This document shows, one piece after another, positions 1-60,487 of a stretch of DNA of 60,487 bases (positions are counted from its first letter, which is position 1; every line of letters begins with the position of its first letter). The position numbers and the translations under genes were made by a program. This stretch comes from a virus. Below the pieces are notes generated by a model, which saw only the letters and a program-made list of their open reading frames with translations, made no database searches and was not told the origin of the DNA. The stretch lies in IMG/VR virus record IMGVR_UViG_3300031766_000007, positions 1 to 60,487 of that record; one strand, 5' to 3'.

Positions 1-800
1 TCTAACTTAGGAGCACCTTCATCATTGAATACTTCTAATAATGTTTTACCTACTTGACTCCAATGTAAATATACACCACCAGGAACTCTTTTGTATCTAT
101 TTTGTACGAATCCATCTCTCATATAGTCTTCTAAAGGCCATCTATCTGATCTGTTCCATTGTACAATAGTTGTTGATGTAGCATCTAGCCCTGCTTTCAT
201 TGCGTTAATTAATGATTCCATCTCATGACATATTAAATTTAGATCTTTTATTGCCTGTGCGCATGGTGTATTTTGATCTACATTTTTAGGATAATGTATA
301 ACATCATCAATTATTATCTCTGGCCATTTTTGTGCTGCTGCTATATAGGGAGAAGGATTTTCTATTGTACCATTCATTTTCTCAAAATAGTTATGAAGAG
401 TATTCATTACATCATGATTAACCCAATCGTCTGCGCCTCCTGTGATACCTGTATGAACCGACTCTTCTCTTACACATAATTCAGGTGTAAATGTTTCTGT
501 TATTTTTATTGGTCTGAGTACAAAGTCTTCCCAGGGAAATTCATTTATTATTCTTTTACAATCGTTGAGTCTATTACATAGAAAAGGTAAGTCCCTATGT
601 GTCTGTGGGAAACCTAAGTGGCAAAAGTCATTGTCAATAGGTAAATTTTGTCTAAGTATATCTCTAAGTTTTTCTAACCAAGCTTCTTTAATAGGTGTAT
701 CTAAAGGATGAATAGTGTATTCTAAAAAGTCACTATAACCTTCTTGGACTTTTACTTGTAATGGATTTCTTAATATAACTTTGATATTTTCATTATTCAT
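1..800 (-). CDS. Unknown protein, truncated by the window edge
   Basis: An open frame without stops runs from an ATG at 800 off the left edge, giving at least 266 residues (begins MNNENIKVILRNP). The ATG overlaps the TGA of the preceding gene (ATGA), which supports translational coupling and this start. The visible part is soluble, with no signal peptide or membrane segment. It has a tryptophan/arginine-rich stretch near residues 225-250 (IVQWNRSDRWP, then RVPGGVYLHWSQVGKTLLEVF). I do not recognise a catalytic motif. It is the last visible gene of the early operon that carries gp46/gp47 and the deazaguanine genes. Function unknown. Confidence 0.8.
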   Translation of the reverse strand, partial: MNNENIKVILRNPLQVKVQEGYSDFLEYTIHPLDTPIKEAWLEKLRDILRQNLPIDNDFCHLGFPQTHRDLPFLCNRLNDCKRIINEFPWEDFVLRPIKITETFTPELCVREESVHTGITGGADDWVNHDVMNTLHNYFEKMNGTIENPSPYIAAAQKWPEIIIDDVIHYPKNVDQNTPCAQAIKDLNLICHEMESLINAMKAGLDATSTTIVQWNRSDRWPLEDYMRDGFVQNRYKRVPGGVYLHWSQVGKTLLEVFNDEGAPKL

Positions 801-1450
801 ACTTTTCTCTTTACAATGTATAAGTTATCATTCTTTGCTTTTAGTCTTAACTCACCATACTCTTTCATTTCTTCTTCTGCTTGTTCTTCTCTTCCAGGTT
901 TTACATTAGCATAGTACTCTGGGCCTTCGTATGTAGATACTTCATAGTCAAGATACATATTACCTCGAGTCTTTAATTTGTTATAAACCTCGTCTACTTT
1001 TTTATCAAACAATTTAAAAGAGTTTGTTGGAGACTCTACATCTTCTATAATAAAATGTCCACCTACTGTTAGTTTAGAAAGATATAATTCAATTGCTTTT
1101 TGTTGATGCTCTATATTATGTGAGGCATCATCAATAATAATATCCATGTCAGGTGGAAACATATCAGCTATTCGTTTTTGATATGCGTCTGCTTGTAATG
1201 TAATAATTCTATCTGAGGATTGTATTCTTCTATTAGGACTAACAATATCTACTGTCCATACTGTAGCCCTAGTAAAATAATCTCTAGCTAATAAAGCAGA
1301 CCCACCATAAGCAGAGCCTAACTCTAAATAATTTCTAACTGTATGTTGTATAGGTTCAAACAAGTCATCATAAATCTTAGGACCATATGTATGTGGCCAG
1401 CATTTGTCTGTTAAGTATTCGTGTTTGGCAAATTGTTCAGTGTATTTCAT
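797..1450 (-). CDS. Class I SAM-dependent methyltransferase-fold protein
   Basis: 217 residues. A Rossmann-type motif I (YLELGSAYGGSALLAR, about residues 41-56) is followed by an acidic strand end (VWTVDIVSP), an IIIDDAS segment near residue 105 and GGHFIIEDVES near 130, the usual order of a class I methyltransferase. The HNIEHQQKAIELYLSKLTVGG stretch resembles small CmcI/cephalosporin-hydroxylase-like methyltransferases of sugar clusters. The start lies 14 nt inside the 3' end of gp46. The substrate is not evident; glycan or modified-base methylation are possible given the GT and deazaguanine genes upstream. A second protein with the same fold lies at 10669-11238. Confidence 0.75.
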   Translation of the reverse strand: MKYTEQFAKHEYLTDKCWPHTYGPKIYDDLFEPIQHTVRNYLELGSAYGGSALLARDYFTRATVWTVDIVSPNRRIQSSDRIITLQADAYQKRIADMFPPDMDIIIDDASHNIEHQQKAIELYLSKLTVGGHFIIEDVESPTNSFKLFDKKVDEVYNKLKTRGNMYLDYEVSTYEGPEYYANVKPGREEQAEEEMKEYGELRLKAKNDNLYIVKRKV

Positions 1451-3134
1451 TTTCTTTTTTCCTATTCTCTAATACAGAATAGTTTTGTCTTTTTTCAAAT
1501 CTAACTACAGATCTAAACTTGTCAAATAGTTGATCACCCTTGTGCGAGATTACAAAGACATTTGTATCTTCGCCTATTGTGTTCAACAATTCCATAACAT
1601 AGTCTGTACCATTAACATCTAAACTACTATCAAACACTTCATCTAATAATAAAATATTTGTACTAGCGCTGTTCTTCATCTTAGCAATAGTTCTCCATGT
1701 AAAAACTAATGCTAAATCTATTCTTTGTTTTTCACCTTCACTAAAAGATGCGTAACTAAATTTATCTCTGCCTCTACTCTTAATAGTTTCTTTAAATGTT
1801 TCGTCTAAATCAAACTGAACAAAGAAATCCATTGCTGCTAAATATTTGTTAACTAATTTATTTATTATAGGTAGATATGCTTTTATAATCTTTGTCTTGA
1901 TTCCGGTATCCTGTAACATAGACTTAGCAACATTAAAATAATGTTCGTTGTTGCTTAGTTCACTTCTACTTTCAACCTTTTTAAGTGTACTCTTTGCTAG
2001 AGTTTTAAGTTTTGTTTTCTCATCTTTAATGTTGCCTGTCTTGTGTTCTGTATCACTAAGTTCTAACTGTAGGCGCTGTTGTATTCTTTGTTGTGTAATG
2101 ACTTCATTGTTTGTTTCTATTATCTTTTCATCTAACTCTTGAACCTTTTGTACTAATACTTCTACCTCGCTATACTTCGTATTCAGTTCTTCTAGAGCTG
2201 TTTCAAGTTCAGAGATTTTTTGTTCATCTCTTTGTGTCATTAAATCTTTGTGATCGTGTTCTATGCCTTGCTGGCAAGTAGGACACTCTTCATTGTTGTG
2301 GAAGAACTCTAGTTCTTTTCTGTGGTTGGCAATTTGACTTTCGAACTTGCTTCTAAATTCTTCAAGTTTTCTTTTCTTTTCGCTAACAGGACCAACCTCC
2401 TGCTTCTCCTTCCCGAATCGCTGAGCTTCTTCAGTAGCCGTCTCGATCGCATTATCAGTCTCCTTAATGTCTTTTAAGATCTGTGTGACTTTAGATGATT
2501 TATCATCCTCCAATGTTTTTATATATGTTTCTTGAAGATTACACTTTTGTTTTGCAACATCTATCTCACCTTCTATAATTCTTTTATCGTTTTCTAATTG
2601 TGTAAGCTTGCCTTTAAGTACAGCATTCATGCTTGTAAAGATACTGATGTCTAATATATCCTCAATAATCTCTCGCCTAGCACCCAAGTGTAACTGCATG
2701 AAAGGTGTAAATGAGGCACTACCTAACATAACAATTTGTGTAAAAGACTTGTAATTAAGTTTTAGAATATTCTCTTCTAGATATTTTTGGAAGTCTCTTA
2801 TGTTAGCATTCTTATCTAACAAGTCTCCATTAATTGTAATATCAAATACTCTAGGTTGTAGTCCTCTCTTAATAGTATAGTTCTTTGTGCCTATACTAAA
2901 TGCTATTTCTACTAAACAATTCTTGCCATTAATAGTATTAATAAGTTGGGGCTTAGATACATTCCTAAAAGGTTTATTAAATAATGCAAATGTCAAAGCA
3001 TCTAATAATGTAGATTTACCTGAACCGTTCTCACCTATAATTAATGTACTAGGAGACTTTGTAAAATCAATCTCTGTATAAGCATTACCAGTCGACAGGA
3101 AATTTTTCCATTTAATATTTTTAAATTGTATCAT
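1437..3134 (-). CDS. 46: Recombination endonuclease subunit gp46 (SbcC/Rad50-like)
   Basis: ATPase subunit of the phage Mre11/Rad50-type complex that resects DNA ends for recombination-dependent replication. 565 residues, close to T4 gp46. Walker A GENGSGKS is at residues 34-41. A long coiled coil follows, interrupted by a zinc-hook motif CPTCQQG near residue 284. The ABC signature SFSEGEKQR is near 462 and Walker B LLLDEVFDSS near 495. The start overlaps the gp47 stop by 4 nt (ATGA), the usual gp47-gp46 coupling. All key ATPase motifs are intact, so it should be active. Confidence 0.96.
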   Translation of the reverse strand: MIQFKNIKWKNFLSTGNAYTEIDFTKSPSTLIIGENGSGKSTLLDALTFALFNKPFRNVSKPQLINTINGKNCLVEIAFSIGTKNYTIKRGLQPRVFDITINGDLLDKNANIRDFQKYLEENILKLNYKSFTQIVMLGSASFTPFMQLHLGARREIIEDILDISIFTSMNAVLKGKLTQLENDKRIIEGEIDVAKQKCNLQETYIKTLEDDKSSKVTQILKDIKETDNAIETATEEAQRFGKEKQEVGPVSEKKRKLEEFRSKFESQIANHRKELEFFHNNEECPTCQQGIEHDHKDLMTQRDEQKISELETALEELNTKYSEVEVLVQKVQELDEKIIETNNEVITQQRIQQRLQLELSDTEHKTGNIKDEKTKLKTLAKSTLKKVESRSELSNNEHYFNVAKSMLQDTGIKTKIIKAYLPIINKLVNKYLAAMDFFVQFDLDETFKETIKSRGRDKFSYASFSEGEKQRIDLALVFTWRTIAKMKNSASTNILLLDEVFDSSLDVNGTDYVMELLNTIGEDTNVFVISHKGDQLFDKFRSVVRFEKRQNYSVLENRKKENEIH

Positions 3135-4192
3135 ACTGTATCTTGTGCCTCGATGTATAGGCTCTGTAGTAAATTTTTAATTCGTTGTTTGTCTAAATCT
3201 GTTTCAACAACATCAACATATTCTTTTAGCAATGTCATTGTATCTTCTAGATCTATTTCCTCACCCAATGCCTCATCCTCAAACTCTGAGAAGTCTTCAA
3301 TAATTTTTAGATCAATTAGATTGCATGTGTATAATTTGTCTACAAAGACATCAAACTTTTTATAGTCTGTCTTTTTATTTACAATTAGTTTAACATTAGA
3401 ACCAACGACACTAGTAAAATCAAAATTGCTAATGGCATTGCTCCCCTCGAAATCTGAATCGTCGTAATAAATCTTGTGGAAGATTCTAAACGGGTTGTTG
3501 ATGTACTCCAAATCTCTTTTAACCGTGTCATATATGGCGAAACCTCTAGGGTCTTTATAGTCAGACCAAGTGATTTCATAAGGGTTGCCCATATATGTAA
3601 TATTCCCTCTGCTATGGCGATGATGGAAATGGCCACTGACCACAAGATCAAAGTCAACAAAAGCGTCAGTATCCATGCCATGGAGATTAGGCATTCCAGG
3701 AAGAAGGAAGTAACCTGCGAACTCGAAATGTCCGAAGCAAGTCTTTGCGTCAGATTCTTTAATTTTGGCCATAGTCCTGTCATAATTCTCACCACATATC
3801 CATGGAAGGTAAAGTACCTTCTCTCTATCTAACATTATTTCTGTTGGTTCCTGATATAATGTTATGTTGTTATATTCTCCTAACAATAAGTCAGGGCTGT
3901 TTACATCATTTGTATTTTTAAAATAGGTATCATGATTACCTGGAATCATGTGTATGTCTATACCTAAATCCTCTGCCTGTTTAAAGAAGTATCTTTTACA
4001 GGACTTCAATGTATTAAAATTTATATACTTTCGTCTATCAAATATGTCACCCAAGTGGCATACAGTTTTAATATCATGTTCTTTTAAATAAGGAAAGAAT
4101 GTTTCGTCATAAAACTTAGCAAAGTAAGCATCGAAAGCTAGACTATCACTTCTGGCACCAAAATGGGTGTCTGTAACTAGAGCTACTTTCAT
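3131..4192 (-). CDS. 47: Recombination endonuclease subunit gp47 (SbcD/Mre11-like)
   Basis: Nuclease partner of gp46. 353 residues with the calcineurin-type metallophosphoesterase motifs in order: D8-T-H10, GDIFDRR with D49, GNHD with N86/H87, then HFEF and GHFHHRH further on. Its stop overlaps the gp46 start. It begins 3 nt after the QueD stop, so gp46/47 are transcribed with the deazaguanine genes, presumably early in infection. No odd features. Confidence 0.95.
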   Translation of the reverse strand: MKVALVTDTHFGARSDSLAFDAYFAKFYDETFFPYLKEHDIKTVCHLGDIFDRRKYINFNTLKSCKRYFFKQAEDLGIDIHMIPGNHDTYFKNTNDVNSPDLLLGEYNNITLYQEPTEIMLDREKVLYLPWICGENYDRTMAKIKESDAKTCFGHFEFAGYFLLPGMPNLHGMDTDAFVDFDLVVSGHFHHRHSRGNITYMGNPYEITWSDYKDPRGFAIYDTVKRDLEYINNPFRIFHKIYYDDSDFEGSNAISNFDFTSVVGSNVKLIVNKKTDYKKFDVFVDKLYTCNLIDLKIIEDFSEFEDEALGEEIDLEDTMTLLKEYVDVVETDLDKQRIKNLLQSLYIEAQDTV

Positions 4193-4195
4193 AAG

Positions 4196-4651
4196 TTAGC
4201 CCTCGTATATAGCGCTGTTAGCCCCGTGTTCCCTAACTTCACATGAGACAGCATAACATCTGCCGTCTGTCAAGTTACTTACTAATTCATCTGCATAATG
4301 AAATGCTTGTTCTGCAAATTTCTCACAACCAACACCATTCATTACTACTACTTCTGACAATCCTTGTTCTTCTAGTTTAAGAAATGTTCCCATCTCAGGA
4401 TCGTCTTTTGCTACTGCATGTTTGTGATCAAAAGAATCTTTCAACCACTTTTTTAATTCCTTTAAGTTGCCAAAATCTACTACCCAATTCTTGTCGTCTA
4501 ATTTCTCACAACCAAACTTAAAACTAAAAGATAAAGCATATCCATGTAATAAACTGCAATGACTATGTAAGGCCAAGGGTTGTCTAAATACACATGATAA
4601 GCCTTCCTCATGTCCATATGTTTTTGTAGATAAATATTTAAATTTTCTCAT
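4196..4651 (-). CDS. queD: QueD-like 6-carboxytetrahydropterin synthase
   Basis: Second step from GTP to 7-deazaguanines: dihydroneopterin triphosphate to 6-carboxy-tetrahydropterin. 151 residues, T-fold (PTPS) family. A candidate zinc histidine in YGHEEGLSC (H14), the HSHCSLLHGYAL segment (C32, H36) and a C-terminal VSCEVREHG glutamate segment fit the phage QueD subfamily, where HGY replaces the usual HGH. Its start lies 14 nt inside the upstream GT gene, so the two are coupled. FolE, QueE and DpdA in the same operon support a role in DNA base modification rather than tRNA queuosine. Confidence 0.9.
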   Translation of the reverse strand: MRKFKYLSTKTYGHEEGLSCVFRQPLALHSHCSLLHGYALSFSFKFGCEKLDDKNWVVDFGNLKELKKWLKDSFDHKHAVAKDDPEMGTFLKLEEQGLSEVVVMNGVGCEKFAEQAFHYADELVSNLTDGRCYAVSCEVREHGANSAIYEG

Positions 4652-5711
4652 TCATTAACTCCTGATATATGTTTGTTGCCGAGAAGTATTGTGTCTTCAG
4701 CGTGTCTCTATTACTCTTAATTGCACCTTGTATTTCAGGTGAATTAAAATTTTCCATCATTGTTTCTATCTTGCCTAATAGAATACTTTTATTGTCTTGA
4801 TATCCTTTCCAGTCTTTTGTAAATTGCGTAGGGTACTTAAATATATCCTCATACATTTCTACATAAGATAGTCTATTAGGAACAAGAGGCATACCTCCTG
4901 CCATTAGTATTTCATAACAGCTAATGCCTAATGTTTCTTGTAAGTTTGCTGAGAATACCATCTTGGATTGTTCAAGTAACTGATTATATTCAACCTTAGT
5001 TAAATTATATTCGTTACAATTAATCCATTTATATTGTGGTAATTCTTTTTCTAAATCTTTAAATATACTTAGTTGTTTCTCAGGTGCATCTCTGTGAGGG
5101 AATAAAATAATATTGTCTTTTTCTATTCTACCTGCTTGTATGTAGTTACCTAAGTACTCCATAGGCCAGCCTGTTCTAACAATTTTACTATTAATATATT
5201 CTTCGTCTGAAGGATTAAAGAATGTACTAGCAAACATTTCTATATGAAAATTACTAGCAAAATAATTTTTATCTATAGCATCGAAGAAAGCTAATTCTGT
5301 ATGTCTAACCCAAGGTTTATTGCCTATCTTTCTACCTAAAAAATCTTGTGGATCATAACTGCCTGCATGCCATAGTGCATGTATTGTTGCATCTATCTGA
5401 AATAGATCTAACATATATTTAAGATTAATTATACCTGGATGCCAAGCGTCTGCAAAAACAAAGTGATCTCCATTCTTAATCTGATTATTATTAAAGTACT
5501 CTGCTAACAATTTTACTTGTTCTGCTTTATAAATGTTTGTGCCTGCAAAGTTTAAAAAAGCACCTGGTGTTGTGCATGCTGCTATTTCTTCTGGACCTTC
5601 AATAACTGTAATGTCTTGTCCAGTCTCATCTGCTATTTGCTGAGGGAATTCTGTTTTCCATTGGGCAGTATATCTAGTTTCTACATATTCTAAATCAACT
5701 AAATAAATCAT
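4638..5711 (-). CDS. GT-B type glycosyltransferase in the deazaguanine operon
   Basis: 357 residues. The C-terminal half carries a family-4-like donor-site signature, QETLGISCYEILMAGGMPLV (about residues 260-279), preceded by DNIILFPHRDAPEKQL, where the nucleotide-sugar domain of GT-B enzymes starts. The N-terminal half has no obvious membrane segment. The gene sits between two T-fold genes and overlaps both (17 and 14 nt), so it belongs to the same translation unit. Acceptor unknown: a modified base in phage DNA (compare T4 glucosyltransferases acting on hydroxymethylcytosine) is an inference from context; a glycan or protein acceptor is possible. Confidence 0.75.
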   Translation of the reverse strand: MIYLVDLEYVETRYTAQWKTEFPQQIADETGQDITVIEGPEEIAACTTPGAFLNFAGTNIYKAEQVKLLAEYFNNNQIKNGDHFVFADAWHPGIINLKYMLDLFQIDATIHALWHAGSYDPQDFLGRKIGNKPWVRHTELAFFDAIDKNYFASNFHIEMFASTFFNPSDEEYINSKIVRTGWPMEYLGNYIQAGRIEKDNIILFPHRDAPEKQLSIFKDLEKELPQYKWINCNEYNLTKVEYNQLLEQSKMVFSANLQETLGISCYEILMAGGMPLVPNRLSYVEMYEDIFKYPTQFTKDWKGYQDNKSILLGKIETMMENFNSPEIQGAIKSNRDTLKTQYFSATNIYQELMNEKI

Positions 5712-6090
5712 TTTCTATGATGCCTCCGTTTTCATTATCCTCAAATACTTCAACTCTAACAGCTCTGTTAGGATACTTCTCTTCTATATAATTTATAAGT
5801 GATTCGCCAATCATTTCACATGATTGGTGGTCTAGTTTAATTACACCTTGATCAAAAGTTCTTTCTAGTTCACGCTTAAATTGTATGAACTCTACATCAC
5901 GATCGTTATGTGTAACTCCTAATGTAATATAGAAATGGAACATGTGCCTATGAGGATATCCTAAGAAGCTAACATCATCCCAATCGCCTGTAGCATATTT
6001 AGGATTTGTATCTGCTCCAGGGAAGAAGTGTACTCCTTCTTTCTGAAAGCTTACTTTTATATAGCGTTTACGGTATGCCTTGTTAGCCAT
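5695..6090 (-). CDS. QueD/PTPS-like T-fold paralogue without an obvious catalytic cysteine
   Basis: 131 residues. KVSFQKEGVHFF near residue 13, the HRHMFHF histidine cluster near 48, FIQFKRELE, LDHQSCEMIGESLINYI near 88-104 and VRVEVFEDNENGG near the C-terminus follow the order of the PTPS/QueD fold (zinc histidines, substrate-glutamate region, C-terminal glutamate). The only cysteine lies in the DHQSCEM segment, not at the QueD nucleophile position. A strong Shine-Dalgarno (AGAGGAA) precedes the start at 6090, 33 nt inside the upstream gene. Similar small proteins occur in many phages but I know of no defined reaction. It may act on a deazaguanine or pterin intermediate. Confidence 0.6.
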   Translation of the reverse strand: MANKAYRKRYIKVSFQKEGVHFFPGADTNPKYATGDWDDVSFLGYPHRHMFHFYITLGVTHNDRDVEFIQFKRELERTFDQGVIKLDHQSCEMIGESLINYIEEKYPNRAVRVEVFEDNENGGIIENDLFS

Positions 6091-6623
6091 GTTGGTTCCT
6101 CTCTGTTTGTATATTTAGCAAAGTCAATTTTATATTTGTTGTAATACCTACGATAAGAGTTGACTACACTCTCACCTTTTACATCATCAGGCATTGCTAG
6201 TGGCAAGCCTTTTACATCTGCTGTATCAGCATGTGGAATATTCTTAGGTGCATACCTAAGTAAGTGTTCTAATTTTTCTTGTGTTAAGTGTAACCTACCA
6301 TACCTGTGAGTATATTCTTTACATAATTTAAACCATAGATCATATAGATAATCGTAATTGGCATTACTATTTCTAACCCACAAACCATCTGGATGGTTGA
6401 CATGACTGGCCTTGTATAAAGTAGACTCCATGTTAGAGTTTGGATGTCGCCACCTTTTAATTTTTCTACCTTTGTCTGTAAGCTCTCCATATAATTCTCC
6501 GTCTAAGTACCTATGTGCTGTAGACATAAGCTGTGCATATTCAATTACCATTTTAACAACATGTTTATCACAATGTTGTTCTGCACACAACAATGGATTT
6601 TCATTAAGTAAAAATATATTCAT
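6057..6623 (-). CDS. Conserved phage protein with HCDKHVVKM motif
   Basis: 188 residues of a family that is widespread in phages and has no established function that I know. The N-terminus NENPLLCAEQHCDKHVVKM with the following EYAQLMSTAHR is its hallmark, with several His/Cys residues that could bind metal. Later conserved-looking segments are KRWRHPNSNMES, KASHVNHPDGLWVR and LWFKLCKEYTHRYGRLH. It overlaps DpdA upstream by 4 nt and the T-fold gene downstream. The fixed placement among deazaguanine genes suggests, but does not show, a role in base modification. Confidence 0.8.
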   Translation of the reverse strand: MNIFLLNENPLLCAEQHCDKHVVKMVIEYAQLMSTAHRYLDGELYGELTDKGRKIKRWRHPNSNMESTLYKASHVNHPDGLWVRNSNANYDYLYDLWFKLCKEYTHRYGRLHLTQEKLEHLLRYAPKNIPHADTADVKGLPLAMPDDVKGESVVNSYRRYYNKYKIDFAKYTNREEPTWLTRHTVNAI

Positions 6624-7888
6624 TCAAATAAGTCCTCTAAACTACTAGGTGCTTCTGTGCCTACTGCCATTGATTTCATACTACCACCTAAGTACTGGTT
6701 ATTTTCCCAAGCATCAAACTGCTCACGATTAGTTACATTATAGAGGTTCCTGAACTGTCCGTCAAGTTTCATCTTACCCGTAAACTTCAATAAGGTTTCT
6801 TTGTCATTCATCATCTGTTCTAGATGCCCCATAAAGTTTCTAATGGACATAAGGATAAATGCTGTTCTAACATAGATCCATTTGTTTAAATTGCCATATT
6901 TCTCTTTTGCCTTCATGCTAGGTGTGTTCATAATGGTGTGAAATTCGTCTAATTCTACGCCTAATTGGATCGTTTCCTGCACATTATCGTACATTTCTCG
7001 ATACAAATTAGACATTTTTCTACTGAACTTAGTTGTGCCTTGTCCCATGTAGTATAAACCTGTCTCAACCGCCCTGCTATGTGTAGTAGAGTCATAAGAT
7101 ATTTCTACATTGTCATACAAACCGTTCTGACAAAAGACTAGATAAGGAATCATACGCCTAATACTACCTACTCCTAATACATGTAGGTGCATAGTTTCTT
7201 GTGGCCATACCTTAGCAATCTCACTAGCAATAAAGGCTCGTTTAACATCTTCAAGTGGACCTGTGCCTAGAGCTGCTGCTCCCATTGCTACACCACCAAT
7301 TCTATCATGCCATTCTGCAGGTACTTCCTCCATTAGAAGTTCATACCATCTAAGATATGTATCAACACAATTACCTTGTAGGATAATATAAGGTTTACAC
7401 TTACTATCATTCTTTTCAAATATTTCTAATTGTCGTTTAACATTTCTACCTGTCTTACGAGCTAGTTCTTCATAATTTTCAAAGTCAAAGAACCTAGCTT
7501 TTGTATCGTTTCTATCTGATCTATCTCCTGTAAGGACTACAGGTATCTCATCAAAGCACATACCTACATCAGCCCACTTTGCCTGGTTCTCATATACTTT
7601 ATCTTTTAATTCATCTGTAATAGTCATACCTTGAGTAACAATTTGTAGTCCACCTGAGTCTGCATGTATCTCATGTACATGATCCTTATATGCTGTAAAT
7701 CTATCTCCAAAGCTGGACTCTGTATGTCCGTTATATAACATACTAAATTTATGACTGTGAACATCTGTTACCAGCTTGTCTATAAGCACATTAATAATGC
7801 TTGAATTCGTTTCGTCTTTAGCTATACCTGGGTTACTAAACCTCATATAACTTGTGCCTGAAACTACATAATCTAATTTTCTACTCAT
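6620..7888 (-). CDS. dpdA: DpdA-type DNA 7-deazaguanine transglycosylase (TGT superfamily)
   Basis: Predicted to exchange guanine in DNA for a free 7-deazaguanine base. 422 residues. The TGT-type substrate motif DSGGLQ is at residues 77-82, FDEIP near 111, ILQGN near 168, GGVAMGAAALGTG near 198 and a second aspartate segment EISYDSTTHSRA near 265, where the TGT nucleophile is expected. The C-terminal zinc-site cysteines of bacterial tRNA TGT are not seen, as in phage DpdA. FolE, QueD and QueE in the same operon provide the base precursor. Overlaps of 4 nt on both sides show tight coupling. Confidence 0.88.
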   Translation of the reverse strand: MSRKLDYVVSGTSYMRFSNPGIAKDETNSSIINVLIDKLVTDVHSHKFSMLYNGHTESSFGDRFTAYKDHVHEIHADSGGLQIVTQGMTITDELKDKVYENQAKWADVGMCFDEIPVVLTGDRSDRNDTKARFFDFENYEELARKTGRNVKRQLEIFEKNDSKCKPYIILQGNCVDTYLRWYELLMEEVPAEWHDRIGGVAMGAAALGTGPLEDVKRAFIASEIAKVWPQETMHLHVLGVGSIRRMIPYLVFCQNGLYDNVEISYDSTTHSRAVETGLYYMGQGTTKFSRKMSNLYREMYDNVQETIQLGVELDEFHTIMNTPSMKAKEKYGNLNKWIYVRTAFILMSIRNFMGHLEQMMNDKETLLKFTGKMKLDGQFRNLYNVTNREQFDAWENNQYLGGSMKSMAVGTEAPSSLEDLFE

Positions 7889-8394
7889 GATTTTAATATC
7901 TCAATTAATACTTTCGCCTCTGCCGTAGCATCATCTAACGCATTGTGATTGTTTGCCTTAGGTAATCTTTTATCTAAGACATTCATTATTGTTCTTAAAC
8001 AAGAGATGTCCCAGAACTTCCAAGGGAAAGGCATGTTCAAGGCTCTATAAGCACTCTCTAATATTACTACATCAAAGTTAGCACCGTACCCCCAAATAGG
8101 AATAGACTCTTTGCCATACCATAATGTAAATTTATCAATTGCTTCTTGTAATGGAACAGGATTCTTTTGCCAAGCTTCTTGTGCCTCTTTACTTTGTTCG
8201 CCCCACCATTTTATTGTATCAGGTTCTATATGTAGTCCTGCTTCTTTACAAGTTCTACCATCAACATTAATATAAAATGTATCTGAGATTTCTAAGTTGT
8301 CAATAAGCACTGCACCAATAGAAACAATACATGCATCTGCATGTGTACTAAGTGTTTCTAAATCAACGACTACATGTTTACCATTAATATTCAT
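7885..8394 (-). CDS. DEDD-family 3'-5' exonuclease (DexA/RNase T-like)
   Basis: 169 residues. ExoI motif VVVDLETLST (D11, E13) at the N-terminus, an ExoII-like WGYGANFDVVILESA in the middle and a C-terminal ExoIII segment NHNALDDATAEA give the DEDDh exonuclease plan. The protein is close in layout to T4 DexA, although shorter. It overlaps FolE by 1 nt upstream and DpdA by 4 nt downstream. Likely trims ssDNA or RNA; the substrate is not shown by the sequence. All four acidic positions appear present, so it is probably active. Confidence 0.85.
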   Translation of the reverse strand: MNINGKHVVVDLETLSTHADACIVSIGAVLIDNLEISDTFYINVDGRTCKEAGLHIEPDTIKWWGEQSKEAQEAWQKNPVPLQEAIDKFTLWYGKESIPIWGYGANFDVVILESAYRALNMPFPWKFWDISCLRTIMNVLDKRLPKANNHNALDDATAEAKVLIEILKS

Positions 8395-9074
8395 TATCTT
8401 GGTGCAAACTCTTGTTGTAATTTAATGTTATCGAAAAATTCTTTCTTCAAGTCTGAATTTTTAAATCCGCCTCTTAATACAGTTGTCTGTGTTAAGGAAC
8501 TATGTGCCTTAATGCCTCTGTTCTCACAACAACCATGCGTTGCTTGTACATAAACACCTACATGTTCAGCGCCTGTATGTTCTTGTATCTTATTAGCGAT
8601 CATAACATTAAGTTCTTCTTGTAATGTACCACGCATAGCACACCATTGTGCAATCCTTGTGTACTTACTTAGACCTAATAGTTTATCTCCTGCAATAAGT
8701 CCTATGTATGCTGTGCCTCGAACTGCTTGGTGATGATGAGAACATACACTTTTCAATTCACTTCTCACAACCAACATACCTTCATAACCATCTTCTACAT
8801 AGTTAGGAAAACTGTTAGGGTCTGGCATTTTATTATATCTACCTGACATAATTTCGTTTATATACATTTTTGCCATACGCCTACCAGTGTCTATACTGTT
8901 AGGGTCGCCTTCTACATCTATTACTAATGACTTTAGAACATCATGGAACTTGCCAGCCAATTCATCAATCAATTTATCTTTATCGCCTGGCTCTAGAACA
9001 TCTGATATATTATCAGACGCATGGAATCTTTGTCCTGTTTCTAGTAACCTAGCTTTTATCTCTTCACTAATCAT
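8394..9074 (-). CDS. folE: GTP cyclohydrolase I (FolE)
   Basis: First step of pterin and 7-deazaguanine synthesis: GTP to 7,8-dihydroneopterin triphosphate. 226 residues, usual family size. The zinc site is SVCSHHHQ (C111, H114) with the second cysteine in ATHGCCENRG (C182/C183). LLGLSKYTRI near 132 and TLQEELNVMIA near 150 match the FolE core. The usual CEHH is CSHH here. With QueD and QueE in the same operon it supplies precursor for DNA base modification rather than folate. The stop-start overlap with the exonuclease is 1 nt. Confidence 0.95.
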   Translation of the reverse strand: MISEEIKARLLETGQRFHASDNISDVLEPGDKDKLIDELAGKFHDVLKSLVIDVEGDPNSIDTGRRMAKMYINEIMSGRYNKMPDPNSFPNYVEDGYEGMLVVRSELKSVCSHHHQAVRGTAYIGLIAGDKLLGLSKYTRIAQWCAMRGTLQEELNVMIANKIQEHTGAEHVGVYVQATHGCCENRGIKAHSSLTQTTVLRGGFKNSDLKKEFFDNIKLQQEFAPR

Positions 9075-9092
9075 TTTGTCTCCTGTATGAGA

Positions 9093-9518
9093 TTATGTTT
9101 CCCAAGGGTAAACTATCCATCTTTTGTCGTTATTATGCAGTCTTTCGCCTACAAAGTCAAGCTCTATGTCTGCTTTTTGGTGTAATACAGCCCACCTGCT
9201 GTTTGGAATAATTTCCTTGATCTGTTTTATTGTTAAGGCACTATCACATATATCATCAACAAAAATAGTGCCCTTTAAATTTTTGTTGAATCCGTTAGCT
9301 TTAATCTTATCTTGAAACTCACCATCTCTAGTTTGCCATTCAAGTGGTTCAAAGCCAGCGCCTAGCCAATGTGAAAGCATAACACCAGGTATTAATCCAC
9401 CTCTTGATATGCCTACCACTTTGTCTATATCTTGTTTTCCTAACTCTTTAAATAATTTAAAGACTAATTCATTAACATCTTCCCACGATATATAAAGTTT
9501 TGTTGCGTCACCTGTCAT
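9093..9518 (-). CDS. Phosphoribosyltransferase-family protein
   Basis: 141 residues from an ATG at 9518 that overlaps the upstream stop (ATGA); a longer frame to 9608 would bury the upstream gene and is not chosen. A type I PRTase core is visible: KVVGISRGGLIPGVML, then the PRPP-binding loop GTIFVDDICDSALTI with the DDxxDSxxT pattern. The hood resembles xanthine/hypoxanthine PRTases. It lies between QueE and FolE. It may salvage guanine released by DpdA or handle a deazapurine base; both are inferences from context. Confidence 0.85.
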   Translation of the reverse strand: MTGDATKLYISWEDVNELVFKLFKELGKQDIDKVVGISRGGLIPGVMLSHWLGAGFEPLEWQTRDGEFQDKIKANGFNKNLKGTIFVDDICDSALTIKQIKEIIPNSRWAVLHQKADIELDFVGERLHNNDKRWIVYPWET

Positions 9519-9727
9519 AGTTTTACCGCCAATAAAAATAGTATTAACAGTTGAATAATAACTACTAGAAATAATTCTACTGCTAGGATTGTATGGTACC
9601 AAATCCATCTTGTTTTGTAAGCATTATCTATTGTTACATCATCTGGATCTGGATCTTTCCAAGTATCAATTTCTTGCTGAGGATTTTGTCCCCATAATGT
9701 TTCTTTAATTTGTTTCCATTTCATCAT
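9515..9727 (-). CDS. Small single-pass membrane protein
   Basis: 70 residues from the ATG at 9727, which overlaps the QueE stop. The N-terminal half is hydrophilic (KWKQIKETLWGQNPQ, then DPDPDDVTIDNAYKTRW). The C-terminal half is one long hydrophobic helix with IWYHTILAVELFLVV and a second hydrophobic run ending LLAVKL. Coupled at both ends (ATGATG to QueE, ATGA to the PRTase). No recognised family. Confidence 0.65.
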   Translation of the reverse strand: MMKWKQIKETLWGQNPQQEIDTWKDPDPDDVTIDNAYKTRWIWYHTILAVELFLVVIIQLLILFLLAVKL

Positions 9728-10602
9728 GTACCCCAAGCGTTGCCAAATAAATCGATATGTAATCGAGGGCTAAACTTGTATCCTGTTTTCATACAAGCCT
9801 CTGCTACGCCTTTAGCAGTTAGTGTTTGTTGTTCTAGTGTAGCGCCTTCTGGCATACAGTAAACAGCATCTATTTGTACGCCACTTTTCTGATAAGTTAG
9901 ATAAAACTTATCAACTTCTTCGAAGTCTGTTATGTCTCTAACGACAAATTTATTATACAAGTGAGAATTAACAACCTGGTTCATTGTAACAAGTGCGTCA
10001 GGTATTAAAGCATCTTCATTCTTCTCACCACTAAGACTTAACTTAGGAGATGTACTCCAAGTTACATGTATACCCTTATAATTTTCATTAAAGAAGTTTG
10101 CTAGTTCAGGTTTAATTAATTGTGTTCCATTAGTTTCAAATGTTACATTAGTCAAACCTACTTCCATACACATTTTAATTAATTCAGGCCATACTCTTTG
10201 CCAACCGAGTAAAGGTTCTCCACCTGTAATAACCAAATGTATATCATTCTTCTCATCAAATCTTCCATTAGGTAAAAGACTTATAATGTGTTCATATACC
10301 TCATCAACAGTCTTAGTCATTTGTAAATGTTTATATTTCATAGCCCAAGAAGCAGAACTATCACAACCTACAGGCGTGACAGGCAGTTCTGAAATATCTT
10401 TATAAGCTTCTGGGTGATTTTTATCGCCTTTAGGATCTGTCATATAAGGCATTTGGTCTGTAGCAATATACTTGCCACGCTCTTGTCCGAAACCAGCGCA
10501 TTCAAAGTTACAGCCAAAGACTCTTAAGAATACACTAGGTACTCCTACAAATCTACCTTCGCCTTGTATGCTATAAAATGCTTCGCTGTATCTCAGTTTC
10601 AT
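9724..10602 (-). CDS. queE: QueE-like 7-carboxy-7-deazaguanine synthase (radical SAM)
   Basis: Converts 6-carboxy-tetrahydropterin to 7-carboxy-7-deazaguanine (CDG). 292 residues. The N-terminus SEAFYSIQGEGRFVGVPSVF is the QueE hallmark. The Fe-S cysteines are in FGCNFECAGFG (C30 and C34) and, after a long insertion, VGCDSSASW, the QueE-type spaced cluster. VITGGEPLLGW near 125 is the SAM-binding GGE motif and FETNGT follows. First gene of the operon, about 10 nt downstream of a sigma70-like promoter. Its Fe-S need may link to the phage IscU/IscA pair. Confidence 0.93.
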   Translation of the reverse strand: MKLRYSEAFYSIQGEGRFVGVPSVFLRVFGCNFECAGFGQERGKYIATDQMPYMTDPKGDKNHPEAYKDISELPVTPVGCDSSASWAMKYKHLQMTKTVDEVYEHIISLLPNGRFDEKNDIHLVITGGEPLLGWQRVWPELIKMCMEVGLTNVTFETNGTQLIKPELANFFNENYKGIHVTWSTSPKLSLSGEKNEDALIPDALVTMNQVVNSHLYNKFVVRDITDFEEVDKFYLTYQKSGVQIDAVYCMPEGATLEQQTLTAKGVAEACMKTGYKFSPRLHIDLFGNAWGT

Positions 10603-10610
10603 AATATGAT

Positions 10611-10639
10611 ATTATATATAAGGGTGAAGTAAGAATCAA
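10611..10639 (-). promoter_or_regulatory. sigma70-type early promoter of the queE-dpdA-46/47 operon
   Basis: On the minus strand TTGATT (10639-10634) and TATAAT (10616-10611) are separated by exactly 17 bp. The -10 box is a perfect match. Placed directly before queE, it would drive the operon to the left edge. The leader is very short: the start codon of queE is 9-11 nt from the -10 box. Confidence 0.8.
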
Positions 10640-10654
10640 CCTACTCTTAGCGCT

Positions 10655-10677
10655 TTTGGTTGACCTTTTCAACCAAA
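10655..10677. repeat. Inverted repeat upstream of the queE promoter
   Basis: A 9-bp perfect stem, TTTGGTTGA and TCAACCAAA, with loop CCTTT. It covers the stop codon of the methyltransferase-fold gene and lies about 15 bp upstream of the -35 box. There is no U-tract on either side, so an intrinsic terminator is unlikely; an operator or RNA 3'-end stabiliser is possible. Confidence 0.55.
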
Positions 10678-11238
10678 TAATGCTATCCCCTTTGTTCCCT
10701 TGTTAAATTCAAATAGTTTAAAGTTTAAACCAGATGTATCTATTGCTGTCATAGTCTCTGGATGAACCGTATCATAACAATCAATAACCATTGTTTGTAC
10801 TTTGTCCTGCCAATAATTAATTGCTGTTGTTACAGATTGTTCTGAATGATTAGCATCATACCATAGTACTGTATACTCCTCTGCCAATTCAAAATCTTCT
10901 GTAAAGTGTTTCTTTTCGTATGTTATATTCCAGCCCTTTGTATTCTCTATAAACTGTTGTTCTTGTTCTTCAGCAGTACACATTAAACTATCCAGAAATG
11001 TTTTTAATTCTTCATTCATTACTGAAGCTCTACCTGTATTACCTATACCTACAAATACTTCAACACAATGTATAGTATAATCCTTACCTGCCTTTTCAAA
11101 TGCTTCAGCCCAAGATACCGCAGACTTGCCTACATAAGAACCTATTTCTATAAGTTTACCTTTGTCAGGAAGTTCAGCAACAATGTCTGTAAAGTCCCAC
11201 TCATAAAATCCTTTTATATCTTTACTAGCTTTTCGCAT
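10669..11238 (-). CDS. SAM methyltransferase-fold protein downstream of gp55
   Basis: 189 residues from the ATG at 11238. This start is chosen over the upstream one at 11283 because AGAGGAAG precedes it at good spacing. Motif I appears as KLIEIGSYVGKSAVSWAEAF, followed by TIHCVEVF and VLWYDANHSEQSV, with the acidic residues expected for SAM binding and a class I Rossmann fold. Its start lies 14 nt inside gp55. The N-terminus is close to KDIKGFYEWDF. Substrate unknown; it resembles the protein at 797-1450 in plan only. Confidence 0.65.
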   Translation of the reverse strand: MRKASKDIKGFYEWDFTDIVAELPDKGKLIEIGSYVGKSAVSWAEAFEKAGKDYTIHCVEVFVGIGNTGRASVMNEELKTFLDSLMCTAEEQEQQFIENTKGWNITYEKKHFTEDFELAEEYTVLWYDANHSEQSVTTAINYWQDKVQTMVIDCYDTVHPETMTAIDTSGLNFKLFEFNKGTKGIALFG

Positions 11239-11830
11239 CTTCCTCTGCCTTAGCTGCTGCTTCCTCTGCCTTAATTTTTTCATCTAAGTATTTAGGTCTA
11301 CGCTTAGGCATCTTTTTACCTGCGTTAGCTGCGTCAGCTTTAGCATTATCTGCCTCTGCTTGCTCAATCATGCCTCTCATATAACTTAGGTAATCATTAG
11401 AGTGTTCACTTCCGTCTGCGCTTTGTTCTAAGATTTGATCTATATCTAAGCTCTTAATATATTTGAACTTAGTTTCCATTTGTCTTTTTTCTTTTTGGAT
11501 ACGCCTAATGAAAGCGTAGTATGTGATTTGTGTAAAGTATGCAAAAGGATTTTTAGATTTTGCTGGATCAAAGTTATCCATATATGTAAGACAGTTTTCA
11601 ATACCATCTAAAATCATTTCATCTCTAAATGTATAGTTTACAAAGTTAGATTTATATGCTAAATGATTTGCTATTTTAACAAAGCACTCGCCTATATAAT
11701 TTGTTACTTGTGGTCTTTCATCTCCACTCTCTTCTGCTTCAATTCTTTCCTCTCGGTAAGCACTAATCTTTACAAGGAACTCCTTGTTGTCTATATAGTG
11801 TGCCGAGTTAGGGTCACGTCTTTTTGCCAT
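11225..11830 (-). CDS. 55: Late-transcription sigma factor gp55
   Basis: Directs host RNA polymerase to TATAAATA late promoters. 201 residues (T4 gp55 is 185). A region-2-like core is visible: NYTFRDEMILDGIENCLTYM near 72-91, then NFDPAKSKNPFAYFTQITYYAFIRRIQKEKR near 92-122, the sigma-family helix that contacts the -10 element. The C-terminus is a lysine/alanine/glutamate-rich tail (KIKAEEAAAKAEEDAKS) without the hydrophobic clamp-binding end known for T4 gp55. It lies 9 nt after the Sm-like gene. Eight late boxes in this window fit its presence. Confidence 0.92.
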   Translation of the reverse strand: MAKRRDPNSAHYIDNKEFLVKISAYREERIEAEESGDERPQVTNYIGECFVKIANHLAYKSNFVNYTFRDEMILDGIENCLTYMDNFDPAKSKNPFAYFTQITYYAFIRRIQKEKRQMETKFKYIKSLDIDQILEQSADGSEHSNDYLSYMRGMIEQAEADNAKADAANAGKKMPKRRPKYLDEKIKAEEAAAKAEEDAKS

Positions 11831-11839
11831 AATATACTC

Positions 11840-12223
11840 CTAATGTATTTGTTTCTTTATAATTGCATCTGCAAGTTCTGTCATTGTATCTATATCTAAG
11901 TCTGGTTCCTCTGACATTAAGTCACCGTCCCATTGTTGTTCTCTGAAATAAATATTTTCTACCATTCTTTCATAGCCGTCAACAAAATTTTCCTGTAGAG
12001 TAGATATATTAATAACATTATATCTTTCTATAGTAAAAATATGTTCTTGTGCTATAGCAACATAAGGTCTTAAACTTACTTGCTCACCTAATATATTTCC
12101 AACAGGTGTTATATTAGACACCAATTCTATTGGATGTTCTATTTCTACAAGATCTCCGTCTTGTGTTAGTCTGCCTACGATTGTAGTGCCGTCCATTAAT
12201 TTTAATATGCTTATATCAGACAT
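11840..12223 (-). CDS. Conserved T4-like phage protein, Sm-like beta-barrel suspected
   Basis: 127 residues. The N-terminus SDISILKLMDGTTIVGRLTQDGDLVEIEHP alternates strands in the manner of Sm/LSm folds (the LxDG then G-x-L pattern). The C-terminal 45 residues are acidic (MSEEPDLDIDTMTELAD). Overlaps UvsW by 8 nt and precedes gp55. The fold is my inference from strand pattern only; the function is unknown. A link to recombination or late transcription is suggested by neighbours only. Confidence 0.7.
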   Translation of the reverse strand: MSDISILKLMDGTTIVGRLTQDGDLVEIEHPIELVSNITPVGNILGEQVSLRPYVAIAQEHIFTIERYNVINISTLQENFVDGYERMVENIYFREQQWDGDLMSEEPDLDIDTMTELADAIIKKQIH

Positions 12224-13682
12224 CTAATTTAACAAGTTTATAATCGAAACCTTCTTCGTTATAAATCTTGATCCTCTCTATTAAGTGGTTAAGTGTGTAA
12301 TTCTTTTTAGACTTCCACGCTAAATCATCACCAATATCAAAAAGATTACATGATACTTTGTTCTCTCCTTTACGAAGTCCTCGTCCTATACTCTGTAAGT
12401 TTCTTATTCTACTCTTACTAGGCGAGGCAAACACAATATTATGAAGGTTCCTTATATTTATACCCGTTGAAAATGTGCCGTATGAGGCAATGATGATAGC
12501 ATCGTTTTGTGTTTCTGTAATAGCTCTTATTTCTTCTCTTACCTCTGTATCTGTGCCACCATATACAAAGAATACTTTTCTGTTTTCTTTAACTGTTTTG
12601 CTTATCATTTCATGTAATACTGTACCATGCTTTTCTACAAATTGAAATAGAACAAGTGTGTTACCGTCTTGTGCAACAGTTAATTTTCTTATAATTTCAT
12701 TACGATCTGGGTGTGTTACTATCCAATCTATTTCTTCTTGGTAAGTCATACCCTTTACTTCTTTTCTATGTGCGTCCTTCCAGTTAATCATACAACATAA
12801 AATTTTTAATGTGGCTAGTTGCTTATCGTCCATTAATTTTTTAGTAGTTGTAACCTTGTGTACTTGTCCAAACACACCTTCTAGTACAAGCCTATGTGTC
12901 TTAGTTCCATCTAATGTACCTGTTGTTCCTATTCTAAAAGGTGTGTTTGTAAGCTTGTTCATTAATGTTGTTAATGATTTTGCTTTAAACAAGTGTGCCT
13001 CATCTCCATATACTACTTCAAATTGTTCAAACCATTTTTTAGGATACTTGTATATAGATTGCCATGTACTTATTGTTATAGGATATTCATTTGTTTTTTC
13101 TTTACCACCATATATCCTATGACAATTTTCTGTTACTTGCCAAGTGTCTGCCGTAGCATAGTCCTGAAAGTCTCCATACATTTGTTCTACCAAAGATGTA
13201 GTAGGCACAATTACTAGTTGCTTTCTACCTTTCAGTTGGTGATAACGGATAAGGCTATAAATAATAAGAGACTTCCCAGAAGCAGTTGGAGATAAGAGGA
13301 GAGTTCTCCCAACATTAATTGCCTTTGTAACCGCTTCTTTCTGATAATCTCTAATTTCGATTTGTTTTCCATTGGATTGTAACCTCAATTCATTAGTAAA
13401 TCTATCTATGTCTATGGTTTCGCCTATGTCAGGCATGTTTACTTCTATATTATACTCTAAGGTTTCTGCAAACTCTTTCAAGTAAGGCAAAAGACCTATG
13501 TATAATTCTCGGTTGTATATATTAAACAATCTTGCTTTGCCGTCCCATACTTTCTTCTTGTATAGAGGCATAAACTTGGCACCAGGTATTTCAAAAGTAA
13601 AGAAGTCACATATCTCTTGTGCAGTACTTGGATCTGTATCTACACTAATATGTACTTCGTCTTTTTTAGAAACCTTGATCAA
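12216..13682 (-). CDS. uvsW: UvsW-type DNA/RNA helicase
   Basis: Superfamily 2 helicase that unwinds branched DNA and R-loops in T4. 488 residues. RDYQKEAV near 111, Walker A SPTASGKS at 131-138, the DEAH-type box YGDEAHLF near 226, GTTGTLDGT after it, and the SF2 motif VI segment QSIGRGLRKG in the C-terminal half. The frame starts at a TTG (13682) preceded by GGAG at 9 nt; no ATG fits better. It follows UvsY by 37 nt, the same pairing as in T4. Confidence 0.94.
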   Translation of the reverse strand: MIKVSKKDEVHISVDTDPSTAQEICDFFTFEIPGAKFMPLYKKKVWDGKARLFNIYNRELYIGLLPYLKEFAETLEYNIEVNMPDIGETIDIDRFTNELRLQSNGKQIEIRDYQKEAVTKAINVGRTLLLSPTASGKSLIIYSLIRYHQLKGRKQLVIVPTTSLVEQMYGDFQDYATADTWQVTENCHRIYGGKEKTNEYPITISTWQSIYKYPKKWFEQFEVVYGDEAHLFKAKSLTTLMNKLTNTPFRIGTTGTLDGTKTHRLVLEGVFGQVHKVTTTKKLMDDKQLATLKILCCMINWKDAHRKEVKGMTYQEEIDWIVTHPDRNEIIRKLTVAQDGNTLVLFQFVEKHGTVLHEMISKTVKENRKVFFVYGGTDTEVREEIRAITETQNDAIIIASYGTFSTGINIRNLHNIVFASPSKSRIRNLQSIGRGLRKGENKVSCNLFDIGDDLAWKSKKNYTLNHLIERIKIYNEEGFDYKLVKLDV

Positions 13683-13719
13683 CTTTTTTTGCTCCTAGAT
13701 ACCGGCCAAATATTTTTCA

Positions 13720-14163
13720 CTAGTAAGACCCGTTTGTAAACTTAGTCCATTCAATTGCGTTTTTAATATCAAAAGAACGACTAGAAATCGACTTCATAAC
13801 ACTCTCACACAGGGTCAAACAAGTGTTTAAATACTCCAATTTATCGGTTAATTTAATAACATCTTCGTCTGTGTCTAAGAACTCATTCATCTGATTATTA
13901 AGAGGAGCGTTACCTAAGTACTGATCCCAGCCTCTTTCATTCAATTCCTTTTGATCTAACTCACCTCGATAATACTTCCACTTCAGCCTTCTCATTTTAA
14001 ATAATTCACTTTGGGATCTGCGACATTGTAGTCTTAGTGTAGATAAATGGTTAAGATACTTAGAATGTAGTTCTGGTATGCGTGTAGACTCCTGTCCAAG
14101 GTTAAGTTCATCAACCTTACAGTCTTCTTGCCACATGTCTTGTAGTTCTTTTAGAGTTATCAT
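13720..14163 (-). CDS. uvsY: UvsY-like recombination mediator
   Basis: Loads the UvsX recombinase on ssDNA coated with gp32. 147 residues (T4 137). LKELQDMWQEDCKVDELNL at the N-terminus, HSKYLNHLSTLR, MRRLKWKYYRGEL near 58-70 and the C-terminal helix LCESVMKSISSRSFDIKNAIEWTKF match the UvsY family pattern known from marine T4-like phages. First gene after a sigma70-like promoter at 14173-14201, so it is probably early, with uvsW, gp55 and the methyltransferase-fold gene downstream. Confidence 0.9.
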   Translation of the reverse strand: MITLKELQDMWQEDCKVDELNLGQESTRIPELHSKYLNHLSTLRLQCRRSQSELFKMRRLKWKYYRGELDQKELNERGWDQYLGNAPLNNQMNEFLDTDEDVIKLTDKLEYLNTCLTLCESVMKSISSRSFDIKNAIEWTKFTNGSY

Positions 14164-14172
14164 AATATATAC

Positions 14173-14201
14173 ATTATAGACTCTTGCTATGTAAGAGTCA
14201 A
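14173..14201 (-). promoter_or_regulatory. sigma70-type early promoter of uvsY-uvsW-55
   Basis: On the minus strand TTGACT (14201-14196) and TATAAT (14178-14173) with a 17-bp spacer. It lies in the 60-nt gap between the tail gene and uvsY and gives a leader of only a few nt before the uvsY ATG at 14163. Near-consensus, so likely read by host polymerase from the start of infection. Confidence 0.85.
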
Positions 14202-14223
14202 CTAGTTATTGTACCTTTTGGTA

Positions 14224-14808
14224 TTATAAGACTTCGATTTCAAATAATGAGTACTTAAACATAGCAACACCCATCATATAATCTGTACTGCCTGTTACTA
14301 TCTCAAAATCCAAACCCTGTAAACTTGTAGGGAAAGCATCGACGAAACTAATTACCACTTTTGCGTTGTTGTTTGAATCTAATAGGGTAAGTGTAGCATC
14401 ACTATACTGTCCTAACCCTTGTGAGCTCTCAGGTGATATATCTGGGAACCTATAGTTTTGTGTTTTTGTATATTCTGCAAATTGCTTGCTGTCTTTAGGG
14501 AAACCTAGGCCTACCATCCAATCATATAGTTCTTTATAATTTTTCATGTCCTCTTGTATGAGGAATCGTATCATTAAAGTACCAAATTCTATTTTATCGC
14601 CTGGGTGTCCTATATCTACTAAAGGATTGGGTTGAATTGCAGGTGGCAAATTCATTTCTGGTATGTTAGCAGCGTTACAGAAGTAACTTGTATTAGGAAT
14701 GTTATGTATCTGAAATTTAAATGCGTTAGGACGCAAATAGTCTAACTCATTTGGGTTAGCATTACTCCACGATGCTTCTGAAACATTCGTAATATTGGTT
14801 GTTGTCAT
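14224..14808 (-). CDS. Tail-tube-family structural protein (gp3 or gp19 type)
   Basis: 194 residues. The ELDYLRPNAFKFQIHNIPN start, the NAANIPEMNLPP strand, PGDKIEFGTLMIRFLIQEDM and NYKELYDWMVGLGFP match the tail-tube fold seen in gp19-like proteins of marine T4-like phages. Its place between gp23 and uvsY is where these phages tend to carry gp3, the tail completion protein. True gp19 is at 22113-22631. The start overlaps the 52-aa gene by 4 nt (ATGA). Assignment to gp3 rests on synteny and is uncertain. Confidence 0.7.
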   Translation of the reverse strand: MTTTNITNVSEASWSNANPNELDYLRPNAFKFQIHNIPNTSYFCNAANIPEMNLPPAIQPNPLVDIGHPGDKIEFGTLMIRFLIQEDMKNYKELYDWMVGLGFPKDSKQFAEYTKTQNYRFPDISPESSQGLGQYSDATLTLLDSNNNAKVVISFVDAFPTSLQGLDFEIVTGSTDYMMGVAMFKYSLFEIEVL

Positions 14809-14963
14809 CTACCTTGTCCTCTGTACTTTTTATAACTTCTTTTTCTGTTTTTATTCATCGTGGAAGTAGCAAGTTTAACTTTTCTACCTCTTCCTCCGAC
14901 GCCCTGTGATGTTGCTTTCTTTACACCACTATGTGTGAGTTTTCCACTCCATGTTTTTGCCAT
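14805..14963 (-). CDS. 52-residue highly basic protein
   Basis: Short frame from an ATG at 14963 to a TGA that overlaps the next start (ATGA). It begins MAKTWSGKLTHSG and ends KNRKRSYKKYRGQGR. About 17 of 52 residues are Lys or Arg and there is one aromatic cluster near the C-terminus. It sits in the late operon between IscA-like and the tail gene and is the only gene that fills this 170-nt gap. A nucleic-acid-binding or virion-internal peptide is possible. No family recognised. Confidence 0.7.
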   Translation of the reverse strand: MAKTWSGKLTHSGVKKATSQGVGGRGRKVKLATSTMNKNRKRSYKKYRGQGR

Positions 14964-14978
14964 TTTTTATCTCCATCA

Positions 14979-15299
14979 TTAAAATCCTACGCTTTCTCCA
15001 CAACCACAAGCGCTAGATTCTGCTGGATTCCAAAATGTAAATTCTTCTACCAATCCTTCTACTCGCCATCCAATAACTGTACCAGCTAAGTAACCTGCCG
15101 ACATAGGACATATCCACATTTTGAATTTTCCAAAGTCTAGTTCCTCATCCTGATCGTTATTAGGTCCATCAGCATAATTAAAATCATATTTAAAGCCTGC
15201 ACAACCACCGCCTAACAATGCTAATCTAATACCAGGTGATTTTTTCTTTTCTAATCTTTCAATCACTTGTTCCATTGCTTCATCGGTCCATTCTATCAT
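14979..15299 (-). CDS. A-type Fe-S carrier (IscA/HesB-like)
   Basis: Carries Fe-S clusters from a scaffold to client proteins. 106 residues. GGCAGFKYDF with C33, then the C-terminal SACGCGESVGF with C98 and C100, is the three-cysteine A-type signature. It overlaps IscU by 4 nt. Both share the late promoter at 15747-15754, so it is made late with virion proteins. It fits the family in length and no residue is missing. Confidence 0.92.
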   Translation of the reverse strand: MIEWTDEAMEQVIERLEKKKSPGIRLALLGGGCAGFKYDFNYADGPNNDQDEELDFGKFKMWICPMSAGYLAGTVIGWRVEGLVEEFTFWNPAESSACGCGESVGF

Positions 15300-15724
15300 T
15301 CAGGCCCCCTATTATGATTTCTATGTTTCTTTTTTTCGTCCCAATCTTGTAGGGCTCTTTTAATACTATCTTCTGCTAATACAGAACAATGTAATTTAAT
15401 AGGTGGTAATTCTAAAGCTTCTGCAATGTCTTTATCTTTAATTTCTAAAGCCTGAGTCATTGTAATACCCTTTAACATTTCCACAAACATTGTAGAACTA
15501 GCAATAGCACTTCCACAACCGTATGTTTTGAACTTTACATCTTCAATAACATCAGTATCTGGATTTACTTTTAAATCTAACTTCATAACATCTCCACATG
15601 CCGGTGCTCCCGTCATGCCTGTAGCAACATTTGGGTCTTTAGGATCGAACCTGCCAACTCCATGTGATTTTGGGTTATTTAAAACATCATTAAATCTATC
15701 TACTACCTTTTTTGAATATGCCAT
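15296..15724 (-). CDS. iscU: Fe-S cluster scaffold, IscU/NifU N-terminal type
   Basis: Platform for [2Fe-2S] assembly. 142 residues, full IscU length. GAPACGDVMKL (C43, D45), YGCGSAIASS (C70), and LPPIKLHCSVLAEDS with the LPPxK chaperone motif at 106-110 and C113. All ligands are present. No phage cysteine desulfurase or HscA is visible here, so it would plug into host IscS. A TATAAATA late box lies 23 nt upstream of its ATG. Fe-S genes of this type are known from marine viral metagenomes. Confidence 0.94.
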   Translation of the reverse strand: MAYSKKVVDRFNDVLNNPKSHGVGRFDPKDPNVATGMTGAPACGDVMKLDLKVNPDTDVIEDVKFKTYGCGSAIASSTMFVEMLKGITMTQALEIKDKDIAEALELPPIKLHCSVLAEDSIKRALQDWDEKKKHRNHNRGPE

Positions 15725-15746
15725 ATTAGTTACCTTGTCTTATTAG

Positions 15747-15754
15747 TATTTATA
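15747..15754 (-). promoter_or_regulatory. T4-type late promoter box before iscU
   Basis: TATAAATA on the minus strand, in the divergent gap. Transcription would start near 15741, about 17 nt before the IscU ATG, with AAGG as ribosome site. Confidence 0.75.
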
Positions 15755-15811
15755 ATACTTTATGTCTAACCATAAGTAAAGAAGGACTAATACCTTTTGT
15801 ATATATAGTAT

Positions 15812-15830
15812 GTCCAAAATAAATTTGGAC
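15812..15830 (+). promoter_or_regulatory. Hairpin in the leader of the small plus-strand gene
   Basis: GTCCAAA and TTTGGAC form a 7-bp stem with loop ATAAA. It ends 12 nt before the AGGAG ribosome site. It could be an operator or a leader structure. A TATATATAG stretch at 15800-15808 just upstream may be the -10 region, but I see no convincing -35. Confidence 0.45.
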
Positions 15831-15854
15831 TTGACACACACACAGGAGAAAATT

Positions 15855-16085
15855 ATGTCAGAGAATAAATCAGGCTTTGAAATACGAGCCGAATTGCTTA
15901 GTCAAGCACAATGTATAGTAGAACAAAACCGTAATATGGCTGTAGACAAATATCATCAAGATGTTTGTAGAGCACAAGATGCAAAGGATATTCCTTATCC
16001 TGAGTTTCCTATACTAAAACCAATGACGGCTGAAGATGTTATAGCAGTAGCTGTTAAACTCAACGAATTTGTAAATCAAAAATAA
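15855..16085 (+). CDS. Small conserved protein opposite to the capsid operon
   Basis: 76 residues from the ATG at 15855, which has AGGAG 8 nt upstream; an upstream ATG at 15810 would run through the hairpin and is not chosen. It starts MSENKSGFEIRAELLSQAQ and ends PMTAEDVIAVAVKLNEFVNQK. Mostly helical, soluble. Similar short proteins of this pattern occur beside gp23 in marine T4-like phages as I remember, without known function. It is transcribed alone on the plus strand, between a hairpin leader and a bidirectional terminator. Confidence 0.8.
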   Translation: MSENKSGFEIRAELLSQAQCIVEQNRNMAVDKYHQDVCRAQDAKDIPYPEFPILKPMTAEDVIAVAVKLNEFVNQK

Positions 16086-16095
16086 ATTCAAGTCA

Positions 16096-16124
16096 AAAAA
16101 ACGGGCTACTAAGTAGCCCGTTTT
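16096..16124. terminator. Bidirectional intrinsic terminator between the small gene and gp23
   Basis: A stem ACGGGCTA/TAGCCCGT (16101-16108 and 16114-16121) is flanked by AAAAAA on the left and TTTT on the right. It can stop the plus-strand gene (ends 16085) and, read on the other strand, the capsid operon (ends 16148). It is the clearest intrinsic terminator in the window. Confidence 0.9.
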
Positions 16125-16147
16125 AATTCGTTTCCGAAAAGACCTAA

Positions 16148-17413
16148 TTACATTAAGTTAGAAACTTTTACACTTCTGTAGTATTGGTTTCTGTCTGCTG
16201 TAAATGTGTCTCCATCTGTAGTGCCGTCTGACTGCATTACGAATGGGTTAGCTATCATGCCATACCTGGTTTTGAAACCAATTTTTGGCTGGAATGTAGC
16301 AGGGTCAATTGCCCTTACCATTTGTAGTGGAACATACGGACAGTAGAATAGACCTGCGTCATAAGGGCTTGTGCCTTTATAACCACATACATAGAACTGG
16401 CTAGCAGCTCCTGTATTTGCAGAATATGGGTCAATGTATACTTTATAACGACCGTTAAGTACGCCAGCAAATGTATTACCTGTGTCATCAACATTTAAAT
16501 TAGTTGATAATGCTGGAGCATAGTCAAGTACACCTGACATTGAAAGAGCACTAGCAACATCTGATGAACAGATGATGAAGTTACCTTTACCACGCCTTGT
16601 GTCTTGTGCGATGACATTAGCATCACGCTCGATATTAAATAAAAGACCTTTAAATCTTTCTACGGACCATCTTCCGTTACTGTCGACATCTAAGTCAAAT
16701 GTTCCGGCAGTAGCTGTGCTGGCAGAACCAGTTTTTGCTACTTTGTAGATAGTTCTAATAACTTCACGATTAATTTCTGCAAGAATTTCTTGAGAAAGAA
16801 TATTGGAAAGTTCGGATTCCGCATCTAAACCATGAACAGCTTTCAAGTCTTGTGCTAGTTCTACTGTGTACTGAGCTTTTAACGCTCTGGACTTAGCAGT
16901 AACAGTTGTTTTCTCGATTGAGAAAGCCATTTCATTTAGTGTAGTTGAGTCTCCAAAACCTTCTGCAGTGCTTGTAGATACCCCGTTTCCTGTAGTGTAA
17001 GTACCGTCTACTGGATTAGCTCCAGCATGTGTACCTGCACCTGAGAAATCAGTGTCTGCTTCGTTGAATAAAGCCTCAGCGCCAGTTTGACTGGTGAAAT
17101 GAGATTTCATTGCAAAGATTAGACCAGTTGGTCCAGACATTGGTTGTACTCCACAAACATCGTAAGCCATAAGGTTAGGTAAAGCACGTCTAACTAGTGA
17201 GATCAATATAGGATCGTAGTTGTCAACGCTTGCACCTGTTTGGTTAGCATGTGTAGCCTCGAAAAGAGCTTCTTTTTCTTCACGAAGAGCCTTCTCTTGG
17301 TTTTCGAGTACTACTGTGGTTACCGCCTTCTTGTACGGGTCCTTGATCTCATTGAGTTCAGGATGTTCAAGAACTGGGCTCCACTTATTTTGTAGTTCTT
17401 CTGAAAGATACAT
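16148..17413 (-). CDS. 23: Major capsid protein gp23
   Basis: 421 residues, shorter than T4 gp23 (521). YDPILISLVRRALPNLMAYDVCGVQPM near 66-92 followed by SGPTGLIFAMKSHF is the gp23 signature. The N-terminal 52 residues are helical and charged, and LFEA at 50-53 fits the T4 prohead protease site (cut after Glu), so the mature form should begin near Ala53 (inference). A late box lies about 46 nt upstream. Terminator at 16096-16124 follows. Confidence 0.96.
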   Translation of the reverse strand: MYLSEELQNKWSPVLEHPELNEIKDPYKKAVTTVVLENQEKALREEKEALFEATHANQTGASVDNYDPILISLVRRALPNLMAYDVCGVQPMSGPTGLIFAMKSHFTSQTGAEALFNEADTDFSGAGTHAGANPVDGTYTTGNGVSTSTAEGFGDSTTLNEMAFSIEKTTVTAKSRALKAQYTVELAQDLKAVHGLDAESELSNILSQEILAEINREVIRTIYKVAKTGSASTATAGTFDLDVDSNGRWSVERFKGLLFNIERDANVIAQDTRRGKGNFIICSSDVASALSMSGVLDYAPALSTNLNVDDTGNTFAGVLNGRYKVYIDPYSANTGAASQFYVCGYKGTSPYDAGLFYCPYVPLQMVRAIDPATFQPKIGFKTRYGMIANPFVMQSDGTTDGDTFTADRNQYYRSVKVSNLM

Positions 17414-17458
17414 CAGTTTCTCCTTGTTTTACTTTGTTTGTTATTTCTATAACCTAAT

Positions 17459-17466
17459 TATTTATA
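17459..17466 (-). promoter_or_regulatory. Late promoter box before gp23
   Basis: TATAAATA on the minus strand, between gp22 and gp23. Start of transcription is expected near 17453, about 40 nt before the ATG. This allows strong gp23 expression independent of upstream genes. Confidence 0.85.
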
Positions 17467-17472
17467 AAAATG

Positions 17473-18747
17473 TTAATTTTTAACCTTATCAAACTTCGCT
17501 GCTTGAGAGATACCTTGTACATATCTACTCATCACGGTGTTGTCTGTTAAAGTTCCCTGATCAACGCTATCTTCTAGCTTATCACTATCATCAGCTTTCG
17601 CTTTAGGAAAATAATTTTCCTTGATAACATTTAGTTTTGAAATATACTTGTCTTCGCCGTCGAAATTAATTCCTTCGACTAAACCTGCGAATTTCTCCAC
17701 TTCAGTTTCAGCTAGATCGTCAACCACGGAACGGAAAACTTTTTCCTTTTGTAGTTGTTCTCTGTCTTCGCTGATTGCAACTGACTTGTTAATCTCTTCG
17801 TTTAACTTAGATTTTAACTCATCAATTTCAGACTGTTGTTCTGCCAACACATCGAATTTTTCTTCAGGAACATCAATATAATGTTCTTTGAATACTTCTC
17901 TCATACCGTTAAGGAATGATTCAGTAATTTCGTTGCGTAAGCCGTTCTCAACAGCTAGCTCGTTTTCTTTAAGCCATTGCTCAGTTACATAACTGAGGTA
18001 TTTGTCTACATTTTCTACGAGCTTCTCTTTTGCCTCATCAAAAGCCTTATTGGCTTCCTCAACAAGCTCATCCTCAATGGATTCCATTTGTTGATTGACT
18101 CTGGCCACAACCGATGCCTCAAATAATGAAGCTGCTTGTGTTTTAAATTCTTCTGAAAGATGCTCCTCGTCCGCGAACAAGTTAGCAATGTCCTCTTCGA
18201 ATAAAGTTTCCTCTGTTGATTCTTCTTCAGATGCTTCTACTTCGTCTTCTTCAGATTCAGCAATAACTTCTTCTTCGCCTTCTTCAACATATTCTACTTC
18301 TTCGCCTTCGACTACTTCTTCCTCTGCAACAATCTCTTCGTCTGCTACTTCAGGTGTTTCTTCTAGTACTTCATCTTCAGTCTCTTCGACTTCTTCTTGA
18401 TGTACATTACCTTTAGAGCTAGATTGTGCTACAACGCTTTGAGTTGCCTCTCCATCGTTGTAGTTAGGTGCTTTACCAGCGCCTGAGTTTGAAGGTCTAG
18501 GGGCACTGCCAGCCTTAGCTGACGCTTCCTTTCCTACTGGGCTTGTTAATCCGCCTTCAGGGTTGCTTGAACCACTAAGGTCTTGCTGTTCTGGGTTTGG
18601 ATTAGAGTTACCTTGTAGGGGTGGTTTAGCATCTCCATTGCTTGACTTATCTAATGGACGATTTGCCGCTAGTTCGTCAAGTACTTCTACAGCATCGTCT
18701 TGCAACTTGCCTTCTAGAAGTTCTCTGATTTTGGATTCTACTCCCAT
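17473..18747 (-). CDS. 22: Prohead core scaffold gp22
   Basis: Internal scaffold of the prohead, degraded by gp21. 424 residues, much longer than T4 gp22 (269). The N-terminal 110 residues are Ser/Asn/Pro/Gly rich. A run of Glu/Asp (VEETEDEVLEETPEVADEE and on) spans about residues 118-180. The remainder is a predicted helical coiled coil rich in Glu/Lys. SLFEAS near 206-211 matches the gp21 site also seen in gp23. The C-terminal end YVQGISQAAKF is as in other gp22 proteins. It precedes gp23 in the T4 order. Confidence 0.9.
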   Translation of the reverse strand: MGVESKIRELLEGKLQDDAVEVLDELAANRPLDKSSNGDAKPPLQGNSNPNPEQQDLSGSSNPEGGLTSPVGKEASAKAGSAPRPSNSGAGKAPNYNDGEATQSVVAQSSSKGNVHQEEVEETEDEVLEETPEVADEEIVAEEEVVEGEEVEYVEEGEEEVIAESEEDEVEASEEESTEETLFEEDIANLFADEEHLSEEFKTQAASLFEASVVARVNQQMESIEDELVEEANKAFDEAKEKLVENVDKYLSYVTEQWLKENELAVENGLRNEITESFLNGMREVFKEHYIDVPEEKFDVLAEQQSEIDELKSKLNEEINKSVAISEDREQLQKEKVFRSVVDDLAETEVEKFAGLVEGINFDGEDKYISKLNVIKENYFPKAKADDSDKLEDSVDQGTLTDNTVMSRYVQGISQAAKFDKVKN

Positions 18748-18794
18748 GTTACTCTCCTCTTAGGATTATTTAATTTTAATATAATCTAATAAAC

Positions 18795-18808
18795 TATTTA
18801 TATTTATA
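18795..18808 (-). promoter_or_regulatory. Double late promoter box before gp22
   Basis: Two overlapping TATAAATA octamers on the minus strand (18802-18795 and 18808-18801), offset by 6 bp, lie 48 nt or more upstream of the gp22 start in the 70-nt gap after gp21. Confidence 0.8.
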
Positions 18809-18818
18809 CAGATTTCTA

Positions 18819-19478
18819 TTATATTTTAGACAGTTTATCTAGAAAATTGCTAAAAACTGCAAATTTAGCTTCTTCTAAATCTCTCTGAGAAGCCTTGTTA
18901 ATTATTGCCTTGCTTTCTTCTATGTCTTGTTCTGTCCATTTACCATTAACAAAAACCCATTCCCTTCCTTCCATAATACCGGATACAAAAGCGTCTGGAG
19001 CGCTAGGATCTGCAACAATATCCGCTGCTGTGGCAAGCATAAAGTCATCTTGTACTTCATTAATGCCATTCCTCTCTTTTAAAGAGCCCAATCCTCTGGA
19101 GCTTACTCCAAGTTGAGCGCCTTCGCTAATAAGTTCTTTTACAATTTTACCCATTGGTGTGTCCATAATTTTGGCTTTACCAATCCAATTGCTGCCGTCT
19201 TCCTTTAGTGAAACTATCATATGAGATACTCTGTCCAAGTTTACAGTAGGTCCTTCTGGGTGTCCTAACTCTCCGTAAGCTCTTTTAGTGTTGACAGATT
19301 CGTTAACATATCTGTTAACTTCTCGTTGCATAATCTCTTTAGGATATACACGACCGTTTTTGTTCTTTAAATCTGATTGTAAGAATACACCTTCAATGAA
19401 TACATTAGGCTTCTTAGGATCTTTACTATCTTCTGTGAGATAGTTAATACTTTCGTTGAATTCTTTAATAAGTCTCAT
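18819..19478 (-). CDS. 21: Prohead maturation protease gp21
   Basis: Cuts scaffold and capsid proteins at LxE-type sites. 219 residues (T4 212). YGELGHPEGP with H73 and QLGVSSRGLGSL with S126/S127 provide the herpes-protease-like His/Ser pair. NKNGRVYPKEIM near 39-50 is the conserved N-terminal motif of the family. It lies 10 nt after the preceding gene and upstream of gp22, as in T4. Confidence 0.95.
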   Translation of the reverse strand: MRLIKEFNESINYLTEDSKDPKKPNVFIEGVFLQSDLKNKNGRVYPKEIMQREVNRYVNESVNTKRAYGELGHPEGPTVNLDRVSHMIVSLKEDGSNWIGKAKIMDTPMGKIVKELISEGAQLGVSSRGLGSLKERNGINEVQDDFMLATAADIVADPSAPDAFVSGIMEGREWVFVNGKWTEQDIEESKAIINKASQRDLEEAKFAVFSNFLDKLSKI

Positions 19479-19488
19479 TTATTTCTCC

Positions 19489-19914
19489 TTAACCTAAAGA
19501 TCCACCGTCATAAACACTTCCTGAATCATTAGTGTCTAGTGGTGCGTCTTGATGTTGTTGTGAACCGTAACCAGAAACTTTAGCACAATCTACTATAACA
19601 GTACCGCCATCGCCACCGGCAATAGCTACTTCTATATCAGATGTGTTTTCTGAGTTCTCTGCATACCCGTACATATCTAATGAACCACTTTCTTGTAGTT
19701 CAAATAGTACAACGGAGTTTCGTTGAACCTTAGCGCTAGCTCCGCTAGATAAAGTCCAATGTAGTCCTTTTATATTGACTGCTGGGGAGCTTTGCGTCTC
19801 AGTAGATTTCTTTAGTGTTGTTGCTAAAGCAATTGTTCCGGTTGCTGCAGTCCCCCTAACAGATACTACACCCTGGACTTGGGTGAGTTTTAAGTTATTT
19901 ACTGTGACTGCCAT
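19489..19914 (-). CDS. Probable virion structural protein, unknown
   Basis: 141 residues rich in Thr, Ser, Gly and Val (VSVRGTAATGTIALATTLKK), predicted all-beta. The C-terminus is glycine/serine/aspartate rich (DTNDSGSVYDGGSLG). It lies between the 97-aa gene and gp21 in the head operon. A head decoration or minor capsid role is possible from context, but nothing in the sequence proves it. Ribosome site AAGGAAA precedes the ATG at 19914. Confidence 0.75.
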   Translation of the reverse strand: MAVTVNNLKLTQVQGVVSVRGTAATGTIALATTLKKSTETQSSPAVNIKGLHWTLSSGASAKVQRNSVVLFELQESGSLDMYGYAENSENTSDIEVAIAGGDGGTVIVDCAKVSGYGSQQHQDAPLDTNDSGSVYDGGSLG

Positions 19915-19934
19915 GTGATTTCCTTTTAATTAGT

Positions 19935-20228
19935 TTAATATGATTTTTTCTTATGGTTCATATGAGGTCCTTCTTCAAGGATCTCGACATTAGGATCATT
20001 CACTTCAACTGTTTCTATACCGTGTTCAAACATTACTTTATACCAAGAGACTGTTCCGTCTACTGGTTCTGCGTGTTCACCTATAATAGGTGTACCTTCG
20101 TTCCATTCTTTGTGCATAATTTTCGATGCACATAAATGTTTATCTCCGTCTAGTGAGCCTTTAGCTACACCATCAACAGGACTTTCGGTAATAACTCCTG
20201 CTCTAAAATTTTTAAATGTCTTCGCCAT
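19935..20228 (-). CDS. Small protein of the prohead operon
   Basis: 97 residues. Begins MAKTFKNFRAGVITESP. WYKVMFEHGIETVEVNDPNVEIL near 62-84 looks like a small beta domain and a histidine/lysine-rich tail HMNHKKKSY ends it. A good AGGAG site precedes the ATG. The start overlaps the gp67-like gene by 17 nt. No family recognised; similar short genes occur between gp20 and gp21 in marine T4-like phages. Confidence 0.75.
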   Translation of the reverse strand: MAKTFKNFRAGVITESPVDGVAKGSLDGDKHLCASKIMHKEWNEGTPIIGEHAEPVDGTVSWYKVMFEHGIETVEVNDPNVEILEEGPHMNHKKKSY

Positions 20229-20493
20229 TTGTTTCTCCTGTCTCTACAGGTCGCCCTGTATCTTGATCTATATCCACAAGTGCATCATCTAATGATACTC
20301 CCTGTGGTTCCATGTCAGGGTCAACAGTATGTTTATTATATATGTCTGCTGCTACTCCTGCCTTTTGATCGTCTAACGCCTCTTGTGCTCGAGATGCCAT
20401 CTGATCGTTAAATTGTTGTTGAGCCTCACCGCTGTTACCAGCTATGATATTGCCTACCAAATCTTTAACTTCTTGTGTTCTATCTTCTGCCAT
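20212..20493 (-). CDS. gp67-like prohead core protein
   Basis: 93 residues from the ATG at 20493, two nt after the gp20 stop and preceded by GGAG; a longer frame to 20547 lies within gp20. It is helical and acidic with DLVGNIIAGNSGEAQQQFNDQMASRAQEALDDQ, which resembles T4-like prohead core proteins in size, composition and place immediately after the portal gene. Call rests mainly on synteny. Confidence 0.65.
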   Translation of the reverse strand: MAEDRTQEVKDLVGNIIAGNSGEAQQQFNDQMASRAQEALDDQKAGVAADIYNKHTVDPDMEPQGVSLDDALVDIDQDTGRPVETGETNGEDI

Positions 20494-20494
20494 A

Positions 20495-22090
20495 TTATGC
20501 TCCATTATCAGGTCCAGGAACAGGGTTTCCTTCTCCTGGTACATCATTACTTATATTACCTGCAGGTTCCGGTTGATCCGGGTTACTTGCTTGTAATGGA
20601 CTCCATTGATACTGTCTACTGTATTGTGGCTCTGCCATAATCTCTGTTTCTATTGTATCAATCTCCTCATCCGTTAACATTAATACATTCTTTTGTATGT
20701 AACGCTTACTAAAAAATGTTCCTATGTATGCTGCTAGACCGTTTAATACTTCTACTCTACTTCTAAGAATTTCTTGTTCCTTAGACTCTGTGTAATAAGC
20801 ATCTGTGGCAAACTCAAATTCTATATCGTCTTTGATACTATGCCAATCGTCTTCCGTCATAACACCTTTTAGTAAGAGCTGCGTCTTTAAAAGATCGCTT
20901 AACATTACCGAGAACTTTCTTCTTAACTTGATGATGAATTTTGTAAACTTCATCTCGTCTCGATTTATCTCAGCTGCTCTACCAAAATTTAGTCCAGCCT
21001 GTTGTTCTAATCTCGATACAGGTATATTCAAGGACTGATATAACTTCCTTTGAAAGTATTCTACATCTTCTATCTGCCCTAGGTTTTGACCTGCTGGCAA
21101 TGTATCAATACTTGTACCTGTTCCGCCTTCTCTTCTGGGTAACCAAAAGTCTTCCAACATAGACATGAACTTCTTATCATCTCTAATTTCACCTGTGTTA
21201 GCATCGTAAACTAATTTGTTACGATATCTATCCATGATGTCTTTTAGATATTGTTCTGCCTTCATCTTCGGCAAGTTACCAACATCTACATAAAATATTC
21301 TTCGTTCTGGAGCTCTTGTAATTCTATAAATTACTACTGCGTTCTCCATCATACGAAGTTGGTTTGCTGGCCTAATTGCCTTATGTAGATACGATAATGC
21401 AATATTCTTATCGTGATCTACCAAACCACTTGGTGCGTATGCTATGGCGTCTTTTGTTATCTTCAGCCCTTGCTGATTTTCAGGTGCTACATAAGCTCCT
21501 GGTTTGGAAGTAACTCCTTTATCATTATAGATAAAGAACTCTTCCACTGCTTTAACAAACATTACGCCAGAAGGATTTTTTTCCTTCTTAACTTCACGCA
21601 CTTTCCTAATTTTTCTTGGATCAATATATCTAATATCTTTGATCCCTTCTTTAGGGTTTTCCATATCGATGACTTTATGAAAAAATATTTTTCCATCTAT
21701 ATACCATCGTCTATAATAATCTTGGGCTCTATTTTTAAAGTCCATGAGATTTTTAATCTCTTCAAATTCTTTTTGGATTGATTTTCTGACTGCAGATGAT
21801 AAATCTACATCATCTAAGTTGAGCTCAACGGGTGATTCATTCTCAAGTTGCGCTATTGATTCATTAATAATATCTTCTACTGCTGTATCGACATCTGCCA
21901 TCCCGGCGATGTCTCGATACCTTTTAATAAGCTCCGACTCTGTGTGGGCAACACCTTCCAAATCCATGTAGGTGCCATAATACCCACCAGCTCGTATGCT
22001 TTCAATAGCATCATCTTGTGAAGGAGCAACAAACGATTTCTCGTTCGCTGCGTTATCCTTCCGCTTGATCTCAAATCCAAATAAGTCCAT
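20495..22090 (-). CDS. 20: Portal vertex protein gp20
   Basis: Dodecameric portal through which DNA is packaged. 531 residues (T4 524). NESPVELNLDDVDLS, DFKNRAQDYYRRWYIDGKIFFHKV near 94-117, IRYIDPRKIRKVRE near 130, GLVDHDKNIALSYLHKAIRP and RAPERRIFYVDVGNLPK near 255 are typical of gp20. The C-terminal tail is Pro/Gly rich (VPGEGNPVPGPDNGA). It follows gp19 by 22 nt. Confidence 0.96.
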   Translation of the reverse strand: MDLFGFEIKRKDNAANEKSFVAPSQDDAIESIRAGGYYGTYMDLEGVAHTESELIKRYRDIAGMADVDTAVEDIINESIAQLENESPVELNLDDVDLSSAVRKSIQKEFEEIKNLMDFKNRAQDYYRRWYIDGKIFFHKVIDMENPKEGIKDIRYIDPRKIRKVREVKKEKNPSGVMFVKAVEEFFIYNDKGVTSKPGAYVAPENQQGLKITKDAIAYAPSGLVDHDKNIALSYLHKAIRPANQLRMMENAVVIYRITRAPERRIFYVDVGNLPKMKAEQYLKDIMDRYRNKLVYDANTGEIRDDKKFMSMLEDFWLPRREGGTGTSIDTLPAGQNLGQIEDVEYFQRKLYQSLNIPVSRLEQQAGLNFGRAAEINRDEMKFTKFIIKLRRKFSVMLSDLLKTQLLLKGVMTEDDWHSIKDDIEFEFATDAYYTESKEQEILRSRVEVLNGLAAYIGTFFSKRYIQKNVLMLTDEEIDTIETEIMAEPQYSRQYQWSPLQASNPDQPEPAGNISNDVPGEGNPVPGPDNGA

Positions 22091-22112
22091 AATTATATAT
22101 CCTCAGTCCCAA

Positions 22113-22631
22113 TTATTGGGCTGTATATGTTTGATATTGGAATGTTACAGTAAATTCCTCAATAATGTCGTTCTGTGCATATTGTAATGCAATTTCTGAC
22201 ATGTTAATTGGGAAAGCCTGAACCAATACATATTTACCGCCTGTTAAGGGTGCATCATTTCTGTCTAGATGTTCTACAGTAATATCTGTCTGGTATTTAT
22301 CCCATTCAATTTCACCTTCGTTGTCATCTCTACCATTAATAATGTCCATCCATTCTTCAAACTTTCGTCTTAATGTGAAGTCGTTATTATTGATTACTGT
22401 GATTGTCCACGGATCAAAAATTCTTTCACCTGCAAATTTAACTTCCCTACCTCTGTATTGTGTAATAACTGGGTTGACAGTTGATGCTGGTAACGCTGCT
22501 CCGCTAACTAATAACAGGTCTGTTTGATTTGCGTCTTTTACATCGCTTGGGAATGGAATGCTCAATCGAAACTGATTAGGCCTTGCACCGCCTTCAGCTA
22601 ATGCTGATTTAAATTGTGTTATATTAGGCAT
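22113..22631 (-). CDS. 19: Tail tube protein gp19
   Basis: 172 residues (T4 163). GARPNQFRLSIPFP near the N-terminus, SGAALPASTVNPVITQYRGREVKFAGER near 43-70 and FDPWTITVINNNDFTLRRKFEEWM near 71-94 are the gp19 signature. Alone in its transcript start: a late box lies 26 nt upstream, and the stop is 22 nt before gp20. Confidence 0.95.
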   Translation of the reverse strand: MPNITQFKSALAEGGARPNQFRLSIPFPSDVKDANQTDLLLVSGAALPASTVNPVITQYRGREVKFAGERIFDPWTITVINNNDFTLRRKFEEWMDIINGRDDNEGEIEWDKYQTDITVEHLDRNDAPLTGGKYVLVQAFPINMSEIALQYAQNDIIEEFTVTFQYQTYTAQ

Positions 22632-22656
22632 GTTTTTCTCCTTAGTCCTTAATAGT

Positions 22657-22664
22657 TATTTATA
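22657..22664 (-). promoter_or_regulatory. Late promoter box before gp19
   Basis: TATAAATA on the minus strand in the 36-nt gap between gp18 and gp19; expected start near 22651, about 20 nt from the ATG. Confidence 0.85.
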
Positions 22665-22667
22665 CAG

Positions 22668-24581
22668 TTAACCGCCAATTTCTTCAAAGCTAACATCAGT
22701 TCTAGTAGCAATAAAGTTTAATGTAATAAAGTTAATAGAACGAGCAGGCTTAATGAAAATATCTGCAACAAACTGGTTGGTGTCGATTATTTCGCCTGTG
22801 TTATTACTTTCGTTACATACTACTTTAAAGTCAAATATACCACGTCTGCCTTGTACATTTCTTAAGAAAGGTGTAACAAGTGATGTGAATTGATTTCTAG
22901 TAAAAGCGTCGTTAAATTCAAATAATTGGAATTTAGCTGAAGTAGAAATTGCTTTCTCTAATACAATAAACAATCTTCGAACATTAATTCTATCAAAAGC
23001 ACTAGGTGCTGCTAATAGAGTTTTGTCTCCAAACAATACAATCCCATTTCCTGGGTTATTAATAATTGGGTTTACACCAATTTTATATAGTTCGTCTCTG
23101 TTTGTTTTAGTAGGGCTCCATGCCAGTTTAACAGCGTTTCTAATTTGTCCTCTGTTAAATCCTGCTGGTGAGAACCACGGATCTGCTTCTGCGTCTGTGT
23201 TTGCACATAAACCTGCTGTGTCTCCATTTAATGGAATCCATCTGTATACATCGTTATAACGATCATACATGTATTTCCAGTTACCGTCCATAAAACTATA
23301 TGAAGTGGCAGCTAAACTACCTCTGTCTGTAGTAATGGCTGATACCTCTGAGCCTGCGTTGTTAACAACGGAAGCTAGTACTGGTGAATGGAATGAAACA
23401 CAATCTTTTCTTACTTTAGCAATGTTATCTTGTACATACTTTTGGTCTGTAGTACCCATTGCTCCAGTTATAAGAAGGTTTACATCTGTTTGTTCTGCAT
23501 CTGCAAACAAGCTCCAAGCTGTTTGTAAGTCACCTGAGTCAGGTGCATCATCAACACCGCCTGAAAGGCTTACTGTTGCTTCTGCTGTTGTAAATCCTGA
23601 TGTAAATGCTTGACCTAATGCTGCGTTACCCCATGTGGAGTCTCCTGCAGGATGGTCTGTCCAGTAAACATACTTAGACTGCGAATTAATTACATCTTTA
23701 TAAAATAATGAACCGCCTTCTAGTCCTCTAGCATCGGATGCTTTAGAGACATGAGCGAATCGTTCTAGGACTGTTCCTATTACGCCTGAAAAAGCTCCAT
23801 CTTCGTCAATAACAACAATGTGAAGTTCGTCGTTTGAACCGCCTTGTATTGCTACTTTTGTAGATGTAAGTGGTGCTCTATCAAATTCATTTTTATATGT
23901 CCAATCAGTTGCAAGTGTTGCTGTAGCTGTTGCTCCAGTTCCGCCTCCGCCACTAATTGTAATTGTTGGTGCGCTGGTATAACCATTACCTGGGTTAGTA
24001 ATAGTAATTGCTGTAACTGCATTTGACGCCACGGTAGCTGTACCTGTAGCGGTAACACCTGAAGCCGGAGCTGAAAATGTAACAGTTGGTGCACTACTAT
24101 AGCTAGATCCACCTGCTGTAACAGTAGTTGACGCAACAGAGTTGGTGTCAAAATTACTGGAATCTGCAATAGCTACTTTAAGAGAGTTTCCTAAAGAGCC
24201 TGGATACTTAGCTGCCCACATGCCGTTAGTTCCTGAACCAGTAGAATGGTTCAAGTCATAATCTTCATCGTTTTTAATTAGTGTCGCTGAGCCTGATGCT
24301 ACAGCATTAGTTGCTGTGGTATCGTCAATAGCTCTGACTAATTGAAGGTTATTACCATAAGCCAAGAATGACGCTGCTGTCAAAAAGTCAACTGCTGTAT
24401 CGTCATTTGGCTGTCCGAACTTGGCACCAAGTTCGTTTTCTGTACTAATTGTTGTGATCTCGCCTGCAGGTCCCCATCTGAAATTACCTACAAAAGCTCC
24501 TATAGAAGTAGCTACTGCTGGAATAACAGAAGTAAGATCTGTTTCTCTAACAAGAACACCTGGTGATAGCTGAAATGCCAT
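22668..24581 (-). CDS. 18: Tail sheath protein gp18
   Basis: Contractile sheath. 637 residues (T4 659). LSPGVLVRETDLTSVIPAVATSIGAFVG at the N-terminus and the C-terminal domain from VGIVLFGDKTLL-like text (GIVLFGDKTLLAAPSAFDRINVRR) to RTDVSFEEIGG are diagnostic. A glycine-rich beta repeat of about 75 residues (TTVTAGGSSYSSAPTVTF, then [14 protein letters not shown]) is inserted near residues 150-225, between conserved sheath strands, where it should be exposed on the tail surface. Late box 61 nt upstream. Confidence 0.95.
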   Translation of the reverse strand: MAFQLSPGVLVRETDLTSVIPAVATSIGAFVGNFRWGPAGEITTISTENELGAKFGQPNDDTAVDFLTAASFLAYGNNLQLVRAIDDTTATNAVASGSATLIKNDEDYDLNHSTGSGTNGMWAAKYPGSLGNSLKVAIADSSNFDTNSVASTTVTAGGSSYSSAPTVTFSAPASGVTATGTATVASNAVTAITITNPGNGYTSAPTITISGGGGTGATATATLATDWTYKNEFDRAPLTSTKVAIQGGSNDELHIVVIDEDGAFSGVIGTVLERFAHVSKASDARGLEGGSLFYKDVINSQSKYVYWTDHPAGDSTWGNAALGQAFTSGFTTAEATVSLSGGVDDAPDSGDLQTAWSLFADAEQTDVNLLITGAMGTTDQKYVQDNIAKVRKDCVSFHSPVLASVVNNAGSEVSAITTDRGSLAATSYSFMDGNWKYMYDRYNDVYRWIPLNGDTAGLCANTDAEADPWFSPAGFNRGQIRNAVKLAWSPTKTNRDELYKIGVNPIINNPGNGIVLFGDKTLLAAPSAFDRINVRRLFIVLEKAISTSAKFQLFEFNDAFTRNQFTSLVTPFLRNVQGRRGIFDFKVVCNESNNTGEIIDTNQFVADIFIKPARSINFITLNFIATRTDVSFEEIGG

Positions 24582-24641
24582 GTTTTTCTCCTCGGTTTTA
24601 TATTATCTTATGAATGACACAAGTTTTTATTATCATCCTAC

Positions 24642-24649
24642 TATTTATA
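24642..24649 (-). promoter_or_regulatory. Late promoter box before gp18
   Basis: TATAAATA on the minus strand, in the 125-nt gap between gp17 and gp18; about 55 nt leader. Confidence 0.85.
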
Positions 24650-24674
24650 CATGACAAAAGTTAGACTTACAATT

Positions 24675-24704
24675 TTGTAAATACGACAATATTGTTGTAA
24701 ATAC
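24675..24704. repeat. Short direct repeat in the gp17-gp18 gap
   Basis: TTGTAAATAC occurs twice, at 24675-24684 and 24695-24704, a 20-bp period, around the palindrome ACAATATTGT (24687-24696). It is just downstream of the gp17 stop. It could be a protein-binding site or a weak 3' structure; no U-tract follows. Confidence 0.4.
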
Positions 24705-24705
24705 A

Positions 24706-26367
24706 TTATCTGTTTATTAAATCTCTTAATTTTTTCTGCATGTTGCCTGGATTATACTCATCTTCTAATAACCAGACATCATCTCCTATAACTTCTACTT
24801 CGGGTTCTTGTCCATCTATTCTAATGAAAGGTGTGAGATTCGTTTCAATTTCTCCCATCTGTTGTCCATATAGTCCTTCTCTAACATTAACATCTGTCAT
24901 ATCCTTAAAGAAGTTTTGACTAGACAGCCACCCAAATAATACCATACACATAACTAGATCATCGTGATAACCTTCATCTGCTTGATATGTGTTTCCTTTT
25001 TCAATAAATGTTGATATCTCATGTATTATATGCTCATCAAATATCAATAATTTTTGTTCTTCTAGTAAAGACTTAAATGTAAAACACCCTTGTCTTTTAA
25101 CTTGTTTAGAAGTAGTTACACCTAACTTTGTTGCTTTACCAAAGCCAGGACTTACATATTGTCTGTTCTGTTCTTGTACTGTGCTTAATATGTTCTCATA
25201 TTCTACTTCTTGATGTAGTATTTCTACTACCTGTTGTCCTATATCGTTTACTTCTACTAATATAAAAGCATTATTATAGTCCCTGCCTACCTTTCCAATT
25301 ACATCTGGAAACAACATAGGAGCTATTTGATTATCTCTATATTTTGCCACAACCTTATATGGCATTTGTGTTATATCTACGACTACAAAGGCAGAGTAAT
25401 CTCCACCAATACCTCTGGCAGTATCACATGCCATTGCGTAGTAATGTCCTTCTTGTGGGTTTTCGTATATATCTAATCCATTATTGGTAAACTCTACTGG
25501 TTTACTACTTAATCTACCTATAGTTGTAGCATTAATTAAAGTATTGGTTGAACCTAAGAACTCACACATTACCTCTTGATTGAATTTTACCTCACCTAAG
25601 AGTCCTTTTTGTTCTTCTAACCACTTCTCATCTCTTCCAGGTATCTCATAGTAAGGTATGAACATGTGTTCAAAGCCATTTTGTTTCTTCTCTGCCTCAT
25701 TCCAGAACTTCCAGAAGTGATTGTAACCTAGTGGTGTGGATGTAAGTAGGATCTTTGTTGTTTCTCCAGCTGAGATTGTAGGATAAACAGAAGTAAAAAA
25801 CTCGTCTGCTATGTTGTTAGGTATGATTGCTGCCTCATCAATGTACAACCAGTTAACTGATTTACCACGAATGGCGGATGCTGTTGTAGCTGCTGAGAGT
25901 ACTTTACTATTGTTCTCTAATTCTACATCACCCTTATTCCATACTCTAACACCTTGTTGCATCCACAAAGGTAAGTTCTCATACATTATTTGATATCTGT
26001 TTAATACTTCCCTCGCAGCTGAGGCTTTGTTAGCCATGATAGCTACTGTTTTATCTTCTTGGAATATTGTATAGTGTAATATACACGCAGCTGCTGTTAC
26101 TGTTTTACCTTGCTGTCTACCTTCCATTAAAATTACTTTTCTCTCATTCATAATGAGATCTACTTTGCCTTTTTGACAATCGAATAATTTAAATGGTTGT
26201 AATCCTTGATCTAGTGTAACAATTTTTACATAGTTTTCTATAAAATATTTAGGATCGTTTTGGCATTTAACATACTCCGCTATCTCTTGTTGAGTAAAGT
26301 CGTGCTGATATGCTAATGGTTTAAGATTAGGATTGCCATGATATGAAGTGACTTCGGGCCTAGCCAT
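24706..26367 (-). CDS. 17: Terminase large subunit gp17
   Basis: ATP-driven DNA packaging motor with headful nuclease. 553 residues from the ATG at 26367 (a GTG at 26379 is the alternative). Walker A-like GRQQGKT at 83-89, Walker B NWLYIDEAAI with D177/E178, then LTSTPLG coupling motif and a nuclease domain whose first acid is in MACDTARGIGGDYSAF near 320. T4 gp17 is 610 residues. It overlaps gp16 by 8 nt. Confidence 0.96.
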   Translation of the reverse strand: MARPEVTSYHGNPNLKPLAYQHDFTQQEIAEYVKCQNDPKYFIENYVKIVTLDQGLQPFKLFDCQKGKVDLIMNERKVILMEGRQQGKTVTAAACILHYTIFQEDKTVAIMANKASAAREVLNRYQIMYENLPLWMQQGVRVWNKGDVELENNSKVLSAATTASAIRGKSVNWLYIDEAAIIPNNIADEFFTSVYPTISAGETTKILLTSTPLGYNHFWKFWNEAEKKQNGFEHMFIPYYEIPGRDEKWLEEQKGLLGEVKFNQEVMCEFLGSTNTLINATTIGRLSSKPVEFTNNGLDIYENPQEGHYYAMACDTARGIGGDYSAFVVVDITQMPYKVVAKYRDNQIAPMLFPDVIGKVGRDYNNAFILVEVNDIGQQVVEILHQEVEYENILSTVQEQNRQYVSPGFGKATKLGVTTSKQVKRQGCFTFKSLLEEQKLLIFDEHIIHEISTFIEKGNTYQADEGYHDDLVMCMVLFGWLSSQNFFKDMTDVNVREGLYGQQMGEIETNLTPFIRIDGQEPEVEVIGDDVWLLEDEYNPGNMQKKLRDLINR

Positions 26368-26857
26368 CGTCCACTTCACCTTCTATTAACTTGGCTTGTT
26401 CGCCTTTTAATGCTTGTAGTAATTCCTTTGTACTACCTACGAACATGTTGTTCTGTGTTTTTATATTACCCTTACCCTTAGTGCCGTCATCTGTTATTCT
26501 TTTTTGTCTTTCGTGTACATCTAACATGTCTTTAGCATTATCTTGTAAATTTTTAATTAATCCACCTGCTACTTCGTATGCTCTAGGTTGGTCTGAGTTT
26601 CTTGCTATGTGTAATATGCCTTCTATTGCCTCAGCATTAAATGCCTCTGCCTGTTTAAGCATACTCCTAGCGTATTGTAAGTCTTCTTCTTGTTGTTTGG
26701 CATGTAGAATGTCTTTGTCTTCTTCTGACATGTCTACTGCTGGGAGTTTTCTCTCTTCTTCGGTTTTTCTAAGATTAGTTTCTAAAGCTTTTGTTATTTC
26801 TTTTGTATTAAAGCTCTTATCTAATTCTTCAAACCCGCTATGTTTCGAATGCTTCAT
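26360..26857 (-). CDS. 16: Terminase small subunit gp16
   Basis: 165 residues (T4 164) from the ATG at 26857, which has a perfect GGAGGAA site; a longer frame to 26911 lies within gp15. Helical and charged, with LQYARSMLKQAEAFNAEAIEGILHIARN near 70-97 and AYEVAGGLIKNLQDNAKDMLDVH after it, the core coiled-coil oligomerisation region of gp16-like proteins. Overlaps gp15 by 20 nt and gp17 by 8 nt. Confidence 0.9.
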   Translation of the reverse strand: MKHSKHSGFEELDKSFNTKEITKALETNLRKTEEERKLPAVDMSEEDKDILHAKQQEEDLQYARSMLKQAEAFNAEAIEGILHIARNSDQPRAYEVAGGLIKNLQDNAKDMLDVHERQKRITDDGTKGKGNIKTQNNMFVGSTKELLQALKGEQAKLIEGEVDDG

Positions 26858-27632
26858 CAAATTCCTCCAAGAACTTATATTCATCGGCTGGTGTGGCAGA
26901 TTGAGGATCAACTGTTGCTTTAACCCTTGCTCTTCCGCTTGAGAGTGCTACTTTATCTAGTGATAATTCTGGATCATTATATGCATCTATTACTGCTTGT
27001 TTAATAACATCTACATTAGCTACATGGCTGTAGAAATTAAGCCTCATTGTAAAATTCAAAGTCCATATTACACTTATTCTGTTTGCAAACTCGCCTTCAT
27101 ACTCGTCTTCATAATTAACATTATCTAAAGTTATTTTTATGTCTCTTTTTATTCCCATTTCTGGGAGATCGTTTATTGTTACATTAAAGTCAGGATTAAA
27201 ATAAGGAAGTACTTGTTCTATTATATTTAATCCATCATTTTGGTTCTTCGCAAATATATATAATGCTAAATCCATGTTCCATGGAGCAGAAGCAAATACA
27301 GATCTAACTGTACTAGTATCGTCTCCCGTTCCTACTACTCTCGTTCTATTTATAGGAGCTACCTTTCTACCTGGATCGTAGTTTAAACCATTTATTTCAA
27401 ATCCCATTCTAGGTAAAGTAAGTGCTACTTCCCCTCTTGTACTTGTATCTGGTACTCTGGCAATCCTAGTTAAAAACTTTTGTTTTGTAGAGTACGCTAA
27501 AGGCACTCTTAATGTTTGTGCTATTGCACCTGCTGAATTCTTTCTTTCAATGTTTATATCATTGAATATTGTTCCAAAAGCTATGATAGCTTTTCTTATA
27601 TGACTGTGATAAAATGTTTTATCTTTAAACAT
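26838..27632 (-). CDS. 15: Tail sheath stabiliser / tail terminator gp15
   Basis: 264 residues (T4 272). FYHSHIRKAIIAFGTIFNDINIER at the N-terminus, TLRVPLAYSTKQKFLTRIA near 40-58, LPRMGFEINGLNYDPGRK near 73-90 and WNMDLALYIFAKNQNDGLNIIEQVLPYF near 117-144 are the gp15 signature. It caps the tail before head joining. TAATG-type overlap with gp14 (1 nt). Confidence 0.95.
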   Translation of the reverse strand: MFKDKTFYHSHIRKAIIAFGTIFNDINIERKNSAGAIAQTLRVPLAYSTKQKFLTRIARVPDTSTRGEVALTLPRMGFEINGLNYDPGRKVAPINRTRVVGTGDDTSTVRSVFASAPWNMDLALYIFAKNQNDGLNIIEQVLPYFNPDFNVTINDLPEMGIKRDIKITLDNVNYEDEYEGEFANRISVIWTLNFTMRLNFYSHVANVDVIKQAVIDAYNDPELSLDKVALSSGRARVKATVDPQSATPADEYKFLEEFDEAFET

Positions 27633-28381
27633 TACGAGCCTCCTATCTCACCAAACGGATTAGACTCGCTAAAGTCTAGTATACCTTCTAGTGTTAATAA
27701 GTTATCAAAGTCTGCATTATCAATTGGCTCTGATACAGATGTTTGGTATGCCTCTGTAATTAAACTACCACTATCTTCTTTTAAGAACAAACCGCCATCT
27801 TCCTTTTTAAATTGATACTCTAACATATCTTGAGAGTATTTTGTTTCTATCGCATCTATTGTTGCAATACCTGTGTCTAAATCTTCTGAGCTGTACTCGA
27901 ACAGTTCACAAGTTAATTTAAATACATAAATTTGATTTGCTTGATAAAACGGATTTTGAAAATCTACATACTTAATTTCAAATAAGGATTTTGTTCTATC
28001 AAAATATATTAAGTCACCTTCCACTGGTCTAGCTTTTCTAGATACATCAGGCCCTTGCCTTGTAACCATGTCTTCCCAGCGTCTTTTTGCTAATACGAAA
28101 GTTGCTTGATCTCGAACTTCCATACCAAATCTTGTGAATATATCTCCCTGTCCTTCAAACCCTTGTACATTTTCTAAGTACATTTCTAAAGGATATGCCT
28201 GTGTAAATCTGGACAAAGCATCTTCGTCAAAGATATCATCTTTGTTTACTATTGTTCTAGGCAAGTAGTAAGTATCGTGTCCGTATATTTTAAGACTTTC
28301 GATAATAAGATCTTCTATTAGGCGCTGTTCACCTGTTTGTCCTATACCACCGCCATTTTGGAAATAAAAATTTGTGGCCAT
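27632..28381 (-). CDS. 14: Neck protein gp14
   Basis: 249 residues (T4 256). NFYFQNGGGIGQTGEQRLIEDLIIESLKIYGHDTYYLPR at the N-terminus and the LIYFDRTKSLFEIKYVDFQNPFYQ segment near 125-148 are typical of gp14. The C-terminal DFSESNPFGEIGG is conserved in the family. Together with gp13 it forms the head-tail neck. Overlaps gp15 by 1 nt. Confidence 0.95.
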   Translation of the reverse strand: MATNFYFQNGGGIGQTGEQRLIEDLIIESLKIYGHDTYYLPRTIVNKDDIFDEDALSRFTQAYPLEMYLENVQGFEGQGDIFTRFGMEVRDQATFVLAKRRWEDMVTRQGPDVSRKARPVEGDLIYFDRTKSLFEIKYVDFQNPFYQANQIYVFKLTCELFEYSSEDLDTGIATIDAIETKYSQDMLEYQFKKEDGGLFLKEDSGSLITEAYQTSVSEPIDNADFDNLLTLEGILDFSESNPFGEIGGS

Positions 28382-28384
28382 GTG

Positions 28385-29362
28385 TTAACCTATCATAAAT
28401 TGAGGAGGTAATTCGTATTTAAGTTGCATCTCCTGTTCAATTGCTTGTATCTCTTGTACTGCCTCGTTGTAAATGGTTTCTCCGTTTAAAGTCACACCAC
28501 CTGGCATTTGAATACCTGCAAATTTCTTCAGATTATCGCCCCATTGTTTTTTAAATAATGCTGTTGTATATTTCTTTAAGAACATATCGTCATAAACCTC
28601 TGTATATGTATTAGGATCTAAGATAGCATAAGCCTCAGCTACTATAAAGTCGCCTATATTATATGTCTTATCCCAATCTGTATCTACATAAAGTCTATCT
28701 GTTTTTCTATTCCAACGAATTTGTCGTTGTCCTACTAACAGTTGTTCTAATGTTGATAAATGAGTTTGCACGACTGAATAATATATCATGTCTGCTCCCA
28801 TTAAATTATATAGATCATTCATTCTAAACTGATACATTAAATCAAACAGTTGTCCATCTTTTGTATTGTTTGTGGCTGCTCCACCAAAATTAAAGACCCG
28901 GGTTATACCTATGATATTGTTACTTACTGGAAAATATCCGTTTTCAATATCTCCTTTAGTATAAAAATCCGTAGCGCTTATTGTTGCTGTGGCTCCTGAT
29001 ATACTACCTGTTACGGTTTCAGATGCTACAAAAGTTCCTGATCTAACTTGTTCAAATTCTAAAAATTGTGCTGTAGAATCTGTTTGATAAAATTCTGCAG
29101 TTGCACCGGAAGTTCCACCTGTTAAGATGTCTCCCTTAGTAAAATTACCACCAAGGTTAGCAGTTAACTTTAGCTTAGACCCTGTAACTTCATGTTTGAC
29201 ATAAGTCCTTTCGACTCCATCGAAATGATACTCTTGAAAAAACTGCAAAGAATCGTCTAAACGATCTGAGAGTTGTGCGTCGTCAACATTAATTTCAATT
29301 ACAGGGTGTCCAAGTCTTCTTAGACAATAATCCTGTAAATCTATTCTACTTGCTAAAGCCAT
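28385..29362 (-). CDS. 13: Neck protein gp13 with an inserted beta module
   Basis: 325 residues (T4 309). SRIDLQDYCLRRLGHPVIEIN, VDDAQLSDRLDDSLQFFQEYHFDG and the C-terminal half (MYQFRMNDLYNLMGADMIYYS, LRQIRWNRKTDRLYVD-like text) are typical of gp13. A glycine/threonine/serine-rich insertion of about 55 residues (GDILTGGTSGATAEFYQ to SETVTGSISGATATI) lies near residues 75-130 after the VERTYVKHEVTG strand. It has two copies of a TSGATA / SISGATA motif. Possibly exposed on the neck. Confidence 0.93.
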   Translation of the reverse strand: MALASRIDLQDYCLRRLGHPVIEINVDDAQLSDRLDDSLQFFQEYHFDGVERTYVKHEVTGSKLKLTANLGGNFTKGDILTGGTSGATAEFYQTDSTAQFLEFEQVRSGTFVASETVTGSISGATATISATDFYTKGDIENGYFPVSNNIIGITRVFNFGGAATNNTKDGQLFDLMYQFRMNDLYNLMGADMIYYSVVQTHLSTLEQLLVGQRQIRWNRKTDRLYVDTDWDKTYNIGDFIVAEAYAILDPNTYTEVYDDMFLKKYTTALFKKQWGDNLKKFAGIQMPGGVTLNGETIYNEAVQEIQAIEQEMQLKYELPPQFMIG

Positions 29363-29373
29363 CTGCGTCTACC

Positions 29374-30828
29374 TTAATTTAATTTTGTTCCACTTGAATC
29401 ATATATTGCTGTACCAGTGATTGTAGCTGTTGAGCCCTCTCCCTGTGAGTGAGAAATAGTAATACCATCTCCTCCACTTACTTGCGCCATATAATTCCCT
29501 GTTGTATCTGTACCTAAAGCAACACTATTAGCTGCAATAGTTAATGCTGTTGCTAAGTTACCTGATCCGTCAAAGTCTCCTGTACCAGTTACATCACCTG
29601 TAAATGATAGAGTCCTTGCTGTAGTTAAAGCCGCTGCTGTTGTAGCAGTTGCTGCGTTACCTGTTGTTGAACCAGAACTTCCACTAACATTACCTGTAAC
29701 ATTACCTGTAACATTACCAATTAAGGTAGCGTTTAAGGATTTGTTAAAGTTCCATCTATCATCTGCAGAAGTATAAGTTAATGTTGCTGACGCTCCATCT
29801 ACTGTAAGTCCTGCTCCGTTGGCTGCTGCTGCGTCCGCTGCACCTTGAGCTACGGTGATGTTTTTATCTGCAACTGTTAAAGTTGTAGATTCTACTGTTG
29901 AGGTTGTTCCTTGTACTGTAAGGTTTCCTGTTACTGTTAAGGCATCACTTACTTGTACAATCCCTGAGCCGTTACCAGCTAATACTAAATTAGTATTTGT
30001 AGATCTTGATGTAAGTGAATCTGATATTAGACCTGAACCAAATGTAAGTCCATTACCTGCTGAGTTAGTAATATTACTACCGTCCTCAATTTGTAATGTG
30101 CTTTTAACTGCAACAAGACCAGTTCCTGTAGCGTCTAATTCGACATTACCTGAGCCTGATGTTTGTACACTAACATTTTGGTTAGAGTCCGCAGATACAA
30201 CAATTGAACCTGAGGAATCTTCTAATACTTTTTGTCCATTAACATATAGTGAACCAGGACCTACATAAACATCACTCCATTGTAAGTTAGCTGCCCCTAG
30301 TGCAAATGTATCATCTGCGCTTGGGAATAGTCCTGTTGAAGTTACCTTCATAACTTCTGTTCCTGCTGCGTCGAATCTAATTGTATCTTCGTCGCTGCTT
30401 TCTTCTAGTTGAATCTTAGTATCTGCATCTGCATCTGCTAAGCTCGTTTGTGTTGACGCTGCTAATGTCGTTCCAGATATTGCTAGGCCTGAACCTATAT
30501 CTAAAAACGCTGAAGCGCCTGCTGAATCATCCCAGAATAAAATTCTGTCATCATTCGGGTCTGAAAGGCTTTCTAAGCCTAAGTGGGAAAGTGATACTGT
30601 AGCACTTCCGCTAGTTGCTCCTCCTGATAGTCCTGTGCCTGCTACAACCGCCGTAATATCTCCAGCACTTATGTCTGAATATTTGGCAAGTCTATGTCCG
30701 CCTGCTGTTGAACCATCATGTACTCGGACTGTATCTAGCGTAGTGTCTACGGAAAGTTCACCTACCGCACCAGTAAAGGAATTATTTTGTGTAGTAGTTC
30801 CTCTTCTTAATTGTACTTGTGTTGGCAT
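29374..30828 (-). CDS. Tail-fibre-like protein with RRGTTxQNN N-terminal module
   Basis: 484 residues. The N-terminus QVQLRRGTTTQNNSFTGAVG then VDTTLDTVRVHDGSTAGGHRL is a short module found at the start of many marine phage fibres. The body is Thr/Ser/Gly/Ala rich with NVTGNVTGNVSGS repeats near 370-385, typical of a beta-structured fibre shaft. It ends IYDSSGTKLN, nearly the same ending as the protein at 45485-46015 (IYNSSGTRVN). Possible host-recognition or decoration fibre. Precedes gp13 in place of T4 gp wac. Confidence 0.8.
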   Translation of the reverse strand: MPTQVQLRRGTTTQNNSFTGAVGELSVDTTLDTVRVHDGSTAGGHRLAKYSDISAGDITAVVAGTGLSGGATSGSATVSLSHLGLESLSDPNDDRILFWDDSAGASAFLDIGSGLAISGTTLAASTQTSLADADADTKIQLEESSDEDTIRFDAAGTEVMKVTSTGLFPSADDTFALGAANLQWSDVYVGPGSLYVNGQKVLEDSSGSIVVSADSNQNVSVQTSGSGNVELDATGTGLVAVKSTLQIEDGSNITNSAGNGLTFGSGLISDSLTSRSTNTNLVLAGNGSGIVQVSDALTVTGNLTVQGTTSTVESTTLTVADKNITVAQGAADAAAANGAGLTVDGASATLTYTSADDRWNFNKSLNATLIGNVTGNVTGNVSGSSGSTTGNAATATTAAALTTARTLSFTGDVTGTGDFDGSGNLATALTIAANSVALGTDTTGNYMAQVSGGDGITISHSQGEGSTATITGTAIYDSSGTKLN

Positions 30829-30841
30829 TTTTGTCTCCTAA

Positions 30842-31096
30842 TTAATATGTTCCGCCGTCTATGCTAGACCCATCATCCAATGCGCTAGCTGATATTGTTC
30901 CGGAAATGTTTCCTATTGGAACATTCCCATCAATATTTGTGGCATCAGCTTTCATAAGCTCATGCCCGCCTGCTGTACTCCCATCATGGACCCTAATAGT
31001 ATTGGTTGTTGTGTTTATTGAAAGCTCACCAACAGAACCCGTGAACGCATTGTTCTGAGCTGTTGTTCCCCTTCTAAACTGTACTGTAACTGCCAT
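30842..31096 (-). CDS. Minimal fibre-module protein
   Basis: 84 residues: the N-terminal module alone, VQFRRGTTAQNNAFTGSVG and TIRVHDGSTAGGHELMK, almost identical to the first 50 residues of the next gene (29374-30828), followed by a 30-residue tail ending SSIDGGTY. Looks like a recombined fragment or a dedicated adaptor. The reading frame is intact with its own ribosome site (AAGGAGAC), so it is likely expressed. Confidence 0.75.
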   Translation of the reverse strand: MAVTVQFRRGTTAQNNAFTGSVGELSINTTTNTIRVHDGSTAGGHELMKADATNIDGNVPIGNISGTISASALDDGSSIDGGTY

Positions 31097-31110
31097 CTAT
31101 AGTCTCCTTG

Positions 31111-31431
31111 TTATACTGATGAATCTGAACCTAAGTCTTCTGTCGCAACCCTATACTGAATTGAGGTTTGTAAGTCATATATGACTTCAATGGTTTGACC
31201 AAAAGCATCTGTGGCTAATGCCGATGCTACTGAACCATAATCTCCTGTAGGAAATTCTAATGCTAAGTTTTTCTCTGCGTAATTTGCAAATTTAACTATG
31301 CTATCTGTTGAATCTCTTACAAAAGCAACCTTGTCTGCTGTATTAAGGGCTACTTCTCCAACCGCTAAATCCGAGGTAGTAGGAACAGCATTAGCTGTTT
31401 CCGACTTTTTAATTTTAATAACTGTTGCCAT
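31111..31431 (-). CDS. Fibre-associated small structural protein
   Basis: 106 residues. The start MATVIKIKKSETANAVPTTSD then LAVGEVALNTADKVAFVRDS is a diverged form of the same fibre N-terminal module (GEVALNT compares with GELSVDT). The C-terminal half YGSVASALATDAFGQTIEVIYDLQTSIQYRV looks like a small alpha/beta domain. Function unknown; a fibre or collar component is likely from place. Confidence 0.7.
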   Translation of the reverse strand: MATVIKIKKSETANAVPTTSDLAVGEVALNTADKVAFVRDSTDSIVKFANYAEKNLALEFPTGDYGSVASALATDAFGQTIEVIYDLQTSIQYRVATEDLGSDSSV

Positions 31432-31445
31432 TTATTATTCCTCTG

Positions 31446-31817
31446 TTATTGTTGTGACTCGCTTTTAGTATCTGGGATTAAAGGTCTGGGTCCATCAACT
31501 CTAGGATTATATCCTTTTGGTCTTGGACCTCGTGTCATCTTCACCTGTTGTCTAGGTGAAGGTTCAGGCTCTGGAGAAGGTTCCTCGACCACTGGCTTTT
31601 CAGGCTGTGGTTCTGGTTTAACTTCTGGCGGTTGAGAGTAACTACTCTCTGGTGCCGGATTAGTTTGTATTTCCTTCTTCTCTTCCACTGCCAACCTCTC
31701 TTGTTCCCTTTTCTCTAAAAGACTAAGTCTAGTTTTAAGTAAAATGTTTTCTTGGGTCAGGGTATTAACCTGATTTGCCAAGTTATTAATATATTCATTA
31801 AGTAGTTGTTCGTCCAT
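31446..31817 (-). CDS. Coiled-coil and Pro/Glu-rich small protein
   Basis: 123 residues. N-terminal 45 residues form a leucine-heptad coiled coil (LLNEYINNLANQVNTLTQ, then LKTRLSLLEKREQERL). Residues 55-92 are a Pro/Glu-rich linker (PEPQPEKPVVEEPSPEPEPSP). The C-terminus is basic (KMTRGPRPKGYNPRVDGPRP). It stands among fibre genes. Could be a fibre chaperone or a flexible virion linker; no family recognised. Confidence 0.7.
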   Translation of the reverse strand: MDEQLLNEYINNLANQVNTLTQENILLKTRLSLLEKREQERLAVEEKKEIQTNPAPESSYSQPPEVKPEPQPEKPVVEEPSPEPEPSPRQQVKMTRGPRPKGYNPRVDGPRPLIPDTKSESQQ

Positions 31818-31835
31818 TTCAATTATCCCTTAATA

Positions 31836-33230
31836 TTAATAGGTTCCGCCATCAACACCACCAAATTCTGGAGTGCCTCCTGAGCCTGCCTGAAGAACTT
31901 GTCCTTCTGAGCCTGCTGCTGTGACTTGTAAAACACCTGTTCCATTACCGTAAAGTATACCTTTACTTGTAAATGAACCAACACCTGTACCACCATCTGC
32001 TACTACTAAATCTGTGATACCAGTTATAGTACCGCCTGTAATAGTTGCTGAAGCTGATTCAATGTTTGCTACTAAAGTACCAACTGCATAACCTGTACCA
32101 CTTGTATTAACAGTAGTAGTAGGTGCAGATTCTAGGTCCTTAAATATTTTCCATTTACCGGAATCATTAGCGTCTCTAAATAAACCCCCGTATAAGTCTT
32201 TTGAACCACTAGTATCAAACAAACCATACAAACCAATGTCAACGACATCAGATGAATTGTTGCCTGTAGCTAATGAGATCAATGGATCTGCAACGGATAG
32301 TGTTGTGGAGTCTACAGTTGTTGTAGTTCCTGATACTGTTAGGTTACCTGAAACTGTAGCGTTTCCGCCAATAGTAACATCGTCTGGTAATCCAATAGTT
32401 ATAGTGTTATTTGAAACTGTTGTTTCAATTTCGTTAGCTGTACCCGTAAAGTTAAGAGTATCTGTACCTACTGTTACAACATCATCAGAACCACTATCGG
32501 CTCCAATTGTTAATGCTGAACTTGTAGATGCTGTTGATACTGCTGTAAGTCTACCTTGAGCGTCAACTGTGATAACAGGAATAGTACTTGCTGAACCATA
32601 TGATCCTGCTGATACTGCTGTGTTATCCAATGTGTGAGTAACTGCGTTACCCGATACCGCTGTTGTGATACCTGTTCCACCTGTTAGGGTGAATGTTTCT
32701 GCATCTGTAATTGCTCCAGTACCAGAGTCACCGGCAATGCCGACGTCTGTCATGTGTGCTTGAGCATCTACATAGGCTTTAACTGATTGTTGAGTTGGGA
32801 TAAGTGTAGCACTATCGCTAGTCATATCGTCCTCATCAACAAATGCTGTGGCTGTAATTGTGCCATCAGTTAGTGATCCGAAAGTAACTAGACCTGTCAT
32901 GTTAGCTGTTGCGCCTGCAATGCTACCTGTTACGTCTCCAGTTAGATTTCCTGTTACTGCGCCTACTATAATGTTACCTGAGCCATCTCTTTTAACAAGC
33001 GTTGATGCTGTATTAGCATTCGTCGCTGCGTCAACTAGATCTGTGTAGTACTTACCTCCAATTGCTTGGATAGCTTCGTTACCACCTGAATCTATAGATG
33101 AAACATATAATTTAGCAGAAGCACCAGAACCGGATCTATCTTCAGCATAAGCCAATTCACCTTCTACTAAGTCCGAGGCTGCTGGAGCTGCCGATCCTGT
33201 AGATCTTTTGATTTGAATTGTTGTTGCCAT
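31836..33230 (-). CDS. Tail-fibre-like protein
   Basis: 464 residues. N-terminus TIQIKRSTGSAAPAASDLVEGELAYAED is another copy of the fibre start module (EGELAYA). The body is Thr/Ser/Gly/Val rich with GAVTGNLTGDVTGSIAG repeats near 92-108 and a TLSVADPLISLATGNNSSDVVDIGLYG segment near 305, seen in other T4-like marine fibres. It ends GGVDGGTY, shared with two small neighbours. Predicted trimeric fibre shaft; receptor unknown. Confidence 0.8.
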   Translation of the reverse strand: MATTIQIKRSTGSAAPAASDLVEGELAYAEDRSGSGASAKLYVSSIDSGGNEAIQAIGGKYYTDLVDAATNANTASTLVKRDGSGNIIVGAVTGNLTGDVTGSIAGATANMTGLVTFGSLTDGTITATAFVDEDDMTSDSATLIPTQQSVKAYVDAQAHMTDVGIAGDSGTGAITDAETFTLTGGTGITTAVSGNAVTHTLDNTAVSAGSYGSASTIPVITVDAQGRLTAVSTASTSSALTIGADSGSDDVVTVGTDTLNFTGTANEIETTVSNNTITIGLPDDVTIGGNATVSGNLTVSGTTTTVDSTTLSVADPLISLATGNNSSDVVDIGLYGLFDTSGSKDLYGGLFRDANDSGKWKIFKDLESAPTTTVNTSGTGYAVGTLVANIESASATITGGTITGITDLVVADGGTGVGSFTSKGILYGNGTGVLQVTAAGSEGQVLQAGSGGTPEFGGVDGGTY

Positions 33231-33269
33231 TTATTTTCTCCTAGTTAAATGTCTTTTAAATATTATATA

Positions 33270-33285
33270 ATATAAAGCTTTATAT
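33270..33285. repeat. Perfect 16-bp AT palindrome between two fibre genes
   Basis: ATATAAAGCTTTATAT lies 4 nt after the stop of the 85-aa gene and 40 nt before the start of the 464-aa gene. It may form a weak hairpin or be a binding site. It contains no exact late octamer. Confidence 0.4.
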
Positions 33286-33289
33286 CATT

Positions 33290-33547
33290 CTAAAAAGTAC
33301 CACCATCAATGGAAGTAATTGAAGCTGCTACAGACGATGCTGGAGCTGCCTCCCACTTCCCACTGGTGCCATCATATACTAGAGTGTAACCATTTTGTTT
33401 AGCACTTGTATCTATTCCAGACAAGTTGTCAATGGTTGTTGAAGTTGCAACCTGGCTTTGAGTTGTGGTAGTTGTAACGACTCTAGTACTACCAGTAGAT
33501 ACGGATACCGATACTGGGTTCTGTGTAGCGTTTACATTAACTGCCAT
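33290..33547 (-). CDS. Small fibre-cluster protein ending in the SIDGGTF motif
   Basis: 85 residues, Thr/Ser/Val rich (VSVSVSTGSTRVVTTTTTQ near residues 12-30), then a domain with GIDTSAKQNGYTLVYDGTSGKWEA that resembles fibre end domains. It ends SITSIDGGTF, the same C-terminal pattern as the proteins at 30842-31096 and 31836-33230. Second gene after the palindromic late promoter. Function unknown. Confidence 0.7.
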   Translation of the reverse strand: MAVNVNATQNPVSVSVSTGSTRVVTTTTTQSQVATSTTIDNLSGIDTSAKQNGYTLVYDGTSGKWEAAPASSVAASITSIDGGTF

Positions 33548-33557
33548 CTTTTATCTC

Positions 33558-33887
33558 CTATGCTCTTGTAACATTTGGTGTTACAGTTACTATTCCCTCT
33601 AAAACTCTTAATGTTTCTGAGCTTGAGGCTATCTCAATATCATAAACATATCTTCCTGCTTTAACAGCTGCTGTTTCTACTGCTGTTAAAGAAATTGTTA
33701 TCTTACCTGTAGAATTAACTTTTGCCGTTGTAAAATCTGTAGCAGTTGTAGCTTCAAAAGATTTTCTCATCTGTGAAGTTACTGTATAATTAGTTAGATC
33801 TTTAGCGCTAGCGTCATCGTTCGTTAGATTTAACTCCAAACTGAAGGTCGTGCCTTGATCTATTACTACATTTGAAACGGTTGCCAT
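33558..33887 (-). CDS. Small beta-domain structural protein, BppU-like pattern
   Basis: 109 residues. VVIDQGTTFSLELNLTNDDASAKDLTNYTVTSQMRKS is the pattern of a baseplate/fibre-adaptor N-terminal beta domain (as in BppU-type proteins, where I know this strand order). First gene of the fibre cluster, 34 nt downstream of the palindromic late promoter. Could be an adaptor between baseplate and fibre. The family link is an inference. Confidence 0.65.
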   Translation of the reverse strand: MATVSNVVIDQGTTFSLELNLTNDDASAKDLTNYTVTSQMRKSFEATTATDFTTAKVNSTGKITISLTAVETAAVKAGRYVYDIEIASSSETLRVLEGIVTVTPNVTRA

Positions 33888-33920
33888 TAATTCCTATCTC
33901 TAAAATATCGTGTATAGTCT

Positions 33921-33932
33921 TATTTATAAATA
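33921..33932. promoter_or_regulatory. Palindromic divergent late promoter
   Basis: TATTTATAAATA is its own reverse complement and contains TATAAATA on both strands (plus 33925-33932, minus 33928-33921). It sits in the 57-nt gap between the fibre cluster (minus, starts 33887) and the glycosyltransferase island (plus, starts 33945). The plus transcript would begin within about 6 nt of the ATG, so its leader would be almost absent; the minus leader is about 27 nt. Confidence 0.85.
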
Positions 33933-33944
33933 AAAGTGATTACA

Positions 33945-34607
33945 ATGAAAACTATTTTAACATTAAAATATGGTGAGAAATACAGCTCAGATGCTGTTAA
34001 TTCTATCTATGAACATACCGAAGGCAAGTATAACTATGTTTGCGTTACGGATGACCCTAAGGGATTACATCCTGATATCGGGATTATTTATATGGAACAT
34101 GAACCCGACGGTAATATGGAAAAATTAAAATTGTTTCAGCTAAAAGATATGGGTACTATATTATACTTAGATCTAGATATAAGAATACAAAAGAATATAG
34201 ATCATTTGTTTGATTATTGTGTGGATAATCCTGTTATAGTATACACATGGTGGAAAGATAAAGGTGACGAACAATTAAATATACATGACTTCCCACACCA
34301 GCCTGGGTTTCCATTAAGTAATTATAATTCTAGTGTAATGTTATGGAAAGATGCTACACATATATGGAAACATTATAATGAATATCCAGAAACATACATT
34401 GTACAATACCCTTATGGAGACGATACATTTTTATACCATGAAGGATTTACATTTGAACACTTACCACACAATGAGGTATACTCTTATCTGTATTCAGGAA
34501 GAAAATATAGACCAGAGTATCCTATATGTTTATTAAACGGCTTAGACAGACACCCGGAGATTGAGAAAGAATATGATGAATTTTGTATGCATCAAGTGGG
34601 GCACTAA
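33945..34607 (+). CDS. Glycosyltransferase-like protein, paralogue 1
   Basis: 220 residues from the ATG at 33945 (a GTG at 33936 is in frame but lies within the predicted transcription start). It has the array signature LKYGEKYSSDAVNSIYEH near the N-terminus, YVCVTDDPKGLHPDI, and the DxD-type motif YLDLDIRIQKNIDHL near 73-87, expected to bind metal and nucleotide-sugar in GT-A enzymes. Later YGDDTFLYHE aligns with GTDNYH of the neighbours. Cytoplasmic. Acceptor unknown. Overlaps the next gene by 32 nt. Confidence 0.8.
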   Translation: MKTILTLKYGEKYSSDAVNSIYEHTEGKYNYVCVTDDPKGLHPDIGIIYMEHEPDGNMEKLKLFQLKDMGTILYLDLDIRIQKNIDHLFDYCVDNPVIVYTWWKDKGDEQLNIHDFPHQPGFPLSNYNSSVMLWKDATHIWKHYNEYPETYIVQYPYGDDTFLYHEGFTFEHLPHNEVYSYLYSGRKYRPEYPICLLNGLDRHPEIEKEYDEFCMHQVGH

Positions 34608-35349
34608 GTACTCACCTGATTATGTTAATAATTTGTATCGTATGGTACAGGAACATTATCATAATGACTTTACATTTACCTGCTATACAGATGACGACAC
34701 AGGATTAAAGTGTGATGCCAGAGATATACCTGACATAGAACCTTTACATCCTAAGTATTGGTTTGGTAAAGAAAACTATTGTTGGGATAGAGCCAAGTTC
34801 TTAGTATTTAATTCTCATAACTTTTTAGGCTTTGAAGGTAAATGGTGTTATTTAGATCTAGATGTAATCATACAAAGCGATATAACAAATTTATATGAAC
34901 TAGCATTAAAGCCTAGGATAATACATTCCAGATGGCAGAACCCTAAACATAAACATGATAGGAAGTTTATAGATGTTCGGGGAACATTTTATAACTCTAG
35001 TGTAATGTGTTGGAATAGAGATCAATGTGAACATATCTTTTGGGAAGCCTTACAGGAAGATCAAATGATATTTAAAACATTTTGGAAAGGAACAGATAAC
35101 TATCACTATTGGAGACAAAGAGACTTTTGGAGTAACATGCCATTTGAATGGACTTACTCTTACAATAGAGGAATGCAATTTCCAGAGGATTTGGAGACAC
35201 ATAAATATAGAGAAGAATGTAAATTTTGTTTATTTAATGTAGATGTATTAAAGTCTAACAATAAACAGATAAAGATCGATGAATTAGAAGATGAGACATT
35301 ATTGAGATTATGGCATGGTAACGATTATAGCAAATCAGCTAGACAGTAA
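34576..35349 (+). CDS. Glycosyltransferase-like protein, paralogue 2
   Basis: 257 residues from the ATG at 34576 (34573 and a TTG at 34561 are alternatives; paralogue N-termini favour MNFVCIKWG). IKWGTKYSPDYVNNLYRM, FTCYTDDDTGL, the motif CYLDLDVIIQSDITNL, GTDNYHYWRQRDFW and WTYSYNRGMQFPEDLETHKYRE are shared with the other copies. Long overlap with both neighbours. Likely transfers a sugar to an unknown acceptor. Probably arose by tandem duplication. Confidence 0.8.
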   Translation: MNFVCIKWGTKYSPDYVNNLYRMVQEHYHNDFTFTCYTDDDTGLKCDARDIPDIEPLHPKYWFGKENYCWDRAKFLVFNSHNFLGFEGKWCYLDLDVIIQSDITNLYELALKPRIIHSRWQNPKHKHDRKFIDVRGTFYNSSVMCWNRDQCEHIFWEALQEDQMIFKTFWKGTDNYHYWRQRDFWSNMPFEWTYSYNRGMQFPEDLETHKYREECKFCLFNVDVLKSNNKQIKIDELEDETLLRLWHGNDYSKSARQ

Positions 35350-36805
35350 TTATAGTCAAGGACAGATAAACGCATTATATACACAGGTTAAGAAACTGTG
35401 CGTAAATCCTTTTGATTTTTACGTCTTTGTAAGCGCCGATGAGTATAAACTGTTAGAAATTACTCGAAAGAAAGAAGGCTATATAGATGGAATAACCTTT
35501 CATGTGCCTAAGTATGGAAAGGATTGGTTGGAAATAGATATAATGCAACACACCAAACCTGGTGGACATACATTGTTTATAACACCTAATTGTATTATTA
35601 ACAACATACAGGACATAGACATTTATAAGTCAAACAAGAAGATTTTGCTTGAGGATGGTAACCTAGGTTATTTTGTATACCGTAATGATAAAGTGGAAGC
35701 TATACTAAAAGAATGGGACGAAAAAGAAGATGACTTATTATATAACTATGATATATTTAGCGAGAAGTTTTTAATAGAAGAAGGTGCTTTACCTTTTCTA
35801 AAAGATAGTACAGCAACATATCCAGAAAAAACAGATGAGAGTATAGTAGCTTTGCCTTTTTGGTATGAGGATTTTACTGAAGAACAATTGGATAAGATGT
35901 ATAACAAAGAAACAGATCTTTATCCTTACTTGCCTGAAAGAGTAGAAATAAATCCTATATCAGGAGATGACTATTTAACTTTAGAACAAATAGAGGATAC
36001 ATTTACAAAAGACTTTATAGAAAAATCTAAGTTGAAAAGAATACATTTTAAAGGCACAGATACAGACCCTACATTAAATCCTGAACTATTTGATATAGCT
36101 CATTTCTTTATGTCCAGGTGGGGTATTGGTGGTTGTGATATAACTACAAATGGAAAATCTAATGAGCCTATTTGGTGGAGTAACTTAGGCTTAATGTTTT
36201 TAGAAGCAGGTAACATTACATTTAATATTAATACAGGCAATCCAGATAAACAAATATTACAAAATGCAAAAGCGTTGATAGACTCTGGGTGTAGAGTGTT
36301 TTGGAATTATGTACATACTAATCAATTAGATTCTGATATTCAGAAAGCTAAAAAAATATCAGAGGAATATAACTTCTATGGCTTTATATATGATAATCAA
36401 ATCCCTAAAGAAAAATTACAAGTTATAGAAAAAACTAAACCCGATATGCCAGACTATAAACTTATAGAACTAGAGACTCTACAGACAAGAAAAAAAGATG
36501 ACATATATAAAGAGAGAACAATAAAATTTTCACCACATGTTAAGTGTGAAGGTAAAGTTAATAATTCATTTTATCTAAACTCTAAAGGTAATGTGTTTCC
36601 CTGTAAACATGTGGCTCTTAATTTAACTACTGCAAATAATTCTCCTGAACACAAGACAGAATTATTGTATAGTTGGGATAAGAATAATATAAATGAACAC
36701 ACCCTAGAAGAAATTTTTACAAATGACTTCTTTAAAGGATACTTTAATAATTTGTTAAAGTTAAATCCACAAATAATACACGATGAACAAGGTGGAATAT
36801 GTTAG
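35315..36805 (+). CDS. Fused protein: degenerate glycosyltransferase plus degenerate radical-SAM/SPASM-like domain
   Basis: 496 residues. The first 120 residues follow the paralogues (NYSQGQINALYTQ compares with KYSPDYVNNLYRM) but the DxD segment reads FITPNCIINNIQD, so the metal motif is lost. From about residue 245 the text KGTDTDPTLNPELFDIAHFF then CDITTNGKSN matches the radical-SAM strand after the cluster, GGEPTLNPEL and TTNG; no CxxxCxxC precedes it. Near the end NSFYLNSKGNVFPCKHVAL resembles the SPASM end. Both catalytic sites look missing. Role unknown: perhaps a binding or scaffold subunit. Confidence 0.65.
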   Translation: MVTIIANQLDSNYSQGQINALYTQVKKLCVNPFDFYVFVSADEYKLLEITRKKEGYIDGITFHVPKYGKDWLEIDIMQHTKPGGHTLFITPNCIINNIQDIDIYKSNKKILLEDGNLGYFVYRNDKVEAILKEWDEKEDDLLYNYDIFSEKFLIEEGALPFLKDSTATYPEKTDESIVALPFWYEDFTEEQLDKMYNKETDLYPYLPERVEINPISGDDYLTLEQIEDTFTKDFIEKSKLKRIHFKGTDTDPTLNPELFDIAHFFMSRWGIGGCDITTNGKSNEPIWWSNLGLMFLEAGNITFNINTGNPDKQILQNAKALIDSGCRVFWNYVHTNQLDSDIQKAKKISEEYNFYGFIYDNQIPKEKLQVIEKTKPDMPDYKLIELETLQTRKKDDIYKERTIKFSPHVKCEGKVNNSFYLNSKGNVFPCKHVALNLTTANNSPEHKTELLYSWDKNNINEHTLEEIFTNDFFKGYFNNLLKLNPQIIHDEQGGIC

Positions 36806-37014
36806 AAGTAACAACAGAAAAATCAGTAATATTAAAAGGCACATTCGAAGACTATGATAACTATATACCAATAGTTGAAGAGTCTCAGTTTGCTGTTTTG
36901 ATTATTAAATCAGACATTACAGACTTTGATTATAAAACAATGCAAGTCACGGAAGCACTTGCTAAACACAAACAACAATACGGTAAGGACTATGTCATAT
37001 GCAGGTTAAGTTAA
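36799..37014 (+). CDS. Small unknown protein between the fused protein and ThyX
   Basis: 71 residues, acidic and soluble (VTTEKSVILKGTFEDYDNY, then FAVLIIKSDITDFDYKTMQV). GGTGGA precedes the ATG. It overlaps the gene before by 7 nt and ThyX by 16 nt. No family recognised. Confidence 0.65.
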   Translation: MLEVTTEKSVILKGTFEDYDNYIPIVEESQFAVLIIKSDITDFDYKTMQVTEALAKHKQQYGKDYVICRLS

Positions 37015-37670
37015 TCAGCTACAGCCAAACAGATGGAAACTATCTTATAGACGACACAAGCGCTACAGAACTTGTAGCTTTTTGTGCCAGAGTAAGTAAT
37101 CCAGATGGACAATTAAATAAAGATACAAGTGAGAAACTTATTAAGTATCTAATGAAACACAAGCATTGGTCGCCATTAGAAATGGTAAGTGTATGTCTAG
37201 AAATAGACACCACAAGAGACATTGCAAGACAAATTCTAAGACACAGGAGTTTTAGCTTTCAAGAATTTAGTCAGCGGTATGCAGATCCTACTAAGGACTT
37301 AGAGTTTGAAGTAAGAGAAGCAAGAATGCAGGACCCTAAAAATAGACAAAATAGTATTCCTACTGATGACTATAAATTAGATAGTAAGTGGCAGGAGTTA
37401 CAAAAAGATATTATTAGGCAAACTAGATATGCTTATACATGGGCGTTAGAACATGGAATAGCAAAAGAACAAGCTAGGGCTGTATTACCTGAAGGTAATA
37501 CTAAGAGTAGAATGTATGTTAACGGAACATTAAGAAGCTGGATACATTACATTGAACTTCGAGGTGCTAATGGTACGCAGTTAGAACACATGGATATTGC
37601 ACATGCTGTGGCAGATGTAATAACTAAAATTTTTCCACTAGCAGGAGATTATAAAGGCAAAGAGTTATGA
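36999..37670 (+). CDS. thyX: FAD-dependent thymidylate synthase ThyX
   Basis: Makes dTMP from dUMP with NADPH, FAD and methylene-THF. 223 residues. The ThyX motif RHR-X7-S is at R81HRSFSFQEFS91QRY, with the FAD/dUMP-binding SPLEMVSVCLEID near 58 and the C-terminal EQARAVLPEGNTKSRMYVNGTLRSW near 155. All hallmarks are intact. It is unusual for a nucleotide gene to sit within a glycosyltransferase array and to be driven from a late promoter. Overlaps the next gene by 4 nt (ATGA). Confidence 0.95.
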   Translation: MQVKLISYSQTDGNYLIDDTSATELVAFCARVSNPDGQLNKDTSEKLIKYLMKHKHWSPLEMVSVCLEIDTTRDIARQILRHRSFSFQEFSQRYADPTKDLEFEVREARMQDPKNRQNSIPTDDYKLDSKWQELQKDIIRQTRYAYTWALEHGIAKEQARAVLPEGNTKSRMYVNGTLRSWIHYIELRGANGTQLEHMDIAHAVADVITKIFPLAGDYKGKEL

Positions 37671-38482
37671 GAGTAAATATAGTATGTTCTAAGTGGGGCA
37701 CTAGATATGGTCCTCACTTTGTGAATAAATTAAAAAATATGGCCAAGAGGAATTGTAATCCTAAACACGATTTCCATTTTTATTGTTATACAGATGACGC
37801 TGAAGGTATAGATGATGATGTAAAAGTTATTCCTTTTCCAGACATTCCCAACATACATCCTAAGTATTGGTTTCAAAAAGACGACTTTAAATATGGTATG
37901 GCAAGATGCTGGGATAGGCCTAAAACATTTGTATTCAATACTCATAACTTTGCTGAAGACAAACCCACAGGTCGTTTTATATTCTTTGACTTAGATGTTA
38001 TTATACAAAATGATATAGAGCCTTTAATTACCTATAATATGGAAAGACCAACTAAGTTAAGAAGTTGGTGGCAAGACCCGCGCCCAATGAAGACGCGGAG
38101 ATTTAAATTATCTCATGGAGCATATACTAATGGCAGTTGTCAAGTTTGGTCCGACGATCAAGCAGAATGTATATGGCACGATGTATTAGAGAATCAAGAA
38201 AAGATTTGGTTTACATATACAGACGGAACAGATAACTATCACTCCTGGCGATGGGGAGATTGGGGTAAAAAATTATGGGATCATTTCCCAGCAGACTATG
38301 CTTACTCATATAACCGAGGGCGTAGTTGGGAAGATGATGATTTAACCACAGAAATATATAGAGAAACACCAATCCTCTGTGTATTTAATATTGATCTACT
38401 ACCTAAACAAATGACTTCAGGTAGAGGACATACAAAGCAGAATGAATTAGTAGATCCGGAGTTATTAAACCATTGGCGATAA
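37667..38482 (+). CDS. Glycosyltransferase-like protein, paralogue 3
   Basis: 271 residues. SKWGTRYGPHFVNKLKNM, FHFYCYTDDAEGID, IFFDLDVIIQNDIEPL (DxD type), GTDNYHSWRWGDWGKK, YAYSYNRGRSWEDDDL and LCVFNIDLLPKQ repeat the family plan. Closest in layout to paralogue 2, both with an extra segment IHPKYWF. Its ATG overlaps the ThyX TGA. Confidence 0.82.
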   Translation: MRVNIVCSKWGTRYGPHFVNKLKNMAKRNCNPKHDFHFYCYTDDAEGIDDDVKVIPFPDIPNIHPKYWFQKDDFKYGMARCWDRPKTFVFNTHNFAEDKPTGRFIFFDLDVIIQNDIEPLITYNMERPTKLRSWWQDPRPMKTRRFKLSHGAYTNGSCQVWSDDQAECIWHDVLENQEKIWFTYTDGTDNYHSWRWGDWGKKLWDHFPADYAYSYNRGRSWEDDDLTTEIYRETPILCVFNIDLLPKQMTSGRGHTKQNELVDPELLNHWR

Positions 38483-39153
38483 ACATTTATACAGTAAAGT
38501 GGGGCAGTAAATATTCTGCCAAACATGTTAATAAGATATATGAGTCTTGTTTAGAATCTATATCCTATGACTTTACATTTTACTGTCTAACAGAAAATCC
38601 AAAAGGACTTAGTGAAGATATAAAAGTTTTGCCTTTCCCTAAAGAAAACAAATTAGAGAAGTGGTGGAATAAAATGTATTTGTTTGATGATAATGTTGTT
38701 AGACAAAAAGGAGAGAATTTATTCTTAGACTTAGATGTTATTATACAAAAGAACATAGATGATATTGTAAACTTTGATCCTGAAGATTGTTTATGTTTTG
38801 GCCAAACACATTGGCACGATATGGAAACACAAAAGAAAGAAACAGAACATGTTCCTCATAAATATACAGACTTAAACTCTAGTATATTAAGATGGAACGA
38901 TAATTTAGATAAAGAAAATATTACTCTTTATTTTAAAACACACATAGAAAAAATCTTATGGTACTATCGAGGAATAGATAATTTCTTTATGCACAAGGGT
39001 GTAGCAAGAATTAAATATTTTCCGTTAGGGTGGTTTTATAGTTACAATCAAGGCTATATATATCCACATGATATAGAAAAACATGTATTCAGACAAATAC
39101 CATATGTTTGTTTATTTGATTCAATGGGAAGAAAAGAAGATGTTAAATTTTAA
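38473..39153 (+). CDS. Glycosyltransferase-like protein, paralogue 4 (TTG start)
   Basis: 226 residues. The only start that keeps the family N-terminus is a TTG at 38473 (GGAG about 11 nt upstream): AINIYTVKWGSKYSAKHVNKIYES, then FTFYCLTENPKGLS, LFLDLDVIIQKNIDDI, GIDNFFMHKG and WFYSYNQGYIYPHDIE. Shorter than paralogues 2 and 3 and without the IHPKYWF segment. Overlaps the previous gene by 10 nt and the next by 14 nt. Confidence 0.78.
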   Translation: MAINIYTVKWGSKYSAKHVNKIYESCLESISYDFTFYCLTENPKGLSEDIKVLPFPKENKLEKWWNKMYLFDDNVVRQKGENLFLDLDVIIQKNIDDIVNFDPEDCLCFGQTHWHDMETQKKETEHVPHKYTDLNSSILRWNDNLDKENITLYFKTHIEKILWYYRGIDNFFMHKGVARIKYFPLGWFYSYNQGYIYPHDIEKHVFRQIPYVCLFDSMGRKEDVKF

Positions 39154-39808
39154 TTTTTTAAACAGTATGCAATATTGGGGAGAAGGTCTCGCTAAAGTTG
39201 AACATGAAATGAAACATAAGCATGATGACTTTAGACAAGCTCTTAATCCTAATACAATGGAAGGAGCTATTTGGTTAGTTGAAGAACTAAAAAATAGCCT
39301 AGATGATTATATGAAAGACGAGCAGTTTAACATTCTTGTATTAAACAGCTGGTTAGGAGTTCCTTTAGTACCACTACTATGTGAGAACTTGTCCGTGGGT
39401 GAATTGCACCTAGTTGACATCGATAAAGAAGCTTTAGAGCTCTCTAAGGTGTTTAATAAGCATTATATCACCGAAGAATTCATAAAAATAAATCATTGGA
39501 ACATGGATATTCCATTTGCCTTTGATGAGTTAAATCAACTTAAGGTTGATATAGTTATTACAATGGGAGCTGAGCAAATGTATCCATTGAAAGATTTAAA
39601 GACTGCCAACAAACATGCTATATTTGCTGTACAGAATTCTAATGTTATAGAAGAGATGTATGGTATTAATTGTGTTGATAGTGAAAAGGCTTTAATAGAA
39701 AATGCAGGGTTAGTAGATACCTCATACTCAGGCAAGACAAAGCAATTCTATTATGATTGGAACGGCAAGGTACATTTCGATAGGTTCATGGCAATTGGCA
39801 CAAAGTAA
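39140..39808 (+). CDS. SAM methyltransferase-fold protein of the glycan island
   Basis: 222 residues from the ATG at 39140 with AGAAGA upstream; an earlier start at 39083 lies in the previous gene. NILVLNSWLGVPLVPLLCENL (motif I region, glycine-poor), ELHLVDIDKEALELS and INHWNMDIPFAFDELNQLKVDIVITMGAEQM follow the class I methyltransferase order. The first motif is atypical and the protein may not methylate. It could act on sugars added by the neighbours. Confidence 0.6.
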   Translation: MLNFNFLNSMQYWGEGLAKVEHEMKHKHDDFRQALNPNTMEGAIWLVEELKNSLDDYMKDEQFNILVLNSWLGVPLVPLLCENLSVGELHLVDIDKEALELSKVFNKHYITEEFIKINHWNMDIPFAFDELNQLKVDIVITMGAEQMYPLKDLKTANKHAIFAVQNSNVIEEMYGINCVDSEKALIENAGLVDTSYSGKTKQFYYDWNGKVHFDRFMAIGTK

Positions 39809-40028
39809 AAAACTTAAGAGAGCATTACACGAAGCAACTTATGACACAGCCATAGGAGCAATAATAATGTTCCCTTTAAGTGTTGGAATAATTAAGGCTT
39901 GCATTGACTACGCAGGCACCTCGGCTGAGATGGCTGCGTTTATCAATTTCTTAGGACTAACTGGAATAGCTATTGTAAGAAAAGCTCTTGTAAGACTCAG
40001 ATTCGAAAGTAAATATAATAACAAATAA
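39753..40028 (+). CDS. Small membrane protein
   Basis: Up to 91 residues. The start is uncertain: the ATG at 39753 overlaps the previous gene by 56 nt, and a TTG at 39795 would give a 77-residue protein starting AQSKKLKRALHE. Two hydrophobic segments (AIGAIIMFPLSVGIIKACI and FINFLGLTGIAIVRKALV) and basic ends suggest a two-pass inner-membrane protein. Last gene of the plus-strand island. Small membrane proteins with a YDTAIG-type start are found in other marine phages; function unknown. Confidence 0.6.
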   Translation: MIGTARYISIGSWQLAQSKKLKRALHEATYDTAIGAIIMFPLSVGIIKACIDYAGTSAEMAAFINFLGLTGIAIVRKALVRLRFESKYNNK

Positions 40029-40188
40029 ATTCAAATGCGCCTATTGCTAATACAATTAACAAAAGTATGACTGCTAATTTAAGTACAAACATTAACAAGT
40101 CAGGCAAATATTTTATTGCCAAATAAAGTATAGCTATAAAACCTATTAGTTCTAACATTAGTCTACTCTTAAGAAACTCTATGTACAA
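39997..40188 (-). CDS. Small membrane protein, convergent with the plus-strand island
   Basis: 63 residues, almost all hydrophobic, with one or two helices (LIGFIAILYLAIKYLP and LAVILLLIVLAIGAFEF). Its 3' end overlaps the 3' end of the plus-strand membrane gene by 32 nt, and its start overlaps the preceding gene by 20 nt. No family recognised. No terminator is visible between the convergent operons. Confidence 0.55.
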   Translation of the reverse strand: MYIEFLKSRLMLELIGFIAILYLAIKYLPDLLMFVLKLAVILLLIVLAIGAFEFICYYIYFRI

Positions 40189-40456
40189 AGTAACCAGGCT
40201 GTTCTGAAGAATTAGACATGATTACATTGAACTTAACTCCTGACTTAGCTTTATTTTCCTGCCTATTGACATTGGAAAAATAACCTCTAAGATCAAAAGA
40301 ATATTTGTTCTGATAGTATTGAATATCTCTATTAGGAACAAAGCAGTATTGACTAACAGTTAGATTATCTCTAATGTCCTTATACTTTGCCTTATTACTA
40401 TAAGATCTACGGGTTAAATTTGCTGGCGGTGCGCCATTAAAGATTTGATATTTCAT
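40169..40456 (-). CDS. Small unknown protein of the ligase operon
   Basis: 95 residues, basic, Tyr/Asn rich (KYQIFNGAPPANLTRRSYSN, then QYCFVPNRDIQYYQNKYSF). Not hydrophobic. Overlaps the genes on both sides. Possible small early takeover protein; nothing specific is seen. Confidence 0.65.
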   Translation of the reverse strand: MKYQIFNGAPPANLTRRSYSNKAKYKDIRDNLTVSQYCFVPNRDIQYYQNKYSFDLRGYFSNVNRQENKAKSGVKFNVIMSNSSEQPGYFVHRVS

Positions 40457-40628
40457 TTTTTTCTCCTAGTTTTTTGAACTTACGTCTTGATTTAGAAAAG
40501 CCTTTAAGAGGATTCTTAAAGACCGTATCGTTGTACTGGACAAGCCAGCCTTTTTCATTGACATAGTATATGCCATTAGAAACTTTTTCGTCACCCCAAT
40601 CAGTGACTTCTTGTAATATCTCAATCAT
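40437..40628 (-). CDS. Conserved small phage protein
   Basis: 63 residues. MIEILQEVTDWGDEKVSNGIYYVNEKGWLV and KGFSKSRRKFKKLGEK recall a short protein I have seen in marine phages, with a compact beta half and a basic tail. Overlaps DNA ligase by 8 nt. Function unknown. Confidence 0.7.
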   Translation of the reverse strand: MIEILQEVTDWGDEKVSNGIYYVNEKGWLVQYNDTVFKNPLKGFSKSRRKFKKLGEKNEISNL

Positions 40629-41724
40629 TTCTTTCTCCTACACCCCAGTCAATTACAACCGGGAATCTTGGAATATTATCTACTGACCTTTCAAAGAATC
40701 TACATGTAACCCAAGTAGGTTTCTCTTCTTGTTCTAGTAGAGCTTTAAGTGTTTCTTGATTGCCTCTAACACCACTCTTAAATGTTTCTGTTCCATCTGT
40801 AAGAACAAAGTGTTTAGCATATCCTGCCCAATTACCTGAGCCTTCTAATACTTCTATAACATTAAACTCTTCTGTAATGAACTCTTTTCTTTTCAGTAAG
40901 TTCTTACTTCTTTTGTTTTCGTAGACTGTATTGTTACGAACCATCTGTCCTTCGTAACCATCTTCTGTGTATTGTGAATACAGTTCGTCTAGTTCTTCCT
41001 GTGTATCACATGTCTTAGTTTCAACAGTAACTATTGGAAGATCAAAGTTTTGTGCTTCTATAAAATCCATTCTAGTTTGGAAGTAAGGTTCAACACCATC
41101 AGTCCAAACCATATCATATACATGATACTCAACAAGTTTAAAACATTCTTCCTGTTCTTCTTGTGTAGGTTTTACTTTCCTAACAAGACTTGTAATCTTG
41201 TTGAAGTCTGCTTTTAGTTCGTGATTATAAAGTTCACCATCTAATATAACATTAGGATACTGTTCAAAGAATGATTGTAGAGATGAAAAGATATGATCGC
41301 ATGTTGTGATTGCTTTACCTGCTCTTGTGTAAAGTCCATCTTTCCTTGCAATACATCTAATGCCATCTAACTTAGGCTGACTAATACCACTAGACTGAGG
41401 CCTTTTAGTGTAGTCATGTGCTAGTTGTGGTTTGAACTTATCGTAAGTATCAACTAGTGAGATATCTTCGAAGTATTCTTTTTCTACTTTCTTATCCCAC
41501 ATTGCTTGAGCTTCTTTTTGTGCTTGTTCAGCATCTGTAGTAGCATTTGCTTTGCCTTCGTTCTTTCCGTAAGCATCTTTCCAGCCACTAGTAACTAGGT
41601 TGCCGTCTTTTATGCCTGCAATAGTTCTAGTAGCATTCATCACGCCATTAGAATATTCGACTGTCAGTTCACGAATGTTTCCGTTCGTGTCTCTTTTGTA
41701 AAGTTTAGGTAAAGGAAATATCAT
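40621..41724 (-). CDS. ATP-dependent DNA ligase with N-terminal WGR-like domain
   Basis: Seals nicks during replication and recombination. 367 residues. The nucleotidyl-transfer motif I KLDGIR is at 118-123, with K118 the expected adenylated lysine, LDGELYNH (motif III) and the later EGQMVRN and NLLKRK (motifs IV-V) in order. The first 85 residues, YKRDTNGNIRELTVEY through DKKVEKEYFE, look like the WGR-type domain found on some phage ligases. It is not T4 gp30-like in length (487). TAATG-type 1-nt overlap with the gene before. Confidence 0.93.
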   Translation of the reverse strand: MIFPLPKLYKRDTNGNIRELTVEYSNGVMNATRTIAGIKDGNLVTSGWKDAYGKNEGKANATTDAEQAQKEAQAMWDKKVEKEYFEDISLVDTYDKFKPQLAHDYTKRPQSSGISQPKLDGIRCIARKDGLYTRAGKAITTCDHIFSSLQSFFEQYPNVILDGELYNHELKADFNKITSLVRKVKPTQEEQEECFKLVEYHVYDMVWTDGVEPYFQTRMDFIEAQNFDLPIVTVETKTCDTQEELDELYSQYTEDGYEGQMVRNNTVYENKRSKNLLKRKEFITEEFNVIEVLEGSGNWAGYAKHFVLTDGTETFKSGVRGNQETLKALLEQEEKPTWVTCRFFERSVDNIPRFPVVIDWGVGERND

Positions 41725-42155
41725 TACGCTGCCTCCGCTATTTTAGCTAGTCTTTCGTCTCTGTATGCTAGGGCACCTTCGCCTAAGTAAACATTGCCGT
41801 CGTCTGCTCTGTAAAGAGTTTCAAGACTTGCACTAGCATCTTTTTGTCTTTGGAGTAATGAAAACTCTGCTTGTTCTAAAGTTATGCCACCAATTTGGAC
41901 AAAGTCTAATAACATGTCTGCGAATGGAACTTCACCATTTGATTTCCAAACTGTAAGCCCATCTACTTGAGCTGTGTCTTGGAATTTTGTTTCAATGGAA
42001 TTATCATAAGAATAACCACTTGGTGCTGTTCTTATTTGGCTTTTGTATAGAACATCACCTGTAAAAGTTTTGTTCTCATCATGGATGCTGGCCATTCCAA
42101 ATCTTTGTTTGTCTACATACTGGCCTGCTATTACTACTCTGTCTTTTAAATACAT
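41724..42155 (-). CDS. Unknown protein, first gene of the ligase operon
   Basis: 143 residues, begins MYLKDRVVIAGQYVDKQRFG. Contains GGITLEQAEFSLLQRQKDASASLETLY, then a short helix-rich end (RLAKIAEAA). Soluble. First gene behind a sigma70-like promoter, coupled to ligase. No family recognised. Confidence 0.75.
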   Translation of the reverse strand: MYLKDRVVIAGQYVDKQRFGMASIHDENKTFTGDVLYKSQIRTAPSGYSYDNSIETKFQDTAQVDGLTVWKSNGEVPFADMLLDFVQIGGITLEQAEFSLLQRQKDASASLETLYRADDGNVYLGEGALAYRDERLAKIAEAA

Positions 42156-42189
42156 ATTTAAGTCCTCACTTTTTATTTAATATACATAC

Positions 42190-42218
42190 ATTATGCACTC
42201 TGACGAACCAAAGGTCAA
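42190..42218 (-). promoter_or_regulatory. sigma70-type early promoter of the ligase operon
   Basis: On the minus strand TTGACC (42218-42213) and CATAAT (42195-42190) with a 17-bp spacer, within the 111-nt gap after the 2OG gene. The sequence AAAGGTCAACC overlaps the -35 box and recurs, on the other strand, upstream of the queE promoter. Confidence 0.8.
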
Positions 42219-42266
42219 CCTTTTTTTGGGTTATTTTGAAATCTTTTTTACTGTAAGAACAAGGGT

Positions 42267-42911
42267 TTAGGAGAGATGTGAAGCATCTTTTCCAGAGATA
42301 TCTTCAATCATACACCGCCACATGTCAATATTAGGGATAACAAACCCTAATGTAAGGCGTGGTTCGTGTGTTCCAGCAGTATGATAGTAGACTTTATCGG
42401 GCTCTCTACCCCTGCCATAGTATCCTACCTTACAAGACCAGCCACCAGGATCTAACATTTCAACGACTTCATGTGTTAGTGGATCTCTATATTTGAAGAA
42501 CCCACCGCCGTTTTCTGTATAGGATAATAGTATGTTGTATCCATGTGCATTCCAATTATTATGCCAACTCATGAATCCATTCTTAGGATAATATACATGG
42601 ACAGCCTCGTTGCGAGCTCCCAACCATGTACATAGTTCTGTAGATAGTTCCTGATATCTTTCTTGGAACTCTCCTATGTTGCCCATTTTTAAATCGTAAC
42701 TATATGAAATTTCTGGATACCCTTCATGGCGTCCGTCTGCTTTAACTACTTTATCTAGATACTCTATTGAACATCCGTTCTCCATTGTATCTGTATTCTT
42801 AGGATTGTCTTTTGCTAATTTATTTAAGAGTGTAAGATCTTGTCTAAAGAACCATTCTGAATATGGCTCCAACATGCCTTTAACTTCATCTGATATATCA
42901 GTCCAAATCAT
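42267..42911 (-). CDS. 2-oxoglutarate/Fe(II)-dependent oxygenase-like protein
   Basis: 214 residues. A facial-triad pattern MSWHNNWNAHGYN (H117-x-N119) in the jelly-roll strand order, GGGFFKYRDPLTHEVV, and the second strand VYYHTAGTHEPRLTLGFVI with H177 and R185 (eight residues apart) resembles prolyl-hydroxylase-type enzymes; the usual HxD reads HxN here. It would oxidise a protein side chain. It overlaps the glycosyltransferase by 4 nt and shares the late box at 44172-44179. Acceptor unknown; see the polyproline and Y-x-G proteins upstream. Confidence 0.75.
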   Translation of the reverse strand: MIWTDISDEVKGMLEPYSEWFFRQDLTLLNKLAKDNPKNTDTMENGCSIEYLDKVVKADGRHEGYPEISYSYDLKMGNIGEFQERYQELSTELCTWLGARNEAVHVYYPKNGFMSWHNNWNAHGYNILLSYTENGGGFFKYRDPLTHEVVEMLDPGGWSCKVGYYGRGREPDKVYYHTAGTHEPRLTLGFVIPNIDMWRCMIEDISGKDASHLS

Positions 42912-43657
42912 TTTTTCTTTAAATATATTTCATGTGAAGGAATAGAGTAATGCCACATAACAATTTCATCTCCTTCTAGTTCTTCATACATGTGGCCATT
43001 AATAAAGTTCCAACGAACAGGCATATCTTCTCCCCACTCAACTCCATGATCTGAATATGTTAGAAGTTTCCACATTGTAAATGTGTCCCATTGTCTAACA
43101 TCATCTGGATATCCGCCTATGTCATTTACATATAAACCATCTACTGTTTGTTCTGTTTGTTTTAAATATTCTCCATACCAGGATTCCATTAACTTAATTG
43201 TCTGTGGATTATTTCTATAAACAAACATTCCACAGTGCATTGTCATTTCTTCTGTGTTAGATAGTTTTGTTACTTTAGCATTGTATGCTCTAATTTTTGT
43301 AAAGACTAAATCTAAATCATCTGGTAGTTGATCAAATACAAATTCTATATCTTCATGTTGACATAACATATCTGCATCTAGATAACATGTTTTGCCTGAG
43401 TAAGGTGTTTGTCCTAGTGCCCATAGTTTAGCTCTTATATGTTTAGGTACTTCCCATGATATAATATAATCTGCTACATTCCAATCACTAGGCTTAATCC
43501 ATTCTTCGTGATCGACGAATACTGTTATGTGTGCTTCAGGATAAAATAGTTTTACAGACTCTGCACATTCTATAGCTGCTTTGTAGAATCTTTCATGTTT
43601 GGAAGCTACGATTAAAAAACCGTTTTCAGGAAAATCCTCAGGATTTATTTTGTTCAT
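42908..43657 (-). CDS. GT-A type glycosyltransferase-like protein
   Basis: 249 residues. NGFLIVASKHERFYKAAIECAESVKLFYPEAHITVFVD is the GT-A nucleotide-binding start and TCYLDADMLCQ the DxD motif near 92-100. MFVYRNNPQT and VNDIGGYPDDVRQWDTFTMW follow. It is a different family branch from the four plus-strand copies (no KWG signature). It overlaps the gene on each side, coupling it to the unknown protein before and the oxygenase after. Confidence 0.8.
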   Translation of the reverse strand: MNKINPEDFPENGFLIVASKHERFYKAAIECAESVKLFYPEAHITVFVDHEEWIKPSDWNVADYIISWEVPKHIRAKLWALGQTPYSGKTCYLDADMLCQHEDIEFVFDQLPDDLDLVFTKIRAYNAKVTKLSNTEEMTMHCGMFVYRNNPQTIKLMESWYGEYLKQTEQTVDGLYVNDIGGYPDDVRQWDTFTMWKLLTYSDHGVEWGEDMPVRWNFINGHMYEELEGDEIVMWHYSIPSHEIYLKKK

Positions 43658-44150
43658 CCAATGACTCCATTAATAATATAGTTGTATAGGCATTAACTTC
43701 CATTGGAGATTTGGCTTTACGAATAAGTCTTTTTAATTCTATATTAGAAGAGTCTTTAACTGCCTCTATTTCAAATGCTTGTAACTTAGCACCGAATAAT
43801 TGTTCTTGTTTGGCACGAACTGCCTCTGTTTCTTTTCTTTGGAGTCTCTTTTTAATACCTTCATCTCTTCTTCTAATACCTTCTTCTGTATTTTTATCGA
43901 GAACTTCCTCTCCAAATTCTTCTAATATTGCTTTGTAGTCTGGATTTGTACCATCCATATCTTGGACAGATGCGGTGGCTCTTCTACCATCATTATATTC
44001 TAATGTAACGACAATATGTTTACGCTCTTTATTAGACCAATAGGGAGCAGCGTATTTAAAATTCTTTTCTTTGGGAGGTTCGTTTTCTACAGTTGTTATG
44101 TCTGCAGGATCAATCTCAATTTTTAAAGGTATAGCCTTCTTCTTTGCCAT
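43638..44150 (-). CDS. Unknown charged protein downstream of the Y-x-G fibre
   Basis: 170 residues. A short beta-like N-terminal part (KNFKYAAPYWSNKERKHIVVTLEYNDGRRATASV) is followed by a long charged helix from about residue 85 (EGIRRRDEGIKKRLQRKE through KSPMEVNAYTTILLMESLD). Could be a fibre assembly or oligomerisation factor. A late box lies just upstream. No family recognised. Confidence 0.75.
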   Translation of the reverse strand: MAKKKAIPLKIEIDPADITTVENEPPKEKNFKYAAPYWSNKERKHIVVTLEYNDGRRATASVQDMDGTNPDYKAILEEFGEEVLDKNTEEGIRRRDEGIKKRLQRKETEAVRAKQEQLFGAKLQAFEIEAVKDSSNIELKRLIRKAKSPMEVNAYTTILLMESLDEQNKS

Positions 44151-44171
44151 AATATCTCCATAATGTAACTT

Positions 44172-44179
44172 TATTTATA
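44172..44179 (-). promoter_or_regulatory. Late promoter box before the 170-aa gene, glycosyltransferase and oxygenase
   Basis: TATAAATA on the minus strand 22 nt upstream of the ATG at 44150, in the 36-nt gap after the Y-x-G gene. Confidence 0.8.
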
Positions 44180-44186
44180 CTGCTAA

Positions 44187-45473
44187 CTAAGCAGTTCTTA
44201 ACCACAATTTTACCGTACTGACTGTTGAGCTTGAAGATTTAATTGTGTCGCCTGCGTATGTACCAGAATAATAACCTGTGTATGTACCTGAATATGTACC
44301 TGAGTATGCTGAGGTTCCTGTGTATGTGCCTGCATAGTTTTTAGCACCTGTATAACTACCTGCGTATGCTGAGGTTCCTGTATAATATCCTGTGTAGTTT
44401 TTAGCACCTGTATAATATCCTACATAGTTACCTGTATAATCTCCTGCGTAAGATGTTCCTGCGTAACCTGAGTAATCTGCTGCGTAGTTTCCTGTGTATG
44501 TTCCTTGGTATGTGCCTGAATAACCAGATGTTCCTGTGTAAGCTCCTGCATAACTTTTGGCACCTGTATAACTGCCTGCGTATGCTGAGGTTCCTGTATA
44601 TGTTCCACCGTAATTTTTAGCTCCTGTGTAACCGCCTGTGTAGGCTCCAGTATAAGCTCCTGCATAAGCGCCTGTGTAATTTTCGGATGCTACATCTTTC
44701 TTAGTATCTGTATAACCGCCTGCGTCTCCTTGTTGTACCCATGTACCTGACCCTGGTGCAGTTGCTTGTAATACATATTTACCTTTACCACTAGAAATAA
44801 TATAGTTTCTAAAGTTAGGCATTTGCTGTTCCATCTCTGCAACAGTCATTTCTTGTACACCGGCTCCACTATCTTTAACTTTAAGAGGTTTGTAATTAGT
44901 TACAGCTGCTGTTGTTGCTGCTGTCTTTTGCCAAATATACATGTTAGCAGTGGTACCATCTACTTGGGTATCTGTTAATGTATATCTAGATGTCCATGTT
45001 CCACCTGAAGGTGTTGATGCTGCTAATGAGTATTGACCTATTGTATAGTTGCCTTGTGCAACAAAGTCATCAGCTACCTTATCTAAAATATCTGTGTCTA
45101 TTTCTGTATCATCGAATTCGTGTATACCTACTGTGCCTGAGGATACATACCCTAAAGGTCTATTTGTAACACTTTCGGATACTGTGGTTTCTACTTGTTT
45201 AGCTGTGTAAGTAGTAACTGTAGAAGATGCTCCGTCTGTAGGATGTGTTCCTACTGCGTCATCTCTCTTTGTATCTGTTGCAGTACCGATAGTTGTTCCT
45301 GAACCACCAATGTTTATTTCACCAGTATTTGTTCCATCATGATTGTCTGCGAAATCTTTTGTAAGTATTGCACTGTAATACTGTTCGATTTCAGTATCTG
45401 TCATTTCTTGTAATCCTTGTAGATTACCTGAACTAACAGGATATGCTGATGCTTTAATTCTTAGTGGTCTCAT
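44187..45473 (-). CDS. Fibre-like protein with Y-x-G-x tandem repeats
   Basis: 428 residues. Three short repeats of a VQEMTxxEMEQ type (LQEMTDTEIEQ near 20, IHEFDDTEIDT near 117, VQEMTVAEMEQ near 210) sit in the N-terminal half and suggest three related domains. From about residue 265 to 410 there is a run of tetrapeptides of the form Y-[TAS]-G-[AGSTYND], for example YTGAYTGGYTGAKNY. The repeat is broken by longer AKNY and TSAY units. Ends VKLWLRTA. Not a known catalytic protein; a tail or whisker-like fibre is likely. Confidence 0.8.
   Translation of the reverse strand: MRPLRIKASAYPVSSGNLQGLQEMTDTEIEQYYSAILTKDFADNHDGTNTGEINIGGSGTTIGTATDTKRDDAVGTHPTDGASSTVTTYTAKQVETTVSESVTNRPLGYVSSGTVGIHEFDDTEIDTDILDKVADDFVAQGNYTIGQYSLAASTPSGGTWTSRYTLTDTQVDGTTANMYIWQKTAATTAAVTNYKPLKVKDSGAGVQEMTVAEMEQQMPNFRNYIISSGKGKYVLQATAPGSGTWVQQGDAGGYTDTKKDVASENYTGAYAGAYTGAYTGGYTGAKNYGGTYTGTSAYAGSYTGAKSYAGAYTGTSGYSGTYQGTYTGNYAADYSGYAGTSYAGDYTGNYVGYYTGAKNYTGYYTGTSAYAGSYTGAKNYAGTYTGTSAYSGTYSGTYTGYYSGTYAGDTIKSSSSTVSTVKLWLRTA
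44240..44682 (-). repeat. 12-bp tandem repeats coding for Y-x-G-x
   Basis: A coding repeat of about 440 bp built from 12-bp units. Longer units also recur: the sequence TATGCTGAGGTTCCTGT is found near 44296, 44363 and 44578 on the plus strand. This hierarchy suggests growth by recombination or slippage. Confidence 0.8.
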
Positions 45474-45484
45474 TTATTTGTTTC

Positions 45485-46015
45485 CTAGTTTACTCTTGTT
45501 CCTGATGAATTATAAATGATAACAGGGCTTAACCTGTTCCATTTCGTTGCGCTTACTCCCACCAGTTTCAATGAATGTCCTGGTGCCAAATCTACTGCTA
45601 TGCCGCTGCCACCACCATCAATAGTCTCTCCTGATAGAGGATATACTTTTAAATTGTTTGAGGTGTCATTTAATAAAAATGTTTCTAAGCCAGCTGCACA
45701 ATCAGGAAGTTTAACTCCTGCATTAGCTGCTGCTGTAGTAACTATATTATATGACTTAGTTAGGGCTGTAGCTCCTGCCAAATCAGTACCTGCTGCTGAG
45801 ACTGCTGTTGTTGCACTTAATGTAGAAGAACCTCCTACAGTTAGTGAACCCGTTGTAGCCACAGTTGTAGCACTTACTGTCGTACCTGAAAGTGTGCCGA
45901 ATACGGCATTGTTTCCTGATTCGTATTTGTCAGTATTAAGATTGGTAAAGTTAGCGTCAACCTCATTATTTGTAAGAGGACTACCTTTTGCTGATCTTAA
46001 TGTTAAAGTTGCCAT
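45485..46015 (-). CDS. Fibre-tip-like structural protein
   Basis: 176 residues. TLRSAKGSPLTNNEVDANFTNLN is a common N-terminal motif of marine phage fibres. The body is Ser/Thr/Val/Ala rich (TTVSATTVATTGSLTVGGSSTLS), predicted beta. It ends IIYNSSGTRVN, the same ending as the fibre at 29374-30828. Preceded by an internal late octamer at 46089-46096, so it may be separately expressed. Confidence 0.75.
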   Translation of the reverse strand: MATLTLRSAKGSPLTNNEVDANFTNLNTDKYESGNNAVFGTLSGTTVSATTVATTGSLTVGGSSTLSATTAVSAAGTDLAGATALTKSYNIVTTAAANAGVKLPDCAAGLETFLLNDTSNNLKVYPLSGETIDGGGSGIAVDLAPGHSLKLVGVSATKWNRLSPVIIYNSSGTRVN

Positions 46016-46023
46016 TTATCTTC

Positions 46024-46254
46024 CTATGTAATTTTGTTGACTAAAAGTTCTAATGTTTTTCTTATCTCAACAATTTCTGTCTTTAAAGTATTTATATCAT
46101 TTTCATACTCTAGGATCTTATTATTAGCATTTCTTTTAATTTTATATGCTTTAAGACTTTCATTGTTTGTATTGAGTAAGGCTTTGGAATTACGATCTCT
46201 AACTAAATCTCGTTCTCCCTCTATATTTATAAGTCCAGTAGGTAAAGTATTCAT
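46024..46254 (-). CDS. Small coiled-coil protein
   Basis: 76 residues. The C-terminal half is a leucine/isoleucine heptad helix (ILEYENDINTLKTEIVEIRKTLELLVNKI). The N-terminus is charged (LINIEGERDLVRDRNSKALL). It starts 1-2 nt after the stop of the 2148-aa gene. Possibly an assembly or fibre chaperone. No family recognised. Confidence 0.7.
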   Translation of the reverse strand: MNTLPTGLINIEGERDLVRDRNSKALLNTNNESLKAYKIKRNANNKILEYENDINTLKTEIVEIRKTLELLVNKIT

Positions 46255-46255
46255 C

Positions 46256-49200
46256 TTATGCCTGTAATGCTATTGCTCTTAAGTCCTTAAAGAAAGGAAC
46301 TTTAGATGTTGTTGAACTTAAAGGCACAACCTTAACCGCAAAGGTCTTAAAGCCTGAATGTGTAACAGTACCTATAGTAGCAGTACCGTCGCCACCCGAG
46401 CCACCGCCTCCTGTTACTGTAACTGTTGGTGTAGAAGTATAATCTCTACCTGGATTGGTAACCGTTATTGCGGAAATTTGGTTACTACCATTTATCGACG
46501 CTACTGCTGTAGCTCCATAACCTCCACCGCCTGTAATTGTTACTGTAGGAACACTAGTATAACCTGTGCCTGCTACAGCTGAGATGCTTGCTACTGATTT
46601 TACATCATATTCAAATACTGTACCATTAAGTCCTGCTGCGTTAGAACCTTTAGCTGGTAATTTAAATTTATATTCTGCAAAATCTTCTGTTGATTCGAAC
46701 GGGTTTGTTACTGATGATAATTCTACCCATCCTAAATCATCCTGGAAGTCTGACTCGTCTGCGGAATTTAGCATTTTACCATAGACTTTTAAACTTCCTT
46801 CTGTTGGAATAGCGGCATCTAGATATACTTCTAGATCTTCTGCATCCTGGCCGTCTTCCAACACTACCCTTCTTGTAATATACCGAGAAGAAGCGTTTCC
46901 TTTATATCTTGTGTCTTCATTAGTTGAATCATTGTTTACACTATTAGCAATACACAATAAATCCATTTGATCCATTGATATAATTGGGCTAACATTTTCT
47001 TGCTGTGTAGTAAATTGTAATTCAACTAAAGCTGTTTTATTATTTGCGTAACCACCTGCTGCTATTGAATTTAATTCATTAGATCTACTATAAATTCTAT
47101 GTTCTTTTTCTAATTTTGTTGTAACATTAAAATCTATATCTGTGTATGTTTCTGATACGCCGTCTGCGCCTACTGCTGAGGCTGCACTTGTTTCATTAAT
47201 TGCTATTTTAGCTAATAGTGCTACTGCAGGTGTTGGTAATATAGTAGCTCCGTTTAATGCTATTTCATTAATTACTTTATCTGTAAATGAGCCTATAGTA
47301 GCATAACCGTCTGCATTACCAATAACATCTCCTACTAAGAAAGGAGCTAAGTCCCCTTGTCTATTTACTGTTAATTGTTTATCTAAAGAATTGTAATTTT
47401 CTATTAATCCGTTTTTAATTTGGATTGTTACTGCACCTTGCGTTGTATAGCCTCCACCTGTTAATACAAGTGTTGGTGCCGATGTGTATCCTGTTCCTGG
47501 ATTTGTAACTGTAATACCTGTTACTGCTCCACCACTGACTGTAGCTGTAGCAGCAAAGCCTGTTCCATTTGTTCCTGTGTTCGTTACTACTACTGTTGGA
47601 GCACTTGTATATCCTGCTCCTGCTGTTACTGATGTTGTATGGAATCCGTGTATAAAGTTACCAGGTGTCCAATTAATATCTTCGCCTGTGCTTGTAGAAC
47701 TAAAGTTAATCCAATCTAAATTTTCGTTTGCTAATTTACCTGTTGTAGTTCCTAACTTAAAGTTTGCTCTGTTAAGTCTAAACATTATATCCTTTGACTG
47801 ATTAGGCGACCATGTTCTATCATTAGCAGAACTAAACATTATGCCTCCATGAGGTTGTTTAGTAATTCTTTCTGTTGTTCCTATTTGATTTTCACCCAAT
47901 TCTGAAATGTATAATTCATATCCTTCATCATCATTCTCTGGTTTAGGAACAAAACAATATTCTGTATCGTTTTGTAAATATACTAATTGATCAAATACAA
48001 AGCTAGTTGGAACAAATGATGTTACTCCTCCAGATTCTGATGAAGTGTTAATACGATTTCTATGTAATTTCTTAGTACCATTAGGTATGATACGAGGACC
48101 TGGAACACCATTAATAACTTCTCTAATTTCCATTATTACACCGTTAGCTCCAGTTTCTGGTTTAGTTTTAAAGTAAACATCGATATCTGTAATAAAGATG
48201 CCTCCTGGCATTCCGCTAACTGTAAATGTTTGTGCTAAAGGATCTCTACCTCGTCCCCGCCCGGATCTTCCTCCTCGGAATGGACTCCAACCAAAGTTCT
48301 CGCCAAAGTCTAGTTCAGGTGCTTCCCAAGCAGTAACCACTGGAAGTGGTGGTGGAGGTGGTGGACTTGCTGGTATTATAATGTCTGGTAGTACTAAGTT
48401 ACCAATACCATCTCCCATATCAATAATAATATTTGGCCATCCGCCCGCTCCCTGTCCTCTAATAGGGAATCCAGGATTCCAAGGAACTACATCTGGTGGA
48501 GGATCTTGTATTACCACAGGTGGTTCCGGAACCGGCAAAGGAGGTGGAGGCTGTATATCAGGTGTTACTGGTGGTGTCCACGGTAGTGTTACTGTAACTG
48601 TTGGTGTTGGTGGTACTGGTGGTACAGGAACTGGTGGTTGTGGTGCTGGCGTTGTTAAAGACGAAGTAGGAGGCCACGGTGATGGTAAACCTGGATCTGG
48701 TATTGGTTGTATTACAATTTGAGGTACTGGTACAGGAACAGGTTGTATTGTTATAATTTCTACCGGGGGATTATTAATAATCACTGGTGCCGGTGGAGGT
48801 GGTAAAGGCGCTCCAGTTCCAATACTGTAGGACATACTTGTATCTGTTACTACTTGACTATCTGAGAAAGCCGAGGAAGCTACATTCGCTGTTTTAAATC
48901 CTAATATAGTATCTTGTTTTTGTTGTATGAAACCTGAAGATTCAAATATCGCATTAGCAGATGTCTTAGCTGTTTTTTCCTGATTATTAGCATCATCTAT
49001 AAGTTTAAATACTCTTTGTCCTGTTTTAAATCTTCCTGTAGGAAGTGTGAATCTTACTATTATTGTTCCATTAGCATTTGTTGTTAATGTAGTTGTACTT
49101 CCATCGTCCATTGTACAATTTGCTGATACATCTTCTCCATCAAAGAATGGATAAACTCTTGTAAGAGGTTTTAATCTATTTGCCTCAACAAAGATTAATT

Positions 49201-52200
49201 GACTTCTCATAAATGGAGCAAAAGCCATGTCTACTACTTTCTCTCCTAATGATTGTGATTCTGTTCCTGCTGAAACATCTAGACCAATACCCTGTCTAAC
49301 TTGTGTTTGTTCTGTTGTAGTAGTTGTAAATGTAGCAAGTGCGCCACCGTTTCCATTTGTTCCAAAACCATTTATAGATTCTGTAGAAGTAGTTACATTT
49401 GCTGCACCTGAGTCTTCCCATGAGCCCCATTGTGTGCCCCAAGCATTTGCCATGTTTTCCCATGCGTCGTAGTTGCCGTCAAAGTTTCTATTAACTGCTG
49501 GCTGAACTGAGGTGTCTACAAAGTTATCTACATCTGGCGTAAGGACCATGTCTCCATTCCAAAAGAATGTAAGTTCCTTAACTAAGTTCTCAGTCTGAGA
49601 TGCTTGTTGTTGTTCTGTTAAAATTTTTGTATTATACGGCGCTGTTATATTAGCACCCGTTTGTCTTAATGCAGTTCCTGTGTATGTTGCTGTAGATGAA
49701 ATATTATGGAACAATTGAGTTCTAATATTTTCAAGTACAAAGAACGGCCTAGCATGTTTCAATTTAGGATCAATTGAAATTTTATAATTAGGATCTAATA
49801 CTGAGCCTACATTATGTCCTGTAAAAGGATCTACTAATATACCATTTTTAAATCTATCAATACCTGAGCTATTAACAATCGTTTGATCTTTAGCAAATGT
49901 TTCTAATAGATTAAGTGAGGCATAGTATTCTAAATTTTTAATTCTTTGTTCTAAACCACCAATCTCTTTCATTGTAAATCGTTTCTGAGATACATTTTTA
50001 ATTGTAGCTGTGTAGTCTAGTCTTCCTGCTAGTTTACCTGATTGAGGAGATAAACTTGGATATGGTGGTAGATCAAGCAATGCCATTGTCATTGAGTTGG
50101 CTGGCTCTGCTGGCATTGTAGGGTTGTCTGAATATGAACCTTCTACTATTCTATATTCGCCATCAAAGTCTAATACTAATCTAAGTTTTTTGCCTTGATA
50201 ATATTTTAAATCTGTGCTAAATGTCTTTGTGGGTACAGGATTACTTAAACCCTGACCTGGTTTGTTAATTAATTTATCGTTTGTAGGGTTGACTGTAGCA
50301 CTACCTAATGTTCCTGTAAGTGTTGCTGTATTAGCTACATATGGACGGAAATCTATACTGTCTCTTAAATCAAAATCACCATATTTTTGAGAATTATATA
50401 AAGGAACATTTTCTGTTCTAATTTTATCTGCTGGCAATGTTGCCGTAGCATCATCTACTGGATAACTATCTAAACAAGCAAATGAAGGGCCTGAAATTGT
50501 TTGTGAAAATACAGATAATTTAACAACAATATATCTATTTGTTGTAAGATTTAAAGTACTTGTGCCTCTTTGAAATATTTTTGCTTGTCCATAAAAACTA
50601 TCTTGCTGTCCTGTAATAGATCTAAAGTCTGCTGTTACATCTACTTGGCCTGTTGTATAGTCTGAATTTGTGCCTGCTGTAATTGATTCTATTTTATATA
50701 AATCTACTAAGCCTAAATTATATTCACCTGTTGTTCCTGCAACATGTGTACCTGTATCTATTTTAACATACTGTGAAGCGTTGAGAGTTTTAGCAATTGG
50801 ATTTGCATCTGCTACTTGTACATTTGCATATACTCTTATTGTTCCTGTTCCTGTAACCGCCCCACCCAGATCTATTTCTATAGCCTGTGAGCCTGTAACT
50901 GTAACTGTTGCGTTAGAATTATTAGATGTTAAATCTAGATATTGACCTGCTGCTATTGTAGCAGAGTTTTGTGTAAATCCTACTTTTGCTATAGCTATAA
51001 AATCTTGTTTTTGTGTATCAGTTAATGTACCTGAATAAGGAAATGTTTCATTTCCAGAAAGTGTAATAGATGCTTTACCTGTGCCTGCAGCCAATTCAAT
51101 ATTAAATTCTTTCTGATATTGGAATGTGTAATCGTATGTGTTGCCTGTTTCTGCTTTTAATGTTTTAATATTTTTAAATGGCAATCTATAAACTAGTTTG
51201 TTTACCTTACTTTCTTTCAATACAGCTTTAGAACTTTCTTGAACTGTATTACCTACACCTCCCCAAGTTTCGCCGTTATTAAAATCTACACTCTTAACAG
51301 CTGTAAAGTCTCCACTAAGCATTTGGATATCGTATAGATATAATCTGTATTGTGCTGCTGTTGATCCTATAGTTCCGCTTTCGTAAACCAATTGTCTTAT
51401 TTTGGCTTCTCCAATTTTAGCACCCGCACCGCCTGCTCCTGCTGTATTATTAAATAAATCTATTTTCTCACCACCATCTACATCAAATGTTCCTGTAATA
51501 TTATCTATTAAAACATAGTTACCATATGATGTTGATATAGGTTGAGATTCTTTTGTAACATTCATTGTGGGCTTCATAAAAGGAATACGCTTAGAACTTA
51601 ATAGTTCTCTCTTGTGTCCTCCTACATAAGCAACACCAGGATCAACTTGTATCATTAGTGCGTCTTTAGATCCACCGTTGCTTGCTGAGTATATTCCACC
51701 GTTGTTGTTTTCGTCTAAATGTTCTCTTAATGAAACCGTATTACCTTTAACAAGATAATTACCAGATTCATCATAAGTTCTATTTGCTAAAATATTTCCT
51801 ACGCCATGTAATGGACTGTCTTTAAGACTTATTTGTTGTATAGCTCCGTCTTGAAAGTGTGCGTATGTATAAAAATTTTCTGGTTTTGTTGCGCTTTTAT
51901 CAAAAGCTTTTAATGTTACTGTAAATTTAAGTCTGTCTGAACCAGGTGCATTATAGTTAAATGAGCCTTGTGCAGGATCTAATAAAGATGAATCTGTGGC
52001 TGCGCCTGCAATGGATTCTTCGACAACAAAGCCTACATTTTTAGGTAGTAGTTCATTATACTTATCTACTAAACAAGATATTGTATCTGTTTTAATAAAG
52101 GAACCTCGAGCATATATAATACCAGGTTGTAATGTAACTCTATTTGTTGCCCCGTAATATTTTGCTGTAAAATTATTACCTGTTAGATTATTTACAACGA

Positions 52201-52702
52201 AAGTAAAACCGTTTAAATCTGTTGCTGAATTTCCTGGGCCTGTGTTTGGTGTATAAACTGTTAATTCTTCACCTGATGTGAAGTTAGTATAACTTGTGCT
52301 TGAATTTAGATATTTAAGATAAAGTGTTTTTAAATTAGGAGCGTCACCAACTGCTCCTGTTTCTACTGCAATAATTTTTGCTTGTAGGGCGGTAGTTCCT
52401 CCGGAAATTTCTTTTCCTACAAAGTTAGCAAGAGTTGTATTGTCTATGGCATTTGCTGCTGCGTCTGTGTCGTTAACTTTAATCCAATTAACAGACTCTG
52501 TAGATTCTGCGCAACCTGTTATAACTGCGCCTTCTTGTATTACAAAACCAAATCCTTTATCTAATTGGTCTTGTAAAATTGTTTGTAATTGAGTTAGCTC
52601 TCGAGCCTGTACCGCTACGCCTGGCTTAAACAAAACGCGATGAAATCTTTTGTCGTCGCTAAAATCGTCGTAGTATGGTGATGTATTTAAATTTAATGCC
52701 AT
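46256..52702 (-). CDS. Very large baseplate/tail structural protein (DUF4815 type) with polyproline segment
   Basis: 2148 residues. The N-terminus [39 protein letters not shown] is the DUF4815 signature known from T4-like marine phages. Near 1285-1465 a polyproline segment ([18 protein letters not shown] and [11 protein letters not shown]) links the halves. [23 protein letters not shown] near 1470-1490 starts the second half; DPLAQTF is widely shared by phage tail proteins. Glycine/serine-rich repeats with GxGYTSAPT are near residues 1690-1750 and again near 2050-2110. The gene fills the position of T4 genes 9-12, so baseplate or fibre network is likely. Confidence 0.85.
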
Positions 52703-52705
52703 TTG

Positions 52706-54292
52706 TTAAAACCTAATCAATGCCTTTATTTGTTCTACTTGGTCCGCCGATCTAATAATTGGCGATCTATTATCTAAGTAAATAACCTCTCCTGTAGCGT
52801 TATCAACTTCTGGATCTGTTAAACTATTTATACTCAAACTACTCTTACTTTGAGTGGTATTTGTTAATGTTGAATTAACTGTTATTGCCGGATTTGTAGA
52901 TGTTAAATATATATTTTTGTTTGTTGAATCTATTTGTATAACAGTAAATGAACCTCCATCGTTTGATGTAATAATATCATCTATTGCATAATCTGATACT
53001 GATGCTACATTAATTATATGACAGGTTGTAGCTGTGTTTGTTGTATATGTTACACCTCCAGGTGTCTTAACATTTTTTATTAAAGCAATTTGTCTAAAGT
53101 CATTGCCTAATATTAAATCTCTATTATCATTGTCTGAGAATGATACTGTTACACCCACATTATGAGCAAATAATTCTCTGGGTGCATTTGAACCATGTCC
53201 ACCTTGAGGTGATACAATAGCTCTAGCTGATGCTCCTGTTCCTGGAGCTGCTGTGTTTGTAATAACTATGTCTGCATAAGAATATCCTGAACCTGGATTC
53301 GTTACTCTTATTTTTGTAATAGCTCCTGTTGCTGAATTAACATAAGCGCTTGCTTCTGCTCCTGAGCCGTCGCCTTCTACTGTACATTGTACATCACTTT
53401 CTGCATAGTCTTGTCCTGCTGCTGTTACAATAACTCTATCTAAAGTTCCGCTAACAGCTGCACCTTCTACGGCACTCTGTAATGTTGGAAGAGAATCTGC
53501 GTCTCCTAAATTAACTGTACCTGCTGCACCTGAACCTCCACCTCCTGTGAATGATACAAAAGCAAAACTATAACCAGAACCTGATGCTGATATTGTAACT
53601 CCTGTTACTGCACCGCCTGATATAGTGGCTGTGCCTGCTGCCAAACCATCTCCATCACCTTGAATTACTACTGTAGGAACACTAGTATAACCTGTGCCTC
53701 CTGCAGTTATAGTAATACTATCTACTTCTCCTGTAACATCATGTGTAGGATTTCCTGTTAATTTTCTTACAGGAATAAAATCCGCATCTAAAAATTTATT
53801 TTGATCTGATGCTGAGATTTGGAACATAAATTTCCAATTGTAATTATCGGATAGTTCAAATACAGATGTTCCTGTACTTGATGGTTTAACAGTACTTGGT
53901 CCGTTATTATTATTACTGATACATTTATATACTTTAAATTCATCAGTCATTATAAAAAATATACCTTCTGCAATATTGGAGGCTCCGGAGTATGTTTGTT
54001 GTGATGAAGATATATTATCGTCATACTCATCATACACCGTGCCTTGTGTCCAATTTGTTCGTTTAGCTAGTAAACAAACATCTGCAGAATCAATTCTTTG
54101 GGTAAACATCATGCTCCGTCTAAACGCTGAAACATAAGAATCATTATCGACAGGAAGTTCAGGGCTTGTGTCATCAGACCAAGCCTCTGTTCTACCTACG
54201 GCAAAGTGAAAATAGTCATTGTTATTACGAACATCTCTATGAAATGTCCTTGCTAATTCTACTCTACCTAGTCTGCGAAGTACTAGAGCCAT
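52706..54292 (-). CDS. 8: Baseplate wedge protein gp8-like
   Basis: 528 residues (T4 gp8 334). RRLGRVELARTFHRDVRNNNDYFHFAVGRTEAWSDD at the N-terminus, FRRSMMFTQRIDSADVCLLAKRTNWTQG near 55-82, YDEYDDN and the NYNWKFMFQISASDQNKF segment near 150 are typical of marine gp8. Extra length comes from repeated [19 protein letters not shown]-type modules near residues 195-365. Stop is 3 nt before the 2148-aa gene. Confidence 0.88.
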   Translation of the reverse strand: MALVLRRLGRVELARTFHRDVRNNNDYFHFAVGRTEAWSDDTSPELPVDNDSYVSAFRRSMMFTQRIDSADVCLLAKRTNWTQGTVYDEYDDNISSSQQTYSGASNIAEGIFFIMTDEFKVYKCISNNNNGPSTVKPSSTGTSVFELSDNYNWKFMFQISASDQNKFLDADFIPVRKLTGNPTHDVTGEVDSITITAGGTGYTSVPTVVIQGDGDGLAAGTATISGGAVTGVTISASGSGYSFAFVSFTGGGGSGAAGTVNLGDADSLPTLQSAVEGAAVSGTLDRVIVTAAGQDYAESDVQCTVEGDGSGAEASAYVNSATGAITKIRVTNPGSGYSYADIVITNTAAPGTGASARAIVSPQGGHGSNAPRELFAHNVGVTVSFSDNDNRDLILGNDFRQIALIKNVKTPGGVTYTTNTATTCHIINVASVSDYAIDDIITSNDGGSFTVIQIDSTNKNIYLTSTNPAITVNSTLTNTTQSKSSLSINSLTDPEVDNATGEVIYLDNRSPIIRSADQVEQIKALIRF

Positions 54293-54301
54293 TTATTTCC
54301 C

Positions 54302-54745
54302 TTAAGAAATTGTTACTGTCCAAGTAATTGTCATTGAGTCCGAAGCCCCTTTATTAACAACACTAAAAACTGTTCTACAAAGTAGAGAACCACCTGAACT
54401 TGCATTTAAAATACCTGCTTCTGTGATAGCTCCTGTACCTGTTCCTGCTGCAAAAGATGCAACATAAGCTACAGCATTTGCTGTAACAGTTGTAGAGGTT
54501 AATCCTTGTCTCGCTGCTTCTGTTCCAAGAGCCGTATCAGCAGCTGCTGCTGCTGTTGATCCTGTTCCAATAGCCATATGAGACATAGCTGTTGATGTTG
54601 TGTCCTTCATTCTGGACGCAATAAATTCAAGGCCGTCGTCAACAACAAGGTTTTTTACTTCCCTTGTGTCGATTACTGTGCCCTGAGGGTTTTTGATTTC
54701 AATAGTAAGCTTACCTGTAGCTTCTGATTTATCATTTTTAAACAT
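54302..54745 (-). CDS. Small structural protein between the wedge genes
   Basis: 147 residues. VKNLVVDDGLEFIASRMKDTTSTAMSHMAIGTGSTAAAAADTAL is the hallmark of a small protein seen in many marine phages, usually called structural. The rest is Thr/Ala/Ser rich (EAARQGLTSTTVTANAV) and predicted beta. Possible fibre or baseplate decoration. It interrupts the usual gp7-gp8 adjacency. Confidence 0.75.
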   Translation of the reverse strand: MFKNDKSEATGKLTIEIKNPQGTVIDTREVKNLVVDDGLEFIASRMKDTTSTAMSHMAIGTGSTAAAAADTALGTEAARQGLTSTTVTANAVAYVASFAAGTGTGAITEAGILNASSGGSLLCRTVFSVVNKGASDSMTITWTVTIS

Positions 54746-54768
54746 TTTATTCTCCTAATATGTTTAGC

Positions 54769-57639
54769 TTATGTAAAGTTCCAACCGGTTCCTACATAAT
54801 CCTCTGAAAGATATGTTGGATCTGCATAATCTTGTACTGATCCTATACCTACGTCTGTAGCTCCTGCACTATCAGCTACTGCTGGTTTGTTAAGTGCATT
54901 AGCTAAGGATTCTGCAACACCTGAGGTGTTATCTGTTATTCCTTTACTTGTATTTATACTGTTTATCGCTTCCGATCCTGTTAAAGATTCAGAAACTGGT
55001 TTATTTAATTGTAATGTATCAGAATCACTTACTGCTACGGACTCTGTTACATTATTGAAGTATGCTAATACTACTGTTTCTGTAATATTTGAAACTGCAT
55101 TAGCTATTACTTTGGATACTGATAATACATTTGTGTCTGTGTTAGATGTTGTATCAGTATAAGAAACACTTAGATTCATTACATAACTTGAATCTTGTGC
55201 TGTACCAGTATCACTTAAGGCTCTCGAGAAAGTTGTATTTATTTGAGCAACCTCAGTTACTGATACTGTGTCGTTAGGATCTGTAATACTTAATATTCTT
55301 TCTACATTAATAGATTCTGTAGCTGTTACGGAACCATTACTTGTAGCAACATAATATTGGAAGTCCCCATTATCTGCTTCATCATTTGTATATGCTGAAG
55401 AGCCAGATGCTGGTGTCCAATAAGTATTGTTGAATGCCTCTAGGAATGCTTTAGTAAAGTGTTTTGCTGGGGCATCAGTTACTGATATTGTAGAATCAGT
55501 AAATGTTCTAATGAAACTAATATCTATTGCATCTTCTGCAACACTATCAGAAACAGTTAGAGTCTCCACAAACGCTTTGGAAACATCCACTATAAATTGA
55601 TCGTCTCCTATGTTATAGTTATCGGCTGATACTCCGTCAGAGTCATCATTCCAATAACCACTTACACAATAAGGGTTTATGCCTTGATCTGTTCCAAGTA
55701 CACTTTCAGTCTTAACTGCAGGAACAAAATGTATTCCATGAGATTCTGCTACTGTAGGTGCGTCTGTTATTGCTTTACTTACTAATACGCCAACAGTTTC
55801 AACTGTCGTTACTAGATCGTCGGCATCAAATATGAAGAATCTATATCCTGTAGATTCAACACTAAATTGTACATTAAAGTCTATTTCACTTTTAACAATT
55901 AAATCTCCAAACACTTCCATACCTGAAGGATGAACTGTATCTCTTATAGATCTATCCCAGGTTGTTTGTGCAATACCCGATTTAATTACATATGAATATG
56001 GTTGGTATCTGTTGTTGTCTGCCAGTACATTGACATCGGATAATTTACCTTGGTCGTTTTTATATTTACCTTCGTATGAAAATAGATATCCAGTTGTTAA
56101 TGTAATGTTACATGTCTCTCCTGAGGGAGAAGTAATTTGTATGTCCGCTGTATCTTTAAGGAATGTTGATCCTGGGTTTACAACGGTAAATGCTGAAGGT
56201 AAACCTGCTGTTGTTATAGCTGTTATTCTTATATAGGCATCATTAGAGCCTCCTATAAATGTATAATCTTCAGCAAAATATCCTGAGATGGCGTATGCTT
56301 TTCCGTCATCGCCTGTTTCGTTTATAGAATATATTTGTCCTACTTTAAATCCTGCGTTAGCTTCTGAGCCAGTATAAGATTTAAATGATACGCCTGTTAA
56401 TACTCTAACAACATATCCGTATATATCATCATCGGTGTTAGGTGCACCATCATCGACAACATATGATTTTATAGTTTCTAAATCTAATTCTATTGTAGGA
56501 GCACTTGTATAACCTACCCCTGCATTGTCTACAACAACACTTGTAATTTTTCCATCAGTTACTAGTGCGTGTGCTGTTGCCTGTGTTGTTATTGTATCGC
56601 CTGTTGCTGGGTAAATTTGTATAGGAGGCGCTGCGTTGTAGCCCGAACCTGAGGCAGTAACTGCAATACCTGAAACTCCTCCTCCGGAAACACTAGCTGT
56701 TAAATCTGCACCTGCTCCAGGGCCTTCAATAGTTGTTACATTAGCATCGTCGAATGCTAAGATTAACTCGAATCTTTGTAAGGTCAATCCATTTGTTTGA
56801 TATGTATTCTTCTCTACTCTTCTTACACTAGCATTAACAGTTTTTGTAATTGTAACTGTACCAGTAGTTTCTTTATATCTAAGATCAATCTTTTTACCTT
56901 CTAATGAGAGGGGTTCTAAACTACCACCACCATGTTCTGCTTCTTGAATTTTAACGGCAGTTTCTACATTATAGATACCGTCTGAGGGTTTAAGTACATA
57001 TTGATAAGGATATAATACTTCTACATTCTCATTAAATAATACTCTAAACCAAGCCTCTATAGATCGTTTACTACCTTTTGACTCATAAAAATCCTTTGCT
57101 CTTTTATAAAAGAATGATTTGTCTACGCTTAATAGTTTAGGAAAATCTGATACTAAAGCTCCTCGCCATTTATCTAAAAATTCTTCTTGAGCGTAATCTA
57201 TATCAGAGACATAATTTGTTGTATTTGAATAATTACTATCCATAAAGGCATAATATTTTTCAATAAATGTTACAAAAGTAGGATACTCTGTTCTAATATA
57301 TTGAGGTACTTGTTCCTTAATTAAAAAACTATTGTTTTTTGTTTCTAAACTAGAGGCGCTTTGAGCTGCGTCTAATACAGCTGTACCTGCTGCACCTGTT
57401 GCTGATGTATCGCTAGCATGAGGTGTTATTGTAACTACTGGTGCTGATGTATAACCCGTACCTTTGTTTGTAATAACAAACCCTGTTATCGCACCACTAA
57501 AAATTGTTGCAGTAGCTGTAGCACCTGTTCCATCACCACCAGCAATAGTAACTGTAGGAGCATTATTATACCCCGACCCTCCGGCTGTAACTGTTATAGA
57601 TGATACATATCTATAAAATGATGGAATATAATCTGCCAT
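54769..57639 (-). CDS. Large baseplate wedge protein in gp7 position
   Basis: 956 residues (T4 gp7 is 1032). [27 protein letters not shown] near 108-134 and [37 protein letters not shown] near 170-206 are conserved in marine T4-like wedge proteins. The first 90 residues and residues 300-370 carry [25 protein letters not shown] repeats. Residues 610-930 hold about eight loosely repeated units of the [16 protein letters not shown] and [16 protein letters not shown] type. Function as wedge is from synteny between gp6 and gp8. Confidence 0.8.
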
Positions 57640-59543
57640 TAAATTTCTTCGACTTCTTTATTAGCTGTTATTTTTATACCTGATGTTGTATTAATTGTAG
57701 AATTTAAAACACTATCATCTTGAATTAAAACTGTATTACGAGACGGTTTGGCAATAACTGCTGCTGTACTAGTATCTGATGTTCTAACCAATGCCTGTGT
57801 AGTAATATCTTTAATACTATCATGAGGGCGTACATTAATTCTTAAACTTGTTTCTGTTCCTAATAAACTTTTAATTTTCATTCCAGGAAGCTCTACAGTT
57901 CCTGTATCATAGTTTATTGTTCCTACTGCTTTTACAAGTGAACCGTCTAATGATACTGCATTAACTACTCCGGTTCCACTATATAAAGGTGCAACTACTG
58001 TGGCTGCTGGTACATCAACTAATGTTACTTTGCTTGTTGTGCCTGATGTTTCCAGGTTAAAAAATGTACTTGTTAATTCTCTTGGATTAAGTTTTTGATT
58101 AAATTTAACCGTATAGTTAAAGTCACTATCTAATACAACCTTAACTCTTTTTTGTAATCCTATTTGTATATTAGTAGATATAATAGCGGGTGTTTGTGAA
58201 TTAATTAGATCGTGTAATCTACTATAATAAAAACTTTTATTTAATTTGTTTAGATAGTTAGTAAAATAATTTTCTATTTGTAATTTAATTGCTGTTTCTA
58301 TTTCACCTTTTGTCAAAGATGTAATTTTAGGATTGTATGTAGATGTCACATCAAGTTGTAAGTATGTGTACTCTGGATCTACAAATTCAGGTATAATAGC
58401 TACAGGAGTTTTAGGATCAATAATACTATTCTTAATATTGTCTTTATCTTGATCTGTTATAATTTGTCCTGCAACAGGATTTAATGAAATAAATACCTTA
58501 CCATATATAGGGGGATCGTTTTTCTCTCCTCCCCAAACTGCCACTGATTGTATGTTAGAGTTACTTTGTAATATTAATGATTTGTAATCTGATTCTGTTA
58601 CTGCTCTATCTCTTGTAGCATTTAATCTTGGTGCGTTAAATCTAATCTCATCTACTGTTTCTTGTATGTTACCGCCCGATGCTGGACTTGATGTTGTAAC
58701 AGAAACAGTCTCGCCTGATTGTGCTACAATACCTGCTACATTAAATGTGCTTGCACCATTAGGCGTAGTGCCGGAACTTGCAATATAATCTAATGAAACG
58801 ATATTATCTACATCAAGTTTTTGTCCTATTACGCCGTCTCCAAATCTTACTTGTGTTAAACCATCTATTCCTTCTTCTATCCAAAATACTCTAGAATCTT
58901 TTTTAACATCTAGTATTGTTGTAGATTTGTTCCAAGTAGTTAGTGAAGTGTCTCCTAAAGATGTTTGTACTCTTGCTCGTATTGTCGATGCGTCTACACT
59001 TTTATTAGGAATAATATAAGGGCCTTGAGGATTTGCTGTCTCTACTGTAAATTGATTTGATGTTCTTACACCTTCTTTTAGTATTAAATTTGAAAATACA
59101 AATACCGTTACGCCATCTATTACTTGAGCAGAAGCTGTTACACTTTCTAAAGGATAAAATTGATATGATCCGCCACCATTGGCAGATGTAAATGCAGTAT
59201 CTCTAGTTAGTTCTAAAGTCGTATCTGTAAAAGATGTAGGAGGGGTAACTGTAATTGTTACTGTAGCACTTGCACCTAGATATGATCTCGGTGTATATCC
59301 TAATGCCTTTGCAATAGATACTACAGATTCTCTTTTTACCGCAGTATCAATAAAATTTTCATTTGAAATCATGTGTGCTAACATACCATTGTAATGTGTG
59401 TTGTATGCTAACAAATCTATAAGTGTTGCTAAGCCCGAACCCTCAAAATTATAATCTGAAAATTCACTCTGTGATTTTAGAAAAGATTTTAAATTAACTT
59501 TTATATCTTCAAAATCTAACTCTGTTAAATTTAATTGTGCCAT
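57639..59543 (-). CDS. 6: Baseplate wedge protein gp6
   Basis: 634 residues (T4 660). [54 protein letters not shown] is the gp6/J-type baseplate start. [34 protein letters not shown] near 310-345 is the conserved middle motif. The TAATG overlap with gp25 (1 nt) and next gene (1 nt) keeps the order 25-6-7. Confidence 0.95.
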
Positions 59544-59947
59544 TATCGTATTCTCTCTAGTTTGACTTCTAATTCTTGTGGCTCGTTAATACCTATAACA
59601 TAAAAATTAATTGTTACACCATATTTGTTTCCATCAATATCTGGTTCTATATCTATACTATTAATTTTTGCTCGTCTTTCAAAGTTTTTTAATAATGTTT
59701 CTATTGTTACTCTAATTCTATCTGATGTAAACATATTAGCGTTTTCAAATAACAAACCAGCTAAAGCAGACCCCAAGTCTGGCTGGAAAGGTCTTTCCAT
59801 TAATTCAGTTAGTATTAAATTTTTCATAGACTGTTTAACAGCATTAACATCTAGCTTTTTATTAATATCACCCGTTATTGCATTTTTACCAAAAGCTAAA
59901 TCGAAATCCTTATATAGTCTAGTTATTTTTTGTCTTTGTACGGCCAT
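59543..59947 (-). CDS. 25: Baseplate wedge protein gp25
   Basis: 134 residues (T4 132). YKDFDLAFGKNAITGDINKKLDVNAVKQSMKNLILT and ERPFQPDLGSALAGLLFENANMF near 52-74 are the gp25/lysozyme-like family signature, which joins wedge to the inner baseplate. A late box starts 6 nt upstream of the ATG (59953-59960), so the transcript would have almost no leader unless it is also read from the gene upstream. Confidence 0.95.
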   Translation of the reverse strand: MAVQRQKITRLYKDFDLAFGKNAITGDINKKLDVNAVKQSMKNLILTELMERPFQPDLGSALAGLLFENANMFTSDRIRVTIETLLKNFERRAKINSIDIEPDIDGNKYGVTINFYVIGINEPQELEVKLERIR

Positions 59948-59952
59948 ATTAG

Positions 59953-59960
59953 TATTTATA
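59953..59960 (-). promoter_or_regulatory. Late promoter box abutting gp25
   Basis: TATAAATA on the minus strand in the 14-nt gap between the upstream gene and gp25. The expected start of transcription is about the first base of the ATG at 59947. Confidence 0.65.
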
Positions 59961-59961
59961 C

Positions 59962-60486
59962 TTAAAAGTCAAAGGTTGGTAACTCTATATCTAAAAAATC
60001 ATCGGCTTGTTTTTTACTTATAACCTTAGTGTCTACTCTAACACCATCTAAGTTGAAAGTACTTGTATCAGGTAATTTTCCTTTTCTAATTAATGCTACA
60101 GGATCAATGTCTGGAAAGGATGTTGGTACACCTTTTACTTCTACATTAACACCCTGCATGTCTACATTGGGTACCAGTTTACATATTTGGTCTATATCCA
60201 TTGCACCACTTCTTAAAAGATCTGCCAAATTATCTATATCAACATCTGTGCCTTGATACTTATTTTTCATTGACTTCAGTTTGCTTGCTATCTTAGGAGC
60301 TTGTAATATCCCTAATGTTGTCAGTGCTGCTAATTCTTTAAACTGATCTTGTAATGGTAGTTGATCAAAGGGTAAGTCTGGAAGGTTGATTGAGGGTATG
60401 GCATCATTTAATTTATCCATAACACCTTGAGCTGCTGCCTCTGCCTTCTCTGCTATATTACCTAACTCCCCTATTGGTGAATTCAT
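59962..60486 (-). CDS. Baseplate-associated structural protein, 5' end uncertain
   Basis: 174 residues from an ATG at the extreme right edge; the gene may start further upstream, outside the window. Helical N-terminal part (IGELGNIAEKAEAAAQGVMDKLND) with Pro/Leu repeats (INLPDLPFDQLPLQDQFKEL), then a DIDQICKLVPNVDMQGVNVE segment. A protein of this type commonly lies upstream of gp25 in marine T4-like phages; I do not recognise it as gp5 or gp53. Confidence 0.6.
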   Translation of the reverse strand: MNSPIGELGNIAEKAEAAAQGVMDKLNDAIPSINLPDLPFDQLPLQDQFKELAALTTLGILQAPKIASKLKSMKNKYQGTDVDIDNLADLLRSGAMDIDQICKLVPNVDMQGVNVEVKGVPTSFPDIDPVALIRKGKLPDTSTFNLDGVRVDTKVISKKQADDFLDIELPTFDF

Positions 60487-60487
60487 A

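Follow-up and report, generated by a model that had tools for sequence, protein, structure and literature searches.

A glycosyltransferase (GT) gene is linked to genes for a DpdA-type transglycosylase and a QueD paralogue in a deazaguanine operon of the window, the whole stretch of 60,487 nucleotides that was analysed, which is a fragment of a T4-like phage, a marine virus of bacteria. What the analysis shows is which genes are present, the families of their enzymes, the predicted folds, the conserved motifs and that the GT is linked to DpdA and the paralogue. From these we infer the reactions, the sugar, its acceptor atom, the DNA acceptor and the shielding, and we propose as the full operon model, with a probability of roughly 0.7, that DpdA inserts a 7-deazaguanine and that the GT glycosylates it. 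The end product would be a sugar on 7-deazaguanine in DNA. That the GT is part of the deazaguanine pathway, as a sequence-only reading had suggested, is strongly supported by co-occurrence, by the intact motif and model, and by recurrence in other gene orders, with a different DpdA-like family and in bacterial loci.

Results

The ten open reading frames claimed at positions 4196-10602 were all found there, all on the minus strand (Table 1). They had also been described as all overlapping: neighbours do overlap by 1-34 nt, except that the phosphoribosyltransferase (PRTase) and FolE genes are separated by 18 nt. The overlap between the peptide and the PRTase is 94 nt if the longest PRTase start is taken. 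The packing of the genes suggests a single transcription unit, as had been supposed; the run extends beyond the operon into gp47 (3131-4192), which continues it after a 3-nt gap. PADLOC matched none of the ten operon proteins, and NCBIfam gave no name to the GT, the T-fold protein or DpdA.

Table 1. Genes of the deazaguanine operon in the window
Predicted product	Position	Strand	Evidence
QueE-like radical SAM enzyme (7-carboxy-7-deazaguanine synthase)	9724..10602	-	phrog_2076 1.7e-52; NCBIfam QueE models ~1e-10, below cut-offs
Short peptide	9515..9736	-	ORF; one hydrophobic stretch, by eye; recurs in close relatives; no Pfam, PHROG or NCBIfam match
Purine-type phosphoribosyltransferase (PRTase)	9093..9608	-	Pfam Pribosyltran 1.6e-5, just under cut-off; NCBIfam xanthine PRTase 3e-13, under cut-off; phrog_8995
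FolE, GTP cyclohydrolase I	8394..9074	-	Pfam 1.5e-35
DEDD 3'-5' exonuclease, Rv2179c-like	7885..8394	-	Pfam 5.4e-40
DpdA2-type DNA guanine transglycosylase (predicted)	6620..7888	-	phrog_10773 (unknown function); similarity to nt-1 DpdA2
Pyr_excise-like protein ('HCDKHVVKM' protein)	6057..6623	-	phrog_624; Pfam Pyr_excise 3e-4, just under cut-off
QueD paralogue (T-fold)	5695..6090	-	phrog_17812 (unknown function); AF2, Foldseek, residue comparison
GT-B, GT4-like glycosyltransferase (GT)	4638..5711	-	Pfam Glycos_transf_1 0.013, under cut-off; AF2 model; conserved motif
QueD (6-carboxytetrahydropterin synthase)	4196..4651	-	Pfam PTPS 1.8e-13; phrog_2389 2e-37

Glycosyltransferase: The AF2 model of the GT (pLDDT 89.5) has the two Rossmann domains of a GT-B fold. 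The closest folds were BshA, MshA and sucrose-phosphate synthase; VIA Z was 24.5 to 6kih, a GT-B enzyme (rmsd 3.2, 318 aligned), 23.5 to MshA and 23.4 to BshA. R207, K212, E259 and E267 are invariant across 50 GT rows, and in a 15-row alignment Asp takes the place of E259 and of E267 in one divergent row each; some rows of the GT alignment and of a second comparison start one codon past the annotated start. An EX7E motif, together with an Arg and a Lys that serve the nucleotide diphosphate, marks GT4-like retaining GT-B glycosyltransferases. As modelled, the GT is intact, with a predicted GT-B fold and the EX7E motif. Pfam Glycos_transf_1 scored 15.5 bits on the window GT against a cut-off of 26.4 and matched 8/50 family members at E <= 0.01; thus, only likeness to GT4 is claimed, not membership of CAZy GT4. 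No PHROG or NCBIfam match was detected for the window GT. The Pfam models of the T4 alpha- and beta-glucosyltransferases were unmatched by the window GT at E 0.1 and by the 50 members at E 0.01, and the GT family matched neither a Pfam model of a queuosine glycosyltransferase nor the N-terminal domain typical of QTMAN, a Pfam comparison that distant homology may escape. Rsbr_N matches in 11 of the 50 rows (best 1.2e-5) were taken as spurious. Profiles of the GT and of the T-fold, run against the sequences of solved structures, found nothing above chance level.

QueD and its paralogue: In the QueD of the window, C32, D99-H100 and E141, presumably the catalytic Cys, the Asp-His and the anchor Glu, align with the other QueD rows, and the HGH position reads HGY. 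The T-fold paralogue (AF2 pLDDT 94.2) found PTPS and QueD as its best Foldseek matches (3.6e-5 to PTPS 2dj6, 6.5e-5 to QueD 4ntk). Set against six QueD/PTPS proteins, three such paralogues all lacked both the Cys and the dyad His; the dyad Asp was aligned in two, and H47, H49 and E117 were retained. Thus, the paralogue is probably not a QueD, and the view that it is a mere second QueD was rejected. It probably acts on deazaguanine or its precursor.

QueC: No QueC match was detected in the window fragment, nor any match to the QueC family in Phosso, PAC2, ACP17 or BUCT-ZZ01; a weak match in X1 is an NAD synthase. Thus, the own genes of those four phages reach only carboxy-deazaguanine. That base offers no obvious hydroxyl for a sugar, which counts against glycosylation. 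The idea that the window's lineage is without QueC was overturned by near relatives: a QueC-like protein occurs in 4/9 virus records searched, including G001 and G400, and G400 also carries a GT 100% identical to that of the window. The protein of G001 (227 aa) is encoded away from the cluster, shows an SGGFDS motif and a Cys cluster by eye, and scored 36 bits with Pfam QueC (cut-off 22) and 34.5 bits with NCBIfam QueC (cut-off 150). Therefore, the pathway may take the base beyond its carboxy form, and the odds of a C-glycosidic bond are lowered.

DpdA: The window DpdA is 33% identical to nt-1 DpdA2 (YP_008125322) over 292 aa (E 1e-50), and by this homology it is classed as DpdA2-type. Among the GT phages, DpdA2 was found in ACP17 (two records) and X1; 11 Pseudomonas phages, like Phosso, carry a DpdA of a 540-aa type. 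The window-type DpdA profile had first suggested that GT jumbo phages lack DpdA; clustering of neighbours overturned this by revealing a 524-aa family whose motifs are co-linear with those of DpdA (hhalign E 6e-6, probability 85%). One GT family thus has partners from two DpdA families, which profile comparison shows to be related, and the GTs partnered with DpdA2 occupy several places on a quick tree. A third DpdA-like family occurs in phages with the T-fold and without the GT, and some Vibrio and Stenotrophomonas phages have DpdA2 without the GT; neither partner therefore requires the GT.

Linkage in viruses: Deazaguanine genes were detected in 141/141 distinct viral GT contigs, taken from the best 80 of 595 and the best 80 of 567 relatives. 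Within the same sample, contigs with at least 4.5 kb upstream had the T-fold in 98/98 cases and DpdA in 97/98, and the PRTase was present in 42 of the 48 with 7.5 kb on both sides; one full-length GT contig (L165) had no DpdA match. Twenty contigs below 300 bits for the GT and ten without it were tallied apart. In a separate tally of GT-fetched contigs with 4.5 kb before the GT, all 73 from the best-80 relatives had both T-fold and DpdA; the gene gaps in this tally use stop-to-stop frames. Contig duplicates were assigned by hand. Since many contigs come from related phages, these counts overstate independence. In the phages collection, T-fold and DpdA accompanied the full-length GT in 15/15 records from four lineages. 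The T-fold was found in 26 of 50,697 phage records; 11 GenBank records with it had no full-length GT match, and 6 of these 11 were viewed. A GT found mostly in phages lacking dpdA, the adverse outcome named beforehand, was thus looked for, and the GT was found with DpdA instead.

The gene order varies by lineage (DpdA-Tfold-GT, DpdA-GT-Tfold, GT-DpdA-Tfold, GT-Tfold-DpdA), so that the linkage is more than inherited synteny. The placement of the GT between two T-fold genes, pointed out in the sequence-only reading, is not decisive, since the order differs in other phages; the QueD paralogue is the tight partner. Counting against the link, PhiXhv-12, -15, -16 and Ep032 have a partial, 25% identical relative of the GT and no T-fold or DpdA match. 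The GT-family profile scored 96 bits each for the BUCT-ZZ01 GT and the PhiXhv-12 relative, both left out of the training of the GTc profile; the profiles were trained and iterated on loci including window relatives, and scores of training members are inflated.

Bacterial loci: The GT is also linked to a DpdA-like gene in alphaproteobacterial loci of a few bacteria, which contain either GT, DpdA-like and Vut_1-type genes or GT, T-fold, DpdA-like and PTPS genes; three genomes had the GT and the DpdA-like gene and no T-fold. A Vut_1-type membrane protein stands beside the GT and DpdA-like genes in seven loci recognised by a Vut profile that was trained on four of them. With Pfam, run on five of the seven loci, two were over the cut-off, two just under it and one (L215) unmatched. 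All 11 bacteria with a GT locus keep the tRNA TGT. Among 385 genomes drawn from the Magnetospirillum class the GT was found in the query genome alone; thus, the loci are rare.

Discussion

In the proposed pathway, FolE, QueD and QueE would make 7-carboxy-7-deazaguanine, which the QueC-like protein that near relatives encode away from the cluster may carry further and to which the QueD paralogue would add an extra step. DpdA2 would put this base in the place of guanine in the phage DNA, and the guanine set free may be salvaged by the PRTase. The GT4-like enzyme would then put a sugar on the deazaguanine, most likely after its insertion, and the glycosylated base would shield the DNA from host nucleases.

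A reversed order, in which the GT glycosylates the free base or a precursor and DpdA installs the sugar-bearing base, is unlikely. The GT does adjoin small-molecule enzymes as well as DpdA, and its structural neighbours BshA and MshA use small acceptors, but the pockets of two very different DpdA families would need to admit the decorated base, and known phage DNA glucosyltransferases work after replication, according to passages of one paper (PMC13216743). Less probable still is a GT merely carried in the region and directed at another DNA base (a hydroxymethyl-pyrimidine) or at host surface sugars. GT clusters of jumbo cyanophages are thought to build surface polysaccharide (passages of PMC7824862), and the distant PhiXhv-12 relative adjoins genes annotated as glutamine-fructose-6-phosphate aminotransferase and GlcNAc-malate deacetylase, in a region without deazaguanine genes within 25 kb. 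Against this stand the co-occurrence in both the 73 best-80 contigs and the 15 collection records, the proximity kept through rearrangements and the same core in bacterial loci. In addition, PF00303, presumably the family of hydroxymethyl-pyrimidine synthases, was unmatched in ACP17, X1, BUCT-ZZ01, the window fragment, G001 and G002; thus, T4-like glycosylation of hydroxymethylcytosine is unlikely in the first three and was rejected as a general explanation. Phosso, PAC2, G003 and G004 do match PF00303, which in these may represent an ordinary thymidylate synthase.

Modification of tRNA, with the GT making a glycosylated queuosine-like base, is very improbable. Glycosylated queuosine is generally known from animal tRNA, and the GT-locus bacteria keep their tRNA TGT, but a queuosine-finishing gene was not found among the ten operon proteins with Pfam, PHROG and NCBIfam, and the transglycosylase belongs to the DpdA2 type, whose matches in nt-1 and 6E351A go with the base in DNA (passages of PMC12028318). 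Glycosylation of deazaguanine in DNA is our preferred reading. A bolder form of it, a new class of hypermodification in which the GT4-like enzyme joins the sugar directly to the 7-position, is improbable. If the QueD paralogue worked as a decarboxylase that yields the unsubstituted base, C7, being electron-rich, would be the obvious point of attachment, and the bond would be carbon-carbon (C-glycosidic). One module would then be shared by T4-like phages, jumbo phages and alphaproteobacterial mobile loci, in which an imported precursor may replace synthesis.

Phage DNA sugars are known on hydroxymethyl-pyrimidines. If the proposal is true, decorated purines in DNA would gain a new kind, the deazapurine that bears a sugar, phrog_17812, an unnamed family recurring with the GT in jumbo phages, would gain context, and the result would bear on the escape of PA5oct/Paride-group Pseudomonas phages from DNA-targeting defences. 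The same core with a Vut_1-type protein suggests that bacteria may use the module too. Since the GT is present in cultured phages, the question is open to mass spectrometry.

Comparison with known systems

With the phage FolE-QueD-QueE-QueC-DpdA modification, as described in passages of Hutinet et al. 2019 (PMC6884629), the window shares FolE, QueD, QueE and a DpdA2 homologue, and it adds the QueD paralogue and the GT; the main text of that paper holds no word starting with 'glycosyl'. A deazaguanine synthesis and incorporation system was noted in PA5oct in 2021, in a paper whose passages on GTs discuss them for surface polysaccharide and do not tie them to deazaguanine (PMC7824862); like the window, PA5oct has the GT, being among the 15 full-length GT records. 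The DpdA2 proteins of Vibrio phages nt-1 and 6E351A are homologous to the window transglycosylase, and passages of PMC12028318 put dPreQ1 at 15% of dG, as measured by mass spectrometry, with QueC in both clusters and also QueF in 6E351A. The 19 GT records of the phages collection include none from Vibrio.

The string 'deaza' does not occur in the main texts that describe MIJ3, Callisto and Paride, though a 2026 review lists MIJ3 in a sentence about unusual features, hypermodified DNA among them (PMC13282480). Glycosylated deazaguanine in DNA was not found in titles and abstract starts on deazaguanine, DpdA and queuosine in the open-licence literature, where an earlier mention is possible. The T4 alpha- and beta-glucosyltransferases are phage GTs acting on a modified base, as the window GT would; their acceptor is hydroxymethylcytosine, a different base.

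Cui et al. (reportedly NAR 51:9214, 2023) are said to describe DpdL, DpdM and DpdN, tailoring enzymes of deazaguanine in phages, and DpdA3; to our knowledge they describe no glycosyltransferase. DpdL is a proposed carboxy-deazaguanine decarboxylase. We suppose that the window T-fold may be DpdL and that a 290-aa DpdA-like family may be DpdA3. Bacterial dpd islands reportedly put deazaguanine in DNA (the work, it is said, of Thiaville et al. 2016); compared with these, the GT loci carry the two gene sets given above. QTMAN, the tRNA-queuosine mannosyltransferase, puts a sugar on a 7-deazaguanine derivative. It acts on tRNA, whereas the window GT would act on DNA, and the sugar on 7-deazaguanine is what the two would share.

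Deazaguanine Operon of the Window

An operon of ten genes had been described in the sequence-only reading, and this observation was right: the ORFs and their family matches were found on the minus strand (Table). Neighboring genes overlap, except for a gap of 18 nt between the PRTase and FolE genes, and the operon continues into gp47 and gp46. In the window, a virus record of 60,487 bases, UvsW was nearest to its counterparts in T4-like phages of marine origin, with 56% for the Methylophilales phage Melnitz group and 53% for Prochlorococcus phage P-HM1. Two methyltransferase-like ORFs, judged by eye from their translations, flank the region (window 797-1450 and 10669-11283). The purine PRTase accompanies the cluster in 42 of the 48 full loci. 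This enzyme may recycle the guanine that DpdA releases; such recycling would fit a heavy base exchange.

Table. Positions of the operon genes in the window and of the ~290-aa family in the collected loci
Feature	Locus	Positions	Strand	Basis
QueE	window	9724-10602	minus	ORF + family match
Short peptide	window	9515-9736	minus	ORF
PRTase	window	9093-9608	minus	ORF + family match
FolE	window	8394-9074	minus	ORF + family match
DEDD exonuclease	window	7885-8394	minus	ORF + family match
DpdA	window	6620-7888	minus	ORF + family match
Pyr_excise-like protein (PyrEx)	window	6057-6623	minus	ORF + family match
T-fold	window	5695-6090	minus	ORF + family match
GT	window	4638-5711	minus	ORF; family by structural search of model
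QueD	window	4196-4651	minus	ORF + family match
~290-aa family	L042	12071-13336		
~290-aa family	L043	17045-18022		
~290-aa family	L044	10450-11319		
~290-aa family	L045	10698-11552		
~290-aa family	L047	10798-11574		
~290-aa family	L192	9360-10226		
~290-aa family, further loci	L161, L170, L177, L186, L190, L199			

Fold of the GT

The closest GTs of public phages were those of Sinorhizobium phage Phosso (44% identity) and the PA5oct group (37-38%). An AlphaFold model built from the window and 49 relatives had a mean pLDDT of 89.5. In the structural search, the model grouped with the GT-B enzymes BshA, PglA, MshA and sucrose-phosphate synthase (best Foldseek score, 8e-9; VIA Z up to 24.5). R207, K212, E259 and E267 were invariant in the 50-row alignment. 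Judging from these structural neighbors and the four invariant residues, the GT is very probably an active, nucleotide-sugar-dependent glycosyltransferase.

Linkage of the GT to Deazaguanine Genes

Scans with the GT and the T-fold (the QueD paralogue) gathered 171 distinct viral contigs, in which the GT was counted at 300 bits or more. Among the 141 contigs with the GT, the T-fold was detected in 137, DpdA of either type in 123, FolE in 112, PRTase in 100, QueE in 92 and QueD in 44; at least one of FolE, QueE, QueD and DpdA was present in all 141. The distance from GT to T-fold was less than 300 bp in 123 of the 137. When at least 4.5 kb of upstream sequence was available (n = 98), the T-fold was found in 98/98 and DpdA in 97/98. 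With at least 7.5 kb on each side (n = 48), the numbers were 48 for T-fold, 47 for DpdA, 46 each for FolE and QueE, 42 for PRTase and 15 for QueD. L165 is the sole full-length locus without a DpdA match. The contigs fetched by the GT (n = 104) contained the T-fold in 100 cases and DpdA in 89, and each was present in 73/73 of those with 4.5 kb before the GT. Since the viral GT contigs are from related phages, in which further replication genes of this region are also conserved, persistence across lineages is a stronger argument than these counts.

A full-length GT was found in 15 GenBank phage records (Phosso, 11 Pseudomonas phages, ACP17 twice, and X1). Both T-fold and DpdA are present in 15/15 of them, the DpdA of Phosso being ~170 kb away; the T-fold occurs in 26 of 50,697 records overall. 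The gene order is DpdA-PyrEx-Tfold-GT-QueD in the window, DpdA-GT-Tfold in PAC2 and ACP17, GT-DpdA-Tfold in X1, and DpdA-Tfold-GT in BUCT-ZZ01. A deazaguanine system of PA5oct was predicted earlier, according to an excerpt of PMC7824862. The tie of the GT to the deazaguanine pathway is strong. A putative glycosylated deazaguanine in DNA is the best reading, with a probability of about 0.7.

A partial GT relative with 25% identity was found in four records (PhiXhv-12, -15, -16 and Ep032), and profile searches of the phage records detected no T-fold or DpdA match in these four. In PhiXhv-12, the genes adjoining the relative carry the annotations glutamine-fructose-6-phosphate aminotransferase and GlcNAc-malate deacetylase. 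Thus, the wider GT family has other uses. The GT of BUCT-ZZ01 is as far from the GT core as that of PhiXhv-12, yet it lies inside a deazaguanine cluster.

This divergent GT follows the T-fold, and cyanophage BUCT-ZZ01, a Synechococcus phage with the same gene set, additionally possesses a second GT-like gene between FolE and DpdA (L046:7370-8710, 447 aa; Pfam Glyco_trans_1_4, 3e-5, just under the cut-off). Its decoration is possibly of two sugars. Eleven contigs (L162, L171, L173, L174, L176, L179, L183, L191, L197, L136 and L138) carry only distant GT relatives (72-96 bits) downstream of the T-fold. At this fixed position, one sugar enzyme seems to be swapped for another.

T-fold Paralogue and Its Occurrence without the GT

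The T-fold model (pLDDT 94.2) matched PTPS and QueD structures, and H21, H47, H49, S90-C91-E92 and E117 were invariant in 35 rows. Three T-fold paralogues were aligned with six QueD/PTPS proteins. The His-x-His and the last glutamate were kept, and the catalytic cysteine and the His of the Asp-His pair were absent. From this pattern, the T-fold is expected to bind a ring of pterin or guanine type, and its reaction probably differs from that of QueD. Our guess is that the T-fold corresponds to DpdL, which Cui et al. 2023 proposed as a decarboxylase of carboxy-deazaguanine. In Vibrio phage Bakedbeans (L043:9191-10369), gp176 is a larger protein with the T-fold as its C-terminal part.

No GT match was detected in ten contigs of the viral set. 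Seven of them possess a third family of ~290 aa, which also occurs in five GenBank phages (RHph_I1_18, Bakedbeans, Ahp1_CNU-2021, D479 and Cellulophaga phiST). It is mostly 1 to 2 kb or less from the T-fold (7 kb in Bakedbeans), is a fragment at the contig end in L199, and in RHph_I1_18 is part of a fusion with a DUF3310 domain. Its DpdA-like motifs, recognized by eye, resemble those of a transglycosylase (DNSAFE, HFLGM and SWDSSSAVW), and the profile support is weak (E 2e-3). This family is possibly DpdA3 of Cui et al. The other three contigs contain DpdAj, the DpdA-like family of jumbo phages, and end 0.1-1.7 kb past the T-fold. Since the T-fold occurs beside DpdA-like families without the GT, DpdA-like enzymes seem to have it as a general partner, with the GT as an elaboration.

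GT Loci in Bacteria

Scanning the collection of bacterial and archaeal species with the GT gave 19 loci, with a DpdA-like match in 17/19 and a T-fold match in 13/19 (weak and 8 kb off in L216). L202-L205 appear to be phage contigs that ended up in MAG bins; FolE and QueE are present in L202-L204, and FolE in L205. A DpdA-like gene neighbors the GT in the Magnetospirillum loci L206-L210 and in seven more alphaproteobacterial loci, L212-L217 and L219 (Azospirillum, a Rhizobiales isolate, Devosia, Methylobacterium, Shimia, Aurantimonas and Sulfitobacter). FolE and QueE had no match in the searched stretches of these twelve. A PTPS-family gene is downstream in Magnetospirillum aberrantis, and the T-fold had no match anywhere in three genomes (G009-G011).

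In 7/7 non-Magnetospirillum loci of these twelve, a membrane protein adjoins the GT or is one gene away. Four tested proteins corresponded to Pfam Vut_1 (24.7-31.9 bits; cut-off 27.2), that of L215 had no Pfam match, and those of L217 and L219 were assigned by our own Vut profile only. Across the 199 loci of viruses and phages, this profile had no match. We take Vut_1 to be the YhhQ family. YhhQ carries preQ0, as stated in an excerpt of PMC6884629.

A phage-integrase-family protein was confirmed in L207, and proteins with similar starts were seen by eye in L212, L213, L216 and L217; the bacterial GT loci are read as mobile. They are rare: a GT locus was found in one of 385 drawn genomes, which was the query itself. 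Defense-like genes are present no more than a few kb from the GT: ABC-3C CTD6 with an AAA ATPase (L216:2387-5636) and HEPN_LA2681 (L207:3241-4800). Full-length QueC matches were obtained in G005-G010 and G012, and short ones only in G011 and G013-G015. tRNA TGT was present in 11/11 bacterial genomes.

Possible Identity of the Base

The QueC family had no match in Phosso, PAC2, ACP17 and BUCT-ZZ01. A QueC-like protein of 227 aa (L201:1015-1698 in record G001) is encoded ~50 kb from the deazaguanine cluster in four records of the window lineage (G001, G400, G402 and G405), and the GT of G400 is identical to that of the window. None was found in five other virus records searched, which are mostly fragments and include the window (G000, G401, G403, G404 and G406). 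Therefore, the end base may differ: some phages may halt at carboxy-deazaguanine, and the window's lineage may proceed to an amide, a nitrile or another form. The sugar could be attached directly to C7, to the carboxylate, or to a group that the T-fold or QueC-like protein introduces.

DpdA Types and Comparison with Known Systems

In most jumbo-phage loci, DpdA2 is replaced by the ~524-aa DpdAj family (90 proteins in 89/106 clustered loci). No Pfam match above the cut-off was obtained for four tested members, nor a PHROG match for two. Profile-profile comparison aligned 240 columns of the family with DpdA2 (single-comparison E 6e-6; probability, 85%), with co-linear motifs (DSGGFQI, D-IP, LQG, AMGG, HFLGTS and SFDCAS). 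In a quick FastTree of 52 GTs with midpoint root, judged by topology, the DpdA2-partnered GTs were not one clade: the window clade is among DpdAj-partnered GTs, and ACP17, X1 and BUCT-ZZ01 branch elsewhere. A 182-aa family (L108:387-917) occurs in 90/106 jumbo-phage loci, where it usually separates the large DpdA-like gene from the T-fold, and in ACP17 (E 6e-25); the one member tested had no Pfam or PHROG match.

The window DpdA had no Pfam match. It shares 33% identity over 292 aa (E 1e-50) with YP_008125322 of Vibrio phage nt-1, which is named DpdA2 in an excerpt of Hutinet et al. 2019 (PMC6884629). Vibrio phage 6E35.1a, assumed to be the phage spelled 6E351A in PMC12028318, was also among the matches of the window DpdA, and an excerpt of that paper reports dPreQ1 in 6E351A at 15% of dG.
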